This document shows positions 1 to 41,228 of a DNA stretch of 41,228 bases, in pieces. The stretch spans positions 1 to 41,228 of IMG/VR virus record IMGVR_UViG_3300025156_000011; one strand, given 5' to 3'. Below the pieces are notes generated by a model. The model worked only from the letters and a program-made list of their open reading frames with translations. It did not search any database and was not told where the DNA came from. The translations under genes were made by a program, and so were the position numbers. Numbering within the stretch: the first letter of the stretch is position 1; each line of letters opens with the position of its first letter. The stretch comes from a virus.

Positions 1-3000
1 CACTTCCTGATCTCGTAACCTTCATCCAATGGTTACTGTCATTACCACCAGTAGTCTCTATCGAAACAGCGCTTCCTTTCTCAGTCCACCAATCAGGCTT
101 AGTGCTGTCCTCGAAGCCTGGGTTCTGCACTAGGTTAGCTAGTGGTAACGTGAAATCACTGAAGTTTGAGGCTCCGCTTCCACCTGTAACTGTGATCTCT
201 CCTTCAACTTCGAGAATAGTGCCGTTCCAGCTCAGCTTAGGATCGTCTGACCCTCCAAACCTCACTACCTCGTTGTCAAGATCTATCTGAACGCCCTCAT
301 CGGTTCCCCAGTTGTTAGACTCCAGCTTTCCAGCACTAAGCGTCCCTGTGACTTTCGCTGTCAGCGCAGTCAAGTCCCAAGTGTCCACATGGTTGGCGGT
401 GATGGTGTTGTAGGCTATATCCGCAGCCCCCACTTGCAGAGTCGTCCCGCTCTCAGTGGTGCTCCATCCGCTAGTGTTTCCGCTAGTGTCCACGGCTCTG
501 ATTCTGTAGTAATAGGTAGTGCTTACGTCTAGACCCGAGTCAGTGAAGAAGTTAACGTATGCGTACCCAAGGCTCTCCTCTTCCCCACTCCAATTGCCAG
601 TCATGGACCTCTGAATCTCGTACCCCAGGAGGTCGTCCTCAGTATTCGCCTGCCAGTGGAGGCCCATGACCTTGAACCCAGGAATGATGGGAGTGGTTTG
701 CCAAGAAGGCGTAGCTGGGGGCGTTGAGTCTTTGGCTGAGGTTGTAGTAACCATCGACGTCCAATTGGTGGCGTTTCCTCCCCTGTCAACTGCCCTCACA
801 TACGCTCCATATTCTGTGTTTGGCTTCACTTCCCACAAGTAATTCGTCTCAAACGTGGAGTAATGGGAGGTGTAGCCAGACCCAGAAGGCTCTTTCACCA
901 AGCGCACATCATAGTGATGGAAGTCATCGGAGCTCTCTGCGTTGTTGTTCCACTCAGCCCGCACGAAGACGTGGTCGGTGCCGTCGTCTGCTATTTCACT
1001 GAATGTGCTAAGGGTTAGCCCTGTTGGTTGCTGCAGCGGGCAAGACGAGGTGTCTATGTCTACGTCGTCGTAGGCTGCGTTTTCGCTATAGACCCCAGCC
1101 TTGTCAACAGCTTTTATCCAGAATCTTATCGTGTCATTTGTCGTGTCCTCAACGTACCAGCTTGCCGTAGTGCCTATTGCGTGCTCGATGATGACGGTGG
1201 CGCTGTCCCAGTCAGTCCCGCCCTGCCTTATCTCATAATGGTCGAGGTCTATGTCATCTATGGCCGTCCACGTGAACTTGACGTTGCGGGTCACTGAGTC
1301 GAAGGTTCCGCTGAACGAAGTAACATCTGATGGCGGCGCATACTCGCCTTGGATTGTTATTGTAGCCGTGTTGCCTCCAAGGTCAACTGGCCCCTGCCCA
1401 AGCTGTACCACGTAAACCTTGTATTGGTGGTTGAGCGTGAGATATTGCGGACCGATAACGAAGTGCATCGTGTCAGCCTGTCCTACAAACACTGGATCGT
1501 CTCCGCTGGTCAAGTCCTCAAGCCAGATGTGCCAGCTGTAATGCTCGGTCGAAATTGACGGATGCCAAGTGACAGCCAAGTTACTTGCATAAGTCCCATC
1601 AGGACTGAAACTGAGGAACTCATGGAGGTAGACTTTCGTGGCCTCTTGGTAGTCAACGTCCCAAGTAGGCACTTCAAAGACGTAGCCCGTATCCGTGTAA
1701 ATGTCCTCTATGTATTCAACACAGGTAAGTTTCTTATCCAGATCAGCTCCCCTGGAGATGTTCACCACTGTGTAAGGCTTTCTGTAGCTGTCTTGCTCCC
1801 CAAAAGCGTATCGTTCATACTGCTCTGGAGTAGAGCTCCATGCTGAAGATACTGTCAGCTTGGATAACCAGTCTACAGGCTCTTCGTTCTCAACTAGCTG
1901 AATCCTAGTTATCAGTCCCTCACCTGAATTGGAGTTAGTTTGAAGAGGAAACACAACCTTTACTTTAGCTGTTCCAGAAGGAAACCTCATTGATTCACTA
2001 GTTTCAGAGCTAGCATATATTACTACGTTTTCTTGCGACCAGTCACTGCCGCTAGAGGATGTCACTGAGATAGGGGATAAAGTGCCGATCAAGGAATCCA
2101 AAGAGTCATAGCAGTAAACCCTGCAATCTATCTCTACGGTACCACTCTTTCTCATCCACCAAAAATTTATGTTGTGGCGCTTTGTCTCATCAACAGTTAT
2201 AAAGTCAGTAGTTCTTATTGCTAAGTCTTCGACAGGACTTGAGTTGAACCAGAATGTGTGTGCATCCTCTCTCCACCACGGACTGTCTCCTCCACTCTCG
2301 TCTTGGCTGGTTGCATACACCTCGTGTTTAGTCGGAGTTGTGTTGTAGGAGACTGTCCAGCCATCAGGAGCTGTCGAGCCTACGCTATCCCTCTCAAAGT
2401 TTCCGTTAACAACAAGATTGTCTTTATAGTCTAACTGCGTGACTGTCTTTTCTTCGATGGAGTCATCATTATGAAGAACAGCTATAACGTTGGTAGCACC
2501 GAGTGTAGGCACCACATCATGGTCGACTGTGACTGTGGTGGATGTTGCCTCCACTACCCTTCCACCATGCCCATACTTGGGGACGTCATGCTGGATGTAG
2601 ATTCTGTCCCCAACTTGACAGGCGAGCGCCTGGATGTCAACCTCAAACTCACAGGTGCGAACAAGCCACTTAGTGCTGTTGAGATGAAATGCAGCCTCTC
2701 TTATGGCTTGAGTTCTTCGTGTGCAACCAACGAGCCTCATACTCTGCTTATTATCAGGTTCATCAGCGTTGTTGTAGTCATCGCTGTAGACGGCTACTGT
2801 CTGCCTCGTGTAGCCTCTGTCCTCGTCAATGTAGGTGACTTCAATGGCATTGGCTCGGTCTTTCTTCTGTAGGAAGGTCTCCTTGAAAGTCCCTGCCTTG
2901 ATGTCTGCCATTGTGAACATCTGCACTGGAGTGGAGGGCTTGTCTACGATGACGCTGTACTGGGTACCTTTGCGCACAGGAACTGCCCTTCCTGCTTTAC

Positions 3001-4525
3001 ATATCGTGAGCAACGCCTCCCAAAGAGTCATCTGAGAGTCAATGTAGATGTTGAGCTTGAAGCGAGTCTCACCTTGGACAGTTTCATCGCAGTAGGACGC
3101 CCACGCCTCAAAGGCGTCATAGTCTATCCGAGTATGGTCTATCCTTCCCCCGTAAGTCTCGTTGACGAGGAGGTCGTAAGCTGCCCAAGCTGGGTTCGAT
3201 GCACTTCTGCTCTCCCATGAGGACGTAGAGGGGTTGTAGACTTGGACTGTTGACCTAGTTGCCTTGACTGTGAACGTCGGTTCCGCTCCGCTCAGTTGAT
3301 CCGTAGCAAGGGCCCGCACTGCATACTTCGCAATGCCTGGGTAGATGAGAGAGCGCTTGATAATCTCCGTCATCGCTGTCCAGTAAATAGCTGTCCTTTC
3401 CCTTGCTGAGGAGGACTCGCTGTTTGTGCGTTGCACCCTCACCTCGTATTGGTCTGCTGACGGGGTGTCGAAGGTAACTGTTCGTGATAGTCGCTTCGTG
3501 GTCGCTCCACTTATTGTATAATTACCTTGCGTAGTCCAAGTTGATGTACCTTTGACTCGGTATTGCACTCGAAAAGAAGCTGAGCGACTGTCCAAGCCTC
3601 CTTGGTCATTTGCGTAATAGCATCCGTAAGGTGCTGTAATGTGCAGCTTGATTTTTTCAACTGCATTTCCATCTGTCTCGTAGGTGACAGGGGAGCCGTA
3701 GTTCAACTTTGTGCCAAACGTCTGCTGCGTAGCCACTTCGTTGAAGCCTGGGATAACAGCGTCGCTATTGGTACCCAGCCTAGTGTAGCTGGTGACTCCG
3801 TAGTAATAGCTTTCTGGCTGTCCATTTATCTCAATGTCGGTCAGCGAATCGACCTCATGTCCAGCCACAGCTATGAGCACGTTGAGATACTGCTTATCGC
3901 CGTCCACATCTACGACCTTAGAAATGATTTGTCCTGCGACTCGCATTGTGCCGTAGAGAATGGGGATGGGGTTGCCTTGGGTGTTGAGGTTACGCAACAC
4001 GTTCCACGAGTATGTAGGGGACTCGTTCCAACTATCTTGGCCGATGCGTGGGATGTCTGGTTTTGGTGGAGGCGCTATAGCGTTGACTATCATAGCACCA
4101 ACTAAGCCAATAACTCCTCCGATTATCCACTTAGCTGTTTCTAGTCCACCAAGCACTCCAGCGAATGTTGGTGCAAGAGCCCCTGCTGCCCAGTGAGCTA
4201 TGAAAGCAACAGCCAACATCCCCACTAAGCGAAGTATCTTCTTCCCACCTCCACCACCTGCAACAAGCGGGCATACGGCAATGAAGTCTCCAGGATTGAC
4301 ATCTACCTGGCTCCAGTCCCTTACTACCTTGCCGTTCACTGACGCTACAAGCTCTACATCAGCTAAAACCGGCAAGTACCCAGTGTAATAGTCTATCCCC
4401 TTCCCTGGCTGCCAGTCTTTCCTTAGGATAGTCCTGTCGTAAGGCCTGAACGGATTCAGGATGGTAACGACTGTTACAGGCTCAGCCGTAGCCTTAAGCT
4501 TATCTATTGGAACCAGATCGTTCAT
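1..4525 (-). CDS. Tail tip / host-specificity protein, lambda J-like (partial)
   Basis: The open frame starts at the ATG at 4525 and runs off the left edge, giving about 1508 residues without the C-terminus. Seen: a soluble N-terminal part, a long hydrophobic stretch at about residues 97-152, then a region resembling the tail-tip J family core (IPILYGTMRVAG, YGGRIDHTRIDYDAFEAW). Near residues 1060-1360 are three fibronectin type III-like repeats with the usual W/Y spacing (DHYEIR, HHYDVRL, LGYEIQRS). The hydrophobic N-terminal segment resembles lambda gpI, so this may be an I-J fusion. By family it forms the central tail tip and contacts the host receptor. It overlaps the NlpC/P60 gene by 26 bp, in the same order as lambda L-K-J. 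The receptor-binding end lies outside the window. Confidence 0.88.
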   Translation of the reverse strand, partial: MNDLVPIDKLKATAEPVTVVTILNPFRPYDRTILRKDWQPGKGIDYYTGYLPVLADVELVASVNGKVVRDWSQVDVNPGDFIAVCPLVAGGGGGKKILRLVGMLAVAFIAHWAAGALAPTFAGVLGGLETAKWIIGGVIGLVGAMIVNAIAPPPKPDIPRIGQDSWNESPTYSWNVLRNLNTQGNPIPILYGTMRVAGQIISKVVDVDGDKQYLNVLIAVAGHEVDSLTDIEINGQPESYYYGVTSYTRLGTNSDAVIPGFNEVATQQTFGTKLNYGSPVTYETDGNAVEKIKLHITAPYGCYYANDQGGLDSRSASFRVQYRVKGTSTWTTQGNYTISGATTKRLSRTVTFDTPSADQYEVRVQRTNSESSSARERTAIYWTAMTEIIKRSLIYPGIAKYAVRALATDQLSGAEPTFTVKATRSTVQVYNPSTSSWESRSASNPAWAAYDLLVNETYGGRIDHTRIDYDAFEAWASYCDETVQGETRFKLNIYIDSQMTLWEALLTICKAGRAVPVRKGTQYSVIVDKPSTPVQMFTMADIKAGTFKETFLQKKDRANAIEVTYIDEDRGYTRQTVAVYSDDYNNADEPDNKQSMRLVGCTRRTQAIREAAFHLNSTKWLVRTCEFEVDIQALACQVGDRIYIQHDVPKYGHGGRVVEATSTTVTVDHDVVPTLGATNVIAVLHNDDSIEEKTVTQLDYKDNLVVNGNFERDSVGSTAPDGWTVSYNTTPTKHEVYATSQDESGGDSPWWREDAHTFWFNSSPVEDLAIRTTDFITVDETKRHNINFWWMRKSGTVEIDCRVYCYDSLDSLIGTLSPISVTSSSGSDWSQENVVIYASSETSESMRFPSGTAKVKVVFPLQTNSNSGEGLITRIQLVENEEPVDWLSKLTVSSAWSSTPEQYERYAFGEQDSYRKPYTVVNISRGADLDKKLTCVEYIEDIYTDTGYVFEVPTWDVDYQEATKVYLHEFLSFSPDGTYASNLAVTWHPSISTEHYSWHIWLEDLTSGDDPVFVGQADTMHFVIGPQYLTLNHQYKVYVVQLGQGPVDLGGNTATITIQGEYAPPSDVTSFSGTFDSVTRNVKFTWTAIDDIDLDHYEIRQGGTDWDSATVIIEHAIGTTASWYVEDTTNDTIRFWIKAVDKAGVYSENAAYDDVDIDTSSCPLQQPTGLTLSTFSEIADDGTDHVFVRAEWNNNAESSDDFHHYDVRLVKEPSGSGYTSHYSTFETNYLWEVKPNTEYGAYVRAVDRGGNATNWTSMVTTTSAKDSTPPATPSWQTTPIIPGFKVMGLHWQANTEDDLLGYEIQRSMTGNWSGEEESLGYAYVNFFTDSGLDVSTTYYYRIRAVDTSGNTSGWSTTESGTTLQVGAADIAYNTITANHVDTWDLTALTAKVTGTLSAGKLESNNWGTDEGVQIDLDNEVVRFGGSDDPKLSWNGTILEVEGEITVTGGSGASNFSDFTLPLANLVQNPGFEDSTKPDWWTEKGSAVSIETTGGNDSNHWMKVTRSGS

Positions 4526-4973
4526 ACTTGAAAAAGCCTACTATCTTCCTTCGCCACAACGGACTGTTCACTTCACTTATAATTGCGTTTGTTTTCTCTA
4601 ACGTGTGGATGAACTTGCCTTCACCTACATAAACTCCGCAGTGATTCACAAACTTTGGGTGGTTACGAATAACTACGAGGCATGGAACCTCTGGCTCTTT
4701 CAATTCCACCCACTCCTTGTCTCCGCCATTACGGGCTGCTGCAACATGTTTCCCTATCTCTTCTCCAACTCTAGCACACTCGAAGGCACCAATGTTGTAG
4801 TCGGGCAATTCAACTCCAAATCTGTGAAAAATCTCCCTTGTGAGTCCCCAACAATCATACTCTTCAGGCCCTCGCCCTCCATCTACAAACTTAGCTCCGA
4901 TAAGATCTCTCAAGTCTACTACTGTAGTAATATTCCAAGCAGCTAAATCTGTGCCTTTAAGGGGTCTTTGCAT
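4500..4973 (-). CDS. NlpC/P60 family tail-tip peptidase, lambda K-like
   Basis: 157 residues. The family comprises cysteine peptidases that cut peptidoglycan stem peptides; in phage tails they sit at the tip and help assembly or cell-wall penetration. Seen: the Cys motif EYDCWGLTREIF (C41), the His motif NHCGVYVG (H111) and a third polar residue H123, in the usual catalytic order. The frame is open up to 5021, but I chose the ATG at 4973 because GGGAGGTG lies 4 bases before it. That start also leaves only a 17-bp overlap with the L-like gene. The position between L-like and J-like genes matches lambda L-K-J. Confidence 0.88.
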   Translation of the reverse strand: MQRPLKGTDLAAWNITTVVDLRDLIGAKFVDGGRGPEEYDCWGLTREIFHRFGVELPDYNIGAFECARVGEEIGKHVAAARNGGDKEWVELKEPEVPCLVVIRNHPKFVNHCGVYVGEGKFIHTLEKTNAIISEVNSPLWRRKIVGFFKYERSGSNR

Positions 4974-5577
4974 AAACACCTCCCGTCGGGATGCCAGGAA
5001 ACCCGCCAAACCGATGCTCATTTCCTAGCTCCATGCACCTCTCAAAAGTTCGATCGCACTCCGTTGCACTCCCGCTGTACCCGCAGAGAGTGCCCTTAAA
5101 CTCTTTGTATCTGCAATGGTCTTTGAGGAATCTCTGCCGTGGACAACGGGTCAGCAACGGGTTCTCCGCTCCAAGTGTAAACCTCACCCACATCTGGTCA
5201 ACTGAGCAGCCTATGACCTCGAACGTTTCCTCAAATTCCGGATCAGTTAAATCGAGGTGGTCGCTGTGGACTACTCTAATAGTGACTGTTGCTCCGAGCC
5301 CGCCCTGAGAGTCGTCGAGGTACTGTTGCAGCACTCTTGTCACATTTCCAACTCTTATCGTGACATTCGGAAGCTGCCCTTTTGCGTCCTCTTGGACATC
5401 GTCGATGTCAAAGGGAAACGCATACCATGTCTCCCCATTCCACTCAATGTCTTCTGTGTTCCTTACCAGCCTGATAGGATCGACTCCCTCGAAGTTGATC
5501 TCCAGCAGCACAAGGAAGGCCCCCGTGCTGTCCAGCTTGTTCTTCTCCAGTATGGCTGCACTAGACAATGTCAACAT
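4957..5577 (-). CDS. Minor tail tip protein, lambda L / DUF2163-like, probable Fe-S protein
   Basis: 206 residues. The C-terminal half carries the L/DUF2163 signature, with cysteines at 145, 155, 165, 174 and 181 around LCGYSGSATECDRTFERC, followed by HRFGGFPGIP. Lambda gpL is known to carry an iron-sulfur cluster bound by its C-terminal cysteines. The same kind of cluster is therefore expected here, but this is inference. The protein should sit at the tail tip between the M-like protein and J. It starts one base after the stop of the M-like gene and overlaps the peptidase gene downstream. Confidence 0.82.
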   Translation of the reverse strand: MLTLSSAAILEKNKLDSTGAFLVLLEINFEGVDPIRLVRNTEDIEWNGETWYAFPFDIDDVQEDAKGQLPNVTIRVGNVTRVLQQYLDDSQGGLGATVTIRVVHSDHLDLTDPEFEETFEVIGCSVDQMWVRFTLGAENPLLTRCPRQRFLKDHCRYKEFKGTLCGYSGSATECDRTFERCMELGNEHRFGGFPGIPTGGVYAKTP

Positions 5578-5919
5578 CTATACTTCCTCCAACTCACAAG
5601 ACATTTCCCAGTACCTATTTTTCCTGACTAGGGCCGGCCTCTTCACAAACCTCACTACCTTTGTGTCTCCACTGACGGGGTGCTCCCAATTGAACTTCCC
5701 CGTTGTTCCTTGCGTACTTATAAAGGAGGACATCGTCGTAAAATCAGCATCTGTCAACCCTTTGTAGACGACACCCCACTTCTTCGGGTCTTTCGTGAAC
5801 CTCCTCCTCGTAATCACGTACCCAGCGTCTGTGGGCGTCCGGAGGTCCGCAACCCCCAGTCCTTCTTCTTTAAACGGGTACGCAAGAACTCCACTTGACA
5901 ATGTAGGAAAGTCTGCCAT
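5578..5919 (-). CDS. Minor tail protein, lambda M-like
   Basis: 113 residues, the usual length for lambda M-type minor tail proteins. Recognisable features are the N-terminal MADFPTLSSG, the central GLTDADFTTMSSFI stretch and GKFNWEHPVSG, followed by VVRFVKRPALV and a closing beta-rich WEMSCELEEV. By family it joins the tape measure end to the L protein at the tail tip. Its ATG shares one base with the tape measure stop (TAATG), so translation is coupled. Identity rests on sequence pattern plus position between tape measure and L-like genes. Confidence 0.75.
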   Translation of the reverse strand: MADFPTLSSGVLAYPFKEEGLGVADLRTPTDAGYVITRRRFTKDPKKWGVVYKGLTDADFTTMSSFISTQGTTGKFNWEHPVSGDTKVVRFVKRPALVRKNRYWEMSCELEEV

Positions 5920-8126
5920 TACACTCCTCCACCTTTCAATGCCTGGCTGTAAGGCCCGTGTGAGATAAGGTCTTCCATCATGATATCTATGACCATGCCT
6001 CTGACGTCTAGGCGAACCTGGGCCTCAGCATTTTTCTCCGTGCCCTTATTTTCGATGTTAACGATTACATTTCCTGGTTCCGCAGTACCTCCTAGCGGGA
6101 CAACTGCCTCTGGGCCGGCCTCACCCATGATGTAGCCTCTGCCGCTCCTTTGCCCAACTCCAACGACTGGCTCGTTGATGACCCCTCCTGAGGCGAAGTG
6201 ATAAGTCCACTCTCCTGTGCCCGCTGTTGGGGTGAAGCTCTCCCCTCCACCGCCACCACCTCCAGAAAAGATCTTGCCGAACATGCCTCCAAAAATCCCT
6301 TCTTCCCAACTTTCCCCAGCAATCACTTTCATCAGCCCACTAGCAAGGAGGCGAGCGAACATTTTTTGGATGGCGTCCGTGAAGTTATCAACCATGTCCC
6401 CGAACTTCAGGTTCATCGCATTGAAGAAGAAGTCCTCAAAGGCCCTCTCCATATTCTGCGCAATGTCTTTCGCCATCTCCTTCATCATCTTTCCAGTCTT
6501 GTCGAGCTCCTCGGCGAGCTTATTCAACTTGAGCTTGTTCAACTGTTCTGCGAGCTTTGCCTGTTCTTCAGTGTATTCTCCGAGGGCAACTTTTGCTATG
6601 AGCTGGGATTCAAGCAACTGTTTCTCGATCTCGAGTTGAGCCTCCTTATCTTTTGTTAGCTTGGCAATCTCAAGCCGCAGTTTGAGGGTTGTTTCTCTTT
6701 GGTCATACATCTCCCTTGCAACTTGGACGATGTAATTTCTGTTCTTTGCCCAGGCTTTCTCAGTCTCCTTTGCAGCTTTTTCTAACTCCTTCTGTCTCTC
6801 TGCGCTGTCTCCCAACTTCGCTGTTGACTCAATGATAAGCCCTTTGAGATTGTCGAGAATCTTGTTCAACTCGTCTCCTCTGGTTTTTGAGGTCCCCATC
6901 CCTGTCCTTAGCTTAGCAAAGAACATTTCAACAGCTGTTGTTGCTTCAGCTGCATCTCTCTTTGCAGCTTCTCCCCATCCACCAGACGCTCCACCTCTTG
7001 TCGAAGTTTCAAAAGGCTTAAACCTAGGGAACTTTTCGTAGATCCAATTATACATCTTATCAACACCAGAGACAGCAAGGTTGCTTGCTTTGTTAAGTAA
7101 ATCCCAAACTGCTTTTAGCATATCATAGACCTCAGCAAACCCTTTCGAGATTGCTTCTGCTGCATCTAGCGCTACATTCTCAAACCACACCATCGCATCA
7201 GCAATAGCTGTCATAAATGCCTCGAATTCAGGGGTGCCGATGGCTTGGATTAGACCACTGAAGAGATGTTTTGTGTTTTCGAAAAAGTCTTTGAAAGCAA
7301 CTCCCATAGTTGACGAGAAAATATCCTTGACATTAGACAACAGTCCTGACCATGATCTTTGGATATCTATAGCTGATAATTGGAACGCTTTGAGGTATTT
7401 CATTATGTAGTTGTATAGTTCTTCACTGTGACCTTGTAGTGATTTGATGACTGTTTTGTCCATACCCAACGCAGTCGCAATAAGCGTGTTCTTCGCTGTA
7501 ATCGTCCCCTTAAGCATGGCCCGCATTTCCTCAGCCATCATGTTCAGCGGAATCCCCATTGCAGTTGCTGCTTGACTCATTGCAACAGTAAATTCTTCTA
7601 TCTGCTCGATCTTGAATCCTTCAGCAAGAGCGTGAGGAAGGGCCTGTTGAAACATTATTAGCAATTCTCGATATGTAGCTGCTGTACGTTTGTTTGCTTC
7701 AAAGAGGTCTCTTGACACCTTTGCTGCGACAGCCTGGGCAGCCAATATCTTTTCTCTTCCTTTTAACTCGTGCCCAAGAGCATCCTTCATCTTGGTTTGG
7801 GCTGCAAGAACGGCGCCGATGCCTATCCTGGCCTGTTCCATCGTCTTGTTAAACTCGATGCCTGACTTCGCAAGCCCCTCAAAGCCCCTTATGACTTCTC
7901 TAGCAACCCATACTCCAGCGATGGCTACTAAGGTTCTCTGAAGCCTCCCAAGAGTGCGTCTGACTCCCTCTAGATACTTCTCCACCTTTTTGGTTTCAGA
8001 TCCAAACTTGGAGAATGAACGAAAGCCCTTGTACCCAAGGGACTCCAACAGCTTCCCTAGTTTCTCAACGGAGTACTCAGCCTCTTTCCCATCAACTATG
8101 AGTTTGAACTTTATGTCTTTTGCCAT
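5919..8126 (-). CDS. Tail tape measure protein
   Basis: 735 residues; the longest complete protein of the tail module, directly after the frameshifting chaperone gene as in most siphoviruses. Long alpha-helical and coiled-coil stretches (about residues 400-560, rich in E, K, L, A) and a Gly-rich linker near 635-645 fit the family. Near 675-690 is the sequence GRGYIMGEAGPEAVVPLGG, a motif common in the C-terminal part of tape measure proteins. These proteins set tail length; by the usual rule of about 0.15 nm per residue the tail would be roughly 110 nm. The start at 8126 has only a weak GGTGA site and lies inside the end of the frameshifted GT frame. Confidence 0.9.
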   Translation of the reverse strand: MAKDIKFKLIVDGKEAEYSVEKLGKLLESLGYKGFRSFSKFGSETKKVEKYLEGVRRTLGRLQRTLVAIAGVWVAREVIRGFEGLAKSGIEFNKTMEQARIGIGAVLAAQTKMKDALGHELKGREKILAAQAVAAKVSRDLFEANKRTAATYRELLIMFQQALPHALAEGFKIEQIEEFTVAMSQAATAMGIPLNMMAEEMRAMLKGTITAKNTLIATALGMDKTVIKSLQGHSEELYNYIMKYLKAFQLSAIDIQRSWSGLLSNVKDIFSSTMGVAFKDFFENTKHLFSGLIQAIGTPEFEAFMTAIADAMVWFENVALDAAEAISKGFAEVYDMLKAVWDLLNKASNLAVSGVDKMYNWIYEKFPRFKPFETSTRGGASGGWGEAAKRDAAEATTAVEMFFAKLRTGMGTSKTRGDELNKILDNLKGLIIESTAKLGDSAERQKELEKAAKETEKAWAKNRNYIVQVAREMYDQRETTLKLRLEIAKLTKDKEAQLEIEKQLLESQLIAKVALGEYTEEQAKLAEQLNKLKLNKLAEELDKTGKMMKEMAKDIAQNMERAFEDFFFNAMNLKFGDMVDNFTDAIQKMFARLLASGLMKVIAGESWEEGIFGGMFGKIFSGGGGGGGESFTPTAGTGEWTYHFASGGVINEPVVGVGQRSGRGYIMGEAGPEAVVPLGGTAEPGNVIVNIENKGTEKNAEAQVRLDVRGMVIDIMMEDLISHGPYSQALKGGGV

Positions 8127-8741
8127 CTATCTCACCAATCAAGTATGTTACTTTCTGGAGAACCTCAAGCTCGTCCTCAACCTCGAGGAGCCTCGCAACC
8201 TCTAGGATGCCCTGCGTTGAGGGCCCCATTGGGTCCGGCCCAAGGGTTTGCAGCACCTCCCAAGCCTCAACGTTCGCTTGCCTGATGCCTGGCCAACACT
8301 TCTCGCAAGGCGTAGGTTTTCCTCTCTCAGCGAAAAACTCTCTACATTTCGGACACCAGAACTTAGTCTCACGCTTCTCCCTTATCCACCTTGCGAGCTC
8401 TTGGAGTTTTTTAGGTCTTCTTCAAACTCCTTCTCGTACTTTTCCTTAAGCATCCCTGCTTTCTCACTTATAAACTCCCGAAGGGGGTCGTTGTCAAAGA
8501 TAGCTTCTCGCACATCCCCGTCAGCTTCGATCCCTTCAAAGTCTTCGAGTGTGTAATTGAAGATCTCAAACGCAATCGCTGCTTCATCATAGTCATCAAC
8601 AACTCTGTCTCCAGCAATTACCTTCTTCCTATGCTTATTCATGATCTTTGCGACTTGCGAGTGGTAGATAGGGCGGACTTTCACTCGCACGCCGTCGCAA
8701 ACATCAAACCAGACTCCCTCTTTATACCTCTTTAGCTTCAT
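8092..8741 (-). CDS. G-T fusion chaperone made by programmed -1 frameshift
   Basis: Reading frame zero from 8741 to 8406, slipping back one base at A-AAA-AAC and continuing in the -1 frame to the TGA at 8094-8092 gives 216 residues (112 + 104). The -1 frame has no stop over its whole length and overlaps the tape measure start by 35 bp. The added part opens with LQELARWIREKRETKFW and carries two Cys pairs, CPKC and CEKC, about 18 residues apart, like a zinc ribbon. In lambda the T part of gpGT recruits the tail tube protein to the G-coated tape measure. The frame has no start or ribosome site of its own, which supports frameshifting. Seen: frame and heptamer; inferred: use. Confidence 0.8.
8382..8741 (-). 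CDS. Tail assembly chaperone, lambda G-like
   Basis: 119 residues when read in frame zero, ending in the polar sequence KNSKSSQGG. It lies between the tail tube and tape measure genes, the invariant place of the G chaperone that coats the tape measure during tail assembly. No strong domain is recognised; the assignment rests on position, size and the exact slippery heptamer A-AAA-AAC at 8412-8406 near its 3' end. That site would divert a fraction of ribosomes into the GT product. The gene begins 8 bp downstream of the tail tube stop with a GGAGG site. Confidence 0.8.
   Translation of the reverse strand: MKLKRYKEGVWFDVCDGVRVKVRPIYHSQVAKIMNKHRKKVIAGDRVVDDYDEAAIAFEIFNYTLEDFEGIEADGDVREAIFDNDPLREFISEKAGMLKEKYEKEFEEDLKNSKSSQGG
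8406..8412 (-). promoter_or_regulatory. Programmed -1 ribosomal frameshift site (A-AAA-AAC)
   Basis: On the coding strand the bases are CT-A-AAA-AAC. The zero-frame codons are CTA AAA AAC, the exact X-XXY-YYZ arrangement of a classical slippery heptamer. It lies eight codons before the frame-zero stop of the G-like gene and opens into the long -1 frame. I did not identify a clear stimulatory pseudoknot downstream. Confidence 0.82.
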
Positions 8742-8749
8742 GTCTCCTC

Positions 8750-9163
8750 CTATTCAAGGACTAGCGGCCCAAATCCAAGGATTGAGTAGGTGACGCTTGC
8801 CACGCCTGCTTTGTCGTGCTTGATGCTAACGACGTTTATAAAACAACCTGCGTCACTGTCATTCGTAATGTCTGGTGTCCAGTAAGACGTTGAGTCGATG
8901 TAGAACTTTATGTCTTGGATTTTCGTCGCTGAGAGGGCGTTGCTCTGGAGCTCCGCTTGTCCATTCGTGTCTGCGGGGTCATAATGCCCTTCAGCACTGC
9001 CCGTCCACCGCTGGAACCCAGGCATACTCTTTCCCCAAACACTTCCAAAAGCCGTAACATCAATCTCATCCATGTTGATGTCAATCGACCAGTTTGTTAG
9101 GTTCGCAACCAAGTCGGTTCCGAGTTTAACTGAGGCATATCGCCCCATCAATGGATCACCCAT
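8750..9163 (-). CDS. Major tail tube protein
   Basis: 137 residues. Sequence such as GRYASVKLGTDLVANLTNWSID, DVTAFGSVWGKSMPGFQRWTGSAEGHYD and the closing SILGFGPLVLE is typical of phage tail tube proteins (beta-barrel subunits stacked in hexameric rings). The frame is open to 9181, but the first codon there is TTG. The ATG at 9163 is preceded by GAGGAGGAAGAAA and is the better start. It overlaps the end of the glycosyltransferase gene by 8 bp, so the two are translationally linked. Confidence 0.85.
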   Translation of the reverse strand: MGDPLMGRYASVKLGTDLVANLTNWSIDINMDEIDVTAFGSVWGKSMPGFQRWTGSAEGHYDPADTNGQAELQSNALSATKIQDIKFYIDSTSYWTPDITNDSDAGCFINVVSIKHDKAGVASVTYSILGFGPLVLE

Positions 9164-9872
9164 TTTCTTCCTCCTCTTCAAGCCTCTTCAGAAGCTTGAT
9201 GATGTTTTCCGTAGTTTTCAGTTTGCTAATCAAAAGGTTGATGAGCCAAACGTTTCTATCAACTATGATCTCTCTTATGTGACCTATGTCGTAGGCTGTT
9301 ATGACCTTCAAGGAAAAGCCTGCTGAAGTGGCCTTCCTCGTGAAGTATGTGTCTTCGCCTCTGCGGATAACTCGCTCATTCTCCCGAACTTCGCAAATCT
9401 GGAACCAGGGTTGCTCCACCTCGAAGAAGACCTCTGCCTTGACTGTGAGACACCCACACCCAACGGCGGAGGCGTCAACAAGGTCTCCGAAGTTGTAATC
9501 CCTGAAGGGAGTCAAGAGCCTGTCCTCAGCGTCGCCCCAGATAAGGGGGTCGTGAGGCGGATATCCTCGGTAGCACACGATCCCGCAAAGGTCGGCGCCC
9601 TTCTCCTCAATAACCTCAACCATATCCCACAGGGCGTTCTCCGGATAAACCATATCAGCGTCAAGAAAAGCTATGTGCGTCGCCCCTCTGGAGAGGGCTG
9701 CTTCAACTTGCTTTTCCCTCTTCTCAGCTATGTCCCCGCCCCTCGGCGTGTCCAGGAGTATGATGTCTGGCCTTTTCATTGCAAACATGGACAGGTGCGT
9801 GTACGAGTGGATGTAAGGCCACGTAAGAGGTTGGGCTATAGCTAAGAGGATGTTTTCAGGCCACTCTTTCAT
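9156..9872 (-). CDS. GT-A fold glycosyltransferase (family 2-like) inside the tail operon
   Basis: 238 residues. A nucleotide-sugar binding N-terminal half leads to a DxD motif, FLDADMVYPENAL (D71-A72-D73), which in GT-A enzymes holds the metal and the sugar nucleotide. The C-terminal half has GEDTYFTRKATSAGF and DIGHI, matching the acceptor-side region and metal-binding His of this fold. No membrane segment is seen, so it should act in the cytoplasm. It is locked into the structural operon, overlapping the tail terminator gene by ATGA and the tail tube gene by 8 bp. Substrate unknown: glycosylation of a virion protein is the simplest reading of context; modification of host glycans is possible. 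Confidence 0.8.
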   Translation of the reverse strand: MKEWPENILLAIAQPLTWPYIHSYTHLSMFAMKRPDIILLDTPRGGDIAEKREKQVEAALSRGATHIAFLDADMVYPENALWDMVEVIEEKGADLCGIVCYRGYPPHDPLIWGDAEDRLLTPFRDYNFGDLVDASAVGCGCLTVKAEVFFEVEQPWFQICEVRENERVIRRGEDTYFTRKATSAGFSLKVITAYDIGHIREIIVDRNVWLINLLISKLKTTENIIKLLKRLEEEEENG

Positions 9873-10306
9873 GGGTTGCCCCTTTCAAAGGTGTAAAGCA
9901 CTGATATTTCTATCTCAAAGAACCCAAAACCCTGCTGCTGCAGGTGGAACCATCCCTCGTCAGTCGAAACGCTCACAAGCGTAGTCTCTCCTTTGTAAGT
10001 GTTGTCATCTGAGTCGAGCGCCGTGATGACATCATCAATGATGTCGCAGAGCGCAGATTCTGGGTCACTGCTGTTCTGGGAATAGCCCCTGATCTTGATA
10101 TGGAGGGTCGAGTAGACACTCCCACCGAGGGTGTCCTCGAACTCCTCGTTCCCGCCCAAGACCATGAGGACAGGAAAATGCTCCTCTGTGTCCCAGAAAA
10201 GCATCTTCCTCTCCACACGCTGGACATCGGTGTTGTACCCATTGGCAGTGGATATTGTACCTAGGAGGGTCTTGTACGCCTCCAGGATTGTGTCTCTCTT
10301 GCTCAT
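9869..10306 (-). CDS. Tail terminator / minor tail protein, U- or gp17-like
   Basis: 145 residues of mixed alpha/beta composition. It begins with SKRDTILEAYKTLLGTI and later has VLGGNEEFEDTLGGSVYSTLHIKIRGY, a pattern seen in tail terminator proteins that cap the tail tube and join it to the head. Position agrees: after the gp10-like neck gene and before the tube. Both ends overlap neighbours by the ATGA arrangement. Identification is by pattern and synteny rather than a diagnostic motif. Confidence 0.68.
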   Translation of the reverse strand: MSKRDTILEAYKTLLGTISTANGYNTDVQRVERKMLFWDTEEHFPVLMVLGGNEEFEDTLGGSVYSTLHIKIRGYSQNSSDPESALCDIIDDVITALDSDDNTYKGETTLVSVSTDEGWFHLQQQGFGFFEIEISVLYTFERGNP

Positions 10307-10875
10307 AATCTCTCTCCTTCCACGCCGGCCTCAATTGCAGCTTCCCACAACTCCTTGAAAAGGCCGGAGCTAAACATATCATCAAGTGCTGGCTGTAGGA
10401 ACGGCCGAGCCTTTATCTGCATTAACCTCATGAAAGGGCTGACCCAAACGGGAAAGGGGAACGGCGGGCCAAAGTACCCAAAGGCGTGGGTCTGCATCCT
10501 TATATGCCCCTTCACTGACTGGGCTTTCGTCAACCCAAATTCATGGACATTGGCATAGGGAACTTTCGGATGCCCTCCAACACCGGAGCCAAAGTCAGCT
10601 ATCAACTTTCCCCCGTAGAACCTTGCATCCGTCCTCCCTATCGAGGCCCGCAATCTCCCACTGCGGGAGTGCAGCCTGTTAGGGTCGAGAGGGATGTTCC
10701 TCGCAAACCTGCTTCCTGAGAGACCCGCAATGTACCAGCTTTTCGCTCTGTCCACCGCAAAGTCAAGAGACTTGTTAAGTGCAACTTTCATGTTATGTCT
10801 GATGGTGCGGTTTGCAAGCTTCAGGTTCCTGATAATCTTTCTTGTTGTAAACGTCGGCTCAAGTTTTATCTTCAT
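10303..10875 (-). CDS. HK97 gp10-like neck / head-tail joining protein
   Basis: 190 residues, basic. The sequence DRAKSWYIAGLSGSRFARNIPLD then RLHSRSGRLRASIGRTDARFYGGKLIADFGSGVGG and YANVHEFG is characteristic of the HK97 gp10 / minor tail protein Z group (SGRLRxSI and YAxxHEFG motifs). Such proteins act at the neck during tail completion or joining. Its ATG overlaps the upstream stop as TAATG and its stop overlaps the next ATG as ATGA. Confidence 0.75.
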   Translation of the reverse strand: MKIKLEPTFTTRKIIRNLKLANRTIRHNMKVALNKSLDFAVDRAKSWYIAGLSGSRFARNIPLDPNRLHSRSGRLRASIGRTDARFYGGKLIADFGSGVGGHPKVPYANVHEFGLTKAQSVKGHIRMQTHAFGYFGPPFPFPVWVSPFMRLMQIKARPFLQPALDDMFSSGLFKELWEAAIEAGVEGERL

Positions 10876-11189
10876 TAGTAGCTAAACGCTGCCTCTATAT
10901 GATGGAAATTTCCCTTCCTATCAAGGAATCTGTCAAACGCAATTATGGGGTAGTCTTCTCCGTCGATCTCAACAAAGCAATCCGTGAGGTCAACATCGGA
11001 GAAGAGGAAGAAGAGGCCCCGTGGTACGGAAAGTTCATTTGTTATAGATCCTACTCGACGCTGAGCCTCGACGTCTGTTCCTTCGAGCCAAACGTCGTAG
11101 TCGCCAATCTCACTCTTCCCGAATGACCCAGAGCCTGTGCTCGTCTTCCTCTTTAAGGTTACTCTTGCGTTGGTGAAACCCACTTCCAC
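10875..11189 (-). CDS. Head closure / head-tail stopper-like protein
   Basis: 104 residues, beta-rich. Fits the small head-closure proteins (SPP1 gp16 or HK97 gp9 type) by size, by the pattern DCFVEIDGEDYPIIAFDRFLDRKGNFHHIEAAF and by its place between the connector and gp10-like genes. Two GTG codons, 11189 and 11183, are possible starts; the second is better spaced from GGAGAGG. It overlaps the upstream connector gene by about 30 bp. Family membership is inferred from synteny. Confidence 0.6.
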   Translation of the reverse strand: MEVGFTNARVTLKRKTSTGSGSFGKSEIGDYDVWLEGTDVEAQRRVGSITNELSVPRGLFFLFSDVDLTDCFVEIDGEDYPIIAFDRFLDRKGNFHHIEAAFSY

Positions 11190-11488
11190 CTCTCCACGTC
11201 GTAGTTGTCGATGTCATCAGGATCAGCTGCCAAGGAGCCTGCGCCAACAACGGAGCAGTACTCCTTGTACAGCCTATCGTATTTCTCGAACTTAGCGGAG
11301 AGCTCCTCGTACATCCTCCCCATGCGGTAGGTTGGGAGGAACTTTTTACGGAGAATGTCAAAGACCTTCATCCCAGCATACTTGACTTCGTCGTCATCAT
11401 AGTTGCTGAGGATGGCAGTCTTCTCCGTATCACTAAGCTCATCGAGGGCTTCACTTCCAACTTCAAGAATAAGTGTCAACTCATCCAT
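11159..11488 (-). CDS. Head-tail connector / adaptor protein (gp15/gp6-like)
   Basis: 109 residues, mostly alpha-helical and acidic at the start (LSDTEKTAILSNYDDDEVKYAGMKVFDILRKKFLP). Small helical proteins directly after the major capsid gene usually form the adaptor ring under the portal. No ribosome site is seen; its ATG lies 2 bp after the capsid stop, so it probably depends on ribosomes finishing the capsid gene. The call is from position and composition only. Confidence 0.55.
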   Translation of the reverse strand: MDELTLILEVGSEALDELSDTEKTAILSNYDDDEVKYAGMKVFDILRKKFLPTYRMGRMYEELSAKFEKYDRLYKEYCSVVGAGSLAADPDDIDNYDVERWKWVSPTQE

Positions 11489-11490
11489 GA

Positions 11491-12429
11491 TTAACTCGTA
11501 AGGTTGTAAGCGTAAACTCCAAGGTCAGTTGCCAACACCACAAGCTGGGACTTCACTGATGCCTCGATACGGAGGGCGTCGTTGAGGTGTGGCATCGGGA
11601 TTCTTCTGGTGATGATGTTGTTTCCGCCACGGCCCTTGTAGGTGATGTGGTATGCTGCTGCTGGCTTAAACTTACTTGGTCTATCAGGGACATAGTACAG
11701 CAGCATAGAGCCGTTGACCATGTAGTCAGTACCACCGCTGTTGATGGCGTTCGCAATGTAAATCTTGTCAAGCTCGAACAACTTTGCCAAAAGGCCGACC
11801 GTGACGACCTTGTCGTTTGTTGTCTTCATTCTATTCATGATGTGAGTGTTGCCTTTGAGGGCTCGGAAGACATCAGCGGCGATGATTGCTCTGTTGGGTG
11901 TGAATCCGGTGACTTTCTCGATTTCCTCTACCCAGGTCATCACCTTGTCGACAGGATCGACGTCACTTACACCTGAGGTCTTTGCATCCCACTTGGACGC
12001 TGTTTCATTGTGGTCTGTCCCCCATACGCCCGTTGTGAGGATGGAGTTTACCACGTTCTGCAAGAGCACCCTTCGGAGTCGCTGCATCACAAAGTCAACT
12101 GCATCGTTCACGGGGTCGAAGGGGTTGTCGTACTCGTTTGCATCGTCTTTGGTGATGTCATAGTGGAAGGCGAACTCTTCGAGGGTGTAGAGCTGCTTAT
12201 CAACCTCGTATCCTTCCCCCACACTTTCGGTCGCTCCGATCCTCTTATAGTCGTTTACCGTTCCAATGCGAATCCAGTCAGCCTTGTTGTACTTTGCGAT
12301 GTATCCAGAAAGCTGCCTGGAGTTTACCTTAGGGAATACTTGGAAAGCATCAAATTCATTATCCAACAAATACTTGTTCGCCACGTTGGAGACGAACTTT
12401 GGTCTTATCTGATCGTACCAGTGTGCCAT
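11491..12429 (-). CDS. Major capsid protein
   Basis: 312 residues. It sits right after the decoration-like gene and protease/scaffold gene, has the strongest ribosome site of the module (AAAGGAGGTAGATA before ATG) and a typical capsid length. It starts with AHWYDQIRPKFVSNVANKYLLDN and has FPKVNSRQLSGYIAKYNKADWIRIG, a pattern of HK97-fold capsid proteins of the major capsid protein E kind. The middle part has TGFTPNRAIIAADVFRALKGN, a stretch often conserved in these proteins. It forms the icosahedral shell. No N-terminal delta domain is present, in keeping with a separate scaffold. Confidence 0.85.
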   Translation of the reverse strand: MAHWYDQIRPKFVSNVANKYLLDNEFDAFQVFPKVNSRQLSGYIAKYNKADWIRIGTVNDYKRIGATESVGEGYEVDKQLYTLEEFAFHYDITKDDANEYDNPFDPVNDAVDFVMQRLRRVLLQNVVNSILTTGVWGTDHNETASKWDAKTSGVSDVDPVDKVMTWVEEIEKVTGFTPNRAIIAADVFRALKGNTHIMNRMKTTNDKVVTVGLLAKLFELDKIYIANAINSGGTDYMVNGSMLLYYVPDRPSKFKPAAAYHITYKGRGGNNIITRRIPMPHLNDALRIEASVKSQLVVLATDLGVYAYNLTS

Positions 12430-12442
12430 TATCTACCTCCTT

Positions 12443-12793
12443 TTATCCGTACAGAAGAACCTTGATTGTGCCTGTTCCGGAAGACTTAGCTTCTTTTGCA
12501 ATTGCCCTGATGATGTGGGAGCCGATCGTTGCTTTCACAAGGCGTCCATCAGCAGCTCCGGTCAGGGGGTCCTCAACAGCGATTGCACTTGAAGCATTGA
12601 CTTCAGCTTCGCACTCTCCGCTGATGATTATCTCGCTGGCCTCACCTGCTGGTCTCCCCTGGGAGACGATGCCGTAGACAAAGTCCCCAGTAGACGCAGT
12701 CAACACTCCATCAAGTCCAACTGCAAACCCTTCTTTATCCTCCAAGGAGGCAGACGTATTTACTACGCTTGTCTTTCTTACATTCTTCTCCAT
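12443..12793 (-). CDS. Capsid decoration-like protein (DUF2190-like)
   Basis: 116 residues with low aromatic content and a Gly/Ser/Ala-rich beta pattern: EDKEGFAVGLDGVLTASTGDFVYGIVSQGRPAGEASEIIISG and the closing GTIKVLLYG. Small proteins of this type between the protease/scaffold and the major capsid gene (lambda D position) bind the outer capsid surface. GAGGAGGAAGTAAT precedes its ATG. The family name is a pattern-based guess; the position is strong support. Confidence 0.65.
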   Translation of the reverse strand: MEKNVRKTSVVNTSASLEDKEGFAVGLDGVLTASTGDFVYGIVSQGRPAGEASEIIISGECEAEVNASSAIAVEDPLTGAADGRLVKATIGSHIIRAIAKEAKSSGTGTIKVLLYG

Positions 12794-12794
12794 A

Positions 12795-13214
12795 TTACTT
12801 CCTCCTCATTGCTCTCATTTTCTCAAGTTCGATGACAGCCTCGTGGCGCTGCAGGCCGTGCTCCTCAGCATACTTCTCGATTTCCTCGTCACTGTAGTCA
12901 TCATCCTTCGGCTCGCTCACCTCAGTAGAACCTTTCTGTGCACCGAGGTCGTTGATGACAGCCTGGAGCCTTGCGATCTCGTCAGCGATGGTGTCGATGG
13001 TCTCTTGTTCGACTTTGCCGAAGAGCGGAACCAGCATCTTGGCTGCGTCCTCTCCGATTTTGGTTGTCATATCTTTCTTGAACATTGTTTTCTGAAGCTC
13101 CATGATCCTCTTCTCAGTCACAGAGAAAGCCTCTCTCTTTCCTTCCTCGACCAGCTCTTTTGCCAGGTCAGGATACTTCTCCAACAAAATTTCTTTCGTG
13201 AGCTTATCACTCAT
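12795..13214 (-). CDS. Nested scaffold protein, lambda Nu3-like, in frame within the protease gene
   Basis: 139 residues identical to the C-terminal end of the protease, starting at the internal ATG at 13214 (MSDKLTKEILLEKYPDLAKE). AGGAGGA lies 7 bases before this ATG, a textbook ribosome site that has no reason to exist inside a coding frame otherwise. The product is helical and highly charged (Glu/Lys/Asp rich), as scaffolds are. In lambda the scaffold Nu3 is likewise made from an internal start in protease gene C. The arrangement is seen; independent expression is inferred. Confidence 0.75.
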   Translation of the reverse strand: MSDKLTKEILLEKYPDLAKELVEEGKREAFSVTEKRIMELQKTMFKKDMTTKIGEDAAKMLVPLFGKVEQETIDTIADEIARLQAVINDLGAQKGSTEVSEPKDDDYSDEEIEKYAEEHGLQRHEAVIELEKMRAMRRK

Positions 13215-14522
13215 TTCTTTTCCTCCTTTGTCTTCTTTAATAATGCTTTCAAATGAACCTAGTCTGTCAATCATGCCGACAGCGAGGGCTGCACGTCCAA
13301 CGAGGACACCGCCCTGTCCAAACCTATCAAGTACATACTTCTTATCAACGCCCCTGTTTTCAGCGACGGCTTCGACGAAAACATCTGCAATGGCATCGAG
13401 GGTCTTGCGGACTTCGTCTTTCCCTTCCTTTGTGTTGATGTCTGGCCGCTTGCGTGGGGCGTTGGAGCTTACGATTTCGACCGTGTCATCTTCTTTTTTG
13501 CGGAACGTAGCAACAACGCCTATGCTCCCAACGAGGGCGGTCTCATCAGCTACGATCTCGCTTGCAGCGGAGGCTAGCCAGTATGCCGCTGATGCTGCAG
13601 AACCCTCAACGTAGGCGATGATTGGCTTTTTCTCCGCTCCCTGCCTAATGATCTTCGCTAACTCATTGATCCCAGTAACTTGCCCGCCAGGGGAGTCGAA
13701 CTTGAGGATCACCTTTTTGACGCTTGGGTCTTCGATGGCCTTGTTAATGGACTTTGCCAACTTCCCTGTAGAGGTCGCCCCGCTTATCTCGGTGAAGAGA
13801 TTCGCATAGCGAAAGATCGGGCCTCTCACAGGGATCACTCCTACATCATCCCTCAACTCGAACCCTCCTCCATCTTCGCCAACCTTTACAGCAAGAGCCT
13901 CTGGATCCCCATTTCTCATCACCACGTCATACATGGTTTGGAGCCACGAAGGCTCAATGAGCCAGGGATCAGCAGCCATTGCACCGATTGCTGAGGTCTT
14001 GATTGTGGCCCTGTGGGCTTGGAGATGGTCGATGACGTGCTGGGGCGCTTTCTTTCCGCTGCGAGCGCCATTCGCAGCAGCCCACGCAGCCTTCAACCCT
14101 CCAGTGTGAAGTAGAAGCTCCCCGTCAACCCATATCCCATCATCATCTTTCTTAGTCCCGCCTTTGACCCAATGGTGCGGATACTTCCACGTGAACTTTT
14201 TCCCTTCTTCTCCCATATCAGCGAAAGCCTGGCGAGGGAGCGCTGTCTTGTCAACCTCGCTCCACCGAGGCTCATTGTCTGCTGTCTTGCTATTGTGTCT
14301 GAATGCCATAGTCATATCTCCTTTTCTATCCTTGAGCTGTGCATTGCAGATGGCGTAACGCTGCTTTCTATCAGGATACTCCCGCTTCATTACCTCATCT
14401 GCCATGCACCGCTTAAGGAAGTCGTCTTTTTTCTCTCCTTTCCTAGGCTTCGGAATCGGCACTCCACCCTCCTGCTTGCAAAAACGGTTCAATGTCCTTG
14501 ATCTGGCCCTCGTCATCCTCAT
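12795..14522 (-). CDS. S49-family (SppA/ClpP-fold) prohead protease with C-terminal scaffold
   Basis: About 575 residues. Residues 15-65 hold a small Cys-containing domain (PKPRKGEKKDDFLKRCMADEVM, YPDRKQRYAICNAQL) often found in phage head proteases. Residues 100-175 hold a second motif (WKYPHHWVKGG, HVIDHLQAH). From about 225 comes the S49 peptidase, with DSPGG and GSAASAAYW carrying the catalytic Ser (S311). The helical, charged end matches a scaffold. The ATG at 14522 overlaps the portal by 80 bp and has no clear ribosome site. The ATG at 14309 has AAAAGGAGAT 8 bases upstream and may make a shorter form. The frame stays open to 14537. The protease matures the capsid. Confidence 0.85.
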   Translation of the reverse strand: MRMTRARSRTLNRFCKQEGGVPIPKPRKGEKKDDFLKRCMADEVMKREYPDRKQRYAICNAQLKDRKGDMTMAFRHNSKTADNEPRWSEVDKTALPRQAFADMGEEGKKFTWKYPHHWVKGGTKKDDDGIWVDGELLLHTGGLKAAWAAANGARSGKKAPQHVIDHLQAHRATIKTSAIGAMAADPWLIEPSWLQTMYDVVMRNGDPEALAVKVGEDGGGFELRDDVGVIPVRGPIFRYANLFTEISGATSTGKLAKSINKAIEDPSVKKVILKFDSPGGQVTGINELAKIIRQGAEKKPIIAYVEGSAASAAYWLASAASEIVADETALVGSIGVVATFRKKEDDTVEIVSSNAPRKRPDINTKEGKDEVRKTLDAIADVFVEAVAENRGVDKKYVLDRFGQGGVLVGRAALAVGMIDRLGSFESIIKEDKGGKEMSDKLTKEILLEKYPDLAKELVEEGKREAFSVTEKRIMELQKTMFKKDMTTKIGEDAAKMLVPLFGKVEQETIDTIADEIARLQAVINDLGAQKGSTEVSEPKDDDYSDEEIEKYAEEHGLQRHEAVIELEKMRAMRRK

Positions 14523-15720
14523 AAGGGAGGTCAGCAATTGCTAGGAGAGCTTTCTCCATCGGGACAGTTGGGGTAATCACGCCGGTTTTGACGAGTCGAG
14601 CGACGAAAGATGCAAGGTCTGCAAGGTCTGCGACGTTGGTTGAGGAGAAGCTGATTTGTGGCGGGGTGATGTTGTTGTATTCGCAGATTTTAGCGATGAT
14701 TTGGTTGTTTATGGTTTCCTCAATAGACCTGATGTACGCATCGCAGGCGGAAAGGAAAACTCGAATCATGGCTTCGATGTTCCCCTTGGAGGTGAGGGAG
14801 GAGGCACCTCCAGCGAGAAAGCTCTCTAGCAATCCTGCTGCCATCTCAGAGTTGTAGCGCTGAATGATGTCTGTTGTATTTATTGACGAAGTCCCGTCAC
14901 TCCGCACGAGGGAGAACTGCCACCCTGCTGGGATGACAAGACCCTGTTGATTGTCTTTCCGGACGTTGCCAACTACATCTACTGCCCAGTCAAGTGTAGC
15001 AGCAACGGCCGGATCGTAGTGAGGGGAGGACTCATCAGCCGCAGTAAAGTCAAACCCCTCGGGGGCCTGGAGGAGAGGGAGGCCAGTTAGGTCTCTGTCA
15101 ACTCCTGTAGCCTCAGCGGCTTCACAGGAGATCTTGTAGTAATAAGGTTTGTAAAGGTGTCTGAGGAGGCTGATCCCATAGGGGGAGCGCCCCTCCTTGA
15201 GGAAGATGTGATGCACACATTTTTTGTACGGAATTTCGTGAGTGCCATCCGTTGCCTGCTGTACAACCTTGCCCTTGGAGTTGTTGATGGCGCTGATCGT
15301 GGGTTGGTGCAGGGGGATGACGTCTTTTAGGATGACCTTCCCGTCTTCGACCGTCCAGACCCTTTCGCCGATGTAGAACCCGTAGGTGAAGGCTGAGGTG
15401 ATGTCTTCGATGAGGCCCGTGATCCCCCCAGGGAGGGCCTCAAGTTGAGGGAGGATGAAATCAACGTTCTCGCCGTCAATGTCAATAGCGACCCGCTTTA
15501 TTACGTTCTTGATTGAAAGTATGAGCCCTCCAACAATGGGCTCGTTTCTCTCCATAACTCGAAACTTGTCGAGGCCATCAGGTGGAGAGAGGTCGTCCAT
15601 AAACTCGAGATCAGGGAGGCCAGACTGTTGCTCGTCATAGCCAGGCGACCCATAGATGCGGCGGGATACGTTCTTGTCTTTGGATGTTGTCTTGCGACTG
15701 AAGATTTTTAGAAGTTTCAT
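14443..15720 (-). CDS. Portal protein (DUF935-like)
   Basis: 425 residues from the ATG at 15720. Sequence such as VMERNEPIVGGLILSIKNVIKRV, AFTYGFYIGERVW and SPYGISLLRHLYKPYYYK matches the DUF935/Mu gp29-type portal proteins, which form the dodecameric ring through which DNA enters and leaves. An upstream open stretch with TTG and GTG codons (15765, 15762) exists. However, it runs through the perfect 10-bp inverted repeat at 15733-15760, and AAAAAAGGGAGC precedes the ATG at 15720, so I chose that start. It follows the late promoter and overlaps the protease gene downstream. Confidence 0.82.
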   Translation of the reverse strand: MKLLKIFSRKTTSKDKNVSRRIYGSPGYDEQQSGLPDLEFMDDLSPPDGLDKFRVMERNEPIVGGLILSIKNVIKRVAIDIDGENVDFILPQLEALPGGITGLIEDITSAFTYGFYIGERVWTVEDGKVILKDVIPLHQPTISAINNSKGKVVQQATDGTHEIPYKKCVHHIFLKEGRSPYGISLLRHLYKPYYYKISCEAAEATGVDRDLTGLPLLQAPEGFDFTAADESSPHYDPAVAATLDWAVDVVGNVRKDNQQGLVIPAGWQFSLVRSDGTSSINTTDIIQRYNSEMAAGLLESFLAGGASSLTSKGNIEAMIRVFLSACDAYIRSIEETINNQIIAKICEYNNITPPQISFSSTNVADLADLASFVARLVKTGVITPTVPMEKALLAIADLPYEDDEGQIKDIEPFLQAGGWSADSEA

Positions 15721-15733
15721 GCTCCCTTTTTTG

Positions 15734-15759
15734 AGCAATTTGTCGGCGTGCAAATTGCT
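15734..15759. promoter_or_regulatory. 26-bp dyad, site A (before the portal gene)
   Basis: AGCAATTTG-N8-CAAATTGCT, perfect here and extendable by one G/C pair on each side. It lies between the -10 box of the late promoter and the portal ribosome site, about 25-50 bases into the predicted transcript. Two further copies with the same outer sequence and spacing are at 30619-30644 and 37469-37494, each also touching the ribosome site of a gene. Likely operator for a dimeric protein or a leader stem-loop. Confidence 0.7.
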
Positions 15760-15790
15760 CACCAATGAAAGATTTTATAGGTCTACTGGG

Positions 15791-15819
15791 AGCATACATA
15801 AAAATGGAGGGGTTGTCAA
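15791..15819 (-). promoter_or_regulatory. Sigma-70-type promoter for the head/tail operon
   Basis: On the minus strand TTGACA (15819-15814) is followed by a 17-base spacer and TATGCT (15796-15791). The -35 box is perfect, the spacer optimal and the -10 box matches 4 of 6. Transcription would start near 15784, just past the terminase stop, and read into the portal gene through dyad A. Confidence 0.7.
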
Positions 15820-15829
15820 GGCTTTTATT

Positions 15830-17308
15830 TTACACGATAAATTTCCGGTATTTCCCAAACTTGTGGCTTCGTTTCTTGGTGTGGAGTCTACGAAAAATGG
15901 ACACAGCCTTGGCGGGGACGTTCCTACAAGCTGTGAGAGCAAGAAAGTTCTCAACAGCCTCCGTCATCATCATGGCGTCGGCATAGTCGGGGGAGAAGCC
16001 TAGGCGGGCTTTGAAGGCGATTTTGTCCTCCATCGCTATTGGGCCTTTTGAATAGTCAAAGCGGAGGTTCGCAAGCTCCTTCTTCAACCTCTCAGGAGGG
16101 TCAACAGGGAAGTTGTAGGTGGGAAAGTTCTTATGGAGCTTATAGTAGTTCTCCGCTCGTTTGTCCTTGTACATGAGCTGGTGGTGGGCCTTCTCAGGCC
16201 CCACGAAGCCGAGGACAGGAAAGCGGTTGAGCTTCGCCAGGTTCGAGTAGGTACCTGCGCCAAGCCCGTGGGCGTCAATGACTGCACAAAACGGACGGTT
16301 GACATACATGGTTCTCCAGATTCTCTCAACTTCATCAGCAACAAAAGTGGGGTCAGTCTTGTAAAACTCATCCCACCGAACAAAGGAGTTGCCTATGCGG
16401 TGGCAGAAGACACAGACGTCCGGCCCACCTCCGGCAACGTCCACACTGAGGATGACTGGGCCCTCTGTCATGGAGCGTTGGGTCGCTACGACTTTGTCGT
16501 AGACCTCTGGAGCCACAACGACGCTCTCATTGACGTCAATTGGCAACCCCAAGACCTTTGCCCTGTACATCGGAGAGTCTTTGCCGTAGATGTTGATGAT
16601 TGTTTGGATAAACTCCTCATCGACAAGTGGGGAGTCCATGACGTTGTAGAAAAGAACCTTAAAGTCCTTCCCTTTCCCTTCTGGGTCGGAGATGACATCG
16701 TAGTAGAACCCTCCGGTGGAGACGGGGTTGGAGATGAGGAGGATGTAGGAGTTTCTGTCTGTCATTGTGCCCACGAGGGCGGTGAAGACGGGATCAGGCA
16801 CACCTGAGGCCTCGTCGATCTCAATGAGGATTGAGGGAGCATGGAAGCCTGCAAGGGTGTCGTTGAGCTCCCTCTTGTCCTTGCTTACTGTCCTCGCAGT
16901 CGCATACCACTCACGAAAACCCTCAACGTACAGCCTCCCCTTTACTCGTTTGAACAGCTTCGCAAGCCGGCACCTCTTCAACCAGGTGTCGATCTCCGAC
17001 CAAAGGACGTCGTTCAGCTGTTTTGCTGTGGGAGCGGTTGTGGGGACTTTTGCGAAGGGATGCGTGGTGAGGAACCAGAGGATAAGGATGGCGGAGACTG
17101 CGGTCTTTCCTATTCCACCACCTGCCGAGACACATACATACCTATTTTTGACGAGTTGATGGGCAATCTCCTCCTGTTGCCAGGTCAACCCTGAGAGTTT
17201 GAGGCCCTCGAAGGAGATGTACCTGTTTGCCCAGCCGACGGGGTCGTCTCTATACTGCTGCGAGATCTCATTTACTATCTTTAACGTCTTTCTTTGTTTT
17301 TGATTCAC
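15830..17308 (-). CDS. terL: Terminase large subunit
   Basis: 492 residues; the ATP-driven motor and nuclease that packages DNA into the prohead through the portal. Seen: Walker A SAGGGIGKT (61-69), Walker B ILIEIDEAS (160-168), then LLISNP as the coupling motif. The RNase H-fold nuclease has acidic residues in LSVDVAGGGPD (D290), VIDAHGLG (D345) and PDYADAMMM near the end. Start is GTG at 17308, 41 bp inside the small-subunit gene, so translation is coupled. Length is normal for the family. Confidence 0.93.
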   Translation of the reverse strand: MNQKQRKTLKIVNEISQQYRDDPVGWANRYISFEGLKLSGLTWQQEEIAHQLVKNRYVCVSAGGGIGKTAVSAILILWFLTTHPFAKVPTTAPTAKQLNDVLWSEIDTWLKRCRLAKLFKRVKGRLYVEGFREWYATARTVSKDKRELNDTLAGFHAPSILIEIDEASGVPDPVFTALVGTMTDRNSYILLISNPVSTGGFYYDVISDPEGKGKDFKVLFYNVMDSPLVDEEFIQTIINIYGKDSPMYRAKVLGLPIDVNESVVVAPEVYDKVVATQRSMTEGPVILSVDVAGGGPDVCVFCHRIGNSFVRWDEFYKTDPTFVADEVERIWRTMYVNRPFCAVIDAHGLGAGTYSNLAKLNRFPVLGFVGPEKAHHQLMYKDKRAENYYKLHKNFPTYNFPVDPPERLKKELANLRFDYSKGPIAMEDKIAFKARLGFSPDYADAMMMTEAVENFLALTACRNVPAKAVSIFRRLHTKKRSHKFGKYRKFIV

Positions 17309-17708
17309 TCGTTACCTCTCGCCACAGCTTATCCAAGTCATCTTCCTCTTCCTCTTTTCTCCCCTCTTTCAGCAGCTTCAGGTCAAACTGGAGGATACCG
17401 AGGGCAGCCTTGAGGGCGGATGTTTCGTCGTCAGCAGTATCTACAGTGGCTGATAGGCGATTGAGGGCTTTCCTGATTCTTGCTTTCGACGCCATCCGCT
17501 GCTCCTCCTCAAATTCGACGTCAACGGCTTCACTGATTTGCTTCCTTGCTTCAGGAAACTCCCGCATGAGCCTTGCAAAAGAGCCAGGCTCGAGGTCAAG
17601 TTCATCCTCAATGGAGAGGAAATCGCCGAAGCGAAGATAAAACTGGGCGATCTTCTTCAAAAAGTTTTCATCGTTTTGTATGGCGTCAACAAACTCATTG
17701 TAGTCCAT
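17268..17708 (-). CDS. Terminase small subunit-like protein
   Basis: 146 residues beginning at the ATG at 17708, with CGGAGGCTGCAA before it. N-terminal helices with a possible helix-turn-helix (FLSIEDELDLEPGSFARLMREFPEARKQI), then a Glu/Lys-rich tail. Size, helical nature and overlap with terL fit the small subunit, which recognises the packaging site and feeds DNA to TerL. No diagnostic motif was found, so the call depends on context. The longer open frame to 17888 lies inside the preceding gene and lacks a ribosome site. Confidence 0.65.
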   Translation of the reverse strand: MDYNEFVDAIQNDENFLKKIAQFYLRFGDFLSIEDELDLEPGSFARLMREFPEARKQISEAVDVEFEEEQRMASKARIRKALNRLSATVDTADDETSALKAALGILQFDLKLLKEGRKEEEEDDLDKLWREVTSESKTKKDVKDSK

Positions 17709-18075
17709 TTGCAGCCTCCGAAAGCAGGAAGTCCATGATGGTTTTTGCGGGCACGACAGGCGCCGAGGGGTGGATCTCCTTCCAAAGGTCTTTCTCCAAG
17801 GCGAAAACCCTGTGCTGCATCCCTGTGAGAATGGGGGAGTAGCAAAAGACCTCGCAGTCCTCCATAAAAGGACGGTGGATGTTCTCAACCCACCACTCAG
17901 CAGTCTTCGGCAGTCTGGGGTCTCTCTTCATGTCTACAAACCACGCAGCGGGGGCAACTGGAATGGCGCCTGCGACAAGGACCCTCCTGCAGATGAGTTC
18001 GATTTCATCAAGTGAGCGGAGCTTCGCCCTGGGATTCGTAGTGTTGATCTGTCCGCTCACGTACACTTTTATCAT
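17695..18075 (-). CDS. Nucleoside 2-deoxyribosyltransferase-like protein (DUF4406-like)
   Basis: 126 residues. Starts MIKVYVSGQINT and continues with a Rossmann-like pattern (RVLVAGAIPVAPAAWFVDM, then MEDCEVFCYSPILTGMQHRVFALEKD). This resembles the nucleoside 2-deoxyribosyltransferase superfamily and its phage relatives of the DUF4406 kind, which may handle nucleosides. The typical D/E catalytic residues cannot be assigned with certainty. It overlaps the RHH gene upstream by 68 bp and the small terminase gene downstream by 14 bp. Confidence 0.55.
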   Translation of the reverse strand: MIKVYVSGQINTTNPRAKLRSLDEIELICRRVLVAGAIPVAPAAWFVDMKRDPRLPKTAEWWVENIHRPFMEDCEVFCYSPILTGMQHRVFALEKDLWKEIHPSAPVVPAKTIMDFLLSEAANGLQ

Positions 18076-18433
18076 AGAAAGCCCTCCGGATTTTCTCCAA
18101 CGCCCAGAACGTGGGAGTGATGCCCGATTCAGGGCATGGGATTACTTCAACGTTATCAATTTTGCGGAGCCCTGTCAAGGACAGGTTTAACCAATTTGCA
18201 ATGAACGGGACGATGGCGTCCCTCGGGAGTTCCATGCTGAATATGCCGGACGCCCCCACCCTCCGCCAATATGGGTCGTTTGGGTCAAGGTCGGGGATGG
18301 ACGAATCAATAAGGGCACGGACAACCTTTGAAATGTTCATCCCTGTCAAACGACTCACCTTCTCCAGCTTCATCAACTGCTCCTCCGTAACGGCGAAACT
18401 CAAGGTTTTTGCGTAGTTCTTTTTCTTCTTCAT
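18008..18433 (-). CDS. Ribbon-helix-helix DNA-binding protein (first of two)
   Basis: 141 residues. The N-terminal 45 residues look like a ribbon-helix-helix fold: a short beta strand KTLSFAVTEEQ followed by two helices, LMKLEKVSRLTGM and NISKVVRALIDSSI. The remaining 95 residues are not recognised and may bind an effector or partner. RHH proteins act as dimers on inverted or direct repeats, so it is a candidate binder of the 26-bp dyads (inference). AGGAGGACTT precedes the ATG and it overlaps the next RHH gene by 4 bp. Confidence 0.62.
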   Translation of the reverse strand: MKKKKNYAKTLSFAVTEEQLMKLEKVSRLTGMNISKVVRALIDSSIPDLDPNDPYWRRVGASGIFSMELPRDAIVPFIANWLNLSLTGLRKIDNVEVIPCPESGITPTFWALEKIRRAFYDKSVRERTDQHYESQGEAPLT

Positions 18434-18858
18434 AAGTCCTCCTCATAGGAATCAAGGATTTTCTTGTCAAGTTCATTTATGATGTTTGCTATGTCCTTCG
18501 TGAATGCTTTCTTTTTGGCGGTGATATTAAACACCCTCTCGTTGATCGTAAAGTCGAAGTCATGGTGCTTGCTTATGTTTGGGGTAATGGAGACAACTTT
18601 CGAGTACTGATCTAAGTAGGAGAGAAACTCGCCTACGGTTGCGCTCTTCTTCAACGCCCACTCTACCTTCACAAGGTTCACCCCAAAAATCTTCCAGATC
18701 TTCAACTTCCACGCCTCGTCCTGCGGATAGCACCCGTTTGCGAGGATTGTCCTCATGAGATCGCTAAGCGAGACATTGTGCCTCTCCGCTTGTTCCTTAA
18801 GGGATGTATAAAGGGTCGCTGGGACCCTCAAAGAAATCTTCCTCTCTCCTCTTCTCAC
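18430..18858 (-). CDS. Ribbon-helix-helix DNA-binding protein (second of two)
   Basis: 142 residues from a GTG start at 18858 preceded by GGAGGAGAAA. N-terminus RKISLRVPATLYTSLKEQAERHNVSLSDLMRTIL is a good ribbon-helix-helix pattern. The rest (WKIFGVNLVKVEWALKKSATVGEFLSYLDQYSKV onwards) is unknown. Together with the neighbour at 18008-18433 it forms a tandem of two different RHH proteins between the terminase and replication modules. A role in switching from early to late transcription is plausible but unproven. Confidence 0.65.
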   Translation of the reverse strand: MRRGERKISLRVPATLYTSLKEQAERHNVSLSDLMRTILANGCYPQDEAWKLKIWKIFGVNLVKVEWALKKSATVGEFLSYLDQYSKVVSITPNISKHHDFDFTINERVFNITAKKKAFTKDIANIINELDKKILDSYEEDL

Positions 18859-19177
18859 TTTCTCCTCCTCTTAAGTTCTCGTCGATTGTGGCAATGAGGT
18901 GTTTGAGGGCAATCGAGATGTTGAGGCCCTCCCTCGTCAAGCGGTACTTTAACTTCCCTCTGTCGTCACGGAATCTCTCAGATAGGCCGTAAAACTCAAG
19001 GTCGTAGGGAATGTAGCTGATCCCCATCTCAATGAGTTCCTGGGCAGTCACAGGCTCGTCTGAGATGATGAGGAGCGGGCGCATAAACTTGTCACTTAGC
19101 AGCTTCTTGAGGAAGCGCACGCTCTTGTCATCTTTATTCCGCAACCAAATACTTTTTGCCTTCTTTGACTTCAACAT
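18797..19177 (-). CDS. Possible winged-helix protein, unknown function
   Basis: 126 residues from the ATG at 19177 (GGGGGAT upstream); the start is uncertain. The middle part, MRPLLIISDEPVTAQELIEMGISYIPYDLEFYGLSERF followed by YRLTREGLNISIALKHL, reads like a winged-helix DNA-binding domain with a transcription-regulator-like TREG turn. It overlaps the ATPase gene upstream by 44 bp and the RHH gene downstream by 62 bp. These are unusually long overlaps that argue it is a real but compactly nested gene. Confidence 0.5.
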   Translation of the reverse strand: MLKSKKAKSIWLRNKDDKSVRFLKKLLSDKFMRPLLIISDEPVTAQELIEMGISYIPYDLEFYGLSERFRDDRGKLKYRLTREGLNISIALKHLIATIDENLRGGESEKRREEDFFEGPSDPLYIP

Positions 19178-20288
19178 GGGCATCCCCCAGGTCTGAGAGC
19201 AGCTCAAGGAGTTCTTTGAACTGGTCTCTTGTTATTTCTGTGTGAAAAGTGCGGATGAGGTCTGCAAGAGGGAGGCGCCCTCCCCTTGCGCTCAACAACT
19301 GCACTGTCTTGTATGCGTAATGTGCTAGCTTGTTTGGAGACGAAAGGATAAAGGCGATGCGCATCTTCTTCTCGATTCCATCAAACATCTCCACAGAGGT
19401 CTCAATGTCGCTGACATCCACAACCAACCTCTTGTCTGCGAGAGCTAGCAGAGCTGCGATCTTGAGAACATGGGTCTTGACTTTGCGCTCCTGATAGGCA
19501 ACGAGGCGGTGGTCCTGGGAGGCGTCGATCTCCTGTGAGATATACCAGTCTCTATAGAAGTCCTCTGCTGCCCTGCTTATCTCGATTTCACTGTAAAGGT
19601 CTCCCATCCACAACAGATGCTCGATGAGCCTTTCCCTTGCTTTGCGCTGTGCGTCTGTAAGGGAAGGCGAGGGCTCCTTTCCTCGTTTCTTGTCCTCGTA
19701 GATAATGATCGTGCGGGCAAGGAAGCCGGTGGAGTTCATGTCAGAGACCACGTTTTCCCCGAACCACTCAGGCACGGCTGCTCCGATCAAGTTGAAATAG
19801 GGGTTTGTGACCTCGAAGACTCCAGCGTTCTTTGTCTTGTAAATGAGGACGTCGTCCTTGTCCCAAATGTTCACAAGGAACTTCACCATGTCCACACCGG
19901 AGGCGAGGAGCACGTTTAGCTCAGAGGCGACGTATGTAATGGAGGAGTGCCTAAACATCTTCCCCTTGACCTCGATCTGTTTTTCAAGCTCACACATCTC
20001 CATTATTATTTTTTCCTTGAGGACTGAGTCCTCGAAGACATTGTATCCAGCTTCCTTGAGGAGCCTCATCCCGATGGAGAGGGATGTGGACTTCGCACAG
20101 ACACCTGGAGGTGCCACGAGGACAACGTACAAGTTGAGGAAGAGCTTGAAGAACCCTCGGTCGATCCACAACCGCTTCTCCGCTGCGCCCGCAAGGGTGG
20201 ACATTGCCACCCAGAGGTGCATGACCTCCGGCGTCTCGTTTCCTTCCGTGTAAAAAAGGTAGTCTTCTACAAACTTCGGGTATTTCAT
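19134..20288 (-). CDS. DUF3987-like ATPase, replication associated
   Basis: 384 residues. The start (YPKFVEDYLFYTEGNETPEVMHLWVAMSTLAGA) and LNLYVVLVAPPGVCAKST match the DUF3987 group of phage and plasmid primase/helicase-associated ATPases. The P-loop reads APPGVCAKST (59-68): the usual Gly before Lys-Ser is Ala here, so ATP binding may be altered. The C-terminal end resembles a small winged helix. It is coupled to the polymerase gene by ATGA and probably acts in replication initiation or fork progression. Confidence 0.65.
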   Translation of the reverse strand: MKYPKFVEDYLFYTEGNETPEVMHLWVAMSTLAGAAEKRLWIDRGFFKLFLNLYVVLVAPPGVCAKSTSLSIGMRLLKEAGYNVFEDSVLKEKIIMEMCELEKQIEVKGKMFRHSSITYVASELNVLLASGVDMVKFLVNIWDKDDVLIYKTKNAGVFEVTNPYFNLIGAAVPEWFGENVVSDMNSTGFLARTIIIYEDKKRGKEPSPSLTDAQRKARERLIEHLLWMGDLYSEIEISRAAEDFYRDWYISQEIDASQDHRLVAYQERKVKTHVLKIAALLALADKRLVVDVSDIETSVEMFDGIEKKMRIAFILSSPNKLAHYAYKTVQLLSARGGRLPLADLIRTFHTEITRDQFKELLELLSDLGDAHVEVKEGKKYLVAE

Positions 20289-22603
20289 ACCTTGAGCTCA
20301 TTGTAGACTTTTTCTATATTGTTCAAGTCTTTGACCTCTTTGAGCGTGCCCCAGGAGTAGCCGAGCTCGAAATCGAGGGGCACGACGAATGTGAGGCCGT
20401 TGACCGTGATCGGGACTTCAACCAGCTTCTTCATTGCATACATGCACCTTATGATGGTTTCAAGGTCATCGTCTACTTGACAGAGGATAGAGTCGTAGAC
20501 TGAGAGGCGAAACTCCCAGGAAGGGAGGTCCTCTTCGTAAATGCGTATCAACCCCTCGTTGAGGTAGTCTGCAGCAGTGGACTGGGGTTCTGCAGCGATG
20601 GCCTCTCTGTACGTCTTGTCGTTGAGGGGCCCAAAGAACTGGATTACTCGCCCGAAGACTGTGCGGATCACCCTTTCCCTCTTGACTTGCCTCTCTACCC
20701 GCTGTTGCCACTCCCTCAAACCAGGACGAATCTCGTAGTACCTTGCTTGGAGCTCCGCAGCCTCTCTTTCGGAGCAACCGAGGATAGCAGCCATTAGGCG
20801 CTTCCCTAGGCGGTAATGGCTTCCGTGCGCTATGCGTTTTGCTGTGTAGCGGTGAGTAGCTTTGTCAACTTTGTCGTAGGGGATGTGGAAGAGCATAGCT
20901 GCTGTCTCTGTGTGAAGGTCTGTCTCATCGAACTTTCGCAACCACTCCTCGTTTCCGCTAAGCGCAGCGACGATGCGGGCCTCCACTTGGGAGAGGTCAG
21001 CCTGAATGAAGATTTTGTCCCCATCAGCCTTGTAAAAGGTGCGGGTTTCTTTAGGGATGTTTAGCAAGTTTTTCCCTGAGCCCGTGATGCTTTCTGAAGA
21101 CGCAAACCTGCCGGTGTAAGTGCCATGGATCTTCAGCGCCGTCCGTATCCTTATGTCAGGGTCGTACTTGAGGTTGTAGAAGTCTCGCTTCTTCTTTGTT
21201 TCCCTGAGCTTTCTTATGAGACCAATGTGCAGCTTGAAGGGTGTCGGCATCCTCTCCAACTTCTGCAACTTCTCATCATTTGTCGTGACCTTCCCATGTT
21301 TCTTTTGCACGGGGAGCTGCCAGTCCTTGTAGATGAGTTTCTTAAGCTGAACGTGGGAGTTCGTGTTGACATCGCCTATCGTTTGCTCTTTGATTGTTTC
21401 AAGGACTTCGATTGCCCGCTCATTTTTCTTGCGGAACTCTTCAATGGCGTACAAGTCGAGCTTTGTGCCCCGAACCATAGCGAAGAGGCAGGGGCGGATG
21501 AGAGACATCATGCGGTTGTAAGCCTTGCGGGTGCCCCACTCATCTATCTCTCGTTGTTGAACCTCCATTATCTCATAGGTAAGGCAGCAGTCCTTCCCAC
21601 AGTAGATGTAGAGGGAGTCCCAGTCAACAGCGCCCCTCTTCACATCCTTCAGATAGTCCTTGACGTCTTCGCCTTCCTTCAAGTCCTTCCAGTAGGGCTC
21701 GTTCGTGTAGATGGAGGCACAGAAAGCTAGGGACTTGAGGAGCGTAGGGTAGATTGCGTGCTGGGCCAGCATGGTATCGCAGTAGATGTTATTGTTGAGG
21801 ATTTTGTAGTAGTAAGCGTTGTGCATACAGTCAAAGAGGGCGTTGTGGAAGACCTTGGGTGTAGAGGAGGCGCAGAAGCGGGAGAGCTGGCGGAGGACAA
21901 TTGGCTGGCGGAGGAGCTCCTTGGAAAGGACAAAGGCTTCTTTCTTGGAGGTTGCCATGCCATAGGCAACCATTACTGGCCCAGTTGTCTCGATGTCGCA
22001 CACCACAGGAGAGGGGTAGTCTATGAGGTCGTGGAGGAGCTTCAAAGCCTCAGTTTCGTTCGTGACGGTGCAGATGTTGCGCTCAGGATAAAGAATCTCA
22101 GGGAATTTGGACTCACGAGCAGCCTTCTTCAAATCAAGGATGCAGATAGGCTCGAAGCGCCCGTTTCCCCTTATGATGTTCCCTGGATGGATGATGGGGA
22201 GGACTTTGAGACCTGGGACAAGGGTGCAAGGGAGAATGGCACCACGGTACTTTGTAATTTGAGGGCGGTTCGTGAGGACGTTCAGCGCCTTTGCACCTAC
22301 AGCGATGATGAGGTTGAGACCTTCGGCCTTCAGTCGCTCCAGGTCCTCGGCCAACTGCCTTCGGCCCTCAGCGATCACCTCCTGGGGCAGGGTGTCGTAT
22401 CTGTTCTTGAACGGACGCTTGTGGACGGTGTTCGTCACGAAGCACTCGTGCCACTTGAGTCCAGCGAAACGGAACCACTTCCGAAGGATTTGCCCCTCGT
22501 ATCCGATGAAGGGCTTGCCCCTACGGTCTTCCTCTTCTCCAGGCGCCTCGCCGACGACGCAAATCTTAGCTGGGTTTTGTGGGACCTGTTGGATTAGGCG
22601 CAT
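20285..22603 (-). CDS. Fusion of uracil-DNA glycosylase-like domain and family A DNA polymerase
   Basis: 772 residues. Residues 14-145 match the UDG superfamily: VVGEAPGEEEDRRGKPFIG, VTNTVHKRP and IIHPGNIIR; the four-Cys cluster of family 4 enzymes is not evident. From about 200 follows a 3'-5' exonuclease (DIETTG 203-208, FHNALFD, YCGKDCC) and a polymerase. Motif A is ADLSQVEAR (D536), motif B runs from R585 through K589 to Y597, and motif C is VYDS (D704). The position equal to E. coli Pol I F762 is His (H593), and the motif C Glu is Ser. It is the main replicase candidate. ATG at 22603 with GAGGAG upstream. Confidence 0.9.
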   Translation of the reverse strand: MRLIQQVPQNPAKICVVGEAPGEEEDRRGKPFIGYEGQILRKWFRFAGLKWHECFVTNTVHKRPFKNRYDTLPQEVIAEGRRQLAEDLERLKAEGLNLIIAVGAKALNVLTNRPQITKYRGAILPCTLVPGLKVLPIIHPGNIIRGNGRFEPICILDLKKAARESKFPEILYPERNICTVTNETEALKLLHDLIDYPSPVVCDIETTGPVMVAYGMATSKKEAFVLSKELLRQPIVLRQLSRFCASSTPKVFHNALFDCMHNAYYYKILNNNIYCDTMLAQHAIYPTLLKSLAFCASIYTNEPYWKDLKEGEDVKDYLKDVKRGAVDWDSLYIYCGKDCCLTYEIMEVQQREIDEWGTRKAYNRMMSLIRPCLFAMVRGTKLDLYAIEEFRKKNERAIEVLETIKEQTIGDVNTNSHVQLKKLIYKDWQLPVQKKHGKVTTNDEKLQKLERMPTPFKLHIGLIRKLRETKKKRDFYNLKYDPDIRIRTALKIHGTYTGRFASSESITGSGKNLLNIPKETRTFYKADGDKIFIQADLSQVEARIVAALSGNEEWLRKFDETDLHTETAAMLFHIPYDKVDKATHRYTAKRIAHGSHYRLGKRLMAAILGCSEREAAELQARYYEIRPGLREWQQRVERQVKRERVIRTVFGRVIQFFGPLNDKTYREAIAAEPQSTAADYLNEGLIRIYEEDLPSWEFRLSVYDSILCQVDDDLETIIRCMYAMKKLVEVPITVNGLTFVVPLDFELGYSWGTLKEVKDLNNIEKVYNELKV

Positions 22604-23868
22604 TTTTTCTCCTCGATGTAAGCAATTGTTGCTGAGATGCTTTTGTTGTAATGACGTTCGAGCTTCTCACAACCGATGAACTGCCTGTTGGTGTCGTAAC
22701 ACGCTCGGATAGTGGAGCCACTCCCGCAAAAGACGTCGAGGACGGTGTCGCCTGGGGAGGAGAATGTCTGAATGATGTCGATGATGAGGGCCTCCGGCTT
22801 TTGAGCAGCGTGAAAGCGCTTGCCTGCTGGAGGAGGTGGGTAGGTGAAGATGTTTGAGCGTCCTTGTTTGGTGAGGCGAGCGTCAGGGGTAGTGTATGCG
22901 TACAGGGCGATTTCGGCGGCGCACCCAACACGGAGGGTTGATTGAATTGATCGCCCCGTTGCCCCCGATTTTACCCATATCAACGGCACCCTTGGAACGT
23001 AGAACCCTGCACGTTCAGCCATGACACATACGGCCTCATACAATTGATATGACGTCCATAAAACCATGTACCGCCCGTCACGGAGGACACGGCGAAAATG
23101 GGGCATACATGCCTTCAGCAGGGCGACGATGTCAGCCTGCTCGTCTTCGTATGCTTCCTCCGGAGAGGCAACAACATCATCCAAGTTGATGCCATACGGT
23201 GGATCAGTGAGTACTAGATCCACCGAGGCATCGTCGAGGGTGGAGAGGAAGGAGACGGCATCCCCTAAGCGGTAGTTCGCCAGAAGGCCCTCGAAGTCAA
23301 CTTTAGCTTTCGCAGCCTTCGCTTTCTCAACTGCACCGAGTATCTTCTTTTTCTCCTCAGCATCCATCTTGCGGACAGCCTCGCTCACAGAGGTTGCGTC
23401 CTTGACAAGCTCCTCGTTGTCAGCGATCTTCAGGAGCCGGCTCACCATAGCGGGATCTTTGCCCAGGAGCTTTGCTGTGTCCTTCACAGTCCAACCGCCA
23501 GTGTGTCCTGGGACGGGGCGTCCCTTCTCTTCGACGCCCCTCTCATGGATGGCTTTGACCAGCCGAGCGATTTCGACGGGCTTCAGGTCTGAGCGTCGGA
23601 TGTTCTCTTCGAGCTGGGCCACGAGGTCGTCGATACCCTCCCTCAAGATGAAGTGCTTTCCCTCCTCCAGGTGGGTTAATCCAAGGTACTCGGTGAGGGC
23701 AATGAAGCGACTGCGGCCTGCCCTTACGATGTAGGAGTCCCCGACCTTCTCCACGAGGATCGGCTGTAAGAGCCCGACGTTCTTGATGGAGAGAGCCAGG
23801 TCTCCAATTCCTTCACGCTCTTCTCTGAAGTCGCTTTCGAAGATAAATTGCTCAGCTGGTACACGCAT
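22594..23868 (-). CDS. ParB-like domain fused to N6/N4 DNA methyltransferase
   Basis: 424 residues. Residues 1-75 form a ParB-type nuclease-like domain (ILVEKVGDSYIVRAGRSRFIAL). Residues 95-150 contain a KorB/ParB-like helix-turn-helix (WTVKDTAKLLGKDPAMVSRLLKIA). From about 195 follows a methyltransferase with TDPPYG (221-226) before FCGSGST near the C-terminus, the beta-class order. The domains suggest a DNA-binding front end that directs adenine N6 or cytosine N4 methylation. A likely use is protection of phage DNA from host restriction. It overlaps the polymerase gene by 10 bp. No cognate restriction gene is visible. Confidence 0.85.
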   Translation of the reverse strand: MRVPAEQFIFESDFREEREGIGDLALSIKNVGLLQPILVEKVGDSYIVRAGRSRFIALTEYLGLTHLEEGKHFILREGIDDLVAQLEENIRRSDLKPVEIARLVKAIHERGVEEKGRPVPGHTGGWTVKDTAKLLGKDPAMVSRLLKIADNEELVKDATSVSEAVRKMDAEEKKKILGAVEKAKAAKAKVDFEGLLANYRLGDAVSFLSTLDDASVDLVLTDPPYGINLDDVVASPEEAYEDEQADIVALLKACMPHFRRVLRDGRYMVLWTSYQLYEAVCVMAERAGFYVPRVPLIWVKSGATGRSIQSTLRVGCAAEIALYAYTTPDARLTKQGRSNIFTYPPPPAGKRFHAAQKPEALIIDIIQTFSSPGDTVLDVFCGSGSTIRACYDTNRQFIGCEKLERHYNKSISATIAYIEEKKCA

Positions 23869-23872
23869 CTCC

Positions 23873-24238
23873 TTACTCCATCGGTGTCAGGTTCTTGATT
23901 TCGTTGCGCATTTCCCCTTCGTACTCTCGTTGGCGGACGTCGAGGATAGCCTCGAGTCCCTCGAAGTCCTGGGTGTCAAGCTGCTTGCCACTTTCAATGC
24001 CTGCGGCTTCAGCGTACTGCTTCACTTTCCAGGTGACGGAGAGGACGACGTTGTCAAAGAGCTTCCGACCCTCGTACTCGCCTTCGATGACAACCCACTC
24101 CATCTTGAGCATCGGCTTCCCTGTGGTGCTTTCCACGAGGGTGCATTTGTCCAACCGAGCAGGGTATTGTCCTGCTGGAAGGGGGTCGAAACCGCTTTGT
24201 ACCTCGGCTAAATCGTAGTCTAAGTTGATGATAGTCAT
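23873..24238 (-). CDS. DUF669-like protein, probable ssDNA-binding partner
   Basis: 121 residues from the ATG at 24238 (AAAGGAGGCCAGTT upstream). The pattern DYDLAEVQSGFDPLPAGQYPARLDKCTLVESTTGKPMLKMEW then EGEYEGRKLFDNVVLS is that of DUF669 proteins, which occur beside phage recombination ATPases and are thought to bind single-stranded DNA. Here it lies two genes from the Sak4-like ATPase, which supports a recombination role. The C-terminal part is charged and helical. Confidence 0.68.
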   Translation of the reverse strand: MTIINLDYDLAEVQSGFDPLPAGQYPARLDKCTLVESTTGKPMLKMEWVVIEGEYEGRKLFDNVVLSVTWKVKQYAEAAGIESGKQLDTQDFEGLEAILDVRQREYEGEMRNEIKNLTPME

Positions 24239-24251
24239 AACTGGCCTCCTT

Positions 24252-24464
24252 TCAAGGAATTTCACAGCCCTCTGGCTGCGGATGTTGAATCGTTTCTTCA
24301 AGGACCTCTATGTACAGGTCCTTCAATGCAAGAAGTTTAGATGCGTTTATTAGCGCTAGGACAGGCTCGTTCTCTCCAGCAGACCTATCAACTGCTATCT
24401 CCAGGTTGGTAATCTTGTCAGAGAGGAACCCATCAAGCTCGGCTAAGAATTTCATCTTGTCCAT
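24252..24464 (-). CDS. Small helical protein of unknown function
   Basis: 70 residues from the ATG at 24464, preceded by CGGAGGCGTAACA. Entirely helical in composition (FLAELDGFLSDKITNLEIAVDRSAGENEPVLALINASKLLALKDLYIEVLEETI). It lies 2 bp after the ATPase stop and before the DUF669-like gene, so it is part of the recombination operon. No family recognised. Confidence 0.6.
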   Translation of the reverse strand: MDKMKFLAELDGFLSDKITNLEIAVDRSAGENEPVLALINASKLLALKDLYIEVLEETIQHPQPEGCEIP

Positions 24465-24466
24465 TG

Positions 24467-25273
24467 TTACGCCTCCGGTGGCGTCCATGTTGGTTCAGGA
24501 AGCTCCCTGCCAAGGGATGCTTCCAGATAAGGTTTCATTTTCTCATACGTCGGATTTTCAATGTCAGGTAAGAGCGCTTGAGAGCCTGTGGCGGTGCGGG
24601 GGTCGGGCACACTTCGCAGTACTCTTGTGACTTTTGGTTTGTTGCGAGTGCCGCTGACCCTAGTCTCCAAGCGCAAATACTCGTTCACCATCGAGGGGAT
24701 GCGGTCCTTGGATTGGCCAGGGACGAGGAGCTGGCGAACGAACTCTCCCGTGACCTCATCCTTTGTAGTGTACTCGTGCCCGATGATGATGACGTTGCAC
24801 TTTGCACCTTTTGACTTGAGAGTGAGAATTAGGGAGAGCATTTCGTTCAGAAAAACTCCCCAATCCTGAATTTGCAATTGCTCCCTCCCCACCTTCTGGC
24901 GGATGTAGTCCAAGAGGAACTCCGACGCCCTCGAAGTGTTGTCAAGGATGAGCGTGGAGTCCTGGGGCATCCGCAAGGCGAGGCTCTCAACGAGCTTCTT
25001 CACCTTGAGCCAGGCGCTTTGCTTGGCGAAGGCTTTCCCACAGATTTGGACAAAGTCCTCGTCTTCCGTTGGCCCCTCATCTATCTGGATGACGTCGAAA
25101 TCAAAGTCCAGGCTGTACTTCGCCCGAAGGGACTTGACACTCTTGAGCCCGTCATCCAGGTCGATGAAGAAGGGCTGCGGGAACTGCGAAGCGAGGACAG
25201 TCTTCCCCACCTTCGGGGGGCCCCACAACACAGCAACATACCGCTTAAATTTCATTTCACTCAGTTTCGCCAT
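24467..25273 (-). CDS. RecA-like P-loop ATPase, Sak4/AAA_24-type recombination protein
   Basis: 268 residues from the ATG at 25273 (GGGAGGAAGAAG before it). Walker A is GPPKVGKT (18-25) and Walker B is STLILDNTS; between them lies DFDFDVIQIDEGPTEDEDF. Further along, IIIGHEYTTKDEVTGEFVRQLLVPGQ resembles the sensor and L2-like region of RecA-type phage ATPases. The family comprises phage nucleotide-binding proteins such as Sak4, which anneal single strands together with an ssDNA-binding protein. Its neighbours, a DUF669-like gene and a Cas4-like exonuclease, complete such a module. Confidence 0.8.
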   Translation of the reverse strand: MAKLSEMKFKRYVAVLWGPPKVGKTVLASQFPQPFFIDLDDGLKSVKSLRAKYSLDFDFDVIQIDEGPTEDEDFVQICGKAFAKQSAWLKVKKLVESLALRMPQDSTLILDNTSRASEFLLDYIRQKVGREQLQIQDWGVFLNEMLSLILTLKSKGAKCNVIIIGHEYTTKDEVTGEFVRQLLVPGQSKDRIPSMVNEYLRLETRVSGTRNKPKVTRVLRSVPDPRTATGSQALLPDIENPTYEKMKPYLEASLGRELPEPTWTPPEA

Positions 25274-25454
25274 CTTCTTCCTCCCCTCTGACAAAGATGG
25301 TGTTGCCCTCGTAAGCGAAGGAGACGGCAGCGACCTCTCGGCCACACTTCCTACAGACGTAGACCTTCGTCTGCGTGGGGAAGCTCCCGTTCTTCCCTTC
25401 AAACACGATTTTCTTCCGTTTTACATACATGCTTCCTCCACAGGTGCAGATCAC
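25257..25454 (-). CDS. Small zinc-ribbon protein
   Basis: 65 residues from a GTG start overlapping the nuclease stop (GTGA). Cys pairs CTC (residues 3-5) and CRKC (about 34-37) frame a beta-rich middle, a minimal zinc ribbon. The basic stretch YVKRKKIVFEGKNG could touch nucleic acid. It is sandwiched between the Cas4-like nuclease and the ATPase and overlaps both, suggesting an accessory role. Target unknown. Confidence 0.65.
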   Translation of the reverse strand: MICTCGGSMYVKRKKIVFEGKNGSFPTQTKVYVCRKCGREVAAVSFAYEGNTIFVRGEEEDGETE

Positions 25455-26215
25455 CAGTCCAGCTCCTTCTGCTCACGAGAGATGTTGTAGCATCTGTCTA
25501 TGATTAGTTGTTTTTGAGAGGGGTCGGCCTTACACAAAGGCGTGTATGGACAGTCCCTCCCAAAGGCTTTGCACGCAAAAGGGGACTTGGGGAAGACCCC
25601 TTTCGTGGTGCACAGTGTGTAGAAAGAGAGGAGGAGCTTTGTCTCTTGCCTCCATCTCTTTAACTCATCTAAAGTAAATGTGATGAGGTAGCGGTTGACC
25701 TCCAAGCGGTGGGGGTCAAGGGAGTTGATAAGGATGCCCGCTACCTCGGAGAAGTAGACCCTCGCTCCGGCCCAATATGAGATGAACTGATCGTTTGGTT
25801 TGAATTGGAGGTAATAGGGTTTCGTTGTCTTGTGCTCGACAACATAGAGCTCTCCGTTTACTTTCGCAATCCCATCGAACCGCCCCCTCCACTCATGCCT
25901 GCCGATCTTGAAGGAAAAGTCCTTTTCGGCGACGAGGAGTCTCGGCGGCTTCGAGGCGACATACATGTTCAACAGGGTGATCGCATTGATCTTGTTCTTC
26001 ACCCCGTGCTGAGGAAACTCCATGTCCTGCAAAAAAGCAAGGGCCTCTTCCTTCCCCTCCTTGTGGAACTTTTCTATCGCTTTATGGATAGCCGTTCCAA
26101 AGAGCAAATCCGGATTCTTCCCACCTCCCTTCAACACCAATCCGAGGTCATACGCATAGTGTGCTCGTGCGAAACACAGCTTCATCTCTGCGAGAAAAGA
26201 GGAGCGAACGATCAC
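25451..26215 (-). CDS. Cas4/RecB-type PD-(D/E)XK exonuclease, probable Fe-S protein
   Basis: 254 residues from a GTG overlapping the upstream stop (GTGA). Seen: GTAIH with H44, GRFDGI with D114, VVEHKT with E127 and K129, and a Q-x3-Y stretch (QFISY), the full RecB-family nuclease set. One Cys near the start (C14) and three near the end (C215, C222, C228) are arranged as in Cas4 and AddB, which hold a 4Fe-4S cluster. By family it resects or trims DNA ends. It lies in the recombination operon; no CRISPR adaptation genes are present, so a Cas4 role in spacer uptake is not implied. Confidence 0.83.
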   Translation of the reverse strand: MIVRSSFLAEMKLCFARAHYAYDLGLVLKGGGKNPDLLFGTAIHKAIEKFHKEGKEEALAFLQDMEFPQHGVKNKINAITLLNMYVASKPPRLLVAEKDFSFKIGRHEWRGRFDGIAKVNGELYVVEHKTTKPYYLQFKPNDQFISYWAGARVYFSEVAGILINSLDPHRLEVNRYLITFTLDELKRWRQETKLLLSFYTLCTTKGVFPKSPFACKAFGRDCPYTPLCKADPSQKQLIIDRCYNISREQKELDW

Positions 26216-26418
26216 TCAGAGCCTCCGGCAAGGAGTTTCTTGAACAGCTCCTCATTCTCTTTCTTCTTCTTTGACGAAACCTTGCGTTTGCGCAACGCCT
26301 TCTTCGTCTTCGCCTCCAAGGCCCGAAGCTGCTCTTCATTGAGGGTACGCACGATTTCCTCAATGTCAGCGTCGTCCATCTCGTGCAAGGGCTTCTTCAG
26401 CAGGTCTTCGAACTTCAT
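26212..26418 (-). CDS. Small charged helical protein of unknown function
   Basis: 68 residues, strongly charged: acidic start (DLLKKPLHEMDDADIEEIVRTL), then a Lys-rich run (KALRKRKVSSKKKKENEELFKKLL). Probably a coiled coil or nucleic-acid-contacting helix. It overlaps the upstream gene by 7 bp and the Cas4-like gene by 4 bp, so it belongs to the same operon. No homologue recognised. Confidence 0.6.
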   Translation of the reverse strand: MKFEDLLKKPLHEMDDADIEEIVRTLNEEQLRALEAKTKKALRKRKVSSKKKKENEELFKKLLAGGSE

Positions 26419-26795
26419 GACAGCAGCTCGACCACCTTGCCGAATTTGCCTGCGACGAAGGCTTTCTGGACTTCGCTCATCAGGTCGGGGTTCTCTAAGA
26501 GAGAGTCACGGTTGTCCATGATGAGCTGGAGCGCCTGGGCCTTTGTGGATGTGCGGGCACCTTGGCCTGGGCGGTATGCAGCGACTGCGGCGTCAACTTC
26601 TTCTCTGTCCTTCCCCTGCTTGAAGGCTTCACGGGCGATGGCTTGCTGTTTGACTCGGAGAGCAGAATTGATGAGGTAGAGGACGCCTTGTGGACCGTAA
26701 ACCTCGATGGCCTCCTCGACATCCTTGGGCATTACTAGAGAAAATTCCCATTCGTTTCCGCCCTTTGTCTTGACGATTCCTGTTTCAGTACGCAT
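26415..26795 (-). CDS. Protein of unknown function at the head of the recombination operon
   Basis: 126 residues from the ATG at 26795 with AAAGGAGGATTTTT upstream. Starts with a beta hairpin (GIVKTKGGNEWEFSLVMP) and continues helical (DVEEAIEVYGPQGVLYLINSALRVKQQAIAREAF). The size and the EAxxxYGxxxVxxxxN pattern resemble small phage proteins found before recombination genes. I cannot name a family. It is the first gene after the TIGR array and the structured spacer at 26796-26918. Confidence 0.6.
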   Translation of the reverse strand: MRTETGIVKTKGGNEWEFSLVMPKDVEEAIEVYGPQGVLYLINSALRVKQQAIAREAFKQGKDREEVDAAVAAYRPGQGARTSTKAQALQLIMDNRDSLLENPDLMSEVQKAFVAGKFGKVVELLS

Positions 26796-26854
26796 AAAAA
26801 TCCTCCTTTAAAATTTGTTTTTGGGGGTTCTCCCCGTTCCGATTTGTTAACGGT

Positions 26855-26891
26855 GAGAGGGTGGGCGTTCGCACCCTCTCAGGAGCGCTCC
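26855..26891. other. Hairpin and palindrome at the distal end of the TIGR array
   Basis: A perfect 9-bp inverted repeat, GAGAGGGTG-N8-CACCCTCTC (26855-26880), is followed one base later by the 10-bp palindrome GGAGCGCTCC (26882-26891). On the array transcript these lie about 30-65 bases beyond the last unit. There is no U-tract, so a simple intrinsic terminator is unlikely; RNA processing, 3' protection or protein binding are possible. The rest of 26796-26918 holds a small GGGG/CCCC hairpin and the next gene's leader. Confidence 0.5.
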
Positions 26892-26918
26892 AACACAATG
26901 GGAGTTCTTTGTTTTTAA

Positions 26919-27459
26919 TGACTCACTTGCCTAGACTGGTTTCCTTAGCGCTCGTGGTTCACTTGGAACCTTTGGTTTTCTTGAATGGTTTGGTTCACTC
27001 CATTTCCCTGGTCTCCTTGTTGACAATGATTCACTCAGCGGCCTTGGTTTCCTTCATGAGCGTGGTTCGCTTCTGATAGGTAGTTTTCTTTTCCTCAATG
27101 ACTCACTCTCAGCCCAAGGGTTTCTGTCCTGACATAGTTCGCTTTTTGCTCGTGGGTTTCTTTTGTTTGTTGATTCACTTTTCAAAAATGGTTTCCTTGT
27201 TGACCCTGATTCACTTGCAAATTATGGTTTCTTTGGTGGCAATGGTTCACTTTTCGTCCGTGGGTTTCCTCTTCGTTTTTGATTCACTCTTATAAGATGA
27301 GCTCCTTACTATGTCTGATTCACTCTTACAGAATGGATTTCTTAGATTGTGTGATTCACTTATGCGGAGTGGTTTCCTTGTTTGCGATGATTCACTTCGT
27401 AATTTTGGTTTCCTCCTGGACATTGATTCACTCCTAATCCTTAGCTTCCTCGATTTTCT
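26919..27459 (-). repeat. TIGR array: 15 tandem 36-bp units with paired 9-nt spacers
   Basis: Fifteen units abut each other, all 36 bp except one of 37 (27243-27279). On the plus strand each reads TGATTCACT-N9-TGGTTTCCT-N9; in the transcript sense AGTGAATCA and AGGAAACCA alternate with variable 9-mers. This matches the TIGR design: dual-guide 36-nt tigRNAs. Plus-strand spacer pairs from 26919 on: TGCCTAGAC/TAGCGCTCG, TGGAACCTT/TGAATGGTT, CCATTTCCC/TGTTGACAA, CAGCGGCCT/TCATGAGCG, TCTGATAGG/TTTCCTCAA, CTCAGCCCA/GTCCTGACA, TTTTGCTCG/TTTGTTTGT, TTTCAAAAA/TGTTGACCC, TGCAAATTA/TGGTGGCAA, TTTCGTCCG/TCTTCGTTTT, CTTATAAGA/TACTATGTC, CTTACAGAA/TAGATTGTG, TATGCGGAG/TGTTTGCGA, TCGTAATTT/CCTGGACAT, CCTAATCCT/CGATTTTCT. 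Units near the nuclease gene are best conserved. Frames on either strand are broken by stops or the 37-bp unit, so it is not a repeat protein gene. Confidence 0.9.
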
Positions 27460-27462
27460 TGG

Positions 27463-28404
27463 TTAGTAAACCCACCCCCTTTCTTCAGGCATAATCATCC
27501 TCTCGTGGCCTAGATGCGCTACGGGATAAACTGGGTCTGTTGGCAATCCAGCGATCGTCCGCCCTACATACCACCAGTCAGCGAGAAAGTGCTTCATTAT
27601 CGCTCGCATGGCTGTGCCGTGACGGTGCGAAGGCTTCGTCTCACACCAAGGCTTCTCAACGAGCTTCCCTTGAGTGTTCCTTGTCTTGACAATGCGACAA
27701 CTGTTCTCAAGCCGCTTTTTCACTCTGTCGTAGACCTTGCGATAGGGCCCTCGGCTCTTGACTTGGGAGTCTGCAAGGGTGTAGAGGGCCGTTCGAAGGG
27801 TCTTGTTTCCGCCGGAGGCTTCGCCCTTCGTGTACCTCTCATGAGAGGCGCAGTGGAGTCCAGCGTACTTCCACAAGGAAGACGCATGTTTTGCTTTTTC
27901 AAGCCGGATGTACACCAAGCAGAAGGCAACCGTCATAGGCCCCACGCCTCGCACTCCAAGAGCAGCCTTTGCCAAAGGGGAGTCAATGGACTTCACGAAC
28001 TTCTTCACAGCCCTGCTCCTCTCCCTCAACTTCAACTCAACCCCTCGGAGCTGGGCCTCGAGCCAGGCGACGGTGTCGGGGTTGAGGGAGTCAGTTTGGC
28101 GCTTGTAAGCGAGTAGCTGGTTTGCGAACTTGTTGCGCAACTTCAGGATCTGCTGGCGGTCGTCAACTAGGCACTTTAGCTCATCGAGGTCGGCAGGGCG
28201 GATGACAAGGTTGCCGTGACGCTGCATGTGGGCGACGGGGTGGACGACTCTGGTGTTCTCGTTCGTGTAGATTCCGCCTTGCGCCTTTGGAGTGATACGG
28301 TCGGTGTCAAAGAGGGCCGTCCACTCCTCTAGCAAGACGTTTGAGAGAGCGCATTCGCCGTTCTGCCTTTCTCTGACCTTCTTTTTGAGAGCCTCTTTTG
28401 CCAT
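27463..28404 (-). CDS. tasH: TasH-like RNA-guided nuclease: HNH domain plus Nop/IS110-like domain
   Basis: 313 residues; ATG at 28404 with AAAGGAGAAGTC before it. Residues 15-65 are HNH-like: C18, D35-R36 (in place of the usual D-H), GG at 43-44, N50, H59 and H63. Residues 66-145 are helical. From 150 follows an IS116/IS110 C-terminal (Transposase_20-like) domain: VRGVGPMTVAFCLVYI, SSLWKYAGLHC, GGNKTLRTALYTLADS and YRKVYDRVKKRLE. This domain is related to the Nop domain of box C/D snoRNPs. There is no DEDD/RuvC N-terminal domain as in true IS110 transposases. Together with the adjoining array this is the TIGR-TasH arrangement: RNA-guided DNA binding and probably cleavage. The replaced first His leaves cleavage unproven. 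Confidence 0.87.
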   Translation of the reverse strand: MAKEALKKKVRERQNGECALSNVLLEEWTALFDTDRITPKAQGGIYTNENTRVVHPVAHMQRHGNLVIRPADLDELKCLVDDRQQILKLRNKFANQLLAYKRQTDSLNPDTVAWLEAQLRGVELKLRERSRAVKKFVKSIDSPLAKAALGVRGVGPMTVAFCLVYIRLEKAKHASSLWKYAGLHCASHERYTKGEASGGNKTLRTALYTLADSQVKSRGPYRKVYDRVKKRLENSCRIVKTRNTQGKLVEKPWCETKPSHRHGTAMRAIMKHFLADWWYVGRTIAGLPTDPVYPVAHLGHERMIMPEERGWVY

Positions 28405-28416
28405 GACTTCTCCTTT

Positions 28417-30237
28417 CTAGTACCTGATGATAAGGTTGCCTGAGCGCTCCGCCTCGATGGCGTCCATCACTTTAAGGAAGGTTGCCTTCCCGAGGACGTT
28501 CTGGGCCACCTTTTGCTTTGCGAGGATGTCCTCCCTCGTGCAGATGCCCATTTTCCAGAGGGACTCCGCCCTCTTTCTCCCGATTCCTGGTAACCTAACG
28601 AGGTCAATGAGCTTCGCAGGAACGCCAGACTTAAGCATCATCTCTAGCACCTCCGTGTACTCTTTGTTGAGGCCCGCAATCCTCAGAGCGGCGCAAATCC
28701 GCTCTACATCGGCGAGGAACCCGAAGACCACGGTGGAGACGAAGTCCGTGACGGGCTTCCCTGAGAGCCAGTGGTAGATTGCGGTTGCGAGGATTGTCTG
28801 CGCTCCATAAGGGAGTTTGATGACGTCTTTGAGGGTGTCAGGGATGAAGGTGTCGTACGCTAGCGAAGGGATGTTGGCGAACGCTTTTGCGATGGGGGTC
28901 GGGGCAGTTGGCTTCGAGCTCAAGTTTGCCTTTAGGTGGTACAAGTCTATGGGGTCCACGTACATGAGGGCAGCGGCTCGGCCGACGGGGGAGACGGTGG
29001 GGAGGTCCTTAGACCCACGCACGATGCTGTACTTGCGCAGGAGTTCCATCGCCTCAGCGGGGGCGTCCCCAAGCAGGCCCTGGTGGGCCGCAAGGGTGGA
29101 GTCGAGGAACTTGGAGATGTCGTGCGCATCCATCCCCTCACGGGCGATAAACGACACAAGATGGAAGTAGATCCTCCTCGGGAGGACGCTCTTCACCTCT
29201 GGCACGTCCATCACCTCCCTTCGCATCTTCTCAAAGTACCAGTCCATGAAGATGTAGTAGACTACGCCTTTCTCTGAGAGGCCGTATCTGCCGATTCTCC
29301 CTGCCTCCTGCTTGATGTCAGCAGGGTCAACGAGGGTGGGGCCTCGATGACCGCCCACAATGACGCCCACGTCTGCCGGCAAGTTGACACCGTACGCTAG
29401 GGTGGAGGTTGAGACCATCACCCGCAAGCGGCGCTCCCTGAAGGCTTCCTCGTAGGATGCTCGCTTCTCCTTTGGTACTTTGCTGTAGTGAAAGGGACAG
29501 TCCAGCACCTCTGCGAGCCTCCGCCCCGTTCCTGTGGAGTGGACGAAGATGAGGAACTGAGAGCCTGGATGGCGGTTGAGGATGCGGGCTATCTCCTCAG
29601 TTGCCTTTGCCAAGAAGCCCCAGTTCGTATCCGGCGCTCGGATGAAGTGGTGCTCTTGGATGACGGGGCGCCAGTCTGTTTTGACGACCCTCGTAGGCTT
29701 GGAGTTGAGGCGTGTGAGCCAGGAGCCGAGCTCGTCTGCGTTTGGGATTGTTGCGGAAAGGAAGATGATGCGGGCCTCAGGGTTGATTTGGGCGAATCTT
29801 GTCAGGCCAATTTCAAAGGCATCCCCTCGTCCATACATGGAGAGCATGTGCGATTCGTCGCTGACGAGGGTGCCGATGGAGCGGAGCCAGCGCCTCGCCC
29901 CTCTCGTCTTCGAGTCCAAGCACTCCGTGGTCATGAGAATGAGCTGCTCGTTGACGGTGACGCCTGGGCGGGAGTGGTCACTTGTGAAGGCGACCCGCTT
30001 GTAAGGGACGTCCGCCCAAGCGTGGAGTTTTTCGTTTGTGAGGGCCTTCAAGGGACTCAGATAAAGCGCCTTGCGCCCGCTCTCGAGAGTGGGGAGCATG
30101 AACTGCTCAGCGACGATCGTCTTCCCGCTTGAGGTGGGAGCGAGGACTACGAGGTTGCAGTCCTCCTCCACGAAGGGCCACGTTAGGCGCTGCAATGGGT
30201 TGTAGGTCAGGCCTTTTGCTTTATGGTAAGCAAGCAT
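28417..30237 (-). CDS. Ski2/Hel308-like SF2 DNA helicase
   Basis: 606 residues. Seen: Q-motif-like YNPLQR (12-17), Walker A APTSSGKT (33-40), DESH box (127-130), SAT (161-163), TSTLAYGVNLPA and motif VI QEAGRIGR (310-317). Near the C-terminus a helix-hairpin-helix, LVRLPGIGRKRAESLWKMG, follows a winged-helix-like part, the layout of Hel308 and other Ski2-like enzymes. It uses ATP to unwind or remodel forks, R-loops or recombination intermediates. Only 12 bp separate it from the tasH-like gene, so they are co-transcribed; a role for the helicase in R-loop handling is speculation. AGGAGGAATAA precedes ATG. Confidence 0.88.
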   Translation of the reverse strand: MLAYHKAKGLTYNPLQRLTWPFVEEDCNLVVLAPTSSGKTIVAEQFMLPTLESGRKALYLSPLKALTNEKLHAWADVPYKRVAFTSDHSRPGVTVNEQLILMTTECLDSKTRGARRWLRSIGTLVSDESHMLSMYGRGDAFEIGLTRFAQINPEARIIFLSATIPNADELGSWLTRLNSKPTRVVKTDWRPVIQEHHFIRAPDTNWGFLAKATEEIARILNRHPGSQFLIFVHSTGTGRRLAEVLDCPFHYSKVPKEKRASYEEAFRERRLRVMVSTSTLAYGVNLPADVGVIVGGHRGPTLVDPADIKQEAGRIGRYGLSEKGVVYYIFMDWYFEKMRREVMDVPEVKSVLPRRIYFHLVSFIAREGMDAHDISKFLDSTLAAHQGLLGDAPAEAMELLRKYSIVRGSKDLPTVSPVGRAAALMYVDPIDLYHLKANLSSKPTAPTPIAKAFANIPSLAYDTFIPDTLKDVIKLPYGAQTILATAIYHWLSGKPVTDFVSTVVFGFLADVERICAALRIAGLNKEYTEVLEMMLKSGVPAKLIDLVRLPGIGRKRAESLWKMGICTREDILAKQKVAQNVLGKATFLKVMDAIEAERSGNLIIRY

Positions 30238-30606
30238 TTATTCCTCCTCAATCGACCAAAATCGAATAACTAGCGCTTCGCAACTCATAGCTGGTTGAAG
30301 GACACAGGGCTCCCTTGGAACGTACCATCTCATGCAGTAAGTCTTGTGCTCCTTACACCAACCACCATGCCAGCAGAGGGCGCTCCCTGAAGGGGAATAG
30401 TCGGCGATATAGAAGTTTCGCACCTTTCCCTCGGTTTTGACTACGAACCCGTGAGTCAGGTCTGGTTGTTGAGCAGGGGAGATGTACACCTCCCTTAGGA
30501 GTCCGTACTTGAAGACAGGGCAGAACTCAAATTCGGCTCGGCCATACATGCGGGTAAAGGGGGTGTAGTGGACTTCCTCTCCAATTTTAAGTGGTTTGTA
30601 AAGCAT
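30238..30606 (-). CDS. Cys-rich protein of unknown function, preceded by dyad B
   Basis: 122 residues from the ATG at 30606 (AGGAGGAACAAA before it). The first part is beta-rich (LKIGEEVHYTPFTRMYGRAEFEF); the second carries several Cys and His residues (ALCWHGGWCKEHKTYCMRWYVPREPCVL) that could bind zinc. It directly follows the 26-bp dyad at 30619-30644 and directly precedes the helicase, starting the helicase-TasH-array transcription unit. No family recognised. Confidence 0.6.
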   Translation of the reverse strand: MLYKPLKIGEEVHYTPFTRMYGRAEFEFCPVFKYGLLREVYISPAQQPDLTHGFVVKTEGKVRNFYIADYSPSGSALCWHGGWCKEHKTYCMRWYVPREPCVLQPAMSCEALVIRFWSIEEE

Positions 30607-30618
30607 TTTGTTCCTCCT

Positions 30619-30644
30619 AGCAATTTGTTCACAAACATTTTGCT
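30619..30644. promoter_or_regulatory. 26-bp dyad, site B
   Basis: AGCAATTTG-N8-CATTTTGCT. Same length and outer half-sites as site A, with two central pairs broken (A/A instead of A/T). It overlaps the stop codon of the sigma-like gene and ends at the AGGAGG of the next gene, at the head of the helicase/TasH/array unit. Confidence 0.65.
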
Positions 30645-31141
30645 CAGATACGCAACTCCACCTCCATGAGGACGTCCTCTGGAGAGTAGTTGCCACTCTC
30701 AGCCATTTCTCGCACCTTTCTCTTCACCCTCCTCCACCAGTGGTCGGCCCGAGTATAGGGGATGCCCATCACATCTGCTGCGTCTCGGACACACCCCTTC
30801 TCGAAGAGGATGCGAGTGAAGCGGCGAGTTGGGCCCCACTCCTTGGGGAGGGCAACAACAAAGGTCTCGGGCGGGCGCCTCTCCTCGCCAGCGACATTCT
30901 CCACGGCTTCGGCGTCGTACTCCACGAGGGAGTCAACCCTGTATCGCCTCGCTAAGTCGATCATCCGGTTGCGGAAGGCGAAGAAGAGGAGCTGCTTGCT
31001 CACATACATGCCTCTGGCTTCGAGCTCCATCCACTTAAGCATGCACTCTTGCACTCGGTCTTCAAAGGAGAGCTGCCACAGGTTCGAGAAGGAGTTGGCG
31101 ACCCGCTCGGCTATGGCGACTACTTGCTCGTAGGGGACCAC
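30644..31141 (-). CDS. Sigma-factor-like transcription regulator
   Basis: 165 residues from a GTG with AAGGAGGTGAAGCC before it. Residues 20-70 resemble sigma-70 region 2: LSFEDRVQECMLKWMELEARG, then LLFFAFRNRMIDLARRYRVDSL, with the FxxRNRxIDxxRR helix. Residues 118-150 resemble a region 4 helix-turn-helix: VRDAADVMGIPYTRADHWWRRVKRKVREM. Sigma-like proteins of this size direct host polymerase to phage promoters. Its targets are unknown; the spacer before the portal is one candidate. Dyad B begins within its stop codon. Confidence 0.62.
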   Translation of the reverse strand: MVPYEQVVAIAERVANSFSNLWQLSFEDRVQECMLKWMELEARGMYVSKQLLFFAFRNRMIDLARRYRVDSLVEYDAEAVENVAGEERRPPETFVVALPKEWGPTRRFTRILFEKGCVRDAADVMGIPYTRADHWWRRVKRKVREMAESGNYSPEDVLMEVELRI

Positions 31142-31335
31142 GGCTTCACCTCCTTCTCAAGGGCTATCCACCTTGCTTCTTGGTCAATGTCAATGCCTGG
31201 GCGAAGCTCTACGACGACGCAGTTCTCCGGTGCCCAGGCAAGGGCCTCGGCCTTCCGCTTGAAGATGCGGGTTGCCAGCGTCGAGACGTTACCGTCACCT
31301 TGCGGGGTTTCAAAAAGGAAGACTACGCACCACAT
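31120..31335 (-). CDS. Small early protein, unknown function
   Basis: 71 residues; ATG at 31335 with GGGAGGTGTTTGA upstream. Starts MWCVVFLFETPQGD, a beta pattern often seen in small proteins that end in a basic helix (IFKRKAEALAWAPENCVVVELRPG). It overlaps its neighbours on both sides (13 and 22 bp), which supports a real gene in a coupled series. No family recognised. Confidence 0.58.
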   Translation of the reverse strand: MWCVVFLFETPQGDGNVSTLATRIFKRKAEALAWAPENCVVVELRPGIDIDQEARWIALEKEVKPWSPTSK

Positions 31336-31661
31336 TCAAACACCTCCCCCAAGTTCTTGCAAAGCCAAACCACAAACTCTTTTTCATCTCTAAAGTAATG
31401 AAGCTCATACCCAAGCTGGACCTCTTTCCGTAGAGAAGTTATCAATTCATCTTTATCTACAGCAGAAAACGCTATTGCACTCGGACCAAAGTCTATAGGA
31501 GTCCACTCCCAAATAGTTTCTCCAGTTCTTTGTTTGAGGAAGTGTATCCTGCTACCCCCTGACCTATAGAGTTTCACGATAACAGCCTGATAAATGCTAG
31601 GGTCAAGCAGCTCCTTCAGTTCCTCAAATGTTATGCTTTCATCTTTATCTATGATTCGCAT
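31323..31661 (-). CDS. Small early protein, unknown function
   Basis: 112 residues, alpha/beta. FEELKELLDPSIYQAVIVKLYRSGG and AIAFSAVDKDELITSLRKEVQLGYELHYF are the main helical stretches. No Cys pairs or catalytic motifs. It overlaps the upstream and downstream genes by 13 bp each. Codon use and AT content are slightly higher than in neighbours. Function unknown. Confidence 0.58.
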   Translation of the reverse strand: MRIIDKDESITFEELKELLDPSIYQAVIVKLYRSGGSRIHFLKQRTGETIWEWTPIDFGPSAIAFSAVDKDELITSLRKEVQLGYELHYFRDEKEFVVWLCKNLGEVFECGA

Positions 31662-31912
31662 CTACAAACCTCCGTCAACCTATCTATAAGTTCATAAGCG
31701 CTCTTCCTGAAGGCAAAGAGCCCGTACTCTCCGCAAGCAACAAATCCCTCACCTCCAGCCATCTTCACTGCAACCACATATCTCCCCTCCACAGGCGGGT
31801 ACTTAGCTTCCGCCTCGTATACATAGGCATGGGCCACCTCCCCTCGGCGAAGGCAAGCCTTAGTCACATAGTGCTCCTCACCTCTTCGGGCGATCACGTA
31901 CAAACTAATCAT
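31649..31912 (-). CDS. Small early protein, unknown function
   Basis: 87 residues; AAAGGAGGAAAAG precedes the ATG at 31912. Two beta-rich halves (MISLYVIARRGEEHYVTKAC, EGRYVVAVKMAGGEGFVACGEYGLFAF) and a short C-terminal helix ending in CRCES. The pattern is that of a small compact domain, but no family is recognised. It overlaps the next gene by 13 bp. Confidence 0.58.
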   Translation of the reverse strand: MISLYVIARRGEEHYVTKACLRRGEVAHAYVYEAEAKYPPVEGRYVVAVKMAGGEGFVACGEYGLFAFRKSAYELIDRLTEVCRCES

Positions 31913-31924
31913 CTTTTCCTCCTT

Positions 31925-32695
31925 TCACACTCTAGCTAGGTAGCTCCAATCAGTCGTCATTACCTTTGCTATCATCATCTCCATTCCTTCTTCAAAGGAC
32001 TCCGCCACAGAGCGTTTGCGTCCCCAGAGGGACTCTTTCGACCGGCTGACAACTGCACGCTTCAAGTTAAAATCAGTGATTCCACAGGAAGAGCAGACCT
32101 CAACAACTGCCTCTTCGAGTTCCGCTACCTTCTTTCCACGCCTCCTCCTCTCTTCGACGGCCTCCTCCAAAGGGGCGTCCACGAAGTCCTTATCGAGGAG
32201 CTTCACCACCGTCTCGACGAGGGACGGCGACCGGAGGTTGTACTCCATGTAGGAGAAGGCGATTGTCAGGAGATAGGACTCGTATCCGCAGGAGCAGGCG
32301 AGTTCCTTTTCCTCCATGCTTGGCACCTCTGCGAGTTTGTGCATGTAGAGGCTATGGAGTTTCGTTGCCTTGTCCTTGATGTTGTCTCCCTTTTCAATGT
32401 TGAAGATAATGGGGAGCTCTCTCACCCAGCGAGGGGCGACAACGCAAGGGACTTCGACGTCCCCCTGGGTTTTGTCTAGGCCAGCGAGGCGGTGTTGGCC
32501 GTCCACAACCTCGTAGGTGCCATCCTCTCCAGGGACGACAAGCAGGGGGATGAGGAAGCCGTAGAAGATGCTCCCGCTTAGCTTGTTCACCAGCGTCACC
32601 GACAAGTTTCGCTGGAAGGGCGAGTTTTTGAGTAGGTGCCTTGGGATGAGGCGAAACTCCAGTTCTACGCCTTGCCTAGGTTCTTTAAACTTCAT
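31925..32695 (-). CDS. ParB-like nuclease-fold protein
   Basis: 256 residues from the ATG at 32695 (AAAGGAGGCACAA before it). Residues 15-110 form a ParB/Srx-fold domain: RHLLKNSPFQRN, FLIPLLVVPGEDGTYEVVDGQHRLAGL (DGQHRLAG at 65-72). The C-terminal 150 residues are helical and charged with Cys pairs (CSCG, CSSCG). Some ParB-fold proteins bind or hydrolyse CTP, others act as nucleases or DNA-site readers. This is the second ParB-type protein in the window; the other is fused to a methyltransferase. Role unknown. Confidence 0.75.
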   Translation of the reverse strand: MKFKEPRQGVELEFRLIPRHLLKNSPFQRNLSVTLVNKLSGSIFYGFLIPLLVVPGEDGTYEVVDGQHRLAGLDKTQGDVEVPCVVAPRWVRELPIIFNIEKGDNIKDKATKLHSLYMHKLAEVPSMEEKELACSCGYESYLLTIAFSYMEYNLRSPSLVETVVKLLDKDFVDAPLEEAVEERRRRGKKVAELEEAVVEVCSSCGITDFNLKRAVVSRSKESLWGRKRSVAESFEEGMEMMIAKVMTTDWSYLARV

Positions 32696-32729
32696 TTGTG
32701 CCTCCTTTCTTCTCACGTTCATACATGCT

Positions 32730-33026
32730 TCATTCCTCCTTCCCAGGCATGGGAGTGTCCCCCATTACCTGTTTCCATAGACGCTCGAGGGAGGCCTTGC
32801 TTTTCTTCCTCTTTCGAGCAGGCGCCATCTTCACCGGCACCCTCACATCGTTCTCCTGCATGAAGAGCTCCTTCTCCAGGCCCAGCCTGCGCTCTTCGAG
32901 GGAGCGGATGACTGCCCACCAGCGAAGAGAGCGGCGGCGCAAGACCCCTATGTGGGCGTCCAGCGCCTTGGCTTTCGCTCGCAACCTCACCTCTTTGCGC
33001 CGCAACCTCTTTATCTCATTTCTCAT
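32730..33026 (-). CDS. Basic coiled-coil protein
   Basis: 98 residues, very Arg/Lys rich. The first 60 residues form a probable coiled coil (MRNEIKRLRRKEVRLRAKAKALDAHIG, then WWAVIRSLEERRLGLEKEL); then a basic linker APARKRKKSKASLERLW. It probably dimerises and contacts nucleic acid. ATG at 33026 with GGAGGAAAGA before it; overlaps the upstream gene by 4 bp. Confidence 0.58.
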   Translation of the reverse strand: MRNEIKRLRRKEVRLRAKAKALDAHIGVLRRRSLRWWAVIRSLEERRLGLEKELFMQENDVRVPVKMAPARKRKKSKASLERLWKQVMGDTPMPGKEE

Positions 33027-33310
33027 TTCTTTCCTCCAAGCATTGCCTCAGCAAAGGACTCGATCACGTTCTTTCCCTCTGCTGCTATCCCGCTTACAAT
33101 GAATGTGCGGATGACAGTTGTGAAGAGTTCGAGGATGTCAGCGTCCTCCCTCAGGATGCCTAGCCCCCTCAGCTTCTCCAACTGTGTCGTAAACCCTGCG
33201 AGCAGACTTGCAGGAACTTGGACGGGGACTTCTACAAATGGACCCTCTACCCAGTCTTTTGGCCTCGATGAGGCCATGAAGACCCCTTGAAGAAATGTTG
33301 CACTGTCCAT
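33023..33310 (-). CDS. Small early protein, unknown function
   Basis: 95 residues; helical C-terminal two thirds (LLAGFTTQLEKLRGLGILREDADILELFTTVIRTFIVSG). Starts MDSATFLQGVFMASSRP; a second Met at residue 12 is possible but less well placed. It overlaps the coiled-coil gene by ATGA. No family recognised. Confidence 0.55.
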   Translation of the reverse strand: MDSATFLQGVFMASSRPKDWVEGPFVEVPVQVPASLLAGFTTQLEKLRGLGILREDADILELFTTVIRTFIVSGIAAEGKNVIESFAEAMLGGKK

Positions 33311-33319
33311 CTTCTCCTC

Positions 33320-33523
33320 CTACACTAAAATTTTTTCTTCTCCATTTTTGTGGACTTCTCCGGTAAGCGGTGCTCCACAATCACAGTACCCAAGGGAGAG
33401 CATAGCGCTGTCCACCTGCCACAGCTCCTCCCCCAAGACCCAACCTTCGAAGTTGAAGATGAGGCCCTCGTAAACGGCTTTCGTTTCTTCGCACCTAGGG
33501 CAGAACACGACCAAATAAGCCAT
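33320..33523 (-). CDS. Small zinc-ribbon protein
   Basis: 67 residues with two Cys pairs, FCPRCEE (C8, C11) and YCDCGAP (C47, C49), separated by a beta-rich stretch containing FNFEGWVLGEELW. This is the layout of a small zinc ribbon. GGAGGTGTAGA precedes its ATG. It may bind host RNA polymerase or nucleic acid, as several small phage zinc ribbons do, but nothing here proves that. Confidence 0.62.
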   Translation of the reverse strand: MAYLVVFCPRCEETKAVYEGLIFNFEGWVLGEELWQVDSAMLSLGYCDCGAPLTGEVHKNGEEKILV

Positions 33524-33524
33524 T

Positions 33525-34025
33525 CTACACCTCCCTCCTGAACCATTGGTACTTTTCCTTGTACGCCTCCCAAGTGTCGTCAGTCACGAACTTCTGGATG
33601 GGGGAGTCCGGAGGAAAGATGAGCAGCCTCTCGACTACAACGTCCTGCCCTACCATCATCACGTCGCTCCCTTTGAAGACAACAGGAACTATGCCTCCTT
33701 GGACTACGACCTTCAGCTCCTCTCTGGCCCTATAAAAGGGGAAGATGTGCATCCCCAGGCTCATGTCTATTTGCTTGAAGATCCAGTCCTCCAACCCAGG
33801 CAGTTCCCTGACACAAAGACCAAGTTCCACGTCCTGCCGCTTCACTGGCGCAGAAACTTCTACAACGCCACTCCACGTAAGGAGGGAGCAAAGTTTCAAA
33901 GTGTACTTGGAGTTGTAAAAGTACGAGTAAACGCCATTTTCCTTGAAGAAGAATTCTTTGTACCCGACAAGGAGGTCATGCTCTACCTTGCCGAAGACGC
34001 CGTGACAATAGATTTCTAAGCACAT
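33525..34025 (-). CDS. Unknown early protein, paralogue of the gene at 35051-35578
   Basis: 166 residues from the ATG at 34025 (GAGGAGGTAAAA before it). Its start MCLEIYCHGVFGKVEHDLLVGYKEFF aligns with MCLKIKVGGIYGLQDNYLIGRKSFW of the gene at 35051-35578. Later LGMHIFPFYRAREELKVVV aligns with LGMHVSPYRVDSDKEWVVK. The N-terminus recalls the MCL start of small Cys-containing phage proteins. The paralogy is seen; function is unknown. Confidence 0.65.
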   Translation of the reverse strand: MCLEIYCHGVFGKVEHDLLVGYKEFFFKENGVYSYFYNSKYTLKLCSLLTWSGVVEVSAPVKRQDVELGLCVRELPGLEDWIFKQIDMSLGMHIFPFYRAREELKVVVQGGIVPVVFKGSDVMMVGQDVVVERLLIFPPDSPIQKFVTDDTWEAYKEKYQWFRREV

Positions 34026-34035
34026 TTTTACCTCC

Positions 34036-34368
34036 TCACAAAGCATATCCACTCACTCTAAATTTCTCTATCCCCCAAATCGCATTGAAGAATATTGTTT
34101 CACCCCAAAAGTGGCGTTCACTCTCCACCAGGATCTTTGCTCTTCGGCTGGGCCAACCAGTCCACTGCTCACCTAGAACACTGGCATACACCCTAAACCT
34201 TTCCGTCTCAGGGACTACTGCATCAAACAGAAACTGCTCTTCGCTGCCAACATCAACAGCCCACTTCACTTTAAGGTAGGATTTGCCTGACCATGAGACT
34301 TTGGGCTCCACGTCTACCACCTTTGCACTAAACCAGACCGGTTTCTTCACGACTTCTAATGGTTCCAT
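34036..34368 (-). CDS. Small beta-rich early protein, unknown function
   Basis: 110 residues from the ATG at 34368 (GAGGAGGTAAAA before it). Alternating hydrophobic pattern (VWFSAKVVDVEPKVSWSGKSYLKVKWAVDVGSEEQFLFDAVV) suggests a beta-barrel, possibly an OB-like fold. No binding motif is seen. The leader is nearly identical to that of the neighbour at 33525-34025. Confidence 0.56.
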   Translation of the reverse strand: MEPLEVVKKPVWFSAKVVDVEPKVSWSGKSYLKVKWAVDVGSEEQFLFDAVVPETERFRVYASVLGEQWTGWPSRRAKILVESERHFWGETIFFNAIWGIEKFRVSGYAL

Positions 34369-34370
34369 TT

Positions 34371-34613
34371 TTACCTCCTCGTCCTCACCAACATTCCTCC
34401 TACACACTCCCTCTTCTCATTGAAGACATCCACGGAAAGAATGAGGTTCTCCCCGTCGGAGGAGCCCTCGATTCTGCAAGCGAGGAAGCTCTTCCCCTCG
34501 CTTCGCTGATAGATGTTCATAAGGAAACCTCCGTCCTTCCCCTTCGGGCCAAACGTCACCAGGGATTTGCGCCCGTCCACGTGGGCTTCTGCCCACCAGT
34601 TTCTCATCGCCAT
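34371..34613 (-). CDS. Small early protein, unknown function
   Basis: 80 residues; AAAGGAGGCATGT precedes the ATG at 34613. Beta-rich with RKSLVTFGPKGKDGGFLMNIYQRSEGKSFLACRIEG and a closing basic tail. The pattern (GKDGGF..NIYQR..G) recalls small single-domain beta proteins; no family can be named. Confidence 0.55.
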   Translation of the reverse strand: MAMRNWWAEAHVDGRKSLVTFGPKGKDGGFLMNIYQRSEGKSFLACRIEGSSDGENLILSVDVFNEKRECVGGMLVRTRR

Positions 34614-34625
34614 ACATGCCTCCTT

Positions 34626-34832
34626 TCACTCAATAACCCTCACCACGAGTCCACCCTTCACCTCCACCTTCGCATACCAGCGGTGGGGCTGTGGGTAGTG
34701 AGGGCCTTCGATAAATTCTATCCCATCTGTCGTAGAAGGAAACGGGCCAGGGCTCCAGACCTCCACTCGCTCCCCCTTCTTCACAGCTTGCCTTAACGCT
34801 TTCTTCGTTTTAAAGTTAGGCCTCACGTACAT
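34626..34832 (-). CDS. Small early protein, unknown function
   Basis: 68 residues; AGGAGGTAGAAA precedes the ATG at 34832. The basic start MYVRPNFKTKKALRQAVKKGERVEVW is followed by a Pro-rich loop and a short beta hairpin (WYAKVEVKGGLVVRVIE). The sequence KTKKALRQAVKKGERVEVWSPGPF is of a type often seen in small phage proteins with unknown roles. Confidence 0.56.
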   Translation of the reverse strand: MYVRPNFKTKKALRQAVKKGERVEVWSPGPFPSTTDGIEFIEGPHYPQPHRWYAKVEVKGGLVVRVIE

Positions 34833-35061
34833 TTTCTACCTCCTTTACCTCGACAAAGGCGCCTTCCTCGAAAAGCCTTATTTCGACCTCCCGAAGGAAC
34901 AGCGCCAGATAATAGCACCCTCCGAACACCGAGCCTATCCGTTGCCCGTGGTGCGAAAGGAAGAGTGCCTTTGGATGGGCGACTGTTGCGGACACTCCTC
35001 CGTAGTGGATGCTTAACTTCTCTCCGTCATACATAAGGATACCGTCTCTTTTAAACTTCAC
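34816..35061 (-). CDS. Small early protein, unknown function
   Basis: 81 residues from a GTG at 35061 that is 8 bases from GGAGG; another GTG at 35070 overlaps the ribosome site. The sequence VSATVAHPKALFLSHHGQRIGSVFGGCYYLALFLREVEIRLFEEG is hydrophobic in the middle and may fold as a small alpha/beta domain. It overlaps the neighbour on each side, supporting translation. Confidence 0.53.
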   Translation of the reverse strand: MKFKRDGILMYDGEKLSIHYGGVSATVAHPKALFLSHHGQRIGSVFGGCYYLALFLREVEIRLFEEGAFVEVKEVENVREA

Positions 35062-35578
35062 CTCGACCACCTCCTTCCTTTAGTATCTTGACAAGTCTTT
35101 CATACTTCTCTTCTTGCCGAGCAGTCCCTTCTGGCTCCAACCATTTCTCCACTAAGCTGGGATGAAGCACAGTCACTTTCCTGACAATCAAGCTGCTTCC
35201 GCCTAAAAGGATGTCCTCAGAGAAGACAGCTACAAGGACCTCGTCCGCTGACAAAGTCTTGACTACCCATTCCTTGTCACTGTCTACTCTGTATGGGGAG
35301 ACATGCATCCCGAGCTTAGGCAAGGATAAAAAGAAATACTTCTGGCTGCCTCTTACATGAAAAGGGTAGGACTCTGTTTTGACTACTGTCTCTATTCCCT
35401 GCTCGACTAAATCTGCTTCAACTTCAACTCCAAACGAGAGCTCTCGAAGCTTATATGGTCCCCTGGAAGATAGGTAGAACGGGAAGAGCATTCCTTTCCC
35501 CCACCAGAAGGACTTCCGTCCAATCAGATAGTTGTCCTGAAGTCCATAGATTCCGCCAACCTTGATTTTTAAACACAT
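35051..35578 (-). CDS. Unknown early protein, paralogue of the gene at 33525-34025
   Basis: 175 residues from the ATG at 35578 (GAGGAGGTAGAG before it). N-terminus MCLKIKVGGIYGLQDNYLIGRKSFWWGKGM and the central LGMHVSPYRVDSDKEWVVK match the gene about 1.5 kb downstream. Both have a long beta-rich middle and a helical end. The two copies are separated by three unrelated small genes, so the duplication was not a simple recent tandem one. Confidence 0.63.
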   Translation of the reverse strand: MCLKIKVGGIYGLQDNYLIGRKSFWWGKGMLFPFYLSSRGPYKLRELSFGVEVEADLVEQGIETVVKTESYPFHVRGSQKYFFLSLPKLGMHVSPYRVDSDKEWVVKTLSADEVLVAVFSEDILLGGSSLIVRKVTVLHPSLVEKWLEPEGTARQEEKYERLVKILKEGGGRGEV

Positions 35579-35580
35579 CT

Positions 35581-35916
35581 CTACCTCCTCTCCGGCCTCG
35601 TCACTCCTACGGCCCCCACTACGTTTCCTTGGGAGTCTCGCAGGAGCTCTCCTGGTTGATAAAAATCCTCCCTTTCGGGACATGCAGATACTACGAGCCC
35701 GCTGACGACGTAGGCCACACCCTCCACCTTGGGAGGCACCCCGTCCAAGGAGTGGTACGTCGTAGAGAAGATTGGCACGCCCTCAGGGGTTTCGCCCACC
35801 TTCTCCCTCCGGACTGCGACCCTCGTAGGAGGGTGCTCAGGTGGGAGCTCTGCGACGAGCCTCCCTGCTTCGTCGTACAACTTCAGCTTATGAGGACATT
35901 TATTGATTAGCCGCAT
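35581..35916 (-). CDS. Small early protein with a phage-typical beta domain, unknown function
   Basis: 111 residues; GAGGAGGTGTTAA precedes the ATG at 35916. MRLINKCPHKLKLYDEAGRLVAELPPEHPPTRVAV and VAYVVSGLVVSACPEREDFYQPGELLRDSQGNVVGAVG form a pattern found in many phages and Actinobacteria as an unnamed domain: N-terminal 'PHxLxLYD', central VSxLV and 'PGELLRDxxGxVVG'. Its role is not known to me. Confidence 0.62.
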   Translation of the reverse strand: MRLINKCPHKLKLYDEAGRLVAELPPEHPPTRVAVRREKVGETPEGVPIFSTTYHSLDGVPPKVEGVAYVVSGLVVSACPEREDFYQPGELLRDSQGNVVGAVGVTRPERR

Positions 35917-36333
35917 TTAACACCTCCTCACTATTGTTACTGCACACTCTCCGCTCTCGACAGGGAGACCCATCTTCCTCAACTCCTCCACAATCTTGTC
36001 GACCTCCTCATAATGCTTGTCCATATCTCCACCGTAGCTTGTTACAACTATCTTACTGCCTCCCTCAGATGGGAGGATTGGGAACGTTTTCTCAGCAACC
36101 TTCAAATAGTCATACCCTGGGGCAGTTTTTGTCTCCAACCTCACCCCCTTCACCAGCTTCTCAAGTATCCCAGCCAGCTCGATAGTCTCTTCGAGAGGAT
36201 GGGAGCAGCAAAAGACCTCCTCGTCCCCTTTCCACACCTTCAATTCTGTAACAATAAAGTCGCTGAGGTTTGCGATCTCCTCAGGCTTCTTCTCTATCTT
36301 TATCCTTGTCGTCAACTTCTGTACCTTGTTCAT
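35917..36333 (-). CDS. Early protein of unknown function
   Basis: 138 residues; GGAGGTAAAAA precedes the ATG at 36333. The layout is a charged start (NKVQKLTTRIKIEKKPEEIANLSDFIV), a middle with CC (VFCCSHP) and a C-terminal alpha/beta part (IVVTSYGGDMDKHYEEVDKIVEELRKMGLP). No known domain. Its stop directly abuts the next start. Confidence 0.56.
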   Translation of the reverse strand: MNKVQKLTTRIKIEKKPEEIANLSDFIVTELKVWKGDEEVFCCSHPLEETIELAGILEKLVKGVRLETKTAPGYDYLKVAEKTFPILPSEGGSKIVVTSYGGDMDKHYEEVDKIVEELRKMGLPVESGECAVTIVRRC

Positions 36334-36336
36334 TTT

Positions 36337-36645
36337 TTACCTCCTTTCTCCTGTTTGCAAGAAACTACCGCTCTTATCCAAGGCTTGGGACAACGCCCAG
36401 AAAACTGTGTCGCAAAGGTACTCCCAAAGGCCGCCGTCCTCGTCTGCGAGCTGGAGGTCGAAGTCAAGCGGGGCGTCCTTGGGAATCCAGACCTCGAATG
36501 GCTTCCAGCTGACATACATACCTGCGTCATTCATCTGGTGATAGGCATTGCGACACACCCAGGCATCCCCATCGTCCTCTATCTCCCACTCGGCGTCTAT
36601 CCCTGAGCCGTGGGGAAGGGCCTCAAGTAACTGGTCTTTAGTCAT
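36337..36645 (-). CDS. Acidic early protein of unknown function
   Basis: 102 residues from the ATG at 36645 (AGGAGGTAAAA before it). Acidic and rich in Trp (EWEIEDDGDAWVCRNAYHQMNDAGMYVSWKPFEVWIPKDAPLDFDLQLADEDGG). Acidic small phage proteins sometimes mimic DNA or block host enzymes such as nucleases; this is only a possibility. The frame is open much further upstream but through the neighbouring gene. Confidence 0.56.
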   Translation of the reverse strand: MTKDQLLEALPHGSGIDAEWEIEDDGDAWVCRNAYHQMNDAGMYVSWKPFEVWIPKDAPLDFDLQLADEDGGLWEYLCDTVFWALSQALDKSGSFLQTGERR

Positions 36646-36647
36646 TT

Positions 36648-37055
36648 TTACCTCCTTCTGTTGAGCTCTTTCCACTTCCTTGCAACTTCGTCCTCCCCGA
36701 CCCACTCGACGAACGAGCCGGTAGGGCAGACGACGCTCACCACCTGGTAATGGTTGCTTGCAGCAGAGGCGCATTTCCCGTGCCTTGCGGCATACTCGCA
36801 GCAGCTGCATTGAGAGAACGACGCCAAGCACCACGGCGAAATAGCGGAGTCGTCCACCCTGCCCTCCCTGATGGCTTCGTCAATCTCCTTATGGACGGAG
36901 ATGATGAGGTGGAGCGGCCACCTTCGGAGGTCTTGTTCGTCCTCTGGAGTGAAGAGGGAAGGCCACCTCTCTGGCTCTTCGAGCCCTTCTGCGAGCTCCT
37001 CCGCCTGCCACTTCGTGAAGGCCATCAGCGCTTCTCGCATTTCCTCAACCTTCAT
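36648..37055 (-). CDS. Unknown Cys/His protein, paralogue of the gene at 37045-37455
   Basis: 135 residues; AGGAGGTGCAAA precedes the ATG at 37055. Helical first half, then SPWCLASFSQCSCCEYAARHGKC, which aligns with CPWCALYFGSCESCGYGHRHGVC in the upstream neighbour. The shared PWC-x4-5-F-x2-C-x2-C-x-Y-x3-RHG-x-C arrangement could hold a metal. It overlaps that neighbour by 11 bp, so the two came from a tandem duplication. Confidence 0.65.
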   Translation of the reverse strand: MKVEEMREALMAFTKWQAEELAEGLEEPERWPSLFTPEDEQDLRRWPLHLIISVHKEIDEAIREGRVDDSAISPWCLASFSQCSCCEYAARHGKCASAASNHYQVVSVVCPTGSFVEWVGEDEVARKWKELNRRR

Positions 37056-37455
37056 TTTGCACCTCCTCTTTTGCCTGGCTCCAGAGGGAGATGAGAACGT
37101 CCCTCCCTACTTCGTGGGCAATTGAACCATCTAGGCCTACAACGACGATGCCATAGGAGTTGTTGTCGTCTCCTACGGCGCAAACTCCGTGCCTGTGGCC
37201 GTACCCGCAGCTCTCGCAACTCCCGAAGTAGAGAGCGCACCACGGACACCAGTCACAGTCGTTCTCCCCAGAAGTTCGGCTGAGCTTCTGGAAGGCAAAT
37301 TCGACGTCATCCTCTGGCCACCCCGCAATCTCCTCCTCGTCCTCGTCATTGAAGTACTCTTCTGGAGGGACGAGGTTGTCTGTCAGCCTGGAGATTTCCT
37401 CTGCTTTCTTCCTCATGAAGAGGATGATGGCTTTTCTTTTTTCCTCTAAAGTCAT
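37045..37455 (-). CDS. Unknown Cys/His protein, paralogue of the gene at 36648-37055
   Basis: 136 residues from the ATG at 37455 (AAGGAGGAGAAAA before it). Helical, acidic first half (MTLEEKRKAIILFMRKKAEEI, then FNDEDEEEIAGWPEDD), then CDWCPWCALYFGSCESCGYGHRHGVC, a probable metal site, and a beta-rich end. Dyad C (37469-37494) touches its ribosome site. Longer frames reach 37521 but run through the dyad. Confidence 0.65.
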   Translation of the reverse strand: MTLEEKRKAIILFMRKKAEEISRLTDNLVPPEEYFNDEDEEEIAGWPEDDVEFAFQKLSRTSGENDCDWCPWCALYFGSCESCGYGHRHGVCAVGDDNNSYGIVVVGLDGSIAHEVGRDVLISLWSQAKEEVQNEG

Positions 37456-37468
37456 TTTTCTCCTCCTT

Positions 37469-37494
37469 AGCAAATTGTTCACGCACAAATTGCT
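37469..37494. promoter_or_regulatory. 26-bp dyad, site C
   Basis: AGCAAATTG-N8-CAAATTGCT. Same outer half-sites, arm length and 8-bp centre as sites A and B, with two central pairs broken (T/T on the coding strand). Its edge lies 2 bases from AGGAGG of the gene at 37045-37455. Confidence 0.65.
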
Positions 37495-37504
37495 TCCATC
37501 CGGC

Positions 37505-37663
37505 CTACATAGCCACGACAACGGCTACCTTGCCTTGGACGAAAGCCTTCACCTTGCATCGCCCAGCGAAAAGCCATCTGACGAACCTGATGACTTCGTC
37601 GAGCTCCTCTGAGGAGCAGGCGATTCTTGCCTTCTCTCCCTCGTTCAAAGCTAGCAGTTTCAT
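37505..37663 (-). CDS. Small early protein, 52 residues
   Basis: A short frame from the ATG at 37663, with AAAGGAGGCACAAA before it, to the TAG at 37507-37505. The protein (MKLLALNEGEKARIACSSEE, then VIRFVRWLFAGRCKVKAFVQ) is helical with a beta end. The ribosome site is as strong as those of its neighbours, and its start overlaps the upstream stop (ATGA), so I regard it as real. Function unknown. Confidence 0.6.
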   Translation of the reverse strand: MKLLALNEGEKARIACSSEELDEVIRFVRWLFAGRCKVKAFVQGKVAVVVAM

Positions 37664-38043
37664 TTTGTGCCTCCTTTCTCGGACGCCTGCCTAAGAAGGG
37701 CGTCCTCTTCTTCCTCTGTTATGTACCCCGCAGTGGCGAGGCCACAGATGAACCCCTCAACCCAGGCTTGGTTAAAGTCGCCCTCGGTGAGTTCCTCTAT
37801 GTAGCCCCACACCTTCTCCTGCCGGACTTGCTCCGGTACCTCGATGGGCGCTGGCTTCCCACTCCGCCACGCTCTCAACGACCAGTAGTCCGAGCCCTCG
37901 TTTCCTTCCCTGATGACGATGGAAGGTTCGCAGTCCTCAGGCAAGCCGCACACGTACACGTTCTTAGGCCGGAGGGAGCGGGGCGAGTACCACCCAACCC
38001 ACTGGCACTTCGTGCAGTCATGTTCGTAAGGCTCAAGTATCAT
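37660..38043 (-). CDS. Early protein with an N-terminal zinc-finger-like Cys pair
   Basis: 127 residues; GGAGGAAGAA precedes the ATG at 38043. The N-terminus EPYEHDCTKCQWVGWYS and LRPKNVYVCGLPEDCEPS carry two Cys pairs, a likely small zinc-binding domain. The rest is helical and acidic (VWGYIEELTEGDFNQAWVEGFICGLATAGYITEEEEDALL). Unknown function. Confidence 0.6.
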   Translation of the reverse strand: MILEPYEHDCTKCQWVGWYSPRSLRPKNVYVCGLPEDCEPSIVIREGNEGSDYWSLRAWRSGKPAPIEVPEQVRQEKVWGYIEELTEGDFNQAWVEGFICGLATAGYITEEEEDALLRQASEKGGTK

Positions 38044-38052
38044 TTCTTCCTC

Positions 38053-38247
38053 CTACATCCAATCGGTTTTATGAATTCTAGTTGGGGTGCAGCTTTTTGG
38101 CACCCACAACCACCTTCCGCAAGCACAGCCATACAGCCGAGAGCCATCTGAACGGACTGGCTCGCTGTACACTCGTCTCCAGGCGTGGTACTCACAAAGC
38201 CGAGCCTTTCCGTCGGCTCTTCTCTCTACCCATGTTCTACACCTCAT
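38053..38247 (-). CDS. Small basic Cys-containing early protein
   Basis: 64 residues; AAGGAGGCACAAA precedes the ATG at 38247. Basic (WVERRADGKARLCEYHAWRRVYSEPVR), with Cys residues at CRTW, LCEYH and CACGRW that could bind zinc. The leader is nearly identical to that of the gene at 37505-37663. Confidence 0.57.
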   Translation of the reverse strand: MRCRTWVERRADGKARLCEYHAWRRVYSEPVRSDGSRLYGCACGRWLWVPKSCTPTRIHKTDWM

Positions 38248-38261
38248 TTTGTGCCTCCTTC

Positions 38262-38582
38262 TTACGCCGCCAAGGCCTTCTTCAACTGATGGAGAAGGTC
38301 AACCTTGTTGACCTTGCCTGCGGCAGCCAGCCTCAGTAGCTCGTCGATCTCCCGTTGCTTGGGAGAGCGCCTGCCGACGCCTTTGGCCCTCGGCCTCCCT
38401 CTCGTGGGGAGTACTGTGACAGGCGGCAACTCCCTCTCGAGGGCCTCTTTTTCCTTCCAAAGGGAAGTGAATTGGCGCTCCCATTCCTCTAGGATCGCCC
38501 TTCCCTTCTTGATGCGCAAGCCAAGTTCCCTCATTTGCGCATCTAACTCAGCTATTTTTTCGCTTTTGACTTTTGTGTTCAT
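38262..38582 (-). CDS. Coiled-coil protein with AT-hook-like segment
   Basis: 106 residues from the ATG at 38582 (GGAGGAGACAA before it). First half a coiled coil (KIAELDAQMRELGLRIKKGRAILEEW). The middle is TRGRPRAKGVGRRSPK, where RGRPR resembles an AT-hook that grips the minor groove of AT-rich DNA. It ends in a helical segment. The AT-rich repeats begin about 350 bp away at 38932, so they are a possible target (inference). Confidence 0.58.
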   Translation of the reverse strand: MNTKVKSEKIAELDAQMRELGLRIKKGRAILEEWERQFTSLWKEKEALERELPPVTVLPTRGRPRAKGVGRRSPKQREIDELLRLAAAGKVNKVDLLHQLKKALAA

Positions 38583-38595
38583 TTGTCTCCTCCTT

Positions 38596-38808
38596 CTAGT
38601 CGAAAAGTTGGAAATGTTCACAAGCTAGTTCTACTTCCTCGTCTGTCCAGTCGTCTAGAGACTTGGCATCTACCAAGATGCCTTCCTGCTCACAAACTCT
38701 GAAGAAAGTATTTAGGCGCTCCCGCATGTCAAAGAATCCGTTTTCAGTAGGTACGAGCCTAACCGCTTTTGCTTTTGCCTTTTCCATTGTCTCTGTAAAC
38801 CAATTCAT
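38596..38808 (-). CDS. First early gene, small protein of unknown function
   Basis: 70 residues from the ATG at 38808 (AAAGGAGGCAAGACA before it). Sequence MNWFTETMEKAKAKAVRLVP then FFDMRERLNTFFRVCEQEG and an acidic end (SLDDWTDEEVELACEHF). It is the most upstream minus-strand gene, so it should be first expressed from the control region to its right. No family recognised. Confidence 0.57.
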   Translation of the reverse strand: MNWFTETMEKAKAKAVRLVPTENGFFDMRERLNTFFRVCEQEGILVDAKSLDDWTDEEVELACEHFQLFD

Positions 38809-38826
38809 TGTCTTGCCTCCTTTCTC

Positions 38827-38866
38827 CCGCCTCAGCGGGCTTCCGCTGGCCATACATAGCCAGCGG
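38827..38866. other. Two GC-rich hairpins in the leader of the early operon
   Basis: CCCGC-CTCA-GCGGG (38827-38840) and CCGCTGGC-CATACATA-GCCAGCGG (38843-38866) are perfect inverted repeats lying 20-60 bp before the first early gene. The loop of the second carries CATACAT, a 7-mer that recurs about twenty times in the window. There is no U-tract, so attenuation, RNA stability or protein binding are possible. Confidence 0.55.
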
Positions 38867-38931
38867 GTTCTTGCTTCCCGCCTGCATACATGCCGAATGG
38901 CTTCTGGCTTGCATACATAGGCAGGGGAGCG

Positions 38932-39114
38932 GTTATTAGGTTATTGCAATATGCTAATATTAGGTTATTGACGAATTGAGATAGTAGCATGTGGTGATAA
39001 GTCAATAGTCTAATATTATGATATTGTAAGATTGTAATATTAGAATATTGTAAAATCGGAATGTTGGAATATCGCCATGTTGCGACATTAGAGGATTGTA
39101 ATATTAGATTATTG
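38932..39114. repeat. AT-rich region with five 15-16 bp direct repeats
   Basis: Copies of consensus TAATATTAKRWTATTG at 38955-38970, 39011-39026, 39035-39050 and 39099-39114, plus GTTATTAGGTTATTG at 38932-38946. A minus-strand frame through it encodes only the low-complexity translation of the repeats and has no ribosome site. Such AT-rich iterated blocks often serve as unwinding regions at origins or as binding arrays. Confidence 0.6.
39000..39005 (-). promoter_or_regulatory. Candidate -35 box for the early operon (weak)
   Basis: TTGACT on the minus strand with TATCTC 16 bases downstream (38983-38978). The -10 box is poor, so this is only a suggestion; the leader from here to the first gene would be about 160 bases and include the hairpins. 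Confidence 0.25.
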
Positions 39115-39127
39115 GCATGTTGTAACA

Positions 39128-39190
39128 GTGACGGGATGCAAGGTTTGTGCCAAAATCCCGTGTTTACCGTCACTAAACTTTTGTTTAGTG
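39128..39190. repeat. Nested inverted repeats between early operon and plus-strand genes
   Basis: GTGACGG (39128-39134) pairs with CCGTCAC (39167-39173). Within it ACGGGAT (39131-39137) pairs with ATCCCGT (39155-39161). Directly after comes CACTAAAC-TTTT-GTTTAGTG (39171-39190), a perfect 8-bp hairpin. The sites share bases, so alternative structures are possible. Candidate origin or operator. Confidence 0.55.
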
Positions 39191-39201
39191 TTGATAAACT
39201 A

Positions 39202-39404
39202 TGAAAATTTTTTCCATTTTTCGGAAAATTTTTTCTCATTTCTTATTTTTCCTTAGTCTTTTCTCTTTTTAACGCAAATTTATCATATGTTCCGCAATTG
39301 GCGCAAGCGGAAAATGCTAGTCAAATTAAGTGTTTGTTAGGCAAAGTTAAGATAGATTAGCTAATTTTTATGTGAGATTAGTCAATTTTTGTGAGAAATT
39401 GACT
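39202..39404. repeat. AT-rich non-coding stretch with direct and inverted repeats
   Basis: No gene is seen from 39191 to 39568. It contains GAAAATTTTTTC twice, about 20 bp apart, near 39202-39234. Near 39357-39396 are two related copies of TTAGNYAATTTTT(AT)GTGAGA, and AGTCAATTT-N7-AAATTGACT (39380-39404) is followed by a T-run that could act as a weak terminator. Confidence 0.45.
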
Positions 39405-39483
39405 ATTTTTACGAAAAAATTAGGTTTTGTTAGGTTTTGTTGGATATTTCAGAAAAATCGAGCAAAACTTCTGATATTTTGCC

Positions 39484-39513
39484 TTGACTATATTAAAAAT
39501 GGTATGATATAAC
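39484..39513 (+). promoter_or_regulatory. Promoter for the plus-strand genes
   Basis: TTGACT (39484-39489), an 18-base spacer and TATAAC (39508-39513), with TGA just before the -10 box as an extended -10 element. Transcription should begin near 39520, ahead of the inverted repeat at 39534-39557. Confidence 0.7.
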
Positions 39514-39533
39514 GCAAGTACAATTGCAAGCGT

Positions 39534-39557
39534 TTTCTAGCGGACACAGGCTAGAAA
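39534..39557. promoter_or_regulatory. Inverted repeat in the plus-strand leader
   Basis: TTTCTAGC-GGACACAG-GCTAGAAA, perfect 8-bp arms. It ends 11 bases before the ATG at 39569, so it could be an operator (near +25) or a leader stem-loop. Bases 39543-39551 also pair with 39758-39766 behind the gene. Confidence 0.6.
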
Positions 39558-39568
39558 GGACGGGAGTT

Positions 39569-39742
39569 ATGGAAAAAACATTTTATATTTATTGTCGATC
39601 AGCTCAGGTTTCTTATAGGTTTGAAAACGATCAAAGTTTTTGGTTTATAGAAATTGATGCAAACCATGAAATTAGTATTGATGCTAATATTTATGATTTA
39701 GTTATTTTAGACTATGGGATAAAAGTAATAGAAAGGGACTAA
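39569..39742 (+). CDS. Small plus-strand protein, unknown function
   Basis: 57 residues from the ATG at 39569; GGACGGGAG lies before it. The frame is open back to a TTG at 39524, but that part covers the inverted repeat. Beta-rich and acidic (FYIYCRSAQVSYRFENDQSFWFIEIDANHEISIDANIYDLVILDYGIKVIERD). Codon use is AT-rich, unlike the minus-strand genes, which suggests a different origin or constraint. No family recognised. Confidence 0.6.
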   Translation: MEKTFYIYCRSAQVSYRFENDQSFWFIEIDANHEISIDANIYDLVILDYGIKVIERD

Positions 39743-39757
39743 AAAACCTTAAAAATT

Positions 39758-39789
39758 GCCTGTGTCTGTTAGTAAGTGCTTGCACTCAC
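39758..39789. repeat. Inverted-repeat arms between the two plus-strand genes
   Basis: GCCTGTGTC (39758-39766) is the exact complement of GACACAGGC at 39543-39551 upstream of the first gene. GCTTGCACTCAC (39778-39789) is the exact complement of GTGAGTGCAAGC at 40253-40264 after the second gene. Each gene is thus enclosed by its own pair of complementary arms. Confidence 0.65.
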
Positions 39790-39804
39790 GGAAGGGGGAA
39801 AGCT

Positions 39805-40242
39805 ATGAGTGAGAAAAAAGAGGCTATTACGATGACCAAGGAACAAAAAGAGGCATGGGAAAGAGAAAAAGTCAAGGCTGTCAAAGTCTTAGTCAAAGAC
39901 TTCGTTGAAGTTACTGGAGCAAATATCCGGACTGATTACACGGATACAGAACTCAGGCAACCAAAAAATCTTGAATGGTATCAGCGGGTAGTGGTTCAAG
40001 GCATCAAAAGAGTAGTTGACTCGGATTTTAATGAAGCAAACAAAAAGATTGATGCTGATGCCAAAGAAATTGTCGAAGTAGTCAAACGTGGAAGTCAAAA
40101 GACTTCAAAGCAAGTGCTTAAGGAACGGGCACTTGCTCTTATGGTAGAAAAGCAGATTAGTAATCCGATTATTATCCAGTTAATTTTAAAGGATACAGTT
40201 GAAGCGTTGAATGAAGCAATCGAGTTAATGAACGACAAATAA
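39805..40242 (+). CDS. Plus-strand helical protein, unknown function
   Basis: 145 residues; GAAGGGGGAAAGCT precedes the ATG at 39805. Charged and helical throughout (MTKEQKEAWEREKVKAVKVLVKDFVEV, later FNEANKKIDADAKEIVEVVKRGSQKTSK and ISNPIIIQLILKDTVEALNEAIELM). No DNA-binding or catalytic motif is seen. It forms an operon with the 57-residue gene, ending at the terminator at 40268-40299. AT-rich codon use as in its partner. It could be a regulator or replication accessory, but this is not shown. Confidence 0.65.
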   Translation: MSEKKEAITMTKEQKEAWEREKVKAVKVLVKDFVEVTGANIRTDYTDTELRQPKNLEWYQRVVVQGIKRVVDSDFNEANKKIDADAKEIVEVVKRGSQKTSKQVLKERALALMVEKQISNPIIIQLILKDTVEALNEAIELMNDK

Positions 40243-40267
40243 AATTTTAGCGGTGAGTGCAAGCGCC

Positions 40268-40299
40268 AAGGCCAAGGTCGTATGATCTTGGCCTTTTTT
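40268..40299 (+). terminator. Intrinsic terminator of the plus-strand operon
   Basis: Stem AAGGCCAAG (40268-40276) with CTTGGCCTT (40287-40295), followed by a T-run TTTTTT. It lies 25 bp after the stop at 40242, just behind the inverted-repeat arm. Confidence 0.85.
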
Positions 40300-40510
40300 A
40301 TTGTCTATTTTCCGCTTCTACGGCTTTTCTTGCTTTCCCTGATATCTTTTCCCATACTCGAAATCTTAAGCCATTCTGGACAGATTTTCCGTTATTTATT
40401 TTTAATGGTAGATTGCTGAGGAATCCCTACCTAGTTAATTGGTAGGAATTAAAAGATTTTGTGAGTACGGTTCAGGTTTTTGATTTAAAAATGAACAGGA
40501 TTCAGGGGAA

Positions 40511-40556
40511 GCAAGAAATGTGCCAAAATTTGTGATATGCAAGAAACGTGCCAAAA
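40511..40556 (+). repeat. Two copies of an 18-bp repeat GCAAGAAAYGTGCCAAAA
   Basis: Copies at 40511-40528 and 40539-40556, 28 bp apart. A third, diverged copy (GCAAGGTTTGTGCCAAAA) is at 39138-39155, inside the nested inverted repeats. Possible iterons for a replication or partition protein. Nothing coding is seen in 40300-41228. Confidence 0.55.
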
Positions 40557-40565
40557 AATTTTTCC

Positions 40566-41129
40566 AGTAATTCCAACGACTTACAATCCCTACTATATTA
40601 CTAATTCGGCATATAAGGTTTTGCGGATTTTTTCGCACTCCCTCGCTAACCTGCTGATTTTTCAGGGAAAAATGTGCGATGATGTCGTAAGTGGTTAGAA
40701 ATACTGGAAAAGCATGTTTTTCTTAATGATTTCGCAGGGTTGCGTGTCGGACAAATGAACGGGATTTTGTGAATAATTTCGGGCACTTACAGATTTGCGG
40801 TTCGAAAACTTTTCTCAGTAATTTCGCACACTTACGCACCCATGATTTTCCTTGTGATTTCGGACACTTAGCCACTGTCAAAATTTTGACATAGTGACCG
40901 TCTGGTCATTTAAAATTTTTCTCGAAAAATCGGGCACTTACGAGGAGTATAAAAAAATTTAATACTTGCCGTTTTTTCGCATCATATATTTTGGCCTTTT
41001 ATTTTTTCTTTAGTAATTCCGCCAACTTATGAAGAATTGCAAAATATTTGCAAAAAAGGTTCAAGTCACTGTTGCAATTTGCAATATCGGGTTGGGGTAG
41101 CTACCCCTCCACGCAACTCCCCGAAATTA
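40566..41129. repeat. Iteron-like array, eight degenerate 20-bp copies
   Basis: Consensus AGTAATTTCGGRCACTTACG. Direct copies begin near 40566, 40773, 40817, 40853, 40924 and 41012; inverted copies are near 40686-40705 and 41110-41129. Spacing is irregular (36-120 bp) and the DNA between is AT-rich. This layout fits a replication origin of the iteron kind, though no cognate Rep protein is recognised. Confidence 0.62.
40877..40906. promoter_or_regulatory. Palindrome within the iteron region
   Basis: GTCAAAATTTTGAC (40877-40890) is a perfect 14-bp palindrome, flanked by CACT and AGTG, and followed by GACC-GTCT-GGTC (40895-40906). These are operator-like dyads between two iteron copies. Confidence 0.5.
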
Positions 41130-41140
41130 CTCGGAATCAA

Positions 41141-41165
41141 AAAAAATCAAGGCAAAGCCTTGATT
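41141..41165. terminator. Bidirectional intrinsic terminator
   Basis: AAAATCAAGGC-AAA-GCCTTGATTTT: an 11-bp perfect stem with A-runs before and T-runs after, able to stop transcription on either strand. AAAATCAAGG appears again 6 bp further on (41171-41180). Confidence 0.75.
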
Positions 41166-41192
41166 TTCTTACAAAATCAAGGTGTCCGACGA

Positions 41193-41210
41193 CCTGCTCG
41201 CTTCGGCGAG
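41193..41210. other. Hairpin with TTCG loop
   Basis: TGCTCGC-TTCG-GCGAGCA, a perfect 7-bp stem with a stable UUCG-type loop, 19 bp from the right edge. Without a T-run in the window its role as a terminator is uncertain. Confidence 0.5.
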
Positions 41211-41228
41211 CAAGGGGCACCCCTCCCT

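What the first reader, a model, noticed from the sequence alone, without database searches (positions are those of the whole stretch)
26919..28404. A phage-borne TIGR-TasH RNA-guided system: HNH/Nop-type protein with an adjoining dual-spacer array
Seen: a gene for an HNH-like plus IS110-C-terminal/Nop-like protein, whose stop is directly followed by 15 units of 36 bp, each with two conserved 9-mers and two variable 9-mers. Known: TIGR-Tas systems of phages and parasitic bacteria consist of a Tas protein with a Nop domain, sometimes fused to HNH (TasH), and a tandem interspaced guide RNA array processed to 36-nt RNAs with two spacers. Inferred: this locus is a member and makes guides against other DNA.
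Basis: partly seen in the sequence, partly recalled or inferred. Interest (0 to 1): 0.96.

Follow-up and report, generated by a model that had tools for sequence, protein, structure and literature searches.

The report
Phage-encoded TIGR-TasH RNA-guided nuclease locus
This phage carries a genuine member of the recently described TIGR-TasH family, a small RNA-guided DNA-cutting protein next to its own array of paired 9-letter guides; the type of system is known, but a close relative of the phage shows that half of the guides have been swapped while the neighbouring genes hardly changed.

Summary
The finding is real and correctly named. Window 27463-28404(-) encodes a 313-aa TasH. It is 51.5% identical over 98% to the type TasH of Salicola phage CGphi29, and its AlphaFold model superposes on the solved TasH-tigRNA-dsDNA complex (9w04, TM 0.87). 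Unit order is edge repeat, 9-nt spacer A, loop repeat, 9-nt spacer B.

All 23 TasH loci from IMG/VR have the same kind of array beside the gene. Position 6 of each edge covaries with position 3 of the NEXT edge (184/191 Watson-Crick, 0/5000 shuffles), as expected if the RNA is cut inside the edges.

No natural target emerged: none in this phage or other TasH phages above chance, and IMG/VR hits were at chance.

What is new: in a sister phage (flanks mostly 85-95% identical) only 8 of 16 guide units are shared, collinearly, with internal blocks replaced. TasH arrays also contain duplicated guide units far above chance. Both bear on the open question of how TIGR arrays grow.

Classification: new member of a known kind. 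RNA expression, cleavage and targets are untested here.

The parts
27463..28404 (-). tasH: 313-aa TIGR-associated protein, N-terminal HNH nuclease (D33, R36, N50, H59, H63) fused to coiled coil and Nop/IS110-type RNA-binding domain
26882..27468 (-). TIGR array: 16 units of 36-37 nt, each edge repeat (9) - spacer A (9) - loop repeat (9) - spacer B (9); read on the minus strand, downstream of tasH
27433..27468 (-). first unit with 5'-truncated edge (TACTAACCA), overlapping the tasH stop codon; spacers AGAAAATCG / AGGATTAGG
26882..26889 (-). 3'-truncated terminal edge AGCGCTCC; its C3 pairs with G6 of the preceding edge
26855..26880 (-). 9-bp hairpin GAGAGGGTG...CACCCTCTC directly after the array, identical in the sister phage; no T-run, so not a standard intrinsic terminator
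28417..30237 (-). DEAD/DEAH helicase with HHH motif, 12 bp upstream of tasH and co-directional (probable operon neighbour, same in sister phage); not shown to be part of the system

Best explanation
A TIGR-TasH system carried by a tailed phage. Inferred from the family: the minus strand of the array is transcribed, probably together with tasH, and cut inside each edge repeat into 36-nt tigRNAs. Each tigRNA holds two spacers between box C (YCA) and box D (AG) motifs. A TasH dimer binds one tigRNA. Spacer A pairs with one strand and spacer B with the other strand of an 18-bp target (spacer A followed by the reverse complement of spacer B). The two HNH domains then nick both strands. Shown here: the protein, its predicted fold, the array, and the edge-edge covariation expected of tigRNA ends. 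Inferred: expression, processing, cleavage, and a role against rival mobile elements in the same host.
For: Protein: 51.5% identity over 98% to SpTasH; PDB TasH E=1.8e-98 and TasR 9mty E=1.4e-11. AlphaFold pLDDT 91; Foldseek best hits TasH-tigRNA-dsDNA 9w04 TM 0.87, TasR 0.53, IS621/ISCro4 recombinases 0.43-0.46. HNH residues D33, R36 and N50 invariant and H59/H63 near-invariant in 22 sequences; [quoted passage not shown] Array with the published layout, beside tas in 23 of 23 TasH loci. Edge i position 6 with edge i+1 position 3: 184/191 Watson-Crick, 0/5000 within-locus shuffles; the reverse pairing is at chance. Phage context: capsid, portal, protease, terminase. Spacers vary between phages while repeats do not.
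Against: No target was found: no match with 2 or fewer mismatches in the phage itself, no excess in 1.17 Mb of TasH-phage and related DNA, exact 18-mers in IMG/VR at about the chance rate. No T-tailed terminator after the array. No RNA or biochemical data for this locus.
Confidence: 0.95

Rival explanations
1. The protein still uses the array, but as a DNA-binding regulator or recombination/packaging aid acting on the phage's own genome rather than as a nuclease against rivals.
For: Nuclease-free TasA relatives with the same arrays are common in phages (Microcystis phage Mvi-JY20 and L054 onward); one TasH-like relative (L044) has lost both HNH histidines.
Against: HNH residues are intact here; no spacer pair matches the own genome with 2 or fewer mismatches; spacers turn over quickly between sister phages, unlike guides for fixed own sites.
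Confidence: 0.12
2. An IS110-type transposase gene (as automated annotation would call it) next to an unrelated minisatellite.
For: Pfam and PHROGs name only IS110-type transposase families.
Against: HNH instead of a DEDD domain, fold and sequence closest to TasH, arrays beside the gene in 23/23 relatives, covariation across neighbouring repeats.
Confidence: 0.01
3. A degenerate, unexpressed TIGR locus: the array decays by mutation.
For: Loop repeats are blurred in some units, two units look shifted or have off-consensus loops (W5, W9), and the last loop is poor.
Against: ORF intact and 96% identical in the sister phage; edge-edge pairing kept by compensating changes; eight units conserved in order.
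Confidence: 0.04

Closest known systems
TIGR-TasH of Salicola phage CGphi29 (SpTIGR; Faure et al. 2025, PMC12045711; PDB 9w04, 9vzx, 9w02, 9w03, 21kl)
   Same: HNH-Nop protein of about 310 aa (51.5% identity), downstream array of 36-nt units, edge AGYGARYCA and loop AGACAACCA/AGGAAACCA of the same design, spacers of 9 nt mostly ending in A, tailed phage.
   Different: Repeat sequences differ in the middle; here the array starts inside the tas stop codon; SpTIGR ends in a T-tailed hairpin built on the last edge, this array in a hairpin without T-run; 16 units against 10-11.
TIGR-TasR (TaTasR, PDB 9mty)
   Same: Nop domain, tigRNA design, box C/D logic and extra edge pair.
   Different: RuvC instead of HNH; box D is UG there and AG here; 22% identity in the structural alignment.
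IS110/IS1111 bridge-RNA recombinases (IS621, ISCro4)
   Same: Shared RNA-binding C-terminal domain (TM 0.43-0.46).
   Different: DEDD recombinase domain, a single bridge RNA rather than an array, mobile element ends; none of these seen here.

Membership tests
TIGR-TasH | Nop/IS110-type RNA-binding domain | tested here: met
TIGR-TasH | N-terminal HNH nuclease with intact motif | tested here: met
   D33, R36, N50, H59, H63 shared with SpTasH; model aligns over its whole length with 9w04
TIGR-TasH | Adjacent array of two alternating 8-12-nt repeats separated by 9-nt spacers | tested here: met
TIGR-TasH | Array begins and ends with truncated edge repeats | tested here: met
   TACTAACCA start, AGCGCTCC end
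TIGR-TasH | Rho-independent terminator after the array (typical, not universal) | tested here: not met
   hairpin present but no T-run; the paper calls the terminator typical only, so this does not exclude membership
TIGR-TasH | Box C/D motifs covarying between edge and loop, plus an extra edge pair supported by covariation | tested here: met
   AG...YCA in both repeats; edge i:6 - edge i+1:3 covariation
TIGR-TasH | Processing to 36-nt tigRNAs | not testable with these tools
   needs small-RNA sequencing
TIGR-TasH | tigRNA-guided cleavage with the two spacers pairing to opposite DNA strands | not testable with these tools
   needs purified RNP; natural targets not found
IS110 transposase | N-terminal DEDD domain | tested here: not met
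   only PF02371 found; N-terminus is HNH

The most novel reading that the evidence does not exclude
TIGR arrays of phages diversify quickly without any dedicated adaptation genes: whole two-spacer units are duplicated inside the array, then diverge or are replaced, and blocks are exchanged between related phages, while the tas gene and flanks stay nearly fixed. This would make the array a fast-evolving guide repertoire under selection from changing targets.
Probability: 0.5. Interest if true: 0.7.

Novelty: new member of a known kind. Interest (0 to 1): 0.45.

Why it matters
The system itself is a further TasH, useful as an orthologue about 50% diverged from the only TasH that has been studied experimentally in the sources I could search. 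The wider value is comparative. Faure et al. call the emergence and expansion of TIGR arrays an enigma and found no adaptation genes. The pair formed by this phage and its sister record, plus duplicates inside other TasH arrays, gives direct sequence evidence of unit-wise turnover, so the question becomes testable with more relatives or with passaged phages.

Tried and rejected
Self-targeting: spacer A + rc(B) and rc(B) + A, gaps 0-2, gave no own-genome match with 2 or fewer mismatches. Targets among TasH phages: 253 tigRNAs against 1.17 Mb gave 3 sites with 1 mismatch, against 3-10 with re-paired spacers, so no signal. IMG/VR: two exact 18-mers found nothing. Two 16-base versions gave 26 and 11 scattered hits, i.e. 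about 1.1 expected per 18-mer and 0-1 seen; a few groups of hits are only near-identical contigs. Genome collection: no TasH relative found with the patterns used. Rfam: no family. IS110 transposase label: rejected.

Full report
OBSERVATION. The gene at 27463-28404(-) is an intact 313-aa ORF. Its TAA stop is immediately followed by CCA and then by a strictly periodic array on the minus strand. I count 16 units, from about 27468 to 26882. The first has a truncated edge that overlaps the stop codon. Then come 15 edges, 36 nt apart with one spacing of 37, and finally a truncated terminal edge AGCGCTCC. Each unit reads edge (AGYGARYCA) - 9 nt - loop (AGRAAACCA) - 9 nt. Tandem Repeats Finder saw only a part of it, because half of each unit is variable. 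In first-order Markov shuffles the longest chain of such units was one.

PROTEIN. Pfam and PHROGs find only the IS110-type C-terminal domain. Direct comparison is decisive: 51.5% identity over 98% to a Salicola phage CGphi29 protein. CGphi29 is the phage whose TasH the discovery paper uses (PMC12045711). The PDB sequence search gives TasH at E=1.8e-98 and TasR (9mty) at 1.4e-11. An AlphaFold model from 20 sequences (pLDDT 91) matches TasH-tigRNA-dsDNA 9w04 at TM 0.87, TasR at 0.53 and IS110-family recombinases at 0.43-0.46. The HNH residues D33, R36 and N50 are invariant; H59 and H63 are near-invariant and both lost in relative L044.

CONTEXT. Major head protein, maturation protease, portal and terminase genes make the record a tailed phage. 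It is an IMG/VR virus record, possibly a fragment. A DEAD/DEAH helicase ends 12 bp upstream of tasH, as in the sister phage.

RELATIVES. One profile scan of IMG/VR gave 23 TasH loci (L031-L053) and many shorter Nop-only relatives. All 23 TasH loci carry a 36-nt periodic array beside the gene. The Microcystis phage homologue lacks HNH but has the same kind of array.

RNA LOGIC. Over 237 units from 22 TasH arrays, both repeats share AG at the start and YCA at the end. These correspond to box D and box C (UG and CCA in TasR). The ninth spacer base is A in 86%, so the effective variable part may be 8 nt per spacer. Position 6 of edge i is Watson-Crick complementary to position 3 of edge i+1 in 184 of 191 neighbouring pairs (97 G-C, 87 A-T). 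Six more are G-T and one is a mismatch. Within-locus shuffles give 175.7 on average and never reach 184 in 5000. The same-edge pairing is weaker and the reverse pairing is at chance. This is the extra edge pair that the TasR structure places between the two half-edges of one processed tigRNA. It supports, from sequence alone, the strand, the unit boundaries and cutting inside the edges.

MECHANISM. By homology, TasH dimers use each tigRNA to read an 18-bp site, one spacer per strand, and nick both strands; SpTasH does this in vitro without a target motif. I derived the site as spacer A followed by the reverse complement of spacer B from the published cut rule and 8-nt 3' overhangs. In the paper TasR did not block conjugation or phage plating but caused plasmid loss. 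A role in competition with other mobile elements is therefore plausible and unproven.

TARGETS. None was identified. The phage has no own-genome match with 2 or fewer mismatches. TasH phages are not targets of each other above the re-paired control. In IMG/VR the exact 18-mers of four conserved units gave 0, 0, 1 and 1 hits, where the 16-base counts predict about 1 each.

ARRAY TURNOVER. The sister record G001 (IMGVR 3300021468_000003) has TasH 96% identical. Flanking DNA is about 85-95% identical over most of the record. Its array has 15 units. Eight units are shared and collinear (window units 3, 4, 8, 9, 11, 12, 14, 15, counting the truncated first unit as 0). Eight window units and seven sister units have no counterpart: 8-11 mismatches of 18 at best, which is the random level. 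The unmatched blocks lie at the tas-proximal end and inside the array, while the last two units are kept. In the other groups of close relatives I looked at: the Nop-only phages L084/L085/L088 (89-99% identical over the tas region) have different arrays, with the last unit kept. There two units share spacer B but not spacer A. L058/L080 (91-94%) differ by replacement of an internal block. Within arrays, near-identical units (3 or fewer mismatches of 18) occur in 4 of 1,453 intra-array pairs and 0 of 26,042 pairs between loci. Single-spacer matches number 16 against 1.7 expected with locus composition kept, 0 of 400 shuffles. The simplest reading is growth by unit duplication followed by divergence or exchange. 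The held text of the discovery paper does not discuss this and calls array expansion an enigma; its supplements were not available to me.

VERDICT. The count and ends of the array needed correction, and the claim about targets remains open. The kind of system is known; this is a new member, with a useful sister phage for studying array evolution.

Noticed in passing
window 26882-27468 versus L001 5942-6520: Half of the guide units are replaced between two phages that are about 85-95% identical elsewhere; spacers A and B of shared units stay together.
   Followed up: yes
L050, L043, L041, L040: Duplicated tigRNA units or single spacers inside TasH arrays, far above the shuffled expectation, suggesting growth by duplication.
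   Followed up: partly
L044 2980-3930: TasH-like protein whose HNH histidines are lost (PRPRMKKQG in place of PVAHMQRHG), probably a nuclease-dead form that keeps its array.
   Followed up: no
L084, L085, L088 after the tas gene (from about 3600): Three Nop-only phages with nearly identical tas regions but different arrays; one unit pair shares spacer B and not spacer A.
   Followed up: partly
L033 4080-4120, L005 15740-15780, L006 5000-5040: In several loci the last edge repeat forms the 5' arm of a T-tailed terminator-like hairpin.
   Followed up: no
window 20285-22603: Single ORF joining a uracil-DNA glycosylase domain, a 3'-5' exonuclease and a family A DNA polymerase.
   Followed up: no
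window 22594-23868: DNA methylase with an N-terminal ParB/KorB-like domain.
   Followed up: no
window 39011-39114: AT-rich tandem repeats (AATATTGTAATATTAG), possibly an origin or regulatory region.
   Followed up: no
G018 (L048): 34304-35251 and 39722-40291: A phage record with two Nop-type proteins, one TasH and one shorter match about 4.5 kb away.
   Followed up: no

What the first reader, a model, noticed from the sequence alone, without database searches (positions are those of the whole stretch)
26919..27459. Thirty distinct 9-nt spacers in a strict 9+9+9+9 layout
Columns 1-9 (TGATTCACT) and 19-27 (TGGTTTCCT) are conserved, whereas columns 10-18 and 28-36 differ in every unit. No spacer is repeated exactly, although two begin TGTTGAC (units 3 and 8). 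Diversified, non-duplicated short spacers imply active acquisition or diversification of guides, a process not understood for such arrays.
Basis: seen in the sequence. Interest (0 to 1): 0.8.

Follow-up and report, generated by a model that had tools for sequence, protein, structure and literature searches.

The report
Phage TIGR guide array with TasH
The repeat block is a TIGR array, a known kind of paired-guide RNA array, encoded by a phage next to its guided DNA-cutting enzyme TasH; comparing it with related phages shows that its guides are swapped as whole paired units, which bears on the open question of how such arrays change.

Summary
Confirmed with corrections. At 26919-27459 there are 15 tandem units with variable short spacers. 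The array is read on the minus strand, directly downstream of a 313-aa HNH+Nop protein (27463-28404), which is TasH: 51.5% identical to the tested SpTasH of Salicola phage CGphi29 and E 1.8e-98 to solved TasH structures. The true layout is 10-nt repeat + 8-nt spacer, twice, as in SpTIGR, not 9+9+9+9; one unit is 37 nt. So this is a new member of TIGR-Tas (PMC12045711). That paper calls array renewal an enigma.

Over 18 separate sister pairs (flanks 87-98%), 45 of about 220 units per side are shared, nearly always as whole spacerA-loop-spacerB modules (45 whole, 4 half). Differences gather in edge repeats at the borders of replaced units (0.59 vs 0.08 per 10 nt in loops). Turnover is internal, not leader-polar. 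Internal duplications occur, two of them out of phase, creating new spacer pairs. Capture from foreign DNA is not shown: no targets were found, self-targeting is at chance level, and no capture gene is evident. Turnover is supported; acquisition is not.

The parts
26919..27459 (-). TIGR array: 15 units (RNA order W0 = 27424-27459 to W14 = 26919-26954), each spacer A (8) + loop repeat AAGRAAACCA (10) + spacer B (8) + edge repeat RAGTGAAYCA (10); unit W5 (27243-27279) is 37 nt
   Evidence: unit table and entropies; same layout as SpTIGR, edge AAGCGAGCCA, loop AAGACAACCA, 8-nt spacers
27460..27469 (-). degenerate first edge repeat TTACTAACCA, containing the tasH stop codon TAA (27463-27465)
   Evidence: sequence; the same overlap of stop codon and first edge repeat is seen in L002, L008 and L015
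27463..28404 (-). tasH, 313 aa: N-terminal HNH nuclease motif (D33, R36, G44, Y46, N50, P56, H59, H63 invariant in 14 TasH proteins) and C-terminal Nop/IS110-type RNA-binding region
   Evidence: Pfam Transposase_20; 51.5% identity over 98% to CGphi29 TasH; PDB TasH 21kl E 1.8e-98; alignment A1
26854..26881 (-). 10-bp hairpin downstream of the array in the direction of transcription, without a U-run; probable end or processing structure of the array transcript (inference)
   Evidence: fold z -2.8; identical in the sister phage L001; no terminator called there
26991..27062 (-). units W11 and W12, spacers identical in the sister phage L001 (its units L9 and L10)
27099..27170 (-). units W8 (one spacer mismatch) and W9 (spacers identical), shared with L001 units L6 and L7
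27280..27351 (-). units W3 (spacers identical) and W4 (one spacer mismatch), shared with L001 units L2 and L3
26919..26954 (-). unit W14: same spacer A as L001 unit L14, different spacer B (the one half-unit change in this pair)
27063..27098 (-). unit W10: both spacers differ from the unit at the same place in L001 (L8) although neighbours W9 and W11 are kept, i.e. interior replacement

Best explanation
This is a phage-borne TIGR-TasH system. tasH and the array lie on the same strand and are probably co-transcribed; the array transcript is cut within the edge repeats into 36-nt tigRNAs, each with two 8-nt guides. A TasH dimer loads one tigRNA and cuts double-stranded DNA where spacer A pairs with one strand and spacer B with the adjacent stretch of the other strand; the likely prey is DNA of competing mobile elements (inferred). 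The guide repertoire is renewed within the array, module by module: the heritable unit is spacerA-loop-spacerB, units are gained, lost and replaced at interior positions, and the joints lie in the edge repeats. Shown here: identity of the protein, array anatomy, turnover, module integrity, edge-repeat joints, internal duplications. Taken from the literature on SpTasH and TaTasR: processing to 36 nt, paired-strand targeting, HNH-dependent cutting. Inferred: co-transcription, activity of this copy, the prey, and recombination as the route of turnover.
For: TasH homology with invariant HNH residues; array layout identical in kind to SpTIGR; published function (PMC12045711). Empty site: a syntenic relative (L017) has the same flanking helicase and 126-aa genes 119 nt apart with no tasH and no array, and in CGphi29 the cassette sits between the major head protein and a head-tail adaptor, so it is a portable cassette. 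Turnover: the sister L001 keeps 6 of 14 compared units, collinear; 18 separate sister pairs with flanks 87-98% identical share 45 units of 217/222, with 4 half-only matches. Co-inheritance of A and B in aligned sisters: both kept 66, both changed 126, one kept 9. Repeat differences per 10 nt: loops in kept units 0.083, edges between kept neighbours 0.135, edges at the border of a changed unit 0.586, p 1e-4 and 2e-7. Within-array near-duplicate guides: 24 pairs against 0.66 expected.
Against: No RNA or cutting data for this copy. Only one sister of the window itself was found; most other sister pairs carry Tas proteins that match TasH only in the Nop part, so the general pattern rests largely on relatives. 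The p-values treat units as independent. No target was found for any guide, and the statistical link expected between the abutting ends of A and B in a contiguous target was not seen (z 1.0).
Confidence: 0.88

Rival explanations
1. Spacers are captured from foreign DNA, as in CRISPR adaptation, and inserted as new units at edge repeats; the turnover seen is the result of ongoing capture and loss.
For: Wholly new spacer pairs appear between close relatives, both spacers at once; inserted blocks of whole units are seen, e.g. L11-L12 of the sister and two units in L013.
Against: No targets found in own genome, sister, related phages or 1.2 Mb of TIGR-carrying viral contigs beyond chance; two shared guides hit viral contigs at about the chance number; no Cas1/Cas2-like gene in the cassette, and the nearby exonuclease and annealing protein are also present in the relative without the cassette; no end-polarity; no junction signal between A and B.
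Confidence: 0.35
2. Arrays are mosaics: units are exchanged between co-infecting relatives by homologous recombination and multiplied by slippage, so that guide content changes without any capture step.
For: Whole-module inheritance with joints in edge repeats; identical units shared by phages whose flanks are only 75-79% alike (L043/L050 with L082) or do not match at all in the stretches compared (L070/L092); internal duplicates and out-of-phase duplications (L007 units 3-5, L103 units 9-11, chimeric unit in L075).
Against: Most changed units have no copy elsewhere in the 152 arrays, including all those private to the window, so the donor pool must be large and unsampled, or another source must exist.
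Confidence: 0.45
3. An IS110-type transposable element with a tandem repeat beside it, not a guide system.
For: The only Pfam match is Transposase_20 of IS110-type transposases, and PHROGs calls it a transposase.
Against: HNH instead of the DEDD catalytic domain, far stronger match to TasH (E 1.8e-98) than to the other Nop protein found in the PDB (E 1.4e-11), and a dual-repeat array of SpTIGR layout directly downstream.
Confidence: 0.02
4. The array is a relic or a neutral repeat, with spacers drifting freely.
For: One 37-nt unit and some decayed repeats (e.g. GAGGAAGCTA, AAGCGAACTA).
Against: tasH is intact and conserved; in the sister pair loops of kept units show no change in 60 nt while flanks differ by 5-7%; spacers are either kept or wholly different, which neutral point drift at that divergence would not give.
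Confidence: 0.04

Closest known systems
SpTIGR-TasH of Salicola phage CGphi29 (HQ634153; Faure et al., PMC12045711)
   Same: TasH with 51.5% identity over 98% of the length; array directly downstream on the same strand; 10-nt edge and loop repeats ending in CA; 8-nt spacers; 36-nt units with one 37-nt unit; carried by a tailed phage
   Different: Repeat sequences differ (AAGTGAATCA/AAGGAAACCA here, AAGCGAGCCA/AAGACAACCA there); 15 units against about 11 (parsed repeats); inserted between a helicase and a 126-aa gene, not in the head-gene region; no U-run terminator directly after the last repeat
TIGR-TasR (TaTIGR) and TIGR-TasA
   Same: Nop protein plus dual-repeat array; paired guides; 36-nt unit
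   Different: HNH instead of RuvC (TasR) or no nuclease (TasA); 8-nt instead of 9-nt spacers; repeat ends differ from the UG...CCA boxes of TasR
CRISPR arrays
   Same: Tandem repeats with variable guide spacers that turn over faster than the genome
   Different: Two alternating 10-nt repeats, paired 8-nt spacers, no Cas1/Cas2, turnover at interior positions without leader polarity
IS110 transposases with bridge RNA
   Same: Shared Nop-type RNA-binding domain (Pfam Transposase_20)
   Different: HNH in place of DEDD, tandem array in place of one bridge RNA

Membership tests
TIGR-Tas | Protein with a Nop/IS110-type RNA-binding domain of the Tas clade | tested here: met
   Transposase_20 match; full-length match to solved TasH, E 1.8e-98
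TIGR-Tas | Adjacent array of two distinct alternating 8-12-nt repeats with short (8-12 nt) spacers, about 36 nt per unit | tested here: met
   10+8+10+8, 15 units
TIGR-Tas | Edge and loop repeats share their end motifs (box C/box D analogues) | tested here: met
   Both repeats begin RAG and end YCA
TIGR-Tas | Array begins and ends with truncated edge repeats, followed by a rho-independent terminator | tested here: inconclusive
   Degenerate first edge repeat overlapping the stop codon; the last edge repeat is full length, and the downstream hairpin lacks a U-run
TIGR-Tas | Processing to 36-nt tigRNAs bound by Tas | not testable with these tools
   needs RNA sequencing
TIGR-Tas | Tandem-spacer targeting of both DNA strands | not testable with these tools
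   no natural targets identified; needs biochemistry
TasH subtype | N-terminal HNH nuclease with conserved catalytic residues | tested here: met
   D33, R36, N50, H59, H63 invariant in 14 TasH proteins and aligned with SpTasH
CRISPR-Cas | Single repeat type with Cas proteins | tested here: not met
   two alternating repeats; no Cas effector or Cas1/Cas2 among the ten genes around the array searched with Pfam, nor in the PADLOC and PHROGs searches
IS110 transposon | DEDD catalytic domain with Nop-type RNA-binding domain and a bridge RNA | tested here: not met
   the N-terminal part aligns with the HNH region of TasH and is followed by a dual-repeat array, not one bridge RNA

The most novel reading that the evidence does not exclude
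TIGR arrays renew their guides without capturing foreign DNA: edge repeats act as joints at which whole spacerA-loop-spacerB modules are exchanged, duplicated and lost between phage genomes, and out-of-phase 36-nt duplications with both joints inside loop repeats make new A/B pairs, a combinatorial source of new guides unlike CRISPR adaptation.
Probability: 0.3. Interest if true: 0.8.

Novelty: new member of a known kind. Interest (0 to 1): 0.5.

Why it matters
The system itself is a second phage lineage of TIGR-TasH with a clean array, an intact HNH and a close sister. [quoted passage not shown] The data show what the unit of change is (the paired-spacer module), where the joints are (edge repeats), that change is internal, not leader-polar, and that it is much faster than change in the surrounding genome. 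This makes the question of where guides come from directly testable with sister phages or with one evolving phage population.

Tried and rejected
Targets: 16-mers spacerA + revcomp(spacerB), gaps 0-2, against own contigs (0 exact, 1 at one mismatch, 14 at two; permuted pairs 0, 0.5, 10.9), against all loci (3 exact, about 0.7 expected from the number of positions, other geometries 2 and 2), and window guides against the sister and related phages (nothing at 0-1 mismatch). Two guides shared by both sisters were scanned over IMG/VR: 43 and 82 stretches, about what 16-mers with gaps 0-2 would give by chance in a collection of tens of Gb (my estimate of its size); the first set contains a cluster of about eleven near-identical phage contigs, i.e. 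not independent. Junction statistics between the abutting ends of spacers A and B: no clear signal. Point hypermutation of spacers: rejected as the main mode, because between contigs shared guides are either identical to within one base or at chance. Leader-polar growth: not seen. A link between the array and the exonuclease/Sak4-like recombination genes beside it: rejected as a system component, since the relative without the cassette has the same genes. TasH in cellular genomes: one genome-contig scan gave only two remote matches. Structure prediction was not run, because solved homologues match the full length.

Full report
1. Observation. Read on the minus strand, 26919-27459 is exactly 15 units of spacer A - loop repeat (consensus AAGGAAACCA) - spacer B - edge repeat (consensus AAGTGAATCA). 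Mean column entropy is 1.82 and 1.89 bits in the spacers and 0.56 and 0.34 bits in loop and edge. In random sequences of the same composition the longest chain of alternating repeats was 3, against 30 here. All 30 spacers differ, and their near-matches are no more frequent than in column-permuted spacers.

2. Context. The array begins in the stop codon of a 313-aa gene on the same strand (27463-28404). Its product matches Pfam Transposase_20 weakly, TasH of Salicola phage CGphi29 at 51.5% identity over 98%, and the sequence of solved TasH structures (21kl, 9w26 and others) at E 1.8e-98. The HNH motif residues are invariant in 14 TasH proteins from viral contigs. CGphi29 is the source of the experimentally tested SpTIGR system, whose array has the same 10+8+10+8 layout with other repeat sequences. 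In the published work TIGR arrays are processed to 36-nt tigRNAs and the two spacers pair with opposite strands of the target; [quoted passage not shown] The window is a virus record of 41,228 bases with portal, terminase, tail and replication genes.

3. A portable cassette. A syntenic relative (L017/G006, 39-49% amino-acid identity in the neighbouring genes) has the same helicase and 126-aa genes 119 nt apart with neither tasH nor array. In CGphi29 the cassette lies between the major head protein and a head-tail adaptor gene. The phage recombination genes next to the array here (PD-(D/E)XK exonuclease, Sak4-like annealing protein) are present in the relative without the cassette, so they are phage genes and not part of the system.

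4. Comparison with a sister. IMGVR_UViG_3300021468_000003 carries a TasH 96% identical, with flanks 93-95% identical. Its array shares six units with the window in the same order (W3, W4, W8, W9, W11, W12), with two spacer mismatches in 96 nt and no loop change in 60 nt. Other units are wholly different at the same place (W10), inserted (two units before its last two), missing, or, once, changed in one spacer only (W14). Neutral point change at 5-7% cannot turn whole 8-mers over while leaving neighbours intact.

5. Generality. Pattern scans of IMG/VR gave 150 loci, 152 distinct arrays of seven or more parsed repeats and 1,333 guides of this repeat lineage. In 18 sister pairs in which no array is used twice (flanks 87-98% identical), 45 units of 217/222 are shared with both spacers, and only 4 matches concern one spacer. 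In aligned sisters both spacers are kept in 66 units, both changed in 126, and one kept in 9 (pairs overlap there). Loop repeats inside kept units differ by 0.083 per 10 nt, edge repeats between two kept units by 0.135, and edge repeats bordering a changed unit by 0.586 (one-sided p 1e-4 against inner edges, 2e-7 against loops; units treated as independent). The heritable module is therefore spacerA-loop-spacerB and the joints are edge repeats. Kept units are spread along the array. Pairs at 99.7-99.9% flank identity keep nearly all units of the shorter array.

6. Where new units come from. Within arrays, near-duplicate guides are far above chance (24 pairs with at most one mismatch per spacer, expected 0.66), and 32 of 108 arrays with five or more guides show some internal duplication. 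In L007 units 3-5 and L103 units 9-11 read (a,b), (c,b), (c,d), which is what a 36-nt tandem duplication with both joints in loop repeats gives; the middle unit is a new pair. L075 unit 8 joins spacer A of unit 3 with spacer B of unit 4. A few identical units occur in phages with distant or unmatched flanks. Most changed units, including those private to the window, have no source in the sample. Capture from foreign DNA remains possible, but target searches gave nothing above chance, and a test for contiguity of the two half-targets was inconclusive.

7. Reading. This is a TIGR-TasH system and not a new kind. The library holds no paper on TIGR array dynamics beyond the statement that the mechanism is unknown; subscription journals and preprints are not covered. 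Limits: metagenomic contigs, one sister for the window itself, most other sister pairs with Tas proteins related to TasH only in the Nop part, a repeat model drawn from this lineage, and no expression data.

Noticed in passing
window 20285-22603 (-): 772-aa protein with an N-terminal uracil-DNA glycosylase domain (residues 11-149) fused to a 3'-5' exonuclease and family A DNA polymerase.
   Followed up: no
window 22594-23868 (-): 424-aa fusion of a ParB N-terminal/KorB-like part with an N6/N4 DNA methylase.
   Followed up: no
window 31925-32722 (-): Weak ParB-like match, about 3.5 kb from tasH and not adjacent to it; the TIGR-Tas paper describes ParB-like genes in operons with tasA, not tasH.
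   Followed up: no
window 39011-39114: AT-rich tandem repeat of 8/16/24-nt period (TAATATTG-like) in a gene-poor end of the record.
   Followed up: no
L091 (IMGVR_UViG_3300005573_000236), minus strand: TIGR array with 98 parsed repeats (about 49 units), well above the 5-15 units given as typical in the literature; L065 has 76 repeats.
   Followed up: no
L051 (IMGVR_UViG_3300037793_000039) and L009: Many short TIGR arrays on the same strand along one contig (11 in 12.3 kb in L051, 7 in L009) rather than one array.
   Followed up: no
window 27460-27469; L002, L008, L015: The tasH stop codon lies inside the first degenerate edge repeat (TAACCA, TAATCA, TGAACCA, TTAACCA), a recurring joint of gene and array.
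   Followed up: partly
L003 (IMGVR_UViG_3300033149_002604), about 10852-12500: TIGR units split into several small arrays between genes, two of them followed by GC-rich hairpins beginning in the edge repeat.
   Followed up: no
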